Part shown: one piece after another, positions 1-42,320 of the stretch
Layout: the number at the start of each line of letters is the position of its first letter
How positions within the stretch are numbered: position 1 is the stretch's first letter
Source of the DNA: Actinomycetota bacterium
GTDB taxonomy: Bacteria; Actinomycetota; Acidimicrobiia; Acidimicrobiales; JAJPHE01
DNA: 42,320 bases
NCBI GenBank assembly: GCA_027315345.1
Contig: DAHUYE010000010.1
Location: 1 to 42,320 of the forward strand
Reading direction: 5' to 3'
The notes under the pieces: model-generated
Database searches by the model: none
The model's input: only the letters and a program-made list of their open reading frames with translations
What the model was told of the DNA's origin: nothing
Program-made: the position numbers and the translations under genes

Positions 1-160
1 CGTTCATCCCCCACCTCCCCAGGAGATCGGCCCTCCATCCCAGGAGGGAACGTATGTTCGCAGTATATCGGAGTGGTGTGACAGGGTGGTGCCAATTACG
101 CCCAGAAACGGGAAGAAATCTCGGGGACGGGCAGGCCGGGCAGGAGGTGGGGGGGGCAGA

Positions 161-268
161 AGGTAGCCGGGCAGGAGGTAGCCGGGCAGGAGGTAGCCGG
201 GCCGGCCGGGTGAGGGTGAGGGCGAGGGCGAGGGCGCGGGCGCGGGCGTGGGCGTGGGCGCGGGCGGC
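161..268. repeat. Tandem repeats: 15-mer array followed by a GC-rich hexamer array
   Basis: Two adjacent simple repeats fill the 286 bases before the first convincing gene. From 161 to about 202 the unit AGGTAGCCGGGCAGG occurs twice in full and once in part. From about 208 to 268 there is a period-6 array in which each variant hexamer appears about twice in succession (GTGAGG, GCGAGG, GCGCGG, GCGTGG). It lies just downstream of the stop of the reverse-strand dehydrogenase. An open frame from 54 has a good AGGAGG-like site at 42-47, but it soon becomes repeat translation, so I do not call a gene. The rest of 1-160 shows nothing I recognise. Confidence 0.8.
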
Positions 269-286
269 GATTCGCCGCCGATCGGG

Positions 287-1144
287 CTACTTCTTCTTGT
301 AGTCGTAGAAGCCGGCGCCGCTCTTGCGGCCCAGCTGCTCGGCGGTGACCATCCGGCGCAGGAGGGGGACGGCGGCGTAGTTGGGGTCCCGGAACTCGTT
401 GTAGAGAGCGTCCAGGATGGCCAGGCTGGTGTCCAGGCCGACCAGGTCGAGCAGGGCCAGGGGGCCCATGGGGAAGTTGCAGCCGCCCTTCATGGCTGCG
501 TCGATGTCATCCCGGGTGGCCACGCCGTTCTCCAGCAGCCGCACGGCGTTATTGAGGTAGGGGAAGAGGAGGTGGTTGACGATGAAGCCGGCCTGGTCCT
601 TCACCTGCACCGGTGACTTACCGCAGGCCTCGGCGAAGGCCCGCACCTCGGCCATGGTCTCCTCCGACGCCGTCAGGGGCCTGACCAACTCGACCAGGGC
701 CATGGCCGGGGCCGGATTGAAGAAGTGGACCCCGCAGACCCGGTCGGGCCGGCCCGTCTCCATGGCCATCTCGATCACCGGCAGGGTGGAGGTGTTGGTG
801 GACAGGATGGCGCCGTCCTTGACGATCCGGTCCAATTCGGTGAAGAGGTGCTTCTTGGTGGCCAGGTCCTCCACCACCGACTCGATGACCAGGTCACACT
901 CGGCCAGATCGGCCAGGTCGCTGGTGGCGGTGACCCGGGACAGCGCGGCGTCCCGGTCCTCGGCCGTCATCCGCTCCTTCTCCACCGACCGGTTCAGGGA
1001 CTTCTCCATCCCGGCCACGGTGGCGTCGGCCGTGTGCTGCTGACGGGACCGGAGGATCACCTCGTAACCGCTGACGGCGGCCACCTCGGTGATCCCGGAG
1101 CCCATGATCCCGGAACCGACTATTCCCACCCGCTTGATCGACAT
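287..1144 (-). CDS. 3-hydroxybutyryl-CoA dehydrogenase
   Basis: NAD(P)-dependent cytosolic enzyme interconverting acetoacetyl-CoA and 3-hydroxybutyryl-CoA, in butyrate or fatty-acid beta-oxidation type metabolism. The 285-residue length is normal for the single-domain family. A Rossmann nucleotide-binding loop opens the protein (GIVGSGIMGSG, residues 7-17), and the NTSTLP and GVHFFNPAP segments carry the family's active-site Ser/Asn and His. The C-terminal dimerising domain ends in a typical GRKSGAGFYDYKKK tail. The ATG at 1144 is preceded at 7 nt by TAGCAT (revcomp of 1152-1157), so the mRNA may be leaderless. It is divergent from the methyltransferase gene and no partner beta-oxidation genes are beside it. 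Close paralogues act on longer acyl chains, so the exact substrate is inferred. Confidence 0.93.
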   Translation of the reverse strand: MSIKRVGIVGSGIMGSGITEVAAVSGYEVILRSRQQHTADATVAGMEKSLNRSVEKERMTAEDRDAALSRVTATSDLADLAECDLVIESVVEDLATKKHLFTELDRIVKDGAILSTNTSTLPVIEMAMETGRPDRVCGVHFFNPAPAMALVELVRPLTASEETMAEVRAFAEACGKSPVQVKDQAGFIVNHLLFPYLNNAVRLLENGVATRDDIDAAMKGGCNFPMGPLALLDLVGLDTSLAILDALYNEFRDPNYAAVPLLRRMVTAEQLGRKSGAGFYDYKKK

Positions 1145-1151
1145 GGCCCGG

Positions 1152-1169
1152 ATGCTACCGACGGGTAGC
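1152..1169 (-). promoter_or_regulatory. Promoter -10 of the dehydrogenase with small inverted repeat
   Basis: On the reverse strand TAGCAT (1152-1157) ends 7 nt before the ATG at 1144. It overlaps an inverted repeat, GCTACC (1154-1159) and GGTAGC (1164-1169), in the short divergent gap to the methyltransferase gene. The repeat could be an operator, but the arms are only 6 bp. Confidence 0.4.
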
Positions 1170-1182
1170 CCCGCCGAGCCAG

Positions 1183-2034
1183 GTGAGGGACCAGGCCTGT
1201 CATCATGCGGACGTGGATCATCCCCTGTACGCCGCCGCCTACGACCGCCTGTGCGCCTCGGCCGAAGCCGCCGGCCTGGCTGAGCGGCGGGCGGCCCTGC
1301 TGGCCGACGCCACCGGGAGGGTGCTGGAGGTCGGCGGGGGCACCGGGCACAACCTCAGGTGGTACTCGGCCGCCGATTCGGTGGTGGTGCTGGAGCCGGA
1401 CGCGTCCATGGTCCGCCGCCTGGAACCCAGGCTGGCCGACTGCCCGGTCCCGGCCACGCTGATCCGGGCCGGCATCGAGGAGGCCGACCTCCAGGACGGC
1501 TCCTTCGACACGGTCGTCTGCACCCTGGTGCTCTGCACCGTCCCCGATCTGGACCGGGCCGTGGCCCGCATCCGCCGCCTCCTGGCGCCGGCCGGCCGGC
1601 TGCTGTTCCTCGAGCACACCGCCGCCCCCGGAGGGTGGGGCCTGGTCCAGCGGGCCCTCGATCCCCTCTGGCACCGGGCGGTCCCCGGTTGCCACCTGCA
1701 CCGGGACCCGGTCTCCGCCATCCGCCGGTCCGGACTGATGGTGGCCGGCTACGACCGGATCGATCTTCCCCTGGTGCCCGGGCTGCTGCGGGCCGGGGTG
1801 GTGGGAACGGCCTGTGAGCGCACCGCCGACCCGCCCGTGCCGGCGGGCACCTATCCCCGCCGGCGGTCCCTGGGTACCCACCTGAGCCCGTCCCGGGCGA
1901 GCACGGCGGTGCGGGGGGCCGGGGCCGGCCGATCGAGCCCCGGCGCGGATCTCAACGTGGGCGGGGTGCGGGGGGCCGGGGCCGGCCGATCGAGCCCCGG
2001 CGCCGATCTCAACGTGGGCGGGGTGGGGGCATGA
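1183..2034 (+). CDS. Class I SAM-dependent methyltransferase with repeat-bearing tail
   Basis: The first ~205 residues are a class I methyltransferase: motif I VLEVGGGTGHN near residues 43-53, an acidic motif II (VVVLEPD), and a post-I region TLVLCTVPDLDRAVARIRRLL followed by GRLLFLEH. This resembles small UbiE/Methyltransf_11 proteins; the substrate is unknown. After about residue 210 the protein becomes low complexity and contains a perfectly in-frame 57-bp duplication (19 residues twice), so the tail is probably a recent expansion rather than a domain. The GTG start at 1183 agrees with the conserved N-terminus; a later ATG at 1205 is in another frame. The stop overlaps the next gene's ATG (ATGA at 2031), so the two are probably translationally coupled. 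Confidence 0.85.
   Translation: MRDQACHHADVDHPLYAAAYDRLCASAEAAGLAERRAALLADATGRVLEVGGGTGHNLRWYSAADSVVVLEPDASMVRRLEPRLADCPVPATLIRAGIEEADLQDGSFDTVVCTLVLCTVPDLDRAVARIRRLLAPAGRLLFLEHTAAPGGWGLVQRALDPLWHRAVPGCHLHRDPVSAIRRSGLMVAGYDRIDLPLVPGLLRAGVVGTACERTADPPVPAGTYPRRRSLGTHLSPSRASTAVRGAGAGRSSPGADLNVGGVRGAGAGRSSPGADLNVGGVGA
1910..2023 (+). repeat. 57-bp direct tandem repeat, two copies, in frame
   Basis: Units 1910-1966 and 1967-2023 differ at a single base (GCGCGGAT versus GCGCCGAT). The length is a multiple of three, so each encodes 19 residues ending in SSPGADLNVGGV within the C-terminal tail of the methyltransferase. The near identity points to a recent duplication. Confidence 0.9.
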
Positions 2035-2699
2035 GCGGGCCCCTTTTGCTGGTCGGGGGGGCGGAGTGGCAGGAGGGCTGCAGCTTCGACGCCGAGGCCT
2101 TCGAGGCCGCCGGCCGGCCCGAGGTCCTGGTTCTTCCCACCGCCGCCGCCTATGAGCATCCGGAGAGGGCGGTGGCCACGGCGACGGCGTGGTTTGCCGG
2201 ATTCGGGGCCAAGGCGGTGGGGCTGGAGGTGCTCAAGCGGCCCGACGCCGAGCGGGAGGACCTGGCCGCCCAGGTGGCGGCGGCCCGGTTCGTCTACCTG
2301 GGCGGCGGCTCCCCGTTGCATCTGCGCTCGGTGCTCAAGGACTCGGCGGTGTGGCGGGCCCTGGTGTCGGCCTGGGAGGGGGGCGCCACCGTGGCCGGAT
2401 CCTCGGCCGGGGCCATGGCCTTGACCGACCCGATGGTCGATCCCCGGGGCGGCGCCTTCACTCTGGGCCTGGGCCTGGTCGCCCCGCTGGCGGTGGTGCC
2501 CCATTACTCGGGATGGTCGGAGGAGAAGACCCGCCGGACCATGGAGCTGGCCCCCAAGGACGTGTCCATCCTGGCTATCGATGAGCGCACCGCCGCCATC
2601 CGGGACTCCGAGGGAAACTGGCGGGCGGCCGGTGCCGGCCGGGTCCACGTGTTCATGAACGGTCAGGAAAGGCCGCTGACGGAGGTGAAGATCGGGTGA
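2031..2699 (+). CDS. Peptidase S51 family protein (cyanophycinase / dipeptidase E-like)
   Basis: A 222-residue cytosolic protein with the class I glutaminase-like fold of the S51 serine peptidases. The nucleophile elbow is GSSAGAMAL (catalytic Ser near residue 126), preceded by the family's YLGGGSPLHL strand. The VVPHYSGW segment supplies the likely catalytic His. S51 enzymes remove N-terminal Asp from peptides or degrade cyanophycin; no cyanophycin synthetase is nearby, so the substrate is open. The start overlaps the methyltransferase stop by 4 nt, and the next gene starts inside this gene's last codons (GTGA at 2696), so three genes form a tight operon. Confidence 0.85.
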   Translation: MSGPLLLVGGAEWQEGCSFDAEAFEAAGRPEVLVLPTAAAYEHPERAVATATAWFAGFGAKAVGLEVLKRPDAEREDLAAQVAAARFVYLGGGSPLHLRSVLKDSAVWRALVSAWEGGATVAGSSAGAMALTDPMVDPRGGAFTLGLGLVAPLAVVPHYSGWSEEKTRRTMELAPKDVSILAIDERTAAIRDSEGNWRAAGAGRVHVFMNGQERPLTEVKIG

Positions 2700-3448
2700 G
2701 CGTCCCGGGCGGGGAGGATGGTGCCGAGGAGTTCTACGAGGAGGACGACGGCGCCGGCTACCGCCGGCGTTTCCCTCGTTGGGCCGTCATCGGTCTGGTG
2801 ATCGTGGTGCTGGGCGGGGGCGGCCTGGGCCTGGGCCTGGGTCTGACCGGCCGGTCCACCCCCGCCCCCAGCGGGCCGGAGGGCGTGCCGGTCCAGAATG
2901 TTCCCGACCTGGCTCCGGCTTCGACTACGGCCTCGGGCGCACCGGTGGACGGCATCACCTGCCGGCCGACCATGGACCAGGCGGCGACCTTCCACATCCA
3001 CGATCACGTCGACATATTCGTCAACGGCCAGCAGCGCCGTCTGCCGGCCGGGGCCGGGATAGCCGCCCCCCGACTGGCCGAACATCTCACCACCGGGCTG
3101 TTCGTGGACAACGCCCCTTCGGGTTGCCTCTATTGGCTCCACGTCCACTCCAATGACGGGATCATCCACATCGAGGCGCCGCACAAGGGGTCCTTCACCC
3201 TGGGCCAGTTCTTCGACATCTGGGGCCAACCTCTGTCATCCGACCAGGTCGGTCCCGCCCGCGGAACGGTGGTGGCCTTCCTCGACGGGCGGGCGTTCCA
3301 CGGGAATCCCCGGAACATCCCGCTCCTCCCGCAGGGCGTCATCCAACTCGACGTCGGAACCCCGGTCGTCCCCTTCCAACCCATCCAGTTCAAGGTGACG
3401 GGACTATGTGGAGCCGGCACCTTGAACTGCAGCACCTCCGGCAGCTGA
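2696..3448 (+). CDS. Membrane-anchored His-rich extracytoplasmic protein, unnamed family
   Basis: A 250-residue protein with an acidic cytoplasmic N-terminus (~25 residues), one hydrophobic Gly-rich segment at about residues 29-53, a Pro/Ser/Thr linker, and an extracytoplasmic domain. That domain has closely spaced histidines (TFHIHDHVDIF, then CLYWLHVHSNDGIIHIEAP) and the segment FTLGQFFDIWGQPL. I recognise this combination from unnamed proteins of Actinobacteria and Acidobacteria but know no function. Two HxH clusters suggest metal binding, which is inference. Several Cys residues could form disulfides outside the cell. It starts with GTG overlapping the S51 peptidase stop and is last in that operon. 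Confidence 0.7.
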   Translation: MSVPGGEDGAEEFYEEDDGAGYRRRFPRWAVIGLVIVVLGGGGLGLGLGLTGRSTPAPSGPEGVPVQNVPDLAPASTTASGAPVDGITCRPTMDQAATFHIHDHVDIFVNGQQRRLPAGAGIAAPRLAEHLTTGLFVDNAPSGCLYWLHVHSNDGIIHIEAPHKGSFTLGQFFDIWGQPLSSDQVGPARGTVVAFLDGRAFHGNPRNIPLLPQGVIQLDVGTPVVPFQPIQFKVTGLCGAGTLNCSTSGS

Positions 3449-3492
3449 CGCGCCGCCGGGCCGCCCGGCAGGCCAAGGCGGAGCCGGCCGGG

Positions 3493-4047
3493 TCAGTCGG
3501 ATTCGGTGATGGTCACCGAGACCATCCCGACCTTCTCCTTGACCGAGCCGCCCGGCGTGCCGACCGCTTCGAGAGCGGCCACCACCTCTAGACCGGATAC
3601 GACCTTTCCGAACAGTGAGTACTGGGGTGGGAGGCGGGCGCCGTCGGGGCCGCAGATGATGAAGAACTGGCTGCCGTTGGTGTTGGGCCCGGCGTTGGCC
3701 ATGGCCAGTGAGCCGATCTCGTAGCGGTTGGGCTTGGGCAGCTCATCGGCAAACTTGTAGCCGGGGCCGCCGCGGCCGGAGCCCTCGGGGTCTCCCCCCT
3801 GCACCACGAAGCCGGGGATGATGCGATGGAAGGTGACCCCGTCGTAGTAGTGGTAGCGGGCCAGGAAGACGAAGTTGTTGACTGTCTTGGGGGCGTTGAC
3901 GGGATCCAGGGCGATGGTCAGGGTGCCCTTGGTGGTCTCCATGGTGGCCGTGTAGCGCTTGGCCGGGTCGATCACCATCGGGGGCTCGGCGTCGAACTTC
4001 TGGCGCTTGGGGCTGGAGCCATCCGGGTTGGGGGCTTCGACGGTCAT
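3493..4047 (-). CDS. Peptidyl-prolyl cis-trans isomerase, cyclophilin type
   Basis: A 184-residue cyclophilin catalysing cis-trans isomerisation of Xaa-Pro bonds. Hallmarks are in order: YYDGVTFHRIIPGFVVQGGDP (catalytic Arg in FHR), GSGRGGPGY, LAMANAGPNTNGSQFFI, and LFGKVVSGLEVV. There is no signal peptide or membrane segment, so it is likely cytosolic. The short N-terminal extension carrying VEAPNPDGSSPKRQKF is also seen in degraded form in the adjacent paralogue (CPNPDGSSPHMAHF), suggesting duplication. The stop of the upstream cyclophilin lies 16 bp before this start, with AAGGGA as a plausible ribosome site, so the two are co-transcribed from 4978. Confidence 0.95.
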   Translation of the reverse strand: MTVEAPNPDGSSPKRQKFDAEPPMVIDPAKRYTATMETTKGTLTIALDPVNAPKTVNNFVFLARYHYYDGVTFHRIIPGFVVQGGDPEGSGRGGPGYKFADELPKPNRYEIGSLAMANAGPNTNGSQFFIICGPDGARLPPQYSLFGKVVSGLEVVAALEAVGTPGGSVKEKVGMVSVTITESD

Positions 4048-4063
4048 TGGTTGTCCCTTCGGA

Positions 4064-4978
4064 TCAGGAGGCGGTGACGGTGATCTTGGAGATGAGCACC
4101 ACCGTCTTGGGGGCGCCGCCCAGGCAGGTCTGGTCGCTGCTGGGGCAGGGCTCGTAGAGCGCGGCGATCTTCTGCAGCACGGCCAGGCTGGCCGAGTCGG
4201 TGATGTGGCCGAAGGTCACGTAGGTGCCCTGGCTGTCCAGGGCGGAGGCGGCCGAGCCGTAGACGAAGAAGTACTGGGCCGAGCCGCTGTTGGCGCCCGA
4301 GCCCCGGGCCATCACGACGTCACCGGGGCTGTACTTGTAGGGCCCGGTCAGCTGGCCCGAGGAGTTGGTGGTCATGGTCGGCTCGTCCGGGATGTTGTAG
4401 CCCGGGCCGGGATCGGAGATGGACTGGGTGTTGGGCGAGCCGGTCTGTTCGATGTCGATGCTGGTGTCGATGCGGTCGATGCTGGTGCCGTCGTAGTAGT
4501 GGTACCAGCTCAACACGGCGAAGTTGTTGGCCGTCTTGGGGGTGTTCTTGGTGTCCAGGGTGAAGGTGATGTCGCCCTGGTTGGTCGTCATGTTGACGGT
4601 GTAGGTCTTGGCCGGATCGATGCACATGGGCGGCGGGGTGGAGGGGAAGTGGGCCATGTGGGGCGAGGAGCCGTCCGGGTTGGGACAGGCCCAGGTCTTG
4701 AGCGTGCCCCCACCGGTCACCGGGGGAGCGCTGGGCGGGATCCCGGCGGCGGCGGTGGTAGTGGTGGCCGCCGTGGTGCTGGTGGTCGAGCTGGCGTTGA
4801 CGTTGGTCTTCTTGGAGCCGCCCAGGCTGGTCAGGACGACCAGAACGACGATGACGGCGACGATGGCGACCGCCAAGCCGCCCTGGCGCATTCGGGTCCG
4901 GCGCTTCCGGGCGGCCTCCAGCTGGGCCCGCCGGTACTGGCGGCCTTCTCTCTGACGCTGTCGTTTGTCCGTGGGCAC
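4064..4978 (-). CDS. Membrane-anchored divergent cyclophilin-like protein
   Basis: A 304-residue protein with a basic cytoplasmic N-terminus (residues 1-32), one transmembrane helix (~33-52, LAVAIVAVIVVLVVL), a Thr/Ala/Ser-rich linker, then a cyclophilin-like domain outside the membrane. Compared with its neighbour the active site is eroded: the FHRIIPGF..QGGDP region reads SIDRIDTSIDIEQTGSP, keeping Arg but losing most partners, and GSQFFI reads GSAQYFFV. It may bind proline peptides without much catalysis, which is inference. Two pairs of Cys (ACPNP, and EPCPSSDQTC near the end) could be disulfide bonded. The GTG start at 4978 lies 8 nt after TACCTT (4987-4992 reversed), consistent with a leaderless transcript heading this two-gene operon. 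Confidence 0.85.
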   Translation of the reverse strand: MPTDKRQRQREGRQYRRAQLEAARKRRTRMRQGGLAVAIVAVIVVLVVLTSLGGSKKTNVNASSTTSTTAATTTTAAAGIPPSAPPVTGGGTLKTWACPNPDGSSPHMAHFPSTPPPMCIDPAKTYTVNMTTNQGDITFTLDTKNTPKTANNFAVLSWYHYYDGTSIDRIDTSIDIEQTGSPNTQSISDPGPGYNIPDEPTMTTNSSGQLTGPYKYSPGDVVMARGSGANSGSAQYFFVYGSAASALDSQGTYVTFGHITDSASLAVLQKIAALYEPCPSSDQTCLGGAPKTVVLISKITVTAS

Positions 4979-4986
4979 GGCCGATC

Positions 4987-4992
4987 AAGGTA
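4987..4992 (-). promoter_or_regulatory. -10 hexamer of the cyclophilin operon
   Basis: TACCTT on the reverse strand ends 8 nt before the GTG at 4978, and there is no Shine-Dalgarno sequence in between. No clear -35 is visible. Confidence 0.45.
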
Positions 4993-5052
4993 GTCGGCCC
5001 GCCGGAGGCGCCGACAGCCGCCAATCCCGGCGGTGAGCCGACAGGGCGCTGG

Positions 5053-5058
5053 TAGTTT
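5053..5058 (+). promoter_or_regulatory. -10 hexamer of the aspartate kinase gene
   Basis: TAGTTT ends 7 nt before the GTG at 5066, so transcription would begin at or next to the start codon. This supports 5066 over the in-frame GTG at 5033, which would put the hexamer inside the coding region. Confidence 0.5.
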
Positions 5059-5065
5059 CGGCCTC

Positions 5066-6280
<1,215 letters not shown>

Positions 6281-6303
6281 GGGGCCGCCCGGCCGCCGGC
6301 GCG

Positions 6304-6359
6304 ATCATCGGCAGGCGCCGGCGCAAATCATCGGCAGGGCGGGGGCGCAAATCATCGGC
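6304..6359 (+). repeat. Three short direct repeats between ask and asd
   Basis: ATCATCGGC occurs at 6304, 6327 and 6351 (spacing 23 and 24). The last two sit in a longer identical unit, GGCGCAAATCATCGGC (6320-6335 and 6344-6359). The regular spacing of about two helical turns and the position 20 bp before the asd -10 would suit an activator or repressor site, but a simple duplication is equally possible. Confidence 0.6.
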
Positions 6360-6380
6360 GGCGGCCTCGGGACCGGCCCG

Positions 6381-7451
<1,071 letters not shown>

Positions 7452-7464
7452 GGGGTGCTGAGAC

Positions 7465-8685
7465 TCAGCAGGCGTAGTCGCTGTCAGCCGGGGTGCTCGT
7501 CCACTGCGTGACGGTGACCGCCCCACCGGTGAAGGAGGGTTGGGCGGCGCAGTTGGCCTGCGCCTGAGTCCCGGTGGTGGCGCCCGGGAGCCAGACCGGG
7601 ATCCGGTACAGGGAGCCGGATGCAGCCGTCGTGCCCCCGGTCACCTGGTCCCACTGCTGGGAGGTCGAATAGGCGCCGATGCCGCTCACCCCGGCCGCCT
7701 GCAACCCGGCCATCATGCCCTGCAGGTCGGCCACGTTCATGGCCTGCCCACTCGTCCCGCTCTGCCACGTGCTCACCGTCTCGACGTCGAGCCACCACTG
7801 GTAGGAACCCGGATCGGGAGCCACCGTCACCGGCGGGGACTGGGAATTGATGGCGTTGGCGGCAGCCGTCAGCCAGCTGGCGTCCTGGGCGGCCTTGTTG
7901 TATCCGTACTGCCAGGCGCAGGCCGTCGAGTTCGCCCCCGCCGTGGCCGGGCCCGAGGTGGTCGCCACGGTTGTGGTGGTGCAGGAGCCGTAAGGATCGG
8001 CAGAGGACGAGGACGTCGGCCAGTCGGAGATCTGGGTACCGGCGTAGACGTTGCCCGGGTCGGCCGTGTTGAGGTACAGGGATGACTTGGGCTGGCTGCT
8101 CTGGCCGGTGGAGGACGCCACCGACCAGTACAGCTCGCTCTGCGTGTACGACGGATAGGCAGAGGACGGCCCCAGGCAGGGATTGAGGTTGTTGGCCAGC
8201 CCGTCGTTGAGCCCGACGATGCCGAAGGCGCCCCCGCTGGGCAGGGAGCTGCCGCACTGGGGATAGGAGACGTCATAGCCGGGGGCCACCGGAGCCGTGG
8301 CGGAGCCGACGGCCGCCATACCCACGATCGGGGCGTTGAGCGGCTTGGCCCCCATGGACCCGGCGAAGTGGGCGTCACCGAAGGCGAAGATGCCGCCGTC
8401 TCTGGCCACCATCCAGTACCCGCCCCCGTCCGGCGTGGAGGCCATGCCCACTATCGGGGCGTTGAGGGTCTTGCCCCCCATGGACCCGTCGAAGGGGGCG
8501 TTGAAGGCGAAGATCCCCCCGTCGGCGGCCACCATCCAGTACCCGCCGGTGGCGGTTGACGCCTGTGCTCGGGGCGCCGCCACGGCCAGGACGAGTGACC
8601 CGAGCAGGGAAAGGACGAGGGCCACGGCGGCGGCGGCCGCCTGGTGCCGACGCGGGTCCCGGGAGGAAAACTGCACTGATCGCAC
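7465..8685 (-). CDS. Secreted GH25-like (DUF1906-like) protein with two surface repeats
   Basis: A 406-residue exported protein. Residues 1-42 form a Sec signal peptide (RRHQ, then a long hydrophobic Ala/Val/Leu core, cleavage near AQAS). Two ~42-residue repeats follow (GYWMVAADGGIFAF and GYWMVARDGGIFAFGDA). The C-terminal ~260 residues begin GYDVSYPQC and contain GFGIVG-like, GYNKAAQDA, WWLDVETVSTW and GIGAYSTSQQWDQVTGG, ending TQWTSTPADSDYAC. This layout resembles glycoside-hydrolase-25-like TIM barrels of actinobacterial secreted proteins; the LDVET acidic pair would be the candidate catalytic site. Several Cys probably form disulfides. The GTG start lies 7 nt after TAAGTT (8693-8698 reversed). 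Enzymatic activity is unproven. Confidence 0.75.
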   Translation of the reverse strand: MRSVQFSSRDPRRHQAAAAAVALVLSLLGSLVLAVAAPRAQASTATGGYWMVAADGGIFAFNAPFDGSMGGKTLNAPIVGMASTPDGGGYWMVARDGGIFAFGDAHFAGSMGAKPLNAPIVGMAAVGSATAPVAPGYDVSYPQCGSSLPSGGAFGIVGLNDGLANNLNPCLGPSSAYPSYTQSELYWSVASSTGQSSQPKSSLYLNTADPGNVYAGTQISDWPTSSSSADPYGSCTTTTVATTSGPATAGANSTACAWQYGYNKAAQDASWLTAAANAINSQSPPVTVAPDPGSYQWWLDVETVSTWQSGTSGQAMNVADLQGMMAGLQAAGVSGIGAYSTSQQWDQVTGGTTAASGSLYRIPVWLPGATTGTQAQANCAAQPSFTGGAVTVTQWTSTPADSDYAC

Positions 8686-8692
8686 GGCCGCG

Positions 8693-8698
8693 AACTTA
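8693..8698 (-). promoter_or_regulatory. -10 hexamer of the GH25-like gene
   Basis: TAAGTT on the reverse strand ends 7 nt before the GTG at 8685, with no ribosome site in between, again matching leaderless initiation. Confidence 0.45.
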
Positions 8699-8742
8699 TC
8701 TTGAGGTCCCGAGGTCGCCAGGTCGGCCCCGGAACGCCTGAT

Positions 8743-9021
8743 TCAGCAGGAGCAGGGGATGTTTCCGCACTTGGGGCAGCCGGCGGCGTACAGCCCGCCC
8801 GCATCCTCGAGGGACAGGCCGAGCTGTTCGGCCAGGGAGGCCAGCCAGGCCAGGACGTCCCCCAGTTCGTGCAGCTGGTCGGCGGGGCTGCCCTTGCGCA
8901 CGGCCTGAGCCAGCTCGCCCACCTCCTCGGTCAGCCAGGCCACCGAGGCGGCCAGGCCCCGGGAGCGGTCCCGTTCCCCGTAGGTACGCCGCATCAGGTC
9001 CTGCAGTTCCGACAGCTCCAT
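8743..9021 (-). CDS. MazG-like nucleotide pyrophosphohydrolase domain protein
   Basis: A 92-residue small MazG-type protein, expected to hydrolyse non-canonical or excess NTPs in the cytosol. The family signature is seen as WLTEEVGELAQAV (residues 29-41, the EExxE metal-binding helix) and HELGDVLAWLASLA (51-64, the ExxD helix). The frame extends upstream to 9471, but only from the ATG at 9021 does the sequence look like this family. Upstream it is shadow coding opposite the Tat protein. The C-terminus is unusual: CPKCGNIPCSC, four cysteines in eleven residues, which could bind zinc. Confidence 0.85.
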   Translation of the reverse strand: MELSELQDLMRRTYGERDRSRGLAASVAWLTEEVGELAQAVRKGSPADQLHELGDVLAWLASLAEQLGLSLEDAGGLYAAGCPKCGNIPCSC

Positions 9022-9097
9022 GCGCCCATCCTGTCGGGCGGGGCGAGCTCCGGGCGATGACCGGACCGTAGGAGGGCATCGGTAGCCTGGGCGGGCT

Positions 9098-10870
9098 GTG
9101 AATGACCGAGAGCGCCGGCCCGACCCCGGGGCCGGGACCCACGGACCTCCCAGGCCTCTCCCGGGCCGCCGGCTCAGCCGTCGTGCCTTCATGAACGGGG
9201 CGGCGGGCGTGGCCGGGGCCGGTCTGGCCGGCCTGCTGGCCACCGCCGGGGCCGCCCCGACGCGCGCCGGATCGGACGACGCCCGGGGTGCCTCCCGCAC
9301 TACCCGTCTCGGGCGCCGTAGCGCTACCACCACGGCCGGCACCGATCCAACGACCACCACCCTGGCCCCGGGCCAGGTGGAGCTGGCCACGGCCGGGTGG
9401 GTCATGGCCGAGAACGCCCGGCCCGGCACCACCAACTGGGTGGTCACCGGGGTCCCGGTCCCCCACGCCATGGAGGGCTACGCCGACCACGTCAGCGCCC
9501 AGGCCGGTGACAGCGTGACCCTTTTCGTCAACACCGTCGCTTCCACCTTTCACGTGGAGGCCTACCGGATGGGCTGGTACCAGGGCCTGGGCGGCCGGCT
9601 CATCTGGCAGTCGGCCGAGGTGCCGGGCCGGCGCCAGCCCCCGGCCCAGTTCACTCCCGGCATCAACCTGGTCCAGTGCGCCTGGGCCCCGTCGCTGTCC
9701 TTCGGCGTGGACAGGACATGGCCCCCCGGCAACTACCTGCTCAAGCTGGTCGGCTCCGACGGCCAGCAGCAGTTCGTCCCCCTGACGGTGCGGGACGACG
9801 CCAGCACGGCCGCCTTCGTCATCCAGAACTCGGTGACCACCTGGCAGGCCTACAACCTGTGGGGCGGATACAGCCTCTACTACGGGCGCCAGGGCAACGG
9901 CCAGACCTACGCCAACCGGTCCCGCGTGGTCTCCTTCGACCGCCCCTACGCCCTGGCCCAGGTGGACTGGGCCAATGGGGCCTCCGACTGGCTCGGCAAC
10001 GAGTTCCCCTTCGTGATGCTGGCCGAGCGGTTGGGGTTGGACATGACGTACTGGACGGACGTGGACGTGGCCGTCAATCCCTCCCTGCTGACCAGGCACA
10101 AGGCCCTCATCAGCCTGGGCCATGACGAGTACTGGTCGGCTTCCATGCTGGACGGGGCGCTGGCCGCCCGTGACGCCGGGGTCAACTTCGCCTTCCTGGG
10201 CGCCAACGCCTGTTTCCGCCACATCCGCCTGGCCGCCAGCCCGACCGGACCGGACCGGCAGGTCATCTGCTACAAGGTCGCCGCCGAGGATCCGCTCTAC
10301 GGCGTCGACAACGCCGACGTCACGGCCAACTGGCCGGACGGGCCGGTGCCGCGTCCCGAGTCGATCCTCATCGGGGACATGTACCAGTCCAACCCGGTGG
10401 ACGCGGCCATGGTCGCCTCGAACCCGACGGCATGGGGGCTGGCCGGGGCCGGCCTCTTCTCTGGGGACACCATGGCCCACGTGGTCGGCTCGGAGTACGA
10501 CGCCTACCAGCCCGGGCTGGCCGGCCCCACCAACGTCGAGATCTGGGCCCACAGCCCCCTGGTCTGTCGGGGCCAACCCGGGTATTCGGATGTGACCTGG
10601 TACACCCAGGCCGGAGGCGGAGGGGTGTTCGCCACCGGCACCAACTGGTGGGTCAGCAAGCTGGCCGATAACCGGGGCCTGTTCCCCAAGCCGCTGGTCC
10701 CCCAGGCCATCCCCGGGGTTACCGGGCCGCTCACGACCATCACCCAGAACGTGCTGAGCGTCATCGGCACCGGTCCGGCCGACGCCCTGCGGCCGTCGGT
10801 GGCCAACTGGCAGACTTTCTATCCGCCTGGCGCCAACTCCGGTCCTCCCGGCGGGATCCAGGGCGCCTGA
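9098..10870 (+). CDS. Tat-exported N,N-dimethylformamidase beta-subunit-like protein
   Basis: A 590-residue protein. A twin-arginine signal is clear: SRRAFMNG at about residues 27-34 followed by an Ala/Gly hydrophobic stretch. After a Thr-rich linker, the body (residues ~100-575) resembles the large subunit of N,N-dimethylformamidase and related actinobacterial proteins: FHVEAYRMGWYQGLGGRLIW, SVTTWQAYNLWGGYSLYYG, LISLGHDEYWSASMLDG, NFAFLGANACFRHIRL. Real dimethylformamidase is cytosolic with an iron site and a small subunit, neither seen here, so the substrate is unknown. Folding before export fits Tat use. The GTG at 9098 lies 9 nt after TAGCCT (9083-9088), a possible leaderless promoter. 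It is divergent from the MazG-like gene. Confidence 0.75.
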   Translation: MNDRERRPDPGAGTHGPPRPLPGRRLSRRAFMNGAAGVAGAGLAGLLATAGAAPTRAGSDDARGASRTTRLGRRSATTTAGTDPTTTTLAPGQVELATAGWVMAENARPGTTNWVVTGVPVPHAMEGYADHVSAQAGDSVTLFVNTVASTFHVEAYRMGWYQGLGGRLIWQSAEVPGRRQPPAQFTPGINLVQCAWAPSLSFGVDRTWPPGNYLLKLVGSDGQQQFVPLTVRDDASTAAFVIQNSVTTWQAYNLWGGYSLYYGRQGNGQTYANRSRVVSFDRPYALAQVDWANGASDWLGNEFPFVMLAERLGLDMTYWTDVDVAVNPSLLTRHKALISLGHDEYWSASMLDGALAARDAGVNFAFLGANACFRHIRLAASPTGPDRQVICYKVAAEDPLYGVDNADVTANWPDGPVPRPESILIGDMYQSNPVDAAMVASNPTAWGLAGAGLFSGDTMAHVVGSEYDAYQPGLAGPTNVEIWAHSPLVCRGQPGYSDVTWYTQAGGGGVFATGTNWWVSKLADNRGLFPKPLVPQAIPGVTGPLTTITQNVLSVIGTGPADALRPSVANWQTFYPPGANSGPPGGIQGA

Positions 10871-10939
10871 GGAGCGCCCGGGGCGGTAGGTCGAGGGATG
10901 GCGTCGGCCGGCCGGGAATGGCGCCGAGGGGGCGTCTGG

Positions 10940-11138
10940 TACACTGCTCGCTTCATCCGGTCATCCGGATGACGTCGGCCCTGGGCCGCCGGGCCGTAGG
11001 TTCAGAGTTCCTTTTCCATCGGCCAATCTCCCGCTGCCAGCGACGCAGCTGTGGCTCCGGCCACGCGGGAGTGCCGATCGGGTCAGTCGCATCCCGCCGC
11101 GCCGCCCGGCGCGAGCAACGCAATAGGAGCCTGTTCCA
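10940..11138 (+). promoter_or_regulatory. Promoter and long structured 5' leader of the DEAD-box gene
   Basis: TACACT (10940-10945) is a good -10 hexamer with no strong -35. Just after it is the perfect 12-bp palindrome TCATCCGGATGA (10961-10972). The leader then holds a long stem: ATCGGC (11018-11023) pairs with GCCGAT (11073-11078), and CTCCCGC (11028-11034) with GCGGGAG (11065-11071). A second GC hairpin, CGCGCC/GGCGCG (11098-11113), precedes the AGGAG ribosome site at 11126-11130. Long structured leaders are characteristic of cold-regulated DEAD-box mRNAs, so autoregulation or cold control is a reasonable inference. Confidence 0.5.
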
Positions 11139-12620
11139 GTGTCAAACGCCTTCACCGATCTCGGTGTCTCCGCGCCCATCGCCAGTGTGCTGACCGCACG
11201 CGGCATCACCTCCCCCTTCCCCATCCAGAGCCTGGCCCTGCCGCCTGCCCTGGCCGGCCGTGACATCTGCGGCCGGGCCCCCACCGGATCGGGCAAGACC
11301 ATCGCCTTCGGCATCCCCCTGGCCCAGCGGGTCGGACGGGGCAAGCCGGCTGCGCCCCGCGGCCTGGTCCTCGCCCCCACCCGGGAGCTGGCCGCCCAGA
11401 TCCAGAACGAGCTGCGGCCGCTGCTCTCACCGGTGAAGCGCAAGGTGGCCTCCTTCTATGGCGGCGTGGGCTTCGGGCCCCAGCTCAAGGCGCTGCGCAG
11501 CGGCGTGGACGTGGTGGTGGGCTGCCCGGGCCGCATAGCCGACCTGGTCCGCCGGGGGGATCTGGTCCTGGACCTGGTCGATGTGGTCGTCATCGATGAA
11601 GCCGACCGCATGGCCGACATGGGCTTCCTGCCCGAGGTCAAGCGGCTGTTGGACCTGGTCCAGCCCGACCGCCAGACCATGCTCTTCTCCGCCTCTCTGG
11701 ACGGGGCCGTGGATGTGCTCATCAAGCGCTACCAGAGCGACCCCGTCCGCTGCGAAGTTGCCGCCACCACCGAAGAGGTCGACCTCACCTCCCACCGTTT
11801 CGTGCGGGCCCGGGCCGAGGAGCGCCTGGCCCTGACCGCCGGCCTGGTGGTCGAGCACGGTTCGACGGTGATCTTCTGTCGCACCAAGCACGGCGCCGAC
11901 CGGGTGGCCGGCCAGCTGCAGCGGGCGGGCGTGGACGCCGTCCCCATCCACGGCGGGCGGTCCCAGGCCCAGCGCGACCGCGCTCTCAAGGCGTTCTCCA
12001 CCGGTTCGGCCCAGGCCCTGGTGGCCACCGATGTGGCCGCCCGCGGCATTCACGTCGATGACGTGTCCTGCGTTGTCCACTACGACTTCCCCGCCGACCA
12101 CAAGGACTACCTCCACCGTTCCGGCCGCACCGGTCGGGCCGGAGCATCCGGCACGGTGGTCTCCCTCATCATGGATGGCGACTTCGACAGCGTCCGCAGC
12201 GTGCAGCGGGCGCTCGACCTGCCGGCCGAGGCCACCGCCGATCTCGGTATGCCCGCCTCCCCCAGTCGTTCCAGCGCGCCCTCCCGCCGCTCCGGTCGCC
12301 CCTCCGGCGGCGGCGGCAATGGAGGCGGCAACGCCGGCGGACGCCAGTCGGGTTCGGCCAACGGCCGTCCGTCCGGCGCCCCCGGACGCCAGTTCAGCGG
12401 TGAGGGCCGGCCGTCGGCGGGCCGCCCTTCCGGGGGCAGCGGCCGACCTTCGGGCCGGCGCTACGAAGGCAACGGTCAGGGCCAGTCGTCCCGTTCGGCG
12501 GCCCAGGCCCCCCGTCCCGGGCAGGGACCTCGGGCCGGGCAGCCCCGGCGCTCGGGCCAGCCCGACGGAGGTCCGTCCCGGTCCGGTGGGCCGGGCAAAG
12601 GCCGCCGCCCCGGACGCTAA
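11139..12620 (+). CDS. DEAD-box ATP-dependent RNA helicase
   Basis: A 493-residue helicase remodelling RNA, probably in ribosome assembly or mRNA decay. All core motifs are visible in order: Q motif (SPFPIQSLALP), motif I APTGSGKT, Ia PTRELA, Ib (GCPGRIADL), motif II DEAD, motif III as SAS, then domain 2 with IFCRTKHGADRVAGQL, VATDVAARGIHV and motif VI HRSGRTGRAG. From about residue 365 the tail is a low-complexity, basic Arg/Gly/Ser/Pro region typical of RNA-binding tails of actinobacterial RhlE-like helicases. The GTG at 11139 has AGGAG at a suitable distance. It converges with the surface-protein gene and overlaps it by 4 bp. Confidence 0.95.
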   Translation: MSNAFTDLGVSAPIASVLTARGITSPFPIQSLALPPALAGRDICGRAPTGSGKTIAFGIPLAQRVGRGKPAAPRGLVLAPTRELAAQIQNELRPLLSPVKRKVASFYGGVGFGPQLKALRSGVDVVVGCPGRIADLVRRGDLVLDLVDVVVIDEADRMADMGFLPEVKRLLDLVQPDRQTMLFSASLDGAVDVLIKRYQSDPVRCEVAATTEEVDLTSHRFVRARAEERLALTAGLVVEHGSTVIFCRTKHGADRVAGQLQRAGVDAVPIHGGRSQAQRDRALKAFSTGSAQALVATDVAARGIHVDDVSCVVHYDFPADHKDYLHRSGRTGRAGASGTVVSLIMDGDFDSVRSVQRALDLPAEATADLGMPASPSRSSAPSRRSGRPSGGGGNGGGNAGGRQSGSANGRPSGAPGRQFSGEGRPSAGRPSGGSGRPSGRRYEGNGQGQSSRSAAQAPRPGQGPRAGQPRRSGQPDGGPSRSGGPGKGRRPGR

Positions 12621-14491
12621 GGCGTGGCGGCTCCGACTATCGGGGCCGCCAGGGTGATCTCGCTGCCGGCCGGGGAACCGTCGATCACGGCGGTCCCGTA
12701 GCCGTAGACGATCCCGACCGAATCGGCCAGGTAGTAGCCGCCCCCTCCGGGGGCGTCGGCGAAGGCATGTATCGAACGGTCCTCGGAACTGGCCGCCGAG
12801 CCGTAGAAGTGGGCGTCCCCGTAGGTGAAGATCCCGCCGTCGGCGGCGGCCAGGGTGTAGCCCCCACCGTCGGGGGTGGCGGTGATCCCGATGACCGGGG
12901 ACACGATGTGGTCGGCTCCGGCCGATCCGAAGAAGGCGGCGTCCCCGAAGGAGAAGACGCCCCCGTCGGCAGCCGCCAGCCAGTAGCCGCCACCATCGGC
13001 GGTCGAGGCCATGCCCACGATCGGAGCGGCCAGTCGTTCCGCCCCGGTGGAGCCGAAGAAGCGGGCGTCCCCGAAGCTGAAGACTCCGCCGTCGGAGGCG
13101 ACCAGCCAGTACCCCTTACCGTCCGGCGTCACCGCCATGCCCACGATCGGGGCGGCCAGCCGTTCCGCCCCGGTGGAGCCGTAGAAGTTGGCGTCCCCGA
13201 AGCTGAAGACGCCGCCGTCGGAGGCCACCAGCCAGTAGCCCTTACCGTCCACCGTTGAAGCCATGCCGACTACCGGTCTGGCCAGCCGTTCGGCTCCAGT
13301 GGACCCGTAGTAGCCGGCGTTCCCGTAGCTGAAGACGCCGCCGTCGGAGGCGACCAGCCAGTAGCCGACGCTGCTCGAACTGGGAACCTGGTTGACCAGG
13401 GAGAAAGAGGCCGGCGGGTTGAGGTTCGGAACCGAGGCGGAAACCAGATAGCCGCCCGGATCCGAGTTGGCCGTGAAAGTCGGGGCCACGGCCACGCCGT
13501 TGCTGTCGGTCGTGACGGTGACGGTCGTGCTGCTACCGGCGAAGGTGCCGCCGGCCCCACTGGCCGGCGCCGTGAAGGTGACGGCCACACCCGGGTCCGG
13601 GTTCTTGTTGGCATCGGTGACGGTCACGGCCAGAGGAACGGAAAAGGCGGTGTTGACCGGCGTTGACTGGGACGCGCCGGACCCGGTGGTGATGTAGGCC
13701 GGCGGTCCGGCCTCATTGGTCAGGCTGAACTGAGCCGAACCATTGAAACCCGTCGTGGTGGCGTTGACCACGAAGGCTCCGGCGGAGTTGTTGGCGTTGA
13801 TGAGGGGGCTGGTGGCCACCCCGGATGAGTTGGTCGGCTCGGTGGCCGAGGATCCCCCACTGGCGAAGGTCCCGCTGGCCCCGGTGGAGCCCGGAGCCAT
13901 GGTGAAGGTGACGCTGGCGTTGACCACCGGGTTTCCGTTTCCATCCATGACCTGAGCCGTCAACGGGGAGCCGTACTGGCCCCCGACCGGGGAAGACTGG
14001 CCACTGCCGCTCGCAGCGGTGATCCCGGCGGCCACACCGGCCACGGTATTGGTCAGGTAGAACGAGCCGGTCTGGGTGCCGGCGTTGCCAGCCGTAGCCG
14101 TCGCATTGACGTAGTACGAACCCGCCGTGCTGTCGGCGGTGAAGGTCCCGGCGGTGGCCACCCCAGACGAGTTGGTCCCCACCGTGATGGTGTAGGTGCC
14201 CGAGGAGCCGAACGTGCCCGAAGCGCCCGAGGACGGTGCGCTGAAGGTGACGCTGGCGTTGGGCACCGGGTCGTCGTTGGAGTCGCACACGGTGACCGAC
14301 AGCGGTGTGGGGAAAGCCGTATTCACCTTGGTCGTCTGAGGAGAGCCTCCCGCAGGCGTGACGCCAGTGGGTCCGCAGTTCCCGGTCGTGGCGGCGGCGG
14401 CGGCGGGTAGGGCGCCACCGGCCAGCAGGCCGGCGCCGGCCGTGACGATGGCGACCATGCCAAGGGCGACACGCATGAGGGAGTTCTTCAC
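12617..14491 (-). CDS. Secreted Ig-like surface protein with six C-terminal GYWL repeats
   Basis: A 624-residue exported protein with a signal peptide of ~32 residues (hydrophobic core, cleavage near AAAAA). Residues ~35-375 form three bacterial Ig-like (Big_1/invasin-type) modules, each with the pattern PL.VTV.D.N..PV..A.VTF.AP.SGA.GTF...... T.SNGVA.AP.FTAN...G.Y.V.A. The last ~245 residues are six repeats of 41-42 residues, best preserved as GYWLVASDGGVFSFGDA..FYGSTGAERLAAPIVGMA. The fifth and sixth are degenerate. No LPXTG or lipobox is seen, so attachment is unknown; adhesion is a guess from the Ig modules. It lies 52 bp after the lipoprotein gene on the same strand and may belong to the export operon. 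Confidence 0.8.
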   Translation of the reverse strand: MKNSLMRVALGMVAIVTAGAGLLAGGALPAAAAATTGNCGPTGVTPAGGSPQTTKVNTAFPTPLSVTVCDSNDDPVPNASVTFSAPSSGASGTFGSSGTYTITVGTNSSGVATAGTFTADSTAGSYYVNATATAGNAGTQTGSFYLTNTVAGVAAGITAASGSGQSSPVGGQYGSPLTAQVMDGNGNPVVNASVTFTMAPGSTGASGTFASGGSSATEPTNSSGVATSPLINANNSAGAFVVNATTTGFNGSAQFSLTNEAGPPAYITTGSGASQSTPVNTAFSVPLAVTVTDANKNPDPGVAVTFTAPASGAGGTFAGSSTTVTVTTDSNGVAVAPTFTANSDPGGYLVSASVPNLNPPASFSLVNQVPSSSSVGYWLVASDGGVFSYGNAGYYGSTGAERLARPVVGMASTVDGKGYWLVASDGGVFSFGDANFYGSTGAERLAAPIVGMAVTPDGKGYWLVASDGGVFSFGDARFFGSTGAERLAAPIVGMASTADGGGYWLAAADGGVFSFGDAAFFGSAGADHIVSPVIGITATPDGGGYTLAAADGGIFTYGDAHFYGSAASSEDRSIHAFADAPGGGGYYLADSVGIVYGYGTAVIDGSPAGSEITLAAPIVGAATP

Positions 14492-14543
14492 TGGGTTCCT
14501 GATTCTCCGAGGGGGGACGGGTTGCTACCGGCGTTGAAGGCGC

Positions 14544-15455
14544 TCACCCTCCGGCTCCGCCGCCGCCACCGAAGCCGCCGCCGCCGAAGAAGCCACGACG
14601 GCCCCCGAAGCCGGCGGCGGTGCTGCAGCTGCCGTTGACCGGGGGCCGGATGGTGAGGCGGGTGGCGGTCACGGCGCCGGTGTTATTGGAAGGCCCGAAG
14701 GCGGTCACGCACTGGTTCACGGCCAGGGAAGAGGCCGTGGCCGGCTTGGTCACGGTGAAGGTGGTGCTCGAGGTGAAGGTGAACGAACCGGTCGGGGTGA
14801 CGCGGGGCAGAGGGTTGTTGGACGTCTTGGGCCCGCCGGTCGTGGTGGTGGTCGACGGGGGCGTCGGAACCTGGACGTCAACGGTGTTCCCGCTGATGGT
14901 GGTGACCTTGCCGACGGCTATGCCGAGGTTGGCCAGGCGGGCCCGCTGGGCCGCCGACAGTGTCGAGCGGGTGGTGCTACGCGCCGCGGTGCCCTCGCCA
15001 CCACCGGCCCCGCCGCGGAAGCCTCCCCCCCGGCCGCCGCCGCCGAAGCCACCTGAGCAGCTGCCACTGGACGAGGTGATCTCGTTGATGCTCACGGCCG
15101 TGGCGGCCACCACGTCGGTGCCGGACTTGGTGCCGCTGGCCGCGACGCACTGGCCGACGGCCAGATCAGCCGAAGTAGCCGCCACCGTCTGGGTGATAAC
15201 GGTGGAAGGAGTCACGTTCACGGTCACCTGCCCGCCGGCCCCCTGGACCTCGAGAGAGGTTCCGTTGACGGCCGCCACGGTGCCCGACACGCCCGGAGGG
15301 GCGGTACCGGTGCCGCCCCCCGAAGCCGCCGGGGCGGTGGTGGCGCTGCTGGCGGCGGTCGTGGTCGTACCTCCGCCGCAGGCGGCGGCCAGAACGGCCA
15401 GAGCCAGCACCGGTACCGGCGCCACCCGCTTCAAGTTGGATAGGGACAGGTTCAT
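14544..15455 (-). CDS. Lipoprotein with two DUF5666-like domains and Gly-rich segments
   Basis: A 303-residue lipoprotein. The signal peptide ends in the lipobox LAAAC with Cys26, followed by a GGG/Thr-rich spacer. Two similar beta domains, each beginning with a pattern like G.V..V.G..V.VQ......V.V...T.....T....LAVGQCVxAxG, occupy residues ~55-135 and ~175-280; I read them as DUF5666-like small OB/beta domains. Between them is GGFGGGGRGGGFRGGAGGG, and the C-terminus is another Gly/Phe/Arg-rich tail. The tail closely resembles that of the MacA-like adaptor encoded by the same operon. The ATG at 15455 has AGGAG 11 nt upstream; an upstream ATG at 15479 is inside the permease gene. Function unknown; a substrate or accessory of the exporter is inferred. 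Confidence 0.7.
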   Translation of the reverse strand: MNLSLSNLKRVAPVPVLALAVLAAACGGGTTTTAASSATTAPAASGGGTGTAPPGVSGTVAAVNGTSLEVQGAGGQVTVNVTPSTVITQTVAATSADLAVGQCVAASGTKSGTDVVAATAVSINEITSSSGSCSGGFGGGGRGGGFRGGAGGGEGTAARSTTRSTLSAAQRARLANLGIAVGKVTTISGNTVDVQVPTPPSTTTTTGGPKTSNNPLPRVTPTGSFTFTSSTTFTVTKPATASSLAVNQCVTAFGPSNNTGAVTATRLTIRPPVNGSCSTAAGFGGRRGFFGGGGFGGGGGAGG

Positions 15456-15459
15456 TGGT

Positions 15460-16695
15460 TCACTCGCTCCTGAGTGCATCGATGGGGGCCATACGGGCCG
15501 CCCGGCTGGCTGGGTAGACGCCGAATCCGAGACCGATAGCCAGAGACACGACTATGGCGGCCACGGCTGCGGACGGGGATATGACGATGGGGTTGGAGAT
15601 CAGATGGGGCAGGCCGATGGCGCCGCCAATGCCCAACAGGACGCCGATCAGACCTCCGGCCAGGCCGAGAACGGACGCCTCCACCATGAACTGACGGCGG
15701 ATGACGCTGGGAGTGGCGCCCAGGGCCTTGCGCAGGCCGATCTCCCGGATGCGCTCGGTGACCGACACCAACATGATGTTCATCACTCCGATCCCTCCGA
15801 CCAGCAGGGAGATGGCGGCTATGCCGGCCAGCAGGATGGTGAGGGTGTGGTCCACCGAGGTGGCCGTGGTGAGGGCCTGGGTCTGGGTGGTGATGGTGAA
15901 GTCGGCAGCCAAGGGAGTGGCGGCGCCCTGGAGGGCGAGCAGTTCGTCGTTGATCTCCTGGTAGGCGGCCGACAGCGTGTTCTTGGAGGTGGCCTCCACC
16001 ACGATCGATGAGACCGAGGTGCGGTTCAGGCCGAAGGCCAGGTGCTGCTGATAGGTGGTGATGGGGATCACGGCCAGGTCGTCCTGGCTGGTCCCGCTGG
16101 CGGAGGATGAGCCCACCACGTTGAGGACCCCCTCGACGGTGTAGGTCTCGGTCCCGATGGAGACCGATTGGCCCACCGGATCCCGGGCTCCGAACAGCTC
16201 CTGGGCGGTGGTGGCCCCCAGCACCATGACCGGATTGGCCTTGACGATGTCGTCCTGGGTGAAGAAGTTGCCCTCGAGCAGGCTGCGGCTGTGCACGCTC
16301 AGCCATCCCGGGGTGGATCCGGACACGGTGGTGGTCCAGTTGGTGCTGCCCGCCACCAGTACGGTCGAGCGGGAGCTGACCGGGGCCACCGCGGCCACAT
16401 CCGGGCAGTCCTTCTTATTGGCCAGGGCGGTGGCATCGGCGGCGGTCAGCGACGTGGCCGATCCGAGCCCGCCCCGGACCCCGCCGGTGGTGGTGGACCC
16501 GGGCGTGACGGTGAGGAGGTTGGTACCGAGGGACTGGATCTCGTTGCTGACCTGGGCCGAGGCGCCTTCGCCGAGACCGACGGTCAGAATCACGGCGGCG
16601 ATGCCGATGAGAATCCCGAGCATGGTCAGGCCCGACCGCAGTCGGTGGCTCATGATGGCCTGGGCGCCGGTCCTGAACGTCTCCAGCCAGCTCAA
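15460..16695 (-). CDS. MacB/YknZ-type ABC transporter permease
   Basis: A 411-residue permease with the MacB topology: one N-terminal transmembrane helix (~18-40, LTMLGILIGIAAVILTVGLG), a large extracytoplasmic MacB-PCD domain (~45-280), and three C-terminal helices (~285-315, 335-362, 368-390) with the typical GGIGVMNIMLVSVTERIREIGLRKALGA segment. It would couple ATP hydrolysis outside-in by mechanotransmission rather than translocating solute through the bilayer. Its start overlaps the ATPase stop (ATGA at 16692-16695), and the lipoprotein gene starts just beyond its stop. Operon order is adaptor, ATPase, permease, lipoprotein. Confidence 0.93.
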   Translation of the reverse strand: MSWLETFRTGAQAIMSHRLRSGLTMLGILIGIAAVILTVGLGEGASAQVSNEIQSLGTNLLTVTPGSTTTGGVRGGLGSATSLTAADATALANKKDCPDVAAVAPVSSRSTVLVAGSTNWTTTVSGSTPGWLSVHSRSLLEGNFFTQDDIVKANPVMVLGATTAQELFGARDPVGQSVSIGTETYTVEGVLNVVGSSSASGTSQDDLAVIPITTYQQHLAFGLNRTSVSSIVVEATSKNTLSAAYQEINDELLALQGAATPLAADFTITTQTQALTTATSVDHTLTILLAGIAAISLLVGGIGVMNIMLVSVTERIREIGLRKALGATPSVIRRQFMVEASVLGLAGGLIGVLLGIGGAIGLPHLISNPIVISPSAAVAAIVVSLAIGLGFGVYPASRAARMAPIDALRSE

Positions 16696-17525
16696 GCCCG
16701 GCTCAACTCCCGGGGAGGCGCCTCGGTGACCTGACCGTCCCGGACCCGGATGATCCGGCTGGCCACGGCGGCCACCTCCGGCTCATGGGTGATGAGCACC
16801 ACGGTGCGGCCGGCTCGATGGAGATCGGAGAACAACCCGAGGATTTCCTCGGTGGAAGTCGTGTCGAGATTGCCGGTGGGCTCATCGGCCAGGACCACAT
16901 CCGGATCGGTGACCAGGGCCCGGGCCACCGCCACCCGCTGCTGCTGTCCTCCGGACAACTCCCCGGGGCGGTGCTCGACCCGCTCGCCCAGGCCGACCCG
17001 GCGCAGGGCGGCTATGGCCCGCTCCCGGCGTTCCGCCCTGGGCACGGCGGCATAGGCGAGGGGCAGTTCGACATTGCGCCAGGCCGACATGGTCGAGAGC
17101 AGATGGAAACCCTGGAACACGAAGCCGATGCGCTGATTGCGGATGTGGGCCAGTTCGGTCTCGCTCATGTGGCTGACGTCCTCACCGGAGAGGTGGAAGC
17201 TCCCACTGCTGGGCGTGTCCAGGCAGCCGAGGATGTGCATGAGGGTGGACTTGCCCGACCCGGACGGCCCGATGATGGCGACGAACTCTCCTTCATCGAT
17301 GCTCAGCGTCACCCCCCGCAGGGCCTCCACCGAGAGAGAGCCGGCTGAGTAGACCTTGCGGACATCGGCCAGCTCGATGATCGGGCGTCCCCGTCCCCCG
17401 GTGCCGCCCGGGACGCTGTCGGGAGTCCGGCTGTGCTCGAACACCTCGTCCAGGCTCGGAGAGGCCGGCGACGACTCATGGGGCAGGACCGGGAAGACGT
17501 GGGTGGGGGGTTCAGCCTCCGGCAC
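16692..17525 (-). CDS. MacB-type ABC transporter ATP-binding protein
   Basis: An ATPase of the LolD/MacB group. Walker A GPSGSGKST, the Q-loop (GFVFQGFHLL), signature LSGGQQQRVAVARAL, Walker B VVLADEPTGNLD and the switch His in LITHE are all present. The nucleotide-binding domain begins only at IIELADVRKVYSAGS, so there is an extra ~50-residue N-terminus. I chose the GTG at 17525 because GGAGGGGG precedes it and it overlaps the adaptor stop by 14 bp, as expected for translational coupling. An alternative GTG at 17444 would shorten it; the open frame reaches 17606 but then runs deep into the adaptor gene. It pairs with the permease that follows. Confidence 0.9.
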   Translation of the reverse strand: MPEAEPPTHVFPVLPHESSPASPSLDEVFEHSRTPDSVPGGTGGRGRPIIELADVRKVYSAGSLSVEALRGVTLSIDEGEFVAIIGPSGSGKSTLMHILGCLDTPSSGSFHLSGEDVSHMSETELAHIRNQRIGFVFQGFHLLSTMSAWRNVELPLAYAAVPRAERRERAIAALRRVGLGERVEHRPGELSGGQQQRVAVARALVTDPDVVLADEPTGNLDTTSTEEILGLFSDLHRAGRTVVLITHEPEVAAVASRIIRVRDGQVTEAPPRELSRA

Positions 17526-19317
17526 CGAAGCCCCCTCCGCCGCCGCGGAACCCGCCACCGCCACCGCCGAAGCCACCACCGCCGCCGAAGCCACCACCGC
17601 CGCCACCGAGCCCTCCGGTCCGGGCGCCGGTCGAGGCCCCGGGCAGGGTGGCGCTCAGGGTGGCCAGGACCACTTCCGTCCCGGCCGTCAGACCGGAGGT
17701 GATCTGGGTCTCGGCCGCCCCGGCGGCGCCCACGGTCACGGGGTGGGCGACCTCCTTACCGTTGGCCAGCTCGTAGACGATGTAACGGGAGCCGATGCGG
17801 TGCAGGGCGCTGGTGGGAACGGTCAGGACATCGGTCTGTTGCATGATGATGATGGCCACGGTGGCGCTGGCGCCGCTGAACAAACCGCTGGGGCTGCCGG
17901 TAACGGCCACCACCACCGGGTAGGTGGCGGTGCTGGACGAGCTGGCCGGGAGCAGGCCGACCGAGCTGACCGTGCCGTAGACCGGGGTGGTCGAACCGTC
18001 CGGGGTGATGACGGCCTGGTCCCCGACCTTGACTTCACCCACCTCGGTGTCGCTGACCCCGGTGCTGACGTCATAGGCACCCGGGCTGACCACCACGATG
18101 TCGGCGGTGGTGCTGCTGCTGCTGGAGGAACTGCTGGACGAGGAGCCCGCAGACAGCAGGGCGGCCAGGGCGCCGGCGGCCGTACTGCCCGAACCGGTCG
18201 AGCTGGCCCCGGCGCTGCTGCTGGTCCCGGTGGTGGTGCTGCTGCCCCCGCTGGCGATCTGGCCTACGGCGATGTTGACCGCCGCCACCGTCCCGCTGAT
18301 GGGGCTGATGAGAGTGGCCTGATCGAGGTTGTCCTGCGCCGAGATCAGGTTGGCCCCCGCTGAGGCCACCGAGGCCTGGTCGGCTTCGATCTGGGCCGGG
18401 GTGATGGTCGCCTCCAGCGCACTGAGGGACGACTCGGCGTTGGCCACTGCCTGGTTGGCGTTGGTCAGGGCGTCCTGGGCCGACTGCAGGCTCTGGGCGT
18501 TCTTGAGCTGGGTGGAGGTGAGCGACTGCTGGGCGCTGAGTACGGCGGCCTGGTCCTTGCTCACCGTCGAGTTGTCGGAGTTGACCTTGGACTGCTGGGC
18601 GGCGGTGGCGCTCTGGTCGGCGCTGCACTGGGAGGACGAGGAGGCGGAAGCGTCCCCCTGGCAGTCGCTGGCCTCCTTCTGCTGGTCGGCGCTGAGGGTG
18701 GACTCGTCCTGGGACTGTGTCTCTTGGTCCTGGGACAGCTGGGTCTGGGCCGCCTGCACCGCCTGCTGGGCCTGGGCCAGGGACTGGGCGTTGGAGGCCT
18801 GGGTGTTGGCCAGGCTCTGCTGGGCCTGGGTCAGCGAGGACTTGGCCGAGGTGATCTGGGACTGGGCGCTGTTCATCTGGGAGGCGGACGGCCCGGCCTG
18901 GTCCTGGGTCAACTTGGACTGGGCGGTGGCCAGATTGGCCTGGGCCTGGTCCACGGAGGCCTGCAGGCTGGTGGTGTCCTGCTGGGCCAGCACCTGGCCG
19001 GCCTTGACCGTCTGGCCGACGGTGACGTTGAGGGCGGTCACCCGGCCCGAGGCACCGAAGTCGAGGTTGGCCTGGTTGACATCGGCGATGGTCCCGGTGG
19101 CCGAGACCGACTGGGACACCGTCCCGTAGGCGGCGGCCACGGTGCGGTAGGTGGGGGCGCCGGACCCACTGGTCAGGCGGTATACGCCGAAGCCGGCCGC
19201 GGCCAGAACGATCACCCCTATCAGCGATATGACCTTGCGGGTTCGCAGCCAGGCGAAGGCGCCGGTGGGGCCGCGGAACAACAAGGTCCAGGGCCGCGGG
19301 GCTGAGGTTGTGGCCAA
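17512..19317 (-). CDS. MacA/YknX-type membrane-fusion (HlyD family) adaptor
   Basis: Adaptor of the tripartite-like exporter. After a short basic segment comes a transmembrane anchor (KVISLIGVIVLAAAGFGVY), a half lipoyl domain (VSATGTIADVNQANLDFGASG), then an exceptionally long Gln/Ser/Ala-rich coiled-coil hairpin of over 200 residues, the other lipoyl half, a beta-barrel domain, and a Gly/Phe-rich tail (GGFGGGGGFGGGGGGFRGG). The hairpin tip has two cysteines 14 residues apart (DCQGDASASSSSQC), possibly disulfide bonded. A Ser/Thr/Gly run is inserted in the second lipoyl half. The TTG at 19317 has GGAGG at 4 nt; ATG 19371 or TTG 19458 in the same frame are alternatives. No TolC-like gene is near, as expected in a mono-membrane host. 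Confidence 0.85.
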   Translation of the reverse strand: MATTSAPRPWTLLFRGPTGAFAWLRTRKVISLIGVIVLAAAGFGVYRLTSGSGAPTYRTVAAAYGTVSQSVSATGTIADVNQANLDFGASGRVTALNVTVGQTVKAGQVLAQQDTTSLQASVDQAQANLATAQSKLTQDQAGPSASQMNSAQSQITSAKSSLTQAQQSLANTQASNAQSLAQAQQAVQAAQTQLSQDQETQSQDESTLSADQQKEASDCQGDASASSSSQCSADQSATAAQQSKVNSDNSTVSKDQAAVLSAQQSLTSTQLKNAQSLQSAQDALTNANQAVANAESSLSALEATITPAQIEADQASVASAGANLISAQDNLDQATLISPISGTVAAVNIAVGQIASGGSSTTTGTSSSAGASSTGSGSTAAGALAALLSAGSSSSSSSSSSSTTADIVVVSPGAYDVSTGVSDTEVGEVKVGDQAVITPDGSTTPVYGTVSSVGLLPASSSSTATYPVVVAVTGSPSGLFSGASATVAIIIMQQTDVLTVPTSALHRIGSRYIVYELANGKEVAHPVTVGAAGAAETQITSGLTAGTEVVLATLSATLPGASTGARTGGLGGGGGGFGGGGGFGGGGGGFRGGGGGFGAGG

Positions 19318-19499
19318 TCTTCCTCCGTGTTCGACTGATCGGTCCGGCTCCCGCCGGGGTCGGCCGACCATCCCGGGGTGCCCGGCGACCTCACGTTGGT
19401 CGGGTTGAGTGGGCGCCGGCTGGGTGCTGTCTGGGTGGTACCTGTGAATATGGACCAAACTGGGGGACTCACAGCTATTCCCCAGGTTGCAATCAGAAG
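19318..19499. promoter_or_regulatory. Divergent regulatory region between exporter and two-component genes
   Basis: The adaptor gene leaves leftwards and the response-regulator gene rightwards from this ~180-bp gap. The segment 19442-19500 is notably less GC-rich than its surroundings (GAATATGGACCAAACTG, CACAGCTATTCC), as expected of a promoter. I see no convincing -35/-10 pair or perfect direct repeat for an OmpR-type regulator. The geometry suggests the regulator controls the exporter operon and itself. Confidence 0.45.
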
Positions 19500-20233
<734 letters not shown>

Positions 20234-20237
<4 letters not shown>

Positions 20238-21883
20238 GCTGGGAGCCGAGCCCGCTGCCGCGGGCCGGGTGGTGGGGACGGTTCGGACTCTCAGCCGGCG
20301 TCGCCCGGCTGAGCCGGCCCTGGACCCTGCGCTGGCGGCTCCTGGCCCTCCTTGGCGTCCTTCTCCTGGCCGGTCTGGGGGTCTCGGGGATCGTCACCTA
20401 CCGGGCCCTCAACTCCTATCTGGTCCAGCGGGAGGACCTTCAGCTCAATTCCTACGCCCGGGCCGCCGCCCGGGAGTTGATCGAGACCGGCGCCTTCGGC
20501 GCCTACGGGCCCCGGGTCGGTTTCGGAACGGGCGGCGGGGAGCCCTTCGTGGAGGCGCTCAACCAGTCCGGGACGGTGGCCGCCTCCAGCCCGGCCAGCA
20601 CCGGAGCCACCGTTCTCCCCGGCCCCAAGTTGCCGGCCCGCCTGCCGGGCTGGCCCTCCACCAACGCCGCCACCGATCCGGTCAGCGACGCCTCCTACCT
20701 GACCGTTCCTTCCTCCGGGCCGGGCCAGGCCCCCTACCGCGTCCGGATCAGCCCTCTGTCCTCCGGGCCTCTGGAGGTCCCCGGGGAGACGCTGATCGTG
20801 GCCACTCCCCTCACCGACGTGGAGGCGACCCTCCACGCCATGGTCTGGACCGAGCTGGGTGTGACCGCCGGCGTCCTCGTCCTGGCCCTCCTGGCCGGTC
20901 TGTGGCTGGTGCGCCGCAGCCTCCGGCCCCTGGACCAGATGGCCGACACCGCCGGTGAGATTGCCGCCGGTCACCTGGACCGCCGCGTCCCCGTGGAGGG
21001 GGACAACACCGAGGTGGGCCGGCTGGGCCTGGCCCTGAACGGGATGCTGGCGCGCATCGAGGGGGCGTTCGCAGAGAAGGAGGCCAGTGAAGGGAGACTG
21101 CGCCGGTTCGTGGGGGACGCCTCCCATGAGCTGCGCACGCCGCTGACCTCCATCCGCGGTTATGCCGAGCTGTTCCGGCGGGGCGCCGACCGCCGGCCCG
21201 AGGACCTGGCCAAGGTCATGCGCCGCATCGAGGACGAGGCCACCCGCATGGGCCTTCTGGTCGATGATCTGCTCCTGCTGGCCCGGCTCGATCAGGGCCG
21301 GCCCCTCGAAGACGGCGAAGTCGACCTCTCTGCCGTGGCCGCCGACGCCCTCGACGCCGCCCGGGTGGTGGAACCGGATCGGACCATCTCCGCCGATCTG
21401 GGCGCAGTGGTCACGGTCCGGGGGGACCGGAACCGTCTGCGCCAGGTCATCGACAATCTGCTCGGCAACGTGCGTATGCACACTCCGCCCGGAGCCCCGG
21501 CCCGGGTCCGCCTGTACGCCGAGGTCGGCTCAGCCGTGCTGGAAGTGGAGGACAGCGGACCGGGACTCAGTCCGGATGCGGCCGAGAAGGTCTTCGAGCG
21601 CTTCTACCGGGTCGATGAGGCCCGCACGCACGAGAGCGGTGGGGCCGGACTGGGCTTATCCATCGTCGATGCCATCGTGGCCGCCCACCACGGATCGGTG
21701 ACGGCCGCCAACCGGCCCGAAGGCGGCGCCGTGTTCCGGGTCGTGCTCCCGCTGGCGGCGGCGTCCGGGGACGGCCCCGATGTGGAGACGCCGGTCGACC
21801 ACTCTGCCTTCCGGCCGGCCGAGCCGGAAAAGTCCCAGGAACATCCCAGCCTCCGCCCAGGGATACCCCAGCCCAGCGGTTGA
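20234..21883 (+). CDS. Membrane sensor histidine kinase
   Basis: A 549-residue kinase cognate to the response regulator. It has TM1 at about residues 36-56, an extracytoplasmic sensor of ~150 residues, TM2 at ~207-227, and a HAMP linker (RRSLRPLDQMADTAGEIAAGHLDRRVP). The HisKA helix carries phospho-acceptor His298 in DASHELRTPLTSIRGY. The ATPase domain shows the N box (DNLLGNVRMHTPP), G1 (EDSGPGLSP), F box (FERFYR) and G2 (GGAGLGLSIV). It is a canonical EnvZ/MprB-like layout. A Pro/Glu-rich ~45-residue tail follows the catalytic domain. The signal sensed cannot be told from sequence; linkage to an envelope exporter suggests an envelope stress or antimicrobial cue. Confidence 0.94.
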
Positions 21884-22073
21884 AGATACGGGCATGGTCT
21901 ACCCGCCCCCCGGTATCACCTTCGCCCGGCTGGTTTCCCAGCGCCGCCGGGCGAGGAGGGGAGCGGATCATCCGTCCCCGGGAGGCCGGCCGGTGTCTGC
22001 CCCGCCCGCCGCCCCTCCCGGGGACGAGACCATGTTCATTCCCGGCGGGTCCCCTACACCCCGCCTCCTCCGC

Positions 22074-22098
22074 CCGACGGGGACCCCAGCCCCGTCGG
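22074..22098. terminator. GC hairpin, first of two near-identical copies
   Basis: CCGACGGGG and CCCCGTCGG form a perfect 9-bp stem around the 7-nt loop ACCCCAG. It lies ~190 bp after the kinase stop and ~180 bp before the convergent channel stop. No U-tract follows on either strand, so it would be an atypical bidirectional terminator or a repeated extragenic palindrome. Confidence 0.45.
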
Positions 22099-22120
22099 CG
22101 GCCGTTCGTCCCATTCCCCC

Positions 22121-22139
22121 GGCGGGCCTGCGGCCCGCC
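22121..22139. terminator. GC hairpin between the two copies
   Basis: GGCGGGC and GCCCGCC form a perfect 7-bp stem with a CTGCG loop. It sits midway between the two CGACGGGG hairpins in the same convergent gap and also lacks a U-tract. Confidence 0.4.
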
Positions 22140-22148
22140 TGTTCCGCA

Positions 22149-22171
22149 CGACGGGGACCCCAGCCCCGTCG
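22149..22171. terminator. GC hairpin, second copy
   Basis: CGACGGGG and CCCCGTCG form an 8-bp stem around the same ACCCCAG loop as the hairpin at 22074. The identity extends past the stem (GGCGGC), so the hairpin and its flank have been duplicated about 75 bp apart. The rest of the 395-bp gap 21884-22278 contains no gene that I can support. Confidence 0.45.
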
Positions 22172-22278
22172 GCGGCGCCTGAGCCGGGCGGAACCCCGCA
22201 CCGCCCGGCTCTAGAACCCGTTGAGTGGCCCGCCGGCGTTATTCGCCGAGCGCCGGTGGGCTCTCCGGGCTGTTCCGC

Positions 22279-23208
22279 CTAAGCCGTCCCCTCGGCCGGT
22301 TCCTCCCGAGGTTCGAGCGGCTCCCGCTCCTGTTCTTCCTTGAGCACCCCCTTGCCCACCTGCAGGAGCCGCAGCAGGGTGACCAGGCCGAGACCGCCGG
22401 CCATGTTCCCGATCAGGGCCAGGCCCACCCAGCCCAGCCAGGCCACATAGGGATAGGCGACGCCGGCGTGGAAGGCGCCGAACATCTCCACCGACACCAC
22501 GATGACGTGGCCCATCGGCCCGGCGGCCAGCACGAAGGCGGCGGCCACGGCGGCCACGATCTTGGCCGGCACCGACTCGGTGCTGCGTTCCATCCAGGTC
22601 ATGAGGGTGATGATCGCCCCGGCCAGGACCATGTTGGCCAGGGTCCGGTCGTTGAGGGGCTGGTGGGCGGCGTGGGCCGCCACCTGGATGGCCACCGGCT
22701 TGAGATCGGAGAACCCGGCCATCACCAATCCGGTCACCACCCACGCTCCGGCCAGATTGGCGGCGAAGGTCCCCAGCCACAGTTTGATCAGCTTGCCCAC
22801 CGAGGCGTTCCGGGCCACCACGGCGGCCACGGGGACGAGGAAGTTTTCCGTGAAGAGCTCGCTGTTGGCCAGGGTCAGGGCGATGAAGCCGATGGAGAAG
22901 GCCAGGGCGGCCAGGTCGGCGTTGCCGGTGTCCCGGCGCACCAGGTACATGGCGAAGACGCCCAGGCTGACGTCGGCGCCTCCGACCACGCCGGTGGCCA
23001 GGAGGGACGGCCAGGTCCGGGTCAGGCGCACCGTGCCCTCATCGACGGTGCGCTGGAAGGCGTCGATGAGGTCGGGGGCGGGGCGGTCCAGCCGGGCCCG
23101 GGTGGCGGCGGAATCGGTCGTCGGGGCCGGAGCCGGGCGCGCCGAGACGCACGGCGAAGCTGGTCTCGCTCGCTCATAGCCCTTCCATACCCATCCAGGC
23201 GGCCACAA
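22279..23208 (-). CDS. Formate/nitrite transporter (FNT) family channel
   Basis: A ~300-residue membrane protein with the six-helix FNT fold, which forms pentameric channels for formate, nitrite, hydrosulfide or related monovalent anions. Family features are seen in LLATGVVGGADVSLGVF, the re-entrant region ALANSELFTENFL (family LxxSELFTxN), NLAGA in helix 4, and AAGPMGHVIVVSVEMF, where the pore His probably lies. The C-terminus is a charged Glu/Arg tail. The N-terminus before residue ~45 is poorly conserved: the frame starts at a TTG (23208) with no ribosome site, so the true start is uncertain. It is divergent from the glycosyltransferase gene by only 7 bp. Confidence 0.88.
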   Translation of the reverse strand: MWPPGWVWKGYERARPASPCVSARPAPAPTTDSAATRARLDRPAPDLIDAFQRTVDEGTVRLTRTWPSLLATGVVGGADVSLGVFAMYLVRRDTGNADLAALAFSIGFIALTLANSELFTENFLVPVAAVVARNASVGKLIKLWLGTFAANLAGAWVVTGLVMAGFSDLKPVAIQVAAHAAHQPLNDRTLANMVLAGAIITLMTWMERSTESVPAKIVAAVAAAFVLAAGPMGHVIVVSVEMFGAFHAGVAYPYVAWLGWVGLALIGNMAGGLGLVTLLRLLQVGKGVLKEEQEREPLEPREEPAEGTA

Positions 23209-23215
23209 TGCCGGG

Positions 23216-24505
23216 GTGAGGCTCGCCTACGTCGTCCCCCGCTACGGGCCGGAAGTGGTGGGCGGCGCCGAGACGGCGGCCCGGAACCTGGCCGAGCGGC
23301 TGGTGGCGGCCCGGGGCTGGGAGGTGGAGGTCCTGACCACCTGCGCGGCGGACGCCATGACCTGGGCCAATGAGTACGCACCGGGCGAGGTGGAGATCAA
23401 CGGGGTGCGGGTCCACCGGTTCCGGTCCGAGGCGGGCCGGGACCCCGAGTTCCACCCGTACTCGGGGGCTCTGCTGGCGGCCGGCCCGGCCAACGCCTCG
23501 ACGGAGGAGGCCGAGCGCTGGATCGACCTCCAGGGCCCGGTCTGCTCCCAGCTCATCGGCGCCATCCGGGACAGCCCCGCCGACCTGGTCGTCTTCTATC
23601 CCTACCTGTACCACCCGACCGTGAGGGGCCTGCCTCTCGTGGCCGACCGCTCCGTCTTCCATCCCGCCACCCATGACGAGCCGCCCCTGCGCCTGCCCGT
23701 GTTCGGGCCCGTCTTCGGGGCCGCCTCGGCCCTGGTGTTCCAGACCTACGGGGAGCGCCGCCTGGCCCACCGTCTCTTCCCGGTGGCGGCCACCCCCCAG
23801 ATCGTCCTGGGCCTGGGCGTGGACGAGGAGGTGGGCTCCCCTGAGGGCCTGCCGGCTGAGCCCGGCGGGCCGGGAGCCGGGGCGCCGGCGGGCGACGGGG
23901 CGGCGCTCTCGGCGGGGGCGTCGGTCCGGGCCCGGTTCGGGCTGGGGGAGCGGCCGTTCCTGGTCTCGGTGGCCCGGTACCTCGACGATCACAAGGGCAC
24001 CGACCTGTTATGGAGCTACTTCCGGGAGTACAAGTCCCGCCGGCCCGGCCCGCTGGCCCTGGTCCTGGTGGGCCAGGTGGTCAAGGAACCCGAGCCGGAT
24101 CCCGATGTCATCAGTGCCGGGATGGCCGATGACCGGACCAAGTGGGCCCTGCTGCGGGAGTCGGCCGCCCTGGTGTCGGCCTCGGCCTTCGAGGCCTTCT
24201 CCCTGGCGGTGGTGGAGGGTTGGACGGCGGGCAGCGCCGTGATCGTGAACGGGCGCTGCGAGGCCACCCTGGAACATGCCCAGCGCTCGGGCGGGGGCCT
24301 GTGGTACGAGGACTATGCGAGCTTCGAGGCCGCCCTGGACCGCCTCCTCCACGAGCCCGGCCTCCGGGACGAGCTGGTGTCCCGGGGCGGGCGCTACGTG
24401 GATGAAAACTTCCGCTGGGAGCGGATCATCGAGAGGTACGGGGACTTCCTGGAGAAGGTGCACCTTCGCCGGGGACAGGGGCCCGCCCAAGGGCCCGGGG
24501 TGTAG
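23216..24505 (+). CDS. GT4-family glycosyltransferase
   Basis: A 429-residue GT-B enzyme transferring a sugar from a nucleotide donor. The acceptor domain opens with LAYVVPRYGPEVVGGAETAARNLAERL, the typical GGAE start of family GT4. The donor domain begins near FLVSVARYLDDHKGTDLL and has the E-x7-E motif in SAFEAFSLAVVEGW followed by GSAVIVNGRC. A poorly conserved Gly/Ala/Pro insertion at residues ~205-235 separates the domains. No glycan-synthesis cluster is alongside, so the acceptor is unknown. The GTG at 23216 has only a weak CACAAT hexamer 6 nt upstream. A permease gene follows after 33 bp. Confidence 0.88.
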   Translation: MRLAYVVPRYGPEVVGGAETAARNLAERLVAARGWEVEVLTTCAADAMTWANEYAPGEVEINGVRVHRFRSEAGRDPEFHPYSGALLAAGPANASTEEAERWIDLQGPVCSQLIGAIRDSPADLVVFYPYLYHPTVRGLPLVADRSVFHPATHDEPPLRLPVFGPVFGAASALVFQTYGERRLAHRLFPVAATPQIVLGLGVDEEVGSPEGLPAEPGGPGAGAPAGDGAALSAGASVRARFGLGERPFLVSVARYLDDHKGTDLLWSYFREYKSRRPGPLALVLVGQVVKEPEPDPDVISAGMADDRTKWALLRESAALVSASAFEAFSLAVVEGWTAGSAVIVNGRCEATLEHAQRSGGGLWYEDYASFEAALDRLLHEPGLRDELVSRGGRYVDENFRWERIIERYGDFLEKVHLRRGQGPAQGPGV

Positions 24506-24538
24506 GTCCGGTCCCGGGCGCCCTACGCTCCGGGGCAA

Positions 24539-26974
24539 ATGATGACCGACCCGGCCCAGGAGATCCCCGAGTCCCTCGGCTACCGCCTCAAACGCGTCCT
24601 CCTCGGGCCCCCGTTGGTCACCGAGAACCTCCGTAACGAGCGACTGACCAACACCGTGGCCCTGGGTGTGCTCAGCCCGGACTGCATCTCCTCCTCGGCC
24701 TACGGCAGCGAGCTGATGCTGCGGGAGATGGTGCCGATCATCGGGCTGGCCGCCTTCTCCCTTCTGATCCCGGTGACGGTGGCCATCCTCATCGTCCTGT
24801 TCCTGGTCACGCTCTCCTACCGGGAGGTCGTGATGGTCTACACCAAGGCCGGCGGCTCCTACGTGGTGGCCCGGGACAACTTCGGCAGCAACATCGCCCA
24901 GATCGCGGCGGTGGCCCTGCTCATCGACTACACGGTCACCGTGGCCGTCCAGACGGCGGCCGGCACCGATGCTCTCACCTCGGCGGTGCCGTCCCTCACC
25001 CCCTACACGGTGCCCATCACGGTGGGGGTGGTGATCATCCTCCTGTACGGGAACCTGCGCGGCATCCGGGAGGCGGGCAAGGCCTTCGCCCTGCCCACCT
25101 ACTTCTTCATCGGCACCATGCTGGTGGTCATAGCCGTGGGCTTCTGGAAGGCGGCCACCGGGCGGCTGGCCCAGTTGAGCGTCCATCACGCCGGGCTGGT
25201 GCAACTGGGCCGTCCCGGCAGCGGGCTGTTGATGGGCCTCGGCGTCTTCTACCTGCTCAGGGCCTTCGCCAACGGCGGTTCTTCCCTGACCGGTCTGGAG
25301 GCCATTTCCAATGGTGTGTCGGCCTTCAAGCCGCCGGAGGGCACCAACGCCCGCCGGACGCTGGTGGCCATGAGCATGACCCTGGGCACCCTCGTGCTGG
25401 GTGTCTCCCTGCTGGCCCGCTTCACCCATGCCCTTCCCTATGTGATCGGCACGCCCACGGTCATCTCCCAGGAAGCCAAGGTCGTCTTCGGGTCCCACGG
25501 CTTCGGAGCGGTGCTGTACTTCGTCGTTCAGCTTTCGACCCTGCTGATCCTCTACACCGGGGCCAACACCAGTTTCAACGGGTTCCCGTTCCTGGCCAGC
25601 TTCGTGGCCGAGGACTCCTTCCTGCCCCGACAGCTGATGCGCCGGGGCCACCGCCTGGCCTTCTCCAACGGCATCGTCGTCCTGGCCGTGGTGTCCATCG
25701 CCCTGCTCATCGCCAGTGGGGCCCAGGTCAATTCGCTGGTGGCCATCTACGCCATCGGAGTGTTCACCGGCTTCACCATGGCCGGAGCCGGGATGGTCAA
25801 ACATCACCTGACCAACCGGGAGCGCGGCTTCCGCCGGAAACTGGCCATCAACGGCAGTGCGGCGGTGCTGTCCGGCCTGGTGGTGTTGATCTTCGCCATC
25901 ACCAAGTTCACCGAGGGGGCCTGGGCCGTGGTCGTGCTCTTCCCCGTCATGTGGTACGGGCTCATCCGGCTCAACCGGCAGTACCGCCTGGAGGCGGCCG
26001 TGCTGGGCGAAGGAGTGGCGGCCCGGGCCGCCGAGGCCCGCATCCTGCGCGACCACGTGGTCATGGTCCTGGTTGATCGCCTGGACCTGGCCACGGCCCG
26101 GGCCATCCAGTACGCCCGCAGCCTCAACCCCACAGAGGTGCGGGCCATCCACTTCTCCCTCGACACCGCTCGGGCCGATCTGCTGGCCGAACGCTGGGGG
26201 CGCCTCGGGCTGCGGGCCATCTCCCTGGAGCTGATCGAGTGCCCCGACCGCCGGCTGGCCCGGGCGGCGGTGGAGACGGTGGCCGAGGCCGCCGCCGGAG
26301 GCCAGACCGAGGTCAGCGTCCTGCTGCCCCGCCGGGCCTACAGTCGGGTGTGGAGTCGCTTCCTCCACGACCAGACCGCCGACCGCATCGTCCTGGCCCT
26401 GGGCCGGCTCGACAACGTCACCGCCACCATCGTCCCCTTCGACGTCGGCCGGGAGCTGGCCCGCATCAGCGGGGAACGCAGCGCCGGCGGCCTGGGCCGG
26501 CTCAGCCGGGCCGCCCGGGAAGGACTTCCCTCCCTGGAGGGTCGCGACGGGGGCGTCAGCGACGAGGAGCGTCGGGCCCAGGAGCGCGAGGCGTGGGAGA
26601 AGCTGGTGGGCGAACGCCGCCCCGGGGAGCGGCCCGGCCCGCGCCCGCCCGAACGCCAGGTGGACGAGGTGCTGGCCGCCTTGCAGATCCCCGGCCTGAC
26701 GGCCATAGGCGACATCCAGGAGCGATTGCCGGCCAAGGTGGCCGGCCGGGTGCGCTCGGTCAAGGTGCAGCCGTGGGCCGGCGCCCCCAGCCTGGAGTGC
26801 GTCCTGGCCGACTCCACCGGCCGTCTGACGGTCACTTTCATGGGCCGCCGCCAGGTCCCCGGCATCGAGCCCGGCTCCCGGCTGGTGGCCGAGGGCGTGG
26901 TCATCAACCGCCGGGGCCAGCCCACCATCCTCAACCCGATCTACCGGATCATCGCCCCCACCGAAGAGGACTGA
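24539..26974 (+). CDS. APC-superfamily permease fused to a cytosolic region with an OB-fold domain
   Basis: An 811-residue protein. Residues ~35-480 form an APC-type amino-acid/cation permease of about 12 helices (VALGVLSPDCISSSAYGSELML, TKAGGSYVVARDNFG, GNLRGIREAGKAFALPTY). Residues ~500-640 are a soluble nucleotide-binding/USP-like region (HVVMVLVDRLDLATARAIQYARSL), followed by a charged linker. The last ~110 residues (from about 695) read as an OB-fold with IQERLPAKVAGRVRSV, LECVLADSTGRLTVTFMGRR and GIEPGSRLVAEG. In mycobacteria a similar permease and a stand-alone OB-fold protein are separate genes of one neighbourhood (Rv2690c to Rv2694c), so this looks like a gene fusion. The -10 TACGCT lies 9 nt before the ATG. 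The substrate is unknown. Confidence 0.85.
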   Translation: MMTDPAQEIPESLGYRLKRVLLGPPLVTENLRNERLTNTVALGVLSPDCISSSAYGSELMLREMVPIIGLAAFSLLIPVTVAILIVLFLVTLSYREVVMVYTKAGGSYVVARDNFGSNIAQIAAVALLIDYTVTVAVQTAAGTDALTSAVPSLTPYTVPITVGVVIILLYGNLRGIREAGKAFALPTYFFIGTMLVVIAVGFWKAATGRLAQLSVHHAGLVQLGRPGSGLLMGLGVFYLLRAFANGGSSLTGLEAISNGVSAFKPPEGTNARRTLVAMSMTLGTLVLGVSLLARFTHALPYVIGTPTVISQEAKVVFGSHGFGAVLYFVVQLSTLLILYTGANTSFNGFPFLASFVAEDSFLPRQLMRRGHRLAFSNGIVVLAVVSIALLIASGAQVNSLVAIYAIGVFTGFTMAGAGMVKHHLTNRERGFRRKLAINGSAAVLSGLVVLIFAITKFTEGAWAVVVLFPVMWYGLIRLNRQYRLEAAVLGEGVAARAAEARILRDHVVMVLVDRLDLATARAIQYARSLNPTEVRAIHFSLDTARADLLAERWGRLGLRAISLELIECPDRRLARAAVETVAEAAAGGQTEVSVLLPRRAYSRVWSRFLHDQTADRIVLALGRLDNVTATIVPFDVGRELARISGERSAGGLGRLSRAAREGLPSLEGRDGGVSDEERRAQEREAWEKLVGERRPGERPGPRPPERQVDEVLAALQIPGLTAIGDIQERLPAKVAGRVRSVKVQPWAGAPSLECVLADSTGRLTVTFMGRRQVPGIEPGSRLVAEGVVINRRGQPTILNPIYRIIAPTEED

Positions 26975-26976
26975 CC

Positions 26977-27732
26977 GTGATCGCTCTGGTGACCGGGGCC
27001 AGCGCCGGCTTCGGGGCCGCCATCACCCGGGTCCTGGCCGATGACGGGATGAAGGTGGTGGCCACCGCCCGCCGGGCTGACCGATTGTCGGCGCTGGCCA
27101 CCGATCTGGGGCCGGCCGTGCTGGCCCTGGAGTTGGACGTGACCGATGCCGCCGCGGTCGGACGGCTGGCCGGGTCGTTGCCAGAAGGGTGGGCCGAGGT
27201 CGACGTGCTGGTCAACAACGCCGGCCTGGCCCTGGGCCTGGAGCCGGCGGCCGAGGCCGACCTGGGCGACTGGGAGCAGATGATCCAGACCAACTGCGCC
27301 GGGCTGGCTCGGGTCACCCGGGCCCTGTTGCCCGGGATGGTCCGGCGGGGTAGAGGCCATGTCGTGAACATCGGCTCCACGGCCGGGACCTATCCGTATC
27401 CGGGCGGGAACGTCTACGGGGCCACCAAGGCTTTCGTCCACCAGTTCAGCCTGAACCTGCGGGCCGACCTGGCCGGCACCGGGGTGCGGGTGACCTGCAT
27501 CGAGCCGGGCATGGCCGGGGGATCGGAGTTCTCCCAGGTCCGCTTCCACGGGGACGAGGACAAGGCGGCCGCCGTCTACGCCGGCACCGACCCCCTCACC
27601 TCGGAGGACGTGGCCGAGGCGGTGCGGTGGGTCGTGTCGCGCCCGGCCCACGTCAACATCAACGTGGTGGAGATGATGCCGACGGCCCAGAGCCCGGGAC
27701 CGCTGGCGGTGCACCGCCGCCTCGGGCCGTGA
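26977..27732 (+). CDS. YdfG-like NADP-dependent 3-hydroxy acid dehydrogenase (SDR)
   Basis: A 251-residue classical short-chain dehydrogenase. The cofactor motif is TGASAGFG (residues 6-13), an Arg pair after the second strand (ATARRADRL) indicates NADP(H), the NNAG motif is at 80-83, and the catalytic Ser134, Tyr147 and Lys151 lie in NIGSTAG and YGATK. The C-terminus HVNINVVEMMPTAQSPGPLAVHRR is nearly diagnostic of YdfG-type enzymes, which oxidise serine and 3-hydroxy acids or reduce malonic semialdehyde. The GTG at 26977 lies 2 bp after the permease stop. The open frame extends much further upstream, but only as a shadow of the permease. Its stop overlaps the next gene's GTG. Confidence 0.92.
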   Translation: MIALVTGASAGFGAAITRVLADDGMKVVATARRADRLSALATDLGPAVLALELDVTDAAAVGRLAGSLPEGWAEVDVLVNNAGLALGLEPAAEADLGDWEQMIQTNCAGLARVTRALLPGMVRRGRGHVVNIGSTAGTYPYPGGNVYGATKAFVHQFSLNLRADLAGTGVRVTCIEPGMAGGSEFSQVRFHGDEDKAAAVYAGTDPLTSEDVAEAVRWVVSRPAHVNINVVEMMPTAQSPGPLAVHRRLGP

Positions 27733-29201
27733 GCACGGCGGCCCGTCCGGCCGGCGGGACCGCCGCCGACCGCTACGACGTGGTCATCCTCGGCGCCGGG
27801 TCGGGGGGTGAACGCCTGGCCGGACTGCTGGCCGAGGCGGGCCGGTCGGTGGCCGTCATCGAGGAGGCCCGGGTGGGTGGCGAGTGCCCTTACGTGGCCT
27901 GCATGCCCAGCAAGGCAATGCTGCGCGGCGCCCACCTGCGTGCCGACCTGGCCAACCACGGTCTCCGGGTGGGCGCCGTGGGCGCCGCCCATGACGGCGG
28001 CTCGGACGCCCGGGCCTGGGCGGCGGCGGTGGCCTGGCGGGACCAGGTGGCCGAGAACCGGGACGACTCCTCGGCCGCCGCTTCCCTGGTCGAGGCCGGC
28101 ATCACCCTGGTGCGAGGCCACGGCCGGGTGGAAGGACCGGGCCGGGTCAAGGTCGGCTCCCGCATGCTGAGCGCCGATCACCTCGTCCTGGCCACCGGCA
28201 GCGAGGCGGTCATCCCTCCGATCGAGGGCCTGGCCGACTCGGACTTCTGGACCAGCGAGACCGCCCTCAGCTCCGCCGAGCTGCCCGAGTCCCTGGTCGT
28301 GCTGGGGGGCGGGCCCATCGGCTGTGAACTGGCCCAGCTCTACGCCCGCTACGGCGCCCGGGTGACCTTGGTCGAGTCATCGGATCGGCTGGTGGCCAAG
28401 GAGGAGCCGGCCGTGTCCGGGGCCCTGGCCGGCGCCCTGGCCGCCGATGGGGTCGAACTGCGTCTGGGCCACCAGGCCCGTTCCGTGAAGGCTTGGGGAG
28501 AGGGCCATCAAGTGTCGCTCGACCGCGGTCCGGCCGTACGGGGCGCCCGGGTGCTGGTGGCGACAGGCATGAGGCCCCGCACGGCCGGCATCGGCCTGGA
28601 CACCCTCGGTCTGGTCGACGGGGAGCCATTGGAGACCGACGACCGGTGCCGGGTCGGCGGCCGGTCCGACCTCTGGGCGGTGGGTGACGTGACCGGGGTG
28701 GCCCCGTATACCCATACGGCCAACTACCAGGCCAAGGTGGTGGCGGCCAACATTGCCGGGGCCGGGGCCGGGGCCGGGGCCGGGGCCGGGGCCGGGGCCG
28801 GGGCCGGGGCCGGGGCCGGGGCGGCCGCCGACTACCGGGCCATCCCCCGCTGCGTGTTCACCGACCCGCCCCTGGCCTCGGTGGGCCTGTCCGCCCAGGC
28901 GGCCCGGGCCGCCGGCGTCCGGATCCGGGTCGAGACCATGGACGTGGGGGAGACGGCCCGAGCTTCGAGCGAGGGACGGCGGACCGGCGTGCTCGTCCTG
29001 GTGGCCGATGCCGACCGGGGCGTGCTGGTCGGGGCGTCGGCCATCGGGCCCTCGGCGGACGAGTGGATCGGGGAGGCGGTGGTGGCCATCCGGGCCGAGG
29101 TCCCCCTCTCGGTCCTGTCCGACGTGGTCCATCCCTTCCCCACCTTCAGCGAGGCCTACGAGCCTGCCTTGGCTCGCCTGGCGTCAAGTCGGTCCGGCTG
29201 A
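27729..29201 (+). CDS. FAD-dependent pyridine nucleotide-disulfide oxidoreductase
   Basis: A 490-residue flavoprotein of the dihydrolipoamide dehydrogenase / mercuric reductase group. The FAD loop is VVILGAGSGGERLA, and the redox disulfide is Cys53-x4-Cys58 in GGECPYVACMPSKAML. The NAD(P) loop is VVLGGGPIGCELA, the second FAD motif DLWAVGDVTG, and the dimerisation domain ends in HPFPTFSEAYEP with the His-Glu pair that supplies the partner active-site base. No lipoamide-complex genes are near, so the substrate is open (mycothione reductase, soluble transhydrogenase or a lipoamide enzyme). Residues 343-364 are eleven Ala-Gly repeats encoded by a hexanucleotide array between the FAD and dimerisation domains. 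It starts with GTG overlapping the YdfG-like stop. Confidence 0.92.
   Translation: MSTAARPAGGTAADRYDVVILGAGSGGERLAGLLAEAGRSVAVIEEARVGGECPYVACMPSKAMLRGAHLRADLANHGLRVGAVGAAHDGGSDARAWAAAVAWRDQVAENRDDSSAAASLVEAGITLVRGHGRVEGPGRVKVGSRMLSADHLVLATGSEAVIPPIEGLADSDFWTSETALSSAELPESLVVLGGGPIGCELAQLYARYGARVTLVESSDRLVAKEEPAVSGALAGALAADGVELRLGHQARSVKAWGEGHQVSLDRGPAVRGARVLVATGMRPRTAGIGLDTLGLVDGEPLETDDRCRVGGRSDLWAVGDVTGVAPYTHTANYQAKVVAANIAGAGAGAGAGAGAGAGAGAGAGAAADYRAIPRCVFTDPPLASVGLSAQAARAAGVRIRVETMDVGETARASSEGRRTGVLVLVADADRGVLVGASAIGPSADEWIGEAVVAIRAEVPLSVLSDVVHPFPTFSEAYEPALARLASSRSG
28755..28820 (+). repeat. Hexanucleotide array (GCCGGG)11 inside a coding region
   Basis: Eleven exact copies of GCCGGG (equivalently GGGGCC in phase) encode (Ala-Gly)11 in the oxidoreductase. 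The unit is two codons, so copy-number changes by slippage would alter linker length without shifting the frame. Tracts of GGGGCC type can form G-quadruplexes on the + strand. Confidence 0.95.
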
Positions 29202-29849
29202 CCCGGCCCGCCTCAGTACCGCCCAGGTCCCCCAGCCGGCCTCCGAGGCCACGCCCTCCCAGTCCCCCGGCAGGGCGGCCAGAACATCGTCGGCCGGCAG
29301 GTGGATCGGGGTGCGGTCGCCCAGGGTGTTCACCCAGATCACCGCACCGGTCGGCCCGAGCACCCGGTTGACCTCTCCAGGAAAGAGGAAAGCGTTGACC
29401 AGCGCCACGGCGTCAGCGCCGCCGTTGCGCACCGGGAGGTTGGCGCCGTCGGCCTGCAGGCGCCCAGACGGGGCCCCGCTCGCCCGGACCAGCATCTCGT
29501 AGGAGAGGTCAAGACCGACCACGCCGGCGAAGCGTGGCACCAGCTGGCCGGTAGCCGACCCAGTCCCGCACCCGACCTCGAGGCACAAGCCCGGCCGTAT
29601 GGGCCCGGCCCGGTCCAGCGCGTCCCCGAGCACGAGACGAAGGGCGTCGCCTCTCCCGCCGCCGTCGCGTTGGTCCCAGGTCGGGGCCAGGGAGTCGAAG
29701 AGCTCGAGGACCTTGGCGGCCCGCTCAGGTGTCCAGCCGTCGGGGTCGAAGGCGATCTGGCGGGTGACCTTGCGCATGGGGTGGTCCTCGCCGGCCAGCT
29801 CGGGGCGACCGGGGGCTTCGGGGATCACTCGGGGCAGGACTCGTAGCAT
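29184..29849 (-). CDS. Class I SAM-dependent methyltransferase
   Basis: A 221-residue cytosolic methyltransferase. Motif I is CLEVGCGTGSATG (~residues 87-99), followed by VVGLDLSYEML (motif II) and a NLPVRNGGADAVALVNAFLF segment. An N-terminal stretch, DPDGWTPERAAKVLELFDSLAPTWDQR, is a typical lead-in of UbiE/Methyltransf_25-like enzymes. The substrate is unknown. The ATG at 29849 is the longest start; an ATG at 29777 is an alternative that still keeps the domain whole. Its 3' end overlaps the convergent oxidoreductase gene by 18 bp. Confidence 0.85.
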   Translation of the reverse strand: MLRVLPRVIPEAPGRPELAGEDHPMRKVTRQIAFDPDGWTPERAAKVLELFDSLAPTWDQRDGGGRGDALRLVLGDALDRAGPIRPGLCLEVGCGTGSATGQLVPRFAGVVGLDLSYEMLVRASGAPSGRLQADGANLPVRNGGADAVALVNAFLFPGEVNRVLGPTGAVIWVNTLGDRTPIHLPADDVLAALPGDWEGVASEAGWGTWAVLRRAGSAGPT

Positions 29850-29913
29850 GCCGACCCAGATCTAGACGGCCGGGGCCCGGCCCGCAAGGAGCCCGGTGAC
29901 CCAAGCCGGGACC

Positions 29914-31227
29914 TCAGCGGGGCCGAGCACTCGAGGAGAGACCCGGGTGGGTGAGCAGGCGGTCGGACCGGTTCGACTCAACCGCCGCGGTCATATTCAG
30001 TCTGCGCAGAGCGAATGGGACGCAGGCCACCACGAACACGGCTCCGGGCACGGCCAGGACCACGCCGGGTGCAACCAGGGCGGCGAGGACCCCCCAGCCG
30101 ATGCTGGCCAATCCCATGGCGCCCGTGGTGAGCGACAACTGGACACTGGCGACGCGACCGCGCATGGCATCGACCGAGGCGCCCTGGTTGGCCGAGTAGA
30201 TGGCGGCCATGAACACGGCCTGGGCTGCCCCGGCCATGGCCGAGGAGGCGAGGTCGACGCCCATCTGGTGGACCAGACCCAGGCTGACCAGGGGTAGTCC
30301 ACTCAGGACTCCTGAGACGATCAGTGTCCGCACCACTGATGTCCTGCCGCTGAGCCACATCATGAACAGTGGCCCGAGCACGGAGCCGAAGCCGAAGGCC
30401 ACGAGTAGGAGCCCATAGGCTCCGGCATTCCCCCGGAGGTCGGCGGTCGCCAGGGCCGGGAGGATCCCGATGCTCGCCATGGTCAAGCTGCAATGCAGGC
30501 CGACCCAGATGAGAAGGGCCCCGATGGGGGCCTGAGCGCGGATGTATGAAAATCCGTCCCCGATCGGGGCCAGGATGCCCGGCCGCTCGGCGGTGCGAAC
30601 GGGCGTGTGCACCCAGGGGCGGACCCGCCAGAACATCGCCAACCCGACGGCATAGAACGCCGCACAGAGCAGGAACGTCGCTCCCGGTCCGGCGGTTGTG
30701 AGCACGGCGGTCCCGATGGCGGGCCCGGTGAGCTCGGCTCCTTGCTGGGCGATACGGGCCGTCATGCTGGCGTTGAGGAGTCGTTCCGAGCCGACGATCT
30801 CAGGGATCATCGCCTGCCAGGCCGGGCCCTGGATCGAGTTCCCGATGCCGATCACGGCGGTGGCCACCAGCAGATCCGTCAGGTTGAGATGTCCGGCCGC
30901 GGTCAAGGCGGCCCCGACACAGCACGCCAGCAGGTTGATGAGTTGACCCGTCATCGCCATCGACGCCCGATTGTGACGGTCAGCGACGCTCCCCGAGAAC
31001 AGACCGAAGAACATCGACGGTACGAGCAGGAGCATGCTCACCAGGCTCGGCCAGACAGAGGAATGGTGCCCCAGCCGGTAAGCCTCCCAACCGGCCACCA
31101 GGATCACGGCAAAGCGGCCCGAATTGCCACTCAGGGCGCCGGCCCAAACCCAGCGGAAGGGGACGATCTCAAGCGCGGCGAACATCCCCCGGCCCGGGTG
31201 CGACTCTTGATCCGCTTCTCTCGTCAT
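29914..31227 (-). CDS. MFS transporter, EntS-like (MFS_3) group
   Basis: A 437-residue major facilitator with about 12 hydrophobic helices, starting FRWVWAGALSGNSGRFAVILVAGWEAYRLG. The loop 2-3 signature GLFSGSVADRHNRASMAM is the family's GxxADRxxRR motif. Relatives include the enterobactin exporter EntS and macrolide-type exporters, so drug or siderophore export is likely, though no biosynthetic genes are near. The ATG at 31227 has GGAG 8 nt upstream. The frame continues to 31305 but that would overlap the lipase gene. Base composition is slightly less GC-biased than in neighbours. Confidence 0.9.
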   Translation of the reverse strand: MTREADQESHPGRGMFAALEIVPFRWVWAGALSGNSGRFAVILVAGWEAYRLGHHSSVWPSLVSMLLLVPSMFFGLFSGSVADRHNRASMAMTGQLINLLACCVGAALTAAGHLNLTDLLVATAVIGIGNSIQGPAWQAMIPEIVGSERLLNASMTARIAQQGAELTGPAIGTAVLTTAGPGATFLLCAAFYAVGLAMFWRVRPWVHTPVRTAERPGILAPIGDGFSYIRAQAPIGALLIWVGLHCSLTMASIGILPALATADLRGNAGAYGLLLVAFGFGSVLGPLFMMWLSGRTSVVRTLIVSGVLSGLPLVSLGLVHQMGVDLASSAMAGAAQAVFMAAIYSANQGASVDAMRGRVASVQLSLTTGAMGLASIGWGVLAALVAPGVVLAVPGAVFVVACVPFALRRLNMTAAVESNRSDRLLTHPGLSSSARPR

Positions 31228-31255
31228 CTCCGGTGCTCCGTACGGCCCTGGCGGT

Positions 31256-33319
31256 TCATGCGTCGGGGGCTGCCCCGATGACCGGGGCCTGGAGCGGACG
31301 GCCACCCATCGACCCTAAGTAGCCGGCGTCCCCGAAGCTGAACACGCCGCCCTGTTCGCTGAACTCCCAGTAGCCGCCGCCGTCGGGGGTGGCGGCTATT
31401 CCGACTATCGCCGCCTTCAGCGCCCGGCCACCCATCGACCCGTGGAAGGCGGCGTCCCCGAAGCTGAACACGCCGCCGTCGGACGCGATGAGCCAGTAGC
31501 CACCCCCGTCGGGGGTGGCGGCCATCCCGACTATCGGCGCGGCCGGATGTCCGCCAACCATCGACCCGTGGAAGGCGGCGTCACCGAAGCTGAACACGCC
31601 GCCGTCGGACGCGATGAGCCAGTAGCCCCAGCCGTGCGGCGCCGAAACGATCCCGACCATCGGCGCGGCCAGAGGCTTGCCCCCCATCGACCCGAAGAAG
31701 GTGGCGTCACCGAAGTTGAAGACCTGGCCGTCGGAGGCGACCAGCCAGTAACCGCCGCCGTCGGGGGTGGCGGCCATCCCGACTATCGGCGCGGTCGGAG
31801 GCTTGTCACCCAACGACCCGAAGAAACGGGCGTCCCCGAAGCTGAACACCCCGCCGTCGGAAGCCACCAACCAGTAACCGCCGCCGTCGGGGGTGGCGGC
31901 CATCCCGACCATCGGGGCGTTGAGCGCCCGGCCGGCCATCGATCCGTAGAAGCCGGACGATCCGAAGGAGAAGACGCCGCCGCTCGACGCCGTCTCCCAG
32001 TAGCCCTGGGGAATGGGGAGAGGCGCCAGAGAGTTGCCGGCCGCTACCGATGAGCAGCCGTTCTGGAACGGCGCGCCGGCGAAGCGCTGCTGGAGGAACG
32101 CCATGGCGGCCGGCTCGAAATGGACGGCGGCCTGGGTGTGGTCGGAGCCCTGATAGACCGACAGCTGCAGCGGGACCCCCTGCTGGCAGTACTGGTGGGC
32201 GAGGCCTTCGACGTCGGCGGTGACCATGATGCCGTCGCCGGTACCGTCGGAGTCACCGACTCCCATGAACAACGGTCCAACCGGATGGCCGGGGACGCTG
32301 CCCATTATGAGGTCATCGACGATCTTGGCGAAGACGGGGACGGCTAGGAAGTTCTGATACTGAGGTTTGAGCAGCTTCTGGACGGTCAGGCCGGGTACCC
32401 CGCTCAGCGAGCCGATGCAGGCATGGGCGTCCTGGGTCGTGAGCTGCACCCCATACGGTGAGAGGTAGGGGGTCAGGTCGACGCCATAGGCCAGCGACAA
32501 CGCCACCAGCACGGCCGGGATGATGCTCGACCAGCTGCTGGTGGCTCCGTTGATGTAGGCGAGGTTGTGGGCGTAGTCGACGGGGATGCCACCTTCGGCC
32601 ACCCCGACGATGTCGAGCTGGGGGGCGTAACGCGGGGCGACCTCGCTGGCCCACTCCGCCGCTATCGATCCACCCGAGTACCCGGTGAGTCCGGCCTTGG
32701 TGGAGGCCGGAAGCCTGAGGTAGGACTCAGTGGCCCGGATGGCGTCGAGGGAGGCGTATCCGGCCAGGTATCCGGCGGTCCACTCGAGGTTGGGTCCTTC
32801 GAAGTCGGGGACGGTGACGATGAAGTTGTTGGCCAGGTAGCCGGCGATGATCGCCTCCTCCGCCTGGGCCTGCTGCTCATTGCCGGCGCCGGGGTTGCCG
32901 CCCTGCAGCGTGTAGCTCGGGTCGCACTGGGCGCCGAGGGCGTCATAGAAGCTGAGGTAGCCGACCAGGTCGGGGACGGTGGTGCCGCCGGCGTTCATCA
33001 GCACGGTGGTGACCGTGGCGATGGGCTGGCCGAGCTCACCGGTGGTGCGGTAGAGCAGCTGTTCGGCGGTGACCGGGGTGGCGGTGGCGCCCAGAGCCAC
33101 CTGCACCGACCGTTGCTTGAGCACCGTGCCCGGGGCGATGTCGGCCAGCGGGGTCGACCCGGAGTAGCCGTAGAAGGGATCCTGATTTGGAGGGAGCGGG
33201 GTGGAGACTGCGGCCGCCTGGGTGCTGCCGGACGCCGAGGCGACCCCCACCGATCCGGTCAGTACCAGCACCATGGCGACGCCGAGTTGGATCGCCTTCC
33301 GCGGTGCCCACAGTGTCAT
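31256..33319 (-). CDS. Secreted LIP-family lipase with six C-terminal GYWL repeats
   Basis: A 687-residue exported protein. The signal peptide (MTLWAPRKAIQLGVAMVLVL, then a cut near ASAS) is followed by an alpha/beta-hydrolase of the secretory lipase (LIP) family. It shows PFYGYSG, ATPVTAEQLLYRTTGELGQPIATVTTVL, the nucleophile elbow GYSGGS, and a later His in SDHTQAAVHF. It should hydrolyse triglycerides or other esters outside the cell. The final ~250 residues are six ~41-residue repeats of the type GYWLIASDGGVFSFGDAAFHGSMGGRALKA, the same module as in the proteins at 7465 and 12617. The ATG at 33319 is chosen for its strong AAGGAGA site at 5 nt and because the signal peptide begins there; the open frame extends to 33508. 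Confidence 0.88.
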   Translation of the reverse strand: MTLWAPRKAIQLGVAMVLVLTGSVGVASASGSTQAAAVSTPLPPNQDPFYGYSGSTPLADIAPGTVLKQRSVQVALGATATPVTAEQLLYRTTGELGQPIATVTTVLMNAGGTTVPDLVGYLSFYDALGAQCDPSYTLQGGNPGAGNEQQAQAEEAIIAGYLANNFIVTVPDFEGPNLEWTAGYLAGYASLDAIRATESYLRLPASTKAGLTGYSGGSIAAEWASEVAPRYAPQLDIVGVAEGGIPVDYAHNLAYINGATSSWSSIIPAVLVALSLAYGVDLTPYLSPYGVQLTTQDAHACIGSLSGVPGLTVQKLLKPQYQNFLAVPVFAKIVDDLIMGSVPGHPVGPLFMGVGDSDGTGDGIMVTADVEGLAHQYCQQGVPLQLSVYQGSDHTQAAVHFEPAAMAFLQQRFAGAPFQNGCSSVAAGNSLAPLPIPQGYWETASSGGVFSFGSSGFYGSMAGRALNAPMVGMAATPDGGGYWLVASDGGVFSFGDARFFGSLGDKPPTAPIVGMAATPDGGGYWLVASDGQVFNFGDATFFGSMGGKPLAAPMVGIVSAPHGWGYWLIASDGGVFSFGDAAFHGSMVGGHPAAPIVGMAATPDGGGYWLIASDGGVFSFGDAAFHGSMGGRALKAAIVGIAATPDGGGYWEFSEQGGVFSFGDAGYLGSMGGRPLQAPVIGAAPDA

Positions 33320-33575
33320 GACTCTCCTTCGCCAGGTTCCGCCCGGTTCGGACCCGCCACCGCAAGCCCTGGGTGCGAGCCCCGGGGCGGCCGGGTTCCT
33401 TCGGAGGCTACCGGGGCTTGGCCCGCAAGACCTCAGGCGTGCGGGACACGACGAAACGGAATCCTGTGACCCGCCTGGGATTCCGACGTCCGCAAGAAGC
33501 GGATTCATCCCTCCGACCCGGCGGAGGCCTTAACCTCCGCCGTCAGGGGGATCTCCGACAGAACGGACGGGAGTC
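33320..33575. promoter_or_regulatory. Divergent structured intergenic region upstream of lipase and CBM48 genes
   Basis: This 256-bp gap carries several pairings, for example GGAATCC (33458-33464) with GGATTCC (33478-33484). On the reverse strand, the ~100 nt before the lipase ribosome site contain GGGGCTCGCACCCAGGG and, later, CCGAACC, loosely recalling the 3' half of the ydaO-type c-di-AMP riboswitch. The conserved CUCGUAGGC element is not there, so I do not call a riboswitch. Confidence 0.3.
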
Positions 33576-34037
33576 ATGCTTCAAAAGAGTCAACCCGACA
33601 AGGCTGGAATGGTGAGCGTCGTCTTCTCGCTGCCCCCCGAGGTCGGCGGCCGTCAGGCTGCGGTGATCGGGGAGTTCAACAACTGGTCTCATTTCGAGCA
33701 CCCGATGATCCGAGGGTCGAAGGGCTTCACCGTCACCATCTCCCTACCGGCCGGTGCCACCTACCGGTTCCGCTACCTGATCGACGGCGCCCGCTGGGAG
33801 AACGACTGGGACGCTGACGCCTACCTGCCCAATGTCCACGGGCAGGACGACTCGGTGGTGGACCTCACCTCTCCGGTGGTGGGAGCACCGGCCGCCCCGC
33901 CACCGCCCGCCACCGCTACCAAGACGGCGGCCAAGACCACGGGCGCGACCAAGAAGGCCCAGACCTCAGCCAAGAAGGCCAAGACCCCAGTCAAGAAGGC
34001 CACTCCGGCCGCCGGGCCCGACGCACCCCCGTCCTAG
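33576..34037 (+). CDS. Small CBM48 (glycogen-binding-like) protein with Lys/Ala-rich tail
   Basis: A 153-residue protein. Residues ~10-100 are a carbohydrate-binding module 48 / AMPK-beta-like domain: VSVVFSLPPE, AVIGEFNNWS, MIRGSKGFTVTISLPAGATYRFRYLIDG, WENDWDADAYLPN. Such modules bind alpha-1,4-glucans (glycogen, starch). No catalytic domain is attached. The last ~50 residues are Ala/Pro/Lys-rich (AAKTTGATKKAQTSAKKAKTP style), resembling histone-H1-like or polymer-binding tails. No signal peptide is seen, so it is probably cytosolic and may coat glycogen granules; this is inference. The ATG at 33576 has GGGAG 5 nt upstream. Confidence 0.8.
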   Translation: MLQKSQPDKAGMVSVVFSLPPEVGGRQAAVIGEFNNWSHFEHPMIRGSKGFTVTISLPAGATYRFRYLIDGARWENDWDADAYLPNVHGQDDSVVDLTSPVVGAPAAPPPPATATKTAAKTTGATKKAQTSAKKAKTPVKKATPAAGPDAPPS

Positions 34038-34058
34038 TCGTTTGGCCAGCCGACGCCC

Positions 34059-34913
34059 TCAGCGGTGGCGCCGGCGGCTCAGCTTGGCGCCGGCGATGAT
34101 GGGGCGCTGGTAGGCGGCGGCAGGGAGGCGGGAGATCAGATCGATGACCTTGGCGTCCGGTCCTACCAGGACCCGCCGTCGGTCCCGCTCCACGGCCGAG
34201 AGAATCTGACGGGCCGCCTTTTCCGGGGTGGTCCTGGCCAGCTGGTCGAACTCGGAGCCGAGGTCGGTCTCATCGGATGTCGATTGGCGGGTTAGGGCGG
34301 CCATGCTGTCATCGGCCCGGGCGCGGCGGGCGATGTTGGTCTTGATACCGCCGGGGTGGACGGTGGTGGCCGAGACGTTGGCGCCCTCGATCTCCAATTC
34401 GATGCGCAGGGAGTCGGTGAAGCCTCTCACCGCGAACTTGGCGGCGTTGTAGGCCGACTGACCCGGGATGCCGATGAGGCCGAAGACGCTGGAGACGTTG
34501 ACGATGTGGCCCTCGCCCGAGGCCTTGAGGTGGGGGAGGAAGGCCTTGGTCCCGTGCACCACGCCCCAGAAGTTGATGCTCATCAGCCATTCGAAGTCCT
34601 GGTAGGAAACGGCTTCGACGGTGGAGACGACGGCTACGCCGGCGTTGTTGAAGATGAGATTGACCCGTCCGTGGTCGGCCACCACCTCATCGGCCCAGGC
34701 GAAGACGGCGGGCCGGTCGGCCACGTCCACCCGCTGGGAGGTGACCTTGACGCCGCGGCCCTCGCAGACCGCCACCGTTTCGGCCAAGCCGTCGGCGTCG
34801 ATGTCGGACAGGGCCAGGTGGGAGCCTCGGCCGGCCAGGTCGATGGCCAACGCCCGTCCGATGCCCGAACCCGCTCCGGTTATGGCACTGACCTTTTCAT
34901 TGAAGCTCTTCAT
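34059..34913 (-). CDS. Short-chain dehydrogenase/reductase
   Basis: A 284-residue classical SDR. It has the cofactor loop TGAGSGIGRALA (residues ~13-24), Asp after strand 2 (LSDIDADGL, suggesting NAD(H)), NNAG near residue 90, Ser in NVSSVFG, and YNAAK as the Tyr/Lys pair. The extended C-terminus (ARQILSAVERDRRRVLVGPDAKVIDLISRLP) is typical of a mycobacterial/actinobacterial SDR group acting on lipids or steroid-like substrates. The exact substrate is unknown. It lies 33 bp after the hydrolase gene with GGAG before the ATG, so the two form an operon. Confidence 0.92.
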   Translation of the reverse strand: MKSFNEKVSAITGAGSGIGRALAIDLAGRGSHLALSDIDADGLAETVAVCEGRGVKVTSQRVDVADRPAVFAWADEVVADHGRVNLIFNNAGVAVVSTVEAVSYQDFEWLMSINFWGVVHGTKAFLPHLKASGEGHIVNVSSVFGLIGIPGQSAYNAAKFAVRGFTDSLRIELEIEGANVSATTVHPGGIKTNIARRARADDSMAALTRQSTSDETDLGSEFDQLARTTPEKAARQILSAVERDRRRVLVGPDAKVIDLISRLPAAAYQRPIIAGAKLSRRRHR

Positions 34914-34946
34914 GGTTCTCCGTTGGGGAAAAGGAAGGCGGCCGGC

Positions 34947-35813
34947 TCAGGCGGCGGAGGTGACCAACTTGTCAATGAGCGTGCCCTCGGGACCGAACAA
35001 CTCCGTGCGCCATTGCTCCACCAGAGCGGTGGTGTCCCGGTCCTCGGGGTGGAAGTTGGTCCGGTCGTAGTCCTTGAGCCGGCGGTAGAGGTCCCGGCTG
35101 ACCAGGGGGGACCGGGCCATACGCCGCAAGCTGGGCAGCAAACGGCCCGGTCGGTAGGTGGCCGGATCGGTCAGCACCGAGACGCTCACCCAGGCGAACA
35201 CGCCGGCTATGAAGCCGAAGCGGAGAAACTTCATGGTGACGACGCGGGTGCGCTCGGTTCCACCCACCGCCTTGTAGACGTCGAAGGCAACCGCCTTGTG
35301 CTCGGACTCCTCCAGGGCGTGCCAGACGAACAGGTCCCGAACGGCCGGATCGCCCATGTGGACCCGCACGCTCTCGTCCGTCAGGACCAGTTCGGCCAGG
35401 GTGGCGGTGAAGTGCTCCAGGGCGGCGGTGGCAGCCAGGTTGGACTTGTCCGAGAGCAGTCGCTCCCGGACGGCCAGGCCCTTCTTGGTGGCCTTCTCCA
35501 CCAGGCGAACGGGGTAACCCAATTCGGCCAGACGGTCGTTGAAGGCGCGGTGCTCCCGCCCGTGCATGGCCTCTTGACCGATGAAGCCGTTGACCTGCTT
35601 TTTGAGGACCGGGTCGGTCACCTGGTCCCGGAAGCGGCGGACGGAGCGGACGAAGAAGTCCTCCCCGCCGGGGAACAGCCCGGATAGGGCCGCCAGGAGG
35701 TGGCTGCCGACGAGGTCACCGCCGTCGGCGTAGTGCCTCGGTAGGCCGGCCAACGACTCCTCGAAGGAGATCCGCCGGGTGGGTACCTGTCGCTCGTTCC
35801 GGGCCTGGCTCAT
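34947..35813 (-). CDS. Predicted metal-dependent hydrolase (PF10118-like)
   Basis: A 288-residue helical protein of the uncharacterised metal-dependent hydrolase family (COG3687). Conserved Glu/His pairs, QEAMHGREH in the first half and LEESEHKAVAFDVY in the second, resemble a ferritin-like di-metal site. One hydrophobic segment near RFGFIAGVFAWVSVSVLT could touch the membrane. These proteins often neighbour SDR and other lipid-active genes, as here. I place the start at the ATG at 35813, because the -10 TATTAT ends exactly 6 nt upstream and no ribosome site exists; an in-frame ATG at 35819 adds only two residues. Confidence 0.85.
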   Translation of the reverse strand: MSQARNERQVPTRRISFEESLAGLPRHYADGGDLVGSHLLAALSGLFPGGEDFFVRSVRRFRDQVTDPVLKKQVNGFIGQEAMHGREHRAFNDRLAELGYPVRLVEKATKKGLAVRERLLSDKSNLAATAALEHFTATLAELVLTDESVRVHMGDPAVRDLFVWHALEESEHKAVAFDVYKAVGGTERTRVVTMKFLRFGFIAGVFAWVSVSVLTDPATYRPGRLLPSLRRMARSPLVSRDLYRRLKDYDRTNFHPEDRDTTALVEQWRTELFGPEGTLIDKLVTSAA

Positions 35814-35819
35814 TTCCAT

Positions 35820-35859
35820 ATAATAAATGAACTGAGAAAATCTTTCAATTAGTCAGTTC
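35820..35859 (-). promoter_or_regulatory. Near-consensus promoter overlapped by an inverted-repeat operator
   Basis: Read on the reverse strand, the -35 TTGAAA (35843-35848) and -10 TATTAT (35820-35825) are separated by exactly 17 nt, the best sigma-70-like promoter in the window. An inverted repeat, GAACTGA and TCAGTTC (35829-35835 and 35853-35859), brackets the -35 and reaches into the spacer. The local sequence is strikingly AT-rich. A TetR-type or similar repressor would block RNA polymerase here; no such gene is adjacent, so the regulator is unknown. Confidence 0.7.
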
Positions 35860-35965
35860 GTGGGTTTCGCCGACGCCGGTCAGGGCGGCTGCCCTCCTCG
35901 GGTGGCACCTCCCCATGGCCGACCTGAAGACAAGGCCGCACGAAGCCGGGCAAGAAGTCACAGGA

Positions 35966-37252
35966 TCAGAGGTACGCCTCGGCCGCTCGATAGCGATGGA
36001 GCGAGCGACCCATCCAGACGCTGCACAGGGCGACGGGAACGAGCAGGCTCAGCATCATCATCCGGTAACCGGACGTCGTGACCAGTGCGCCCAGCAACGA
36101 CGGACCGACCACGGCCACCCCGTTGCTGAGGGACAGCATGACGGCATTGGCCCCCGGCAGCTGATCGGGGTGCACCGACCGTGCCACCAAGCTCAGAGCA
36201 AGGGGGAAGGTGAGCCCGTGGGCGAGACCCAGGATGGTTGCTCCGGTCAGGAACATCCCCTGGCCCCGGCCGCCGGCCAGCAGGATCACCCCGACGGCTG
36301 TCAACGGTGCGCAGAGCGCTATCACCAGACCTTCCCGGGCGTCGGCCGGCCGCCAAACCAGCGACAGGCGGGCTGCGATGGAGGAGGCGAAGAAGACGGT
36401 GAAGCCCCATTGCACATCCACTGCCGTCTCGTGATACGCGCTCCGCGCCAGCAGGCCGCCGAAGCCAGTGAAGGCCAGGAAGGGGAGCACGTAGAGAATC
36501 TGGATGGAAGCGGCCAGGGACCAGCCGGGCAGGGCGAGGAGCCGGCCCAGGCGCAGAGGACGGCCTGCAGTACTCGTCCCCCGAGCAGCCACCTCGTGAC
36601 CGGGGGAGGGGTCCAACCCCGGCCCACCCGGCCGCCGGCGGGCGGACAGGCCCGGCCGCAGTCGCCTTGACCAAGGAGCCGGACGACCATGACCCCCCAC
36701 CACCGCCACCACCGCCAGCGCCGCCAGGCCGGCGAAGATACGGAAGGGTGCTCGGAGGGATCCTTGGGCGGCCCGTAGCACGGCTGATTCGATCAGGGGG
36801 CCGAGGGCCAGACTGGCGCTGAGGACAACGCTGTAGGCGGCCAGGCGGCGGGAACGATGGGGACCCGGAGCACCGGCGGCAGTGGCCAGGCTGGGAAGGG
36901 CCAGGCCTCCGCCCGCCCCCAACAGGAGATTGGCGGCGGCAAAGCCCGCCGTCGTGCCGGCCTCGGCAAAAGCCAGAAGGCTGAGCGCCAGTAGCACCGC
37001 TCCCGCAGTTGCCCCTGATCTCACCAGGGGACGGGGCAACCGGCGGGCCACCAAGATCGTCATGGCAGCCGACGCCGCGGTGGACAGGCTGAGATAGCCA
37101 CCGATGGCCGCCGGGGACAGATGCAAGCTTTGGCGTCCGAGTAGCCCCTCGGTCGTCTGGGCCGCGTTCTGTGACGCCCGGAACAGAGCCGCTCCCAGCA
37201 TGACCGAGACGATGCCCGATCGGGCCGTCGCCAGCCGGCGATGAGCGGTCAT
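35966..37252 (-). CDS. MFS transporter
   Basis: A 428-residue major facilitator with about 12 hydrophobic helices split by a cytoplasmic loop (PWSRRLRPGLSARRRPGGPGLDPSPG, residues ~200-225). The first half contains LLGRQSLHLSPAAIGGYLSLSTAASAAMTILVARRLPRP, where the family's motif-A loop is weak. The second half contains GLAHGLTFPLALSLVARSVHPDQLPGANAVMLSLSNG, typical of YfcJ- or YwfA-like carriers. Another long frame lies over the same DNA (35958-37313) but is rich in Gly/Pro/Ser/Arg and has no hydrophobic pattern. The ATG at 37252 lies 6 nt after TACGCT. The substrate is unknown. Confidence 0.88.
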   Translation of the reverse strand: MTAHRRLATARSGIVSVMLGAALFRASQNAAQTTEGLLGRQSLHLSPAAIGGYLSLSTAASAAMTILVARRLPRPLVRSGATAGAVLLALSLLAFAEAGTTAGFAAANLLLGAGGGLALPSLATAAGAPGPHRSRRLAAYSVVLSASLALGPLIESAVLRAAQGSLRAPFRIFAGLAALAVVAVVGGHGRPAPWSRRLRPGLSARRRPGGPGLDPSPGHEVAARGTSTAGRPLRLGRLLALPGWSLAASIQILYVLPFLAFTGFGGLLARSAYHETAVDVQWGFTVFFASSIAARLSLVWRPADAREGLVIALCAPLTAVGVILLAGGRGQGMFLTGATILGLAHGLTFPLALSLVARSVHPDQLPGANAVMLSLSNGVAVVGPSLLGALVTTSGYRMMMLSLLVPVALCSVWMGRSLHRYRAAEAYL

Positions 37253-37258
37253 GGCCGG

Positions 37259-37264
37259 AGCGTA
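37259..37264 (-). promoter_or_regulatory. -10 hexamer of the MFS gene
   Basis: TACGCT on the reverse strand ends 6 nt before the ATG at 37252, with no ribosome site between. Confidence 0.45.
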
Positions 37265-37353
37265 GGCAGGTCTTGGGGGCCGACCCGCGCTCAGCCAATG
37301 CTCTGAGACCCAAGTTCGGCCGCCACTTTCATGAAGTTCGCCTCACCCCCTCC

Positions 37354-37924
37354 TCACAAACGGGGGCCGGCCTCGCCTTCTGAGGACATCAATGCCCGGA
37401 ACCGGGCCAGGCGGGCGAACATGGAGGGTCCGCGCAGCCCGATCAGCATCTGCTCTATGTAGGAGAGATCGATGTCCTGGAGGGTCCGGATCATCGCCTT
37501 GAGATCGATCCAGTCCTTGTCCCGATCGAAGGACAGCTTGAATACGGCCAGGTTCTCGGCGGAGAGAAATGGAAGCCGTGGCCCGCCGTCCCGTCCGAAG
37601 GGAAACCTGCGGACCCGAGCGGGCGATGCGCTCGTAGGAGTCATCCAGGGAGAAGAACAGATCGACCTTGGCCAGCTCCCCGGGTCGGCCCAGCCGGACC
37701 CCCGCGGACGGCAGCCAGGTGGCCGGGTCTCCCTCGGCCGTTAGATCACGCCGCCCGAAGGCCTGCAGCACCTCGGCGGCGCCGGCAAAGGGAATGAAGA
37801 GGTCCACATCCACAGTGGCCCGGGGCTCGGCGTAGGAGGCCAGGGCCAGGGCTCCCCCGAAGGCGTATTCGGCTCCGAGCTGCTCGAGGGTGGCGTGCAT
37901 CTCGGGCACCTCGGGGATGCTCAC
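37354..37924 (-). pseudogene. Frameshifted nucleotidyltransferase (AbiEii/DUF6036-like toxin partner)
   Basis: The first part, from GTG 37924, reads as a nucleotidyltransferase-type protein: LEQLGAEYAFGGALALASY, then EPRATVDVDLFIPF with the DxD metal motif, on to FSLDDSYERIA. Near 37620 the homologous reading moves to another frame, which continues RVRRFPFG...PFLSAENLAVFKLSFDRDKDWIDLKAM and ends at 37354. The two halves together make one plausible ~190-residue protein, so a single indel has broken it (or a programmed shift restores it). The GTG overlaps the stop of the upstream frame (GTGA at 37921), the usual coupling of antitoxin and toxin genes. Families of this sort include AbiEii-type nucleotidyltransferase toxins. 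Confidence 0.7.
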
Positions 37925-38103
37925 CGATCCACCGGCCGGAGGGCTTCGGCCAGCTCCAGCAGCTCGTACAGGGCCCGGCGCCGGACCTCCGGTGAGGCAT
38001 CGCGAGGAACGCTGGGGACCTCGTCCGGGGGATCCCCCGGCAGGGCGCCGGCTCCCGGCCACCCGTCAGGCGGATCAGGCAGGGGGCAGGGGATGATCCG
38101 GTC
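37921..38103 (-). pseudogene. C-terminal remnant of the HTH protein, past a nonsense codon
   Basis: Directly after the TAA of the HTH gene (38104-38106), the same frame stays open for 60 more codons: RIIPCPLPDPPDGWPG, then DASPEVRRRALYELLELAEALRPVDR, ending in TGA at 37921. It has no ATG, GTG or TTG start before a final GTG, so it cannot be translated as a separate gene of any size. The protein-like character and the 4-nt overlap with the nucleotidyltransferase GTG indicate that HTH plus remnant was a single gene of about 125 residues, now cut by one stop codon. Confidence 0.6.
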
Positions 38104-38298
38104 TTAGTCGGTGGCCGCCAGCTGGTAGCCGCAGGCCATGACCAGCCGGTTGAGCGTCTCCGCCGATGGGCAGCGCCGGTCCCGCTCGTAGGCGGACAGG
38201 TTGGGCTGGGGGATGCCAGCCAGCTCGGCCAGAGCGGACTGGCTCAGGCCCCTTCCCGGAGTCGGCGGAGGAACGATCCGAACACGCCGGAAGCTCAT
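38104..38298 (-). CDS. XRE-type helix-turn-helix protein, probably truncated
   Basis: A 64-residue protein with a clear Cro/CI-type HTH: GLSQSALAELAGIPQPNLSAYERDRRCPSAETLNRLVMACGYQL. This is the DNA-binding half of antitoxin-like regulators that pair with nucleotidyltransferase toxins. The TAA at 38104 is followed in the same frame by 60 sense codons, so the intact gene was probably about twice as long. The ATG at 38298 is chosen because the preceding in-frame sequence (open to 38418) does not look like an XRE protein; the start is uncertain. DNA binding may survive truncation. Confidence 0.65.
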   Translation of the reverse strand: MSFRRVRIVPPPTPGRGLSQSALAELAGIPQPNLSAYERDRRCPSAETLNRLVMACGYQLAATD

Positions 38299-38414
38299 AT
38301 CGAAGGCGATATGTGCCCTGTCGCGACTGCGTGACTCGGACGCACCCAACACGGGTCCGAGCTCCCGAACCCAAGGATCGGACCGGCTCGGTCCCAGCTT
38401 GAGGGGCACCACAA

Positions 38415-38660
38415 TCACGATCTCGTCGGGCTCGACGCGGTCCGCGCGAAGCGGCGATACACGGCCAGGCCGTCGTCAGTGTCGGCGGCGGCGCAGCGGC
38501 CCCGGAGGACGAAGCCGTCGAAGAGGAGGTGACTGGTGAACAAGCAGCGCCCAACCTGAAACCCCGTCGAGCTCCGATAGCTGTCCTCCATCAGGCGGTA
38601 GGCCACTCGAAGATCGGCCGGCCCGGAACCGACCTTTCGATTGGGATCCCTAACCGACAT
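38415..38660 (-). CDS. Hypothetical short protein, possibly a gene fragment
   Basis: An 81-residue frame with a plausible protein texture (RVAYRLMEDSYRSSTGFQVGRCLFTSHLLFDGFVLRG, then TDDGLAVYRRFARTA) and reasonable codon use. I do not recognise it. Near its end, another frame carries VEPDEIVIVVPLKLGPSRSDPWVRELG, which also looks protein-like and runs into the HTH gene. The two could be parts of one frameshifted gene. It lies between two accessory genes in a region with several broken genes, so a remnant is as likely as a working gene. Confidence 0.35.
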   Translation of the reverse strand: MSVRDPNRKVGSGPADLRVAYRLMEDSYRSSTGFQVGRCLFTSHLLFDGFVLRGRCAAADTDDGLAVYRRFARTASSPTRS

Positions 38661-38675
38661 CGTCCAGCGCCGTCG

Positions 38676-39863
38676 TCACGTTGCCTGACGGGAGACGAAA
38701 TCAGCCATGCCGGGGACCGTGAAGGCGATCAGACCGTGCTCCGGAGCGTAGACGAGGCCCTTATGAATGAGGTTGGCCCGGACCGGGCCCACCTGCTGGA
38801 TGCTGCTCTTGCCCAACCGACGAGCAATCTCGCCGCTCGACGACGGACCGTCCCCATCTGGCGCCATTGCACGCAGATAGTCACGTTCAGCTGGAGTCGC
38901 CCGGTTCCACCGACTCCGATAGAACCCTGCGTCGAGCTTGGCTCGTCCAGCCGCTATCCCAACCGCGGCCGCCTCTTCGTCAATTGCGGGTCCGGGGGCA
39001 TAATCCCAAGCTGCCTTGGCGAACTCCTGGAGGAAGTACGGATACCCTGACGAGGTGCTCACCACCTCCTCGACCGCCTCGGGGCTCCAGACGACGCCTT
39101 GCGACTCTGCTGGTAGGACGACCGCCGATCCAGCGGCTCCCCGATCGAGCGGCCCGATTGGGCGATACGCAAAAAGCCGTTCGGCATATGAGCGCGCCTC
39201 CGCCAACGCCCCCGGCAGGCTGGGCAGCCCGGCGCCCACCACGTAGAACGGCATCGACCGCTGACCGGTCTCATGGACCGCTGTGCACAGCGCCGCCAAC
39301 TCCTCTTCGGCCAGATCTTGCATCTCATCCACCAATACGAGGACCCCGACGCCGAGGTCTCGGGCCGATCCCGCCAGGTCAAAGGCCAGTTCAGAGAAGT
39401 CCAGGTCCAAAGAGCCGGTGTCCGCTCGGCCTCGCTGAGGGTCGACTTCGATGCCCAGTGCCAATCCCCCAGTCGGATCCGTCTTGATGGAAAACGACTT
39501 GAAGGTAGCCAGAGCCCCGCGCAGCTTTCCGGCCAGGCCCCATCGGCCCGTGACCTGCCGGAGTGACTGGTTCAGGCTTCGAGAGACCGTGGCGCGGAAG
39601 CTCGCGGCGGTTCGGTCGGCCTCAGCGCGGGCTTCGACCTGGGCGACGATCCACCCCGGGCGGCGTGCCCGCTCAGCCAGGTCATTCAGAAGCACGGTCT
39701 TGCCGACGCCCCGCAGACCCGTCAGGACAATGCTCTGGCTGGCCCGTCCAGTGGCCGCACGAGCCACAACCGCCTCGAAGGCCCCGATGTCTTCGTCCCG
39801 GCCCGCCAACTCTGGCGGACGGAGGCCAGCACCCGGCGAGTAGGGATTGGTGACAGGGTCCAC
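38676..39863 (-). CDS. AAA ATPase with C-terminal winged helix (ORC/Cdc6-like fold)
   Basis: A 395-residue P-loop ATPase of the AAA_16/ATPase-domain group. Walker A is GLRGVGKT (residues 49-56), Walker B VLVLVDEMQDL, sensor-like VVGAGLPSLPG, and then an Arg-bearing lid region. The C-terminal ~90 residues (RATPAERDYLRAMAPDG, IARRLGKSSIQQVGPVRANLIHKGLVYAPEHGLIAFTVPGMADFV) form a winged helix. Such proteins are common on mobile islands and in unassigned defence loci, with roles in DNA or signal-dependent switching; the function here is unknown. The GTG at 39863 lies 7 nt after a perfect TATACT, so the mRNA is probably leaderless. The surrounding genes are decayed, but this one looks intact. Confidence 0.85.
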   Translation of the reverse strand: MDPVTNPYSPGAGLRPPELAGRDEDIGAFEAVVARAATGRASQSIVLTGLRGVGKTVLLNDLAERARRPGWIVAQVEARAEADRTAASFRATVSRSLNQSLRQVTGRWGLAGKLRGALATFKSFSIKTDPTGGLALGIEVDPQRGRADTGSLDLDFSELAFDLAGSARDLGVGVLVLVDEMQDLAEEELAALCTAVHETGQRSMPFYVVGAGLPSLPGALAEARSYAERLFAYRPIGPLDRGAAGSAVVLPAESQGVVWSPEAVEEVVSTSSGYPYFLQEFAKAAWDYAPGPAIDEEAAAVGIAAGRAKLDAGFYRSRWNRATPAERDYLRAMAPDGDGPSSSGEIARRLGKSSIQQVGPVRANLIHKGLVYAPEHGLIAFTVPGMADFVSRQAT

Positions 39864-39870
39864 GTCTCAG

Positions 39871-39876
39871 AGTATA
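39871..39876 (-). promoter_or_regulatory. -10 hexamer of the ATPase gene in an AT-rich patch
   Basis: TATACT on the reverse strand ends 7 nt before the GTG at 39863. It lies in an unusually AT-rich stretch (about 39867-39935) for this genome. No consensus -35 is at 16-18 nt. Confidence 0.6.
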
Positions 39877-39911
39877 CCAAAGGATAGGCATGATTACGTT
39901 TTGAACATATA

Positions 39912-40190
39912 CTAGGTTATATATCGATAATCCTGTCTCCCGGCAAGTATCGGCTGGACCCTGCCCCGAGCGGGATCCGCCGGGATCCCCAAGCTCTCAC
40001 CGACTGTCCGCCCGGGAAGTACTTGGGAGGGGTGTTCCACCGCCTCCCTGATCTGATCGAGCATCCGGTCCAGCTCAGGATGCCCGGAGGTGATGTGGGC
40101 CCAGGTTGTCTCACTGAGGGTCACCCCGCGGTGGTCGGGGTCGGTACAGGTGAGCGGTGGCGAGGGCTGGCCGCCGGCCTCCGAGGTCAC
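39912..40190 (-). CDS. Small protein with WxHI...HPEL motif (PBECR-like fragment?)
   Basis: A 92-residue frame with VTLSETTWAHITSGHPELDRMLDQIREAVEHPSQVL in the middle. The W-x-HI-x3-HPEL pattern followed by a short amphipathic helix and HPxxV recalls phage-associated PBECR-type or RelE-like toxin domains. The rest is short (GIPADPARGRVQPILAGRQDYRYIT) and lacks the later strands such domains have, so it may be truncated. It is encoded between the AT-rich ATPase promoter and the integrase remnant. The GTG start at 40190 is weak. Not a confident gene. Confidence 0.4.
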   Translation of the reverse strand: MTSEAGGQPSPPLTCTDPDHRGVTLSETTWAHITSGHPELDRMLDQIREAVEHPSQVLPGRTVGESLGIPADPARGRVQPILAGRQDYRYIT

Positions 40191-40212
40191 TTCCGGCCCG
40201 CCTCAGGCCGCC

Positions 40213-40873
40213 ATGGACGAGCGCGTAACCAGGTTGTTGCTCACCCCCGAGGAGGCCGCCGGTGCCCTGGCGATCGGGCGGACCAAGGTCCATGAGCTGA
40301 TGGGGTCGGGCCAGCTCCGCTCGGTCCGGGTCGGAACGTGCCGGAGGGTCCCGGAGGTGAGGCGGGGTGGCTTCCCGGTGGCAGACCGGGTTCACGGGCT
40401 CGGGCGAATGTCGCAGGTCGTGGTTACCGTCCCGGCCGCGCCCAGGGCGCATCTGAGCGGGGAGGGGGCCGCCTCCTGGCTGGGCGACCGCGCTCTGGGT
40501 TCGATCGTCCCCCTCGACGTGCAGGTGCTGGTCGCCTCCTGGGATGGCCAGGCGCCCCGTCCCATCCGCCGGGAGCACGGCGTCCTGACCGCGATCCTCA
40601 ACTACGCCGTCGCCTCCGACCTGCCGGAAGATCGGGTTGGCGGACCTCGGCTACCACGACCTGCGCCGCGCCAACGCCACCGTGCTGGTGAGATCCGGTG
40701 TCGACGTCAAGACGACCCAGACCCGCCTCAGCCACTCCGATCCGAAGCTCACGCTGGGCATCTACGCCCAGGCCAGCACCAGCGCGGACCGGGGCGCAGC
40801 CGGCCGGCTGGCGGCCGAGCTGATGTCGAGCGCCTCAGAGCCAGACTCAAACGCTGCCCAGCACTGGCCGTGA
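40213..40873 (+). pseudogene. Decayed excisionase-like HTH fused to tyrosine-recombinase fragments
   Basis: From ATG 40213 the frame gives a MerR/excisionase-type HTH (LLTPEEAAGALAIGRTKVHELMGSGQLRSVRVG). About 20 residues later it becomes an integrase core-binding domain (SWLGDRALGSIVPLDVQVLVASWDGQAP, then REHGVLTAILNYAVASDL). Near 40630 the reading shifts frame and jumps to the catalytic end (LGYHDLRRANATVLVRSGVDVKTTQTRLSHSDPKLTLGIYAQA), holding HxxR, the LSHSD His and the nucleophile Tyr. The first catalytic Arg and the beta-sheet Lys region (~130 residues) are absent. So an excisionase and an integrase have been collapsed by deletions; recombination activity is not expected. It marks the island as a former integrative element. 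Confidence 0.8.
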
Positions 40874-40911
40874 CCGTGTCGCCAAGATGTCGTGGTCAGC
40901 CGAGAAAAACT

Positions 40912-40946
40912 CTAACACAACAAAACTCAGTTTGTTGTGTTAGGCT
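40912..40946 (+). promoter_or_regulatory. Perfect 13-bp inverted repeat over the Fic promoter
   Basis: CTAACACAACAAA (40912-40924) and its exact complement TTTGTTGTGTTAG (40931-40943) flank a 6-nt spacer (ACTCAG). The right arm runs into a -10-like TAGGCT (40941-40946), which ends 8 nt before the GTG at 40955. An AT-rich, perfect palindrome covering a -10 element is a repressor operator by design; the winged-helix-like C-terminus of the Fic protein makes autorepression the simplest guess. Confidence 0.75.
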
Positions 40947-40954
40947 TAAATCAG

Positions 40955-41959
40955 GTGAAAGACAACATTTCCAAGCGGGGCCGGCTACCCCGCCAGCTCG
41001 TCTACCAGCGCCTGAAGGAGGCGATCTCCGAGCTGCGTGAGAGCATGGGTGGCCTTCCATCGCCCACCGAGGCCGAGGGTATCTGGACGGCCATCTGGCA
41101 CCAAGAGGCCCATCACTCCACTGCCTTGGAGGGCAACACCTTGGTCCTATCCCAGGTCGAGGCCCTCCTGGCCGAAGGACGGGCGGTGGGCAACAAGGAG
41201 CTCCGCGAGTACATGGAGGTCCGGGGCTACGCCGCCGCCGCACAGTGGGTCTATAGCCAGGCCCTCGACCCGGGGGACTGGACCACGGGCGACCTCCTCA
41301 ACCTGACCGAAGTCCGCCGAGCCCACCAACTGGCCCTCGGGCCGGTGTGGGAAGTGGCTCCCCATCCCAATGCCACCGAGGCGGAGGTGCCCGGCAGCTT
41401 CCGCGAACACGACATCGAGCCCTTCCCGTCCGGGATGGTCCCCCCCTCCTGGGTTGAGGTCCTCGCCCACATCACGGACTGGCTGGGGGATGTGTCGGTG
41501 ATCAGATCAGCAGACAACCCGATCGAGGCTCTGGCTGCCGCCCACGCCGGCTTCGAGCGGATCCATCCTTTCCTCGATGGCAACGGCCGCACGGGGCGGC
41601 TCCTGTTGAACCTTGTCCTGGTGCGCCTCGGCTACCCGCCGGCGGTCATCTACACCCGGGACCGAACCCGATACCTCAGGGCCCTTCGGGCCGCCGACAA
41701 CGGGGATCCCGGTCGGCTGGGTGAACTGTTGGCCCGGGCGGTCACCGACAACCTCTACCGCTTCGTCCTGCCCGCTGTCGCCGGTCCCCATCGACTCGTT
41801 CCCCTCGTGGCCCTGGCCACGCCGGCCCAGAGCGTTTTTTCCCTGCGCGCCGCGATCGAGCGGGGTCGGCTGCGGGCCCAGAAGGGCCCCGACGGGCAGT
41901 GGCGCTGCACCCGTGCCTGGGTGGACGAGTACCTGGCGAGCAGGTACCGGCGCCAATGA
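40955..41959 (+). CDS. Fic-domain AMP-transferase with N-terminal inhibitory motif
   Basis: A 334-residue Fic protein. The catalytic loop HPFLDGNGRTGRLLLN matches HPFx(D/E)GNGRxxR completely, so adenylylation of a target hydroxyl with ATP is expected. An N-terminal helix carries STALEGN, matching the class II inhibitory motif (S/T)xxxE(G/N), whose Glu blocks ATP until relieved. The C-terminal ~60 residues (SVFSLRAAIERGRLRAQKGPDGQWRCTRAWVDEYLASR) form a winged-helix-like domain. The start at 40955 (VKDNIS) is preferred because the upstream GTG at 40937 is inside the palindrome, and TAGGCT ends 8 nt upstream with no ribosome site. It looks intact although it is next to a dead integrase. Target unknown. 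Confidence 0.9.
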   Translation: MKDNISKRGRLPRQLVYQRLKEAISELRESMGGLPSPTEAEGIWTAIWHQEAHHSTALEGNTLVLSQVEALLAEGRAVGNKELREYMEVRGYAAAAQWVYSQALDPGDWTTGDLLNLTEVRRAHQLALGPVWEVAPHPNATEAEVPGSFREHDIEPFPSGMVPPSWVEVLAHITDWLGDVSVIRSADNPIEALAAAHAGFERIHPFLDGNGRTGRLLLNLVLVRLGYPPAVIYTRDRTRYLRALRAADNGDPGRLGELLARAVTDNLYRFVLPAVAGPHRLVPLVALATPAQSVFSLRAAIERGRLRAQKGPDGQWRCTRAWVDEYLASRYRRQ

Positions 41960-41997
41960 GCACAGGCGCCCGTCCAGCTGTCCCTCCAGCCCAGCAC

Positions 41998-42230
41998 GGG
42001 ATGAACGCGGGATGGTTCGGCGCTCCCAGCCGGCCGGGCGAAACGCGCCGATCTCCTGACCAGGACCTCCGGTGAGTGAGTGGTCACGGCATATGCGCGA
42101 CCGACGGCGAACAGACCCGGATTGCGGCGGACGCGGGCTAAACGCGGGACGGTTTGGCCCACTTGAGAAGGCGACAGTTCTCCCAGTGAGGCCAGCCTCG
42201 GACCGCCCAGGGCAACCAGTCGGTGAGTGA
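41998..42230 (+). repeat. Duplicated two-part module in gene-free DNA at the window end
   Basis: The 361 bases after the Fic gene hold no gene I can support. They contain an imperfect 24-bp direct repeat (41998-42021 and 42135-42158, four mismatches, core AACGCGGGA), interleaved with an exact 10-bp repeat CGGTGAGTGA (42070-42079 and 42221-42230). The order is A-B-A'-B' with A to B spacing of 72 and 86 bp, so an ancestral ~137-bp segment was probably duplicated and has diverged. TATGCGCG and TTTGCGCG follow the B copies at similar distance. Confidence 0.55.
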
Positions 42231-42320
42231 TCTACCTTTTGCGCGCCGGACCTGAGTCCGAGGCTGTCCTCACGCAGGGGGTGGTGGCTGTGGCCGATGT
42301 GGTGAACGTGAATGATCTCC

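Follow-up and report, generated by a model that had tools for sequence, protein, structure and literature searches.

A KimA-Type Potassium Importer Homologue Fused to an OB-Fold Domain in Actinomycetota

Introduction

The closest described relative of the protein analysed here is KimA of Bacillus subtilis, a KUP family member (6s3k, 8b70, 8b71) that combines a 12-helix K+/H+ symporter with a cytosolic alpha/beta domain. Residues D36, Y43, T121, T230, E233 and Y377 of KimA have been shown or proposed to take part in K+ binding or proton coupling (PMC6994465, PMC10284832), E233 being the proton-coupling residue and the other five forming the K+ site, and its cytosolic domain binds c-di-AMP, which traps the transporter (PMC10284832). 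In Streptomyces, the KimA-like proteins Vnz_27465 and Vnz_15480 share 39–42% identity with B. subtilis KimA; the available excerpts of the source describe them as 12-helix proteins without an OB fusion or OB role, and the locus number of the former adjoins that of Vnz_27460, an RCK_C protein (PMC10117811). For the same genus, a synteny study mentions an OB protein encoded next to trkA and kdpDE (PMC13118837).

Potassium transporters with cytosolic nucleotide-binding regulators are also represented by TrkAH, KtrAB and KhtTU/CpeAB, which resemble the system considered here in that respect and differ from it in their pore, which here is a KimA-type permease. None of these three systems is known to include an OB domain. 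In Mycobacterium tuberculosis, a similar set of parts is presumably encoded by separate genes of one cluster, comprising a permease (Rv2690c), TrkA genes, DUF3159 and an OB-fold protein (Rv2694c). The last is called a "conserved protein" in the excerpt available of one source (PMC6333855) and carries the name of an unrelated transport ATPase in that of another (PMC6528289). The available portions of four papers on M. tuberculosis K+ uptake (PMC6375644, PMC12136442, PMC13163235, PMC8358298) name no CeoBC membrane subunit, two of them presenting the Trk system as two TrkA proteins. KimA, TrkA and the OB family are thus each already known; the literature searched contained no account of a fusion between KimA and OB, or of OB as part of a KimA system. 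Here, such a fusion is reported from a stretch of 42,320 nucleotides of an Acidimicrobiia genome, referred to below as the window.

Results

The KimA-OB fusion gene occupies 24539..26974 on the forward strand, as do all of its features given below, and consists of a single open frame of 811 codons plus stop, running from ATG to TGA without internal stops. A search of the window's own genome found one copy, which is open. Its neighbours lie on the same strand, a glycosyltransferase gene ending at 24505 upstream and a short-chain dehydrogenase gene downstream, and a promoter and terminator scan gave no signal above chance. The kimA gene of B. subtilis is preceded by a c-di-AMP riboswitch. A search for such an element was negative both for the window and for seven related loci that carry the fusion; structured RNA families were likewise absent from the window and from beside the fused gene at those seven loci, the only RNAs being tRNAs several kb away. 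Elsewhere in the window, a 6-bp tandem repeat (GCCGGG, 11.3 copies, 100% match) at 28755-28822 encodes a (Gly-Ala)n stretch of possibly variable length inside a flavoprotein disulphide-reductase-like open reading frame (27627-29201). A related 126-bp unit forms two separate arrays at 12927-13366 (3.5 copies) and 31299-31990 (5.5 copies), the latter encoding, in a lipase-like protein (31256-33508, minus strand), C-terminal repeats of the GGGYWLVASDGGVFSFGDA type.

By homology, the permease part is a KimA-subfamily (KUP) K+/H+ symporter. Its 12-helix transmembrane domain, of the LeuT fold, covers residues ~38–489 (24650..26005), as placed by PF13520, 6s3k, Foldseek and the helices of the predicted structure. 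An amino-acid permease reading was rejected, as it draws only on the Pfam match to AA_permease_2 (PF13520, residues 52–454, E 2e-24), whereas the closest match is KimA and the K+ site is intact. B. subtilis KimA was the only strong solved relative (6s3k, residues 15–630, phmmer E 2e-109), with 39% identity over 586 residues, and Foldseek with the predicted structure returned 8b70, 8b71 and 6s3k as its top three matches (TM-score by target 0.80–0.87), 8b70 and 8b71 being the best of them at 0.82–0.87. The six KimA residues implicated in K+ binding or proton coupling align with D48, Y55, T134, T251, E254 and Y404, and none of these six varied among 101 fused homologues. The stretch of the K+ site from D48 to Y55 (KimA D36 and Y43) is located at 24680..24703 by alignment with homologues, and D130, T134, T251, E254 and Y404 follow downstream; in the same region, Y131 was found in 101 of 101 homologues and D130 in 93. 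It is this match to KimA, together with the six identical residues, that identifies a K+/H+ symporter rather than a generic APC permease. The transporter of about 12 helices proposed in the initial annotation was therefore upheld, its APC label being narrowed to a KimA-type K+ importer.

The soluble region that follows, initially described as nucleotide-binding-like, was identified more precisely as the cytosolic alpha/beta domain of KimA (residues ~505–635, 26051..26443) by KimA alignment, the model and Foldseek; in B. subtilis this domain is the one that binds c-di-AMP (PMC10284832). Among the equivalents of the c-di-AMP site, H610 (KimA H579) was kept in 100 of 101 homologues and R364 in the TM8-9 loop (KimA R337) in 86 of 101, and T613 stands where KimA has S582. 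The pocket is partly unlike that of B. subtilis, however: the position of P479 is occupied by L here and by L or F among homologues, N580 is replaced by D, and Q581, kept here, is R in most homologues. As P479, N580 and usually Q581 are changed, c-di-AMP binding is not assured. A diadenylate cyclase (DAC) domain is encoded in the window's genome, which is thus probably able to synthesise c-di-AMP, and control of the KimA-OB protein by this nucleotide is plausible by analogy with B. subtilis KimA.

KimA of B. subtilis terminates around residue 607, without an OB domain, whereas the chain encoded here continues through a flexible linker (residues ~650–719, 26486..26695) into a C-terminal OB-fold domain (residues ~720–806, 26696..26956), the former placed by low pLDDT and a variable gap and the latter by PF01336, the RecG wedge, the model and a fold search. 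AlphaFold2 modelled the whole chain with a mean pLDDT of 89 and a pTM of 0.84. Across most of residues 651–710 the pLDDT was 42–63, and the gap between the permease and OB matches ranged from 4 to 108 residues (median 35, 77 homologues). Strands of the OB domain were predicted at 731–746, 749–757, 762–768, 781–791, 794–798 and 801–806 (pLDDT about 87–96), with a five-stranded barrel over 731–806 in which pLDDT was mostly above 90. The isolated domain was predicted equally well as in the full chain, and its fold search gave a best Z of 12.5 (3dm3) and a Z of 10.5 for RecG (1gm5); the matches listed included RPA, RecG and aminoacyl-tRNA synthetase OBs and were mostly nucleic-acid-binding OBs. 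The earlier assignment of residues 695–811 to an OB barrel was borne out by this prediction and search, except that the domain, first put at about 110 residues, has a well-folded part of about 90 (720–806), residues 650–715 being flexible linker.

By sequence, the nearest relatives of the OB domain are the RecG wedge (PF17191) and PF01336. The OB region matched PF01336 at E 1e-5 to 2e-4 (21.5–26.1 bits, below the curated cut-off of 27), and at E ≤ 0.01 this profile was found in 101 of 111 family members and the RecG wedge in 15 of 111. The OB fold and the weak similarity in sequence are shared with the RecG wedge, but the domain described here comes without a helicase and is marked by a GRRxIxGI loop and an NPxY end of its own, and RecG of the same genome is a distant paralogue (28 bits versus 123 bits for the OB domain of KimA-OB). 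R729, G736, D758, F767 and G775 were present in 101 of 101 sequences; R729, G736, D758, G769, R770, G775, N799 and P800 are near-invariant, with R729, D758, G769, R770, N799 and P800 conserved in both fused and separate OB forms. The core of the OB domain is basic, the 58 sequences grouped as fused averaging a net charge of +4.4 and a pI of 10.2. Ubiquitin matches obtained with OB in a PDB profile search were discarded as an artefact of summing nine weak repeats.

The fused KimA-OB gene is genuine. A fused frame was found in 36 of the first 55 loci and in 79 of the best 80 loci of a named-genome scan, about 115 loci in total from many assemblies, including the isolates Pseudonocardia acidicola K10HN5, Kitasatospora sp. 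MAA4 and Streptomyces sp. ICBB 8177. The permease-OB fusion first suggested by the single 811-codon frame is thereby confirmed as recurrent, with homologues that do not end near residue 650. Acidimicrobiia and other actinomycete bins make up most of the hosts, and bogs, palsas or soils are the source of many. About three changes of the fused state were required on a tree of 162 permeases, versus at least 38 with shuffled labels, and the window's protein fell within a fully fused clade of 88–89 members. In ten other loci, a separate OB gene lies directly 3' of KimA, and in several cases, including L044, L046, L049 and L052, the stop and start codons of the two genes overlap as GTGA (-4 nt). As such fission variants occur inside the same tree, the fusion is one of the forms taken by a conserved pair of genes.

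Further variants of this pair were observed. In one family, a separate OB gene lies about 40 bp directly upstream of KimA (>OB >KimA in L209, L221 and L225; minus strand in L210 and L222), which constitutes a third arrangement. One genome (G284) carries a fused KimA-OB gene with a diverged OB as well as a separate KimA-TrkA-TrkA-OB set elsewhere (L232 3555-6677, minus strand; L233 3274-6931), and in a congener (G333) several frames make up what is left of the permease of the fused type. The names of hosts of fused proteins (L093-L172) often suggest acidic surroundings (bog, palsa, Pseudonocardia acidicola), in agreement with K+ uptake at low pH, a tendency to which source bias may contribute.

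The genes accompanying the OB domain, taken from simple ORF calls, were compared between loci. KimA was present in 54 of the 56 loci at which OB has a gene of its own, TrkA in 52 and both in 50, and a divergent TrkA gene lay upstream of the fused gene in 58 of 79 fused loci. The proposed link of this OB family to membrane transport is thus supported by the company of KimA at separate loci as well as by the fusion. Across 246 genomes of the phylum, KimA occurred in 83 of 84 OB-positive versus 20 of 162 OB-negative genomes (Fisher p 7e-45, a value that ignores kinship among genomes), the sole OB-positive genome without KimA (G283) carrying its OB gene, together with TrkA, on a contig of 3 kb. 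A close TrkA, defined by a best E of 3e-54 or lower, a cut that also tracks kinship, was found in 83 of 84 OB-positive versus about 10 of 162 OB-negative genomes, and in 6 of the 20 that were KimA-positive and OB-negative. The OB-positive exception (G035), which has a fused KimA-OB gene, gave no TrkA match at E 1e-10, and TrkA is therefore not always needed. Some KimA proteins of the phylum, in open frames of 607–616 residues, lack OB.

Gene order at two loci, DUF3710-OB-DUF3159-TrkA-TrkA-KimA (L190) and <KimA >TrkA >TrkA <DUF3159 <OB (L192), showed that the neighbourhood described for mycobacteria in the initial annotation, with a permease, a TrkA pair, DUF3159 and OB, does exist in Actinomycetota. 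A like order of KimA, TrkA, TrkA and OB was seen at two more (L188, L229). Compared by locus names alone, the order and strands of Rv2690c-CeoB (Rv2691)-CeoC (Rv2692)-Rv2693c-Rv2694c in M. tuberculosis fit L192, while the genes there are separate and the OB is unfused. The otherwise unexplained OB family tied to K+ uptake probably takes in the M. tuberculosis member. At the fused loci of several relatives (L095, L112), the gene adjoins, or sits between, a TrkA pair and an H+-pyrophosphatase gene.

The window's protein belongs to a subclade of 12 members (support 0.96), in which TrkA adjoined the fused gene in none of the seven loci with at least 2.5 kb of upstream sequence; in the neighbouring branches, TrkA was adjacent in 4 of 4 and 31 of 39 loci. 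This lineage seems to have moved away from the TrkA locus and passed between families; in the genome of the window, its gene may have taken the place of the original copy. The TrkA pair of this genome is on a contig (C89) other than that of KimA-OB, where it is accompanied by a DtxR/IdeR-like regulator with a FeoA domain and an H+-pyrophosphatase (L173 6111-10564); this TrkA/H+-pyrophosphatase site is the one at which some relatives carry the KimA-OB gene.

The assembly of the window's genome is incomplete (106 contigs, estimated completeness 97.7%). No match to TrkH/KtrB (PF02386) was found in it, whereas 11 of 14 control genomes were positive, and KdpA and Kup were likewise undetected. As no other importer was found among the families tested (TrkH, KdpA, Kup), KimA-OB is probably the main K+ uptake route of this genome.

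Discussion

As a whole, the most probable explanation, and one held with good confidence, is that the gene encodes a KimA-type K+ importer with an OB domain that elsewhere is a separate protein encoded beside KimA and two TrkA (RCK) genes. By analogy with B. subtilis KimA, K+ would enter with H+ via the KimA-type pore of a domain-swapped dimer whose cytosolic domain may be inhibited by c-di-AMP. From its genomic company, the OB would serve as a regulatory or docking domain of the importer, acting together with the cytosolic domain as a tethered regulator of the pore; both the fusion and the neighbouring genes make it likely that its role is K+-regulatory. In the preferred detail, the OB would couple KimA to the TrkA/RCK pair and the fusion would tether this adaptor to the pore; taken alone, this is the least certain step and is put forward tentatively. 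That the TrkA pair of actinobacteria might have KimA rather than TrkH as its partner in the membrane, with the OB as the missing coupling subunit, is a possibility regarded with some doubt. If true, RCK would gate a three-part K+ importer by way of an OB adaptor, with the fused protein belonging to this importer, and in mycobacteria CeoBC and Rv2694c would be accounted for by the same KimA-OB-TrkA assembly.

It was also considered that the OB may sense a small ligand directly (ATP, c-di-AMP or ppGpp) and so gate KimA besides the cytosolic domain, with TrkA unneeded. This would suit the basic OB core with its near-invariant R729 and R770, the fused gene of G035 without a detectable TrkA, and the nucleotide regulation already established for B. 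subtilis KimA (PMC10284832). The strong co-occurrence of OB and TrkA, however, makes such a sensor unlikely, and no known nucleotide-gated OB of this kind was prominent among the fold matches listed. Binding of RNA or DNA, for example as a membrane anchor for a regulatory RNA or for the gene's own transcript, is allowed by the fold class and basic charge, the nearest sequence relatives being the RecG wedge and PF01336 and the fold matches including RPA, RecG and aminoacyl-tRNA synthetase OBs. Fold alone gives no function, though, and the steady neighbours of the OB are K+ transport genes rather than nucleic-acid genes, which favours K+ regulation; with structured RNA families also absent from the window and from beside the fused gene in seven loci, nucleic-acid binding is considered rather improbable. 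A folding, dimer-stabilising or membrane-surface (phospholipid) clamp without any signalling role would not need the strict conservation of R729, D758, G769, R770, N799 and P800 across fused and separate forms, nor the co-occurrence with TrkA, and is improbable even though some KimA proteins of the phylum (607–616 residues) manage without an OB and the linker is long, flexible and variable in length. Finally, an assembly or frame artefact merging two genes, conceivable in that some relatives encode OB as an overlapping gene in another frame that one indel might join, was ruled out for all practical purposes by the recurrence of the fusion in about 115 loci across assemblies and isolates and by its few changes of state on the tree (about three versus at least 38).

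Under the preferred reading, that of a K+-regulatory OB domain, the working hypothesis is that an OB family annotated as nucleic-acid-binding or hypothetical in actinobacteria belongs to potassium uptake. KimA would then be a likely membrane partner for TrkA pairs where bacteria lack TrkH, and the natural KimA-OB fusion offers a ready-made test construct.
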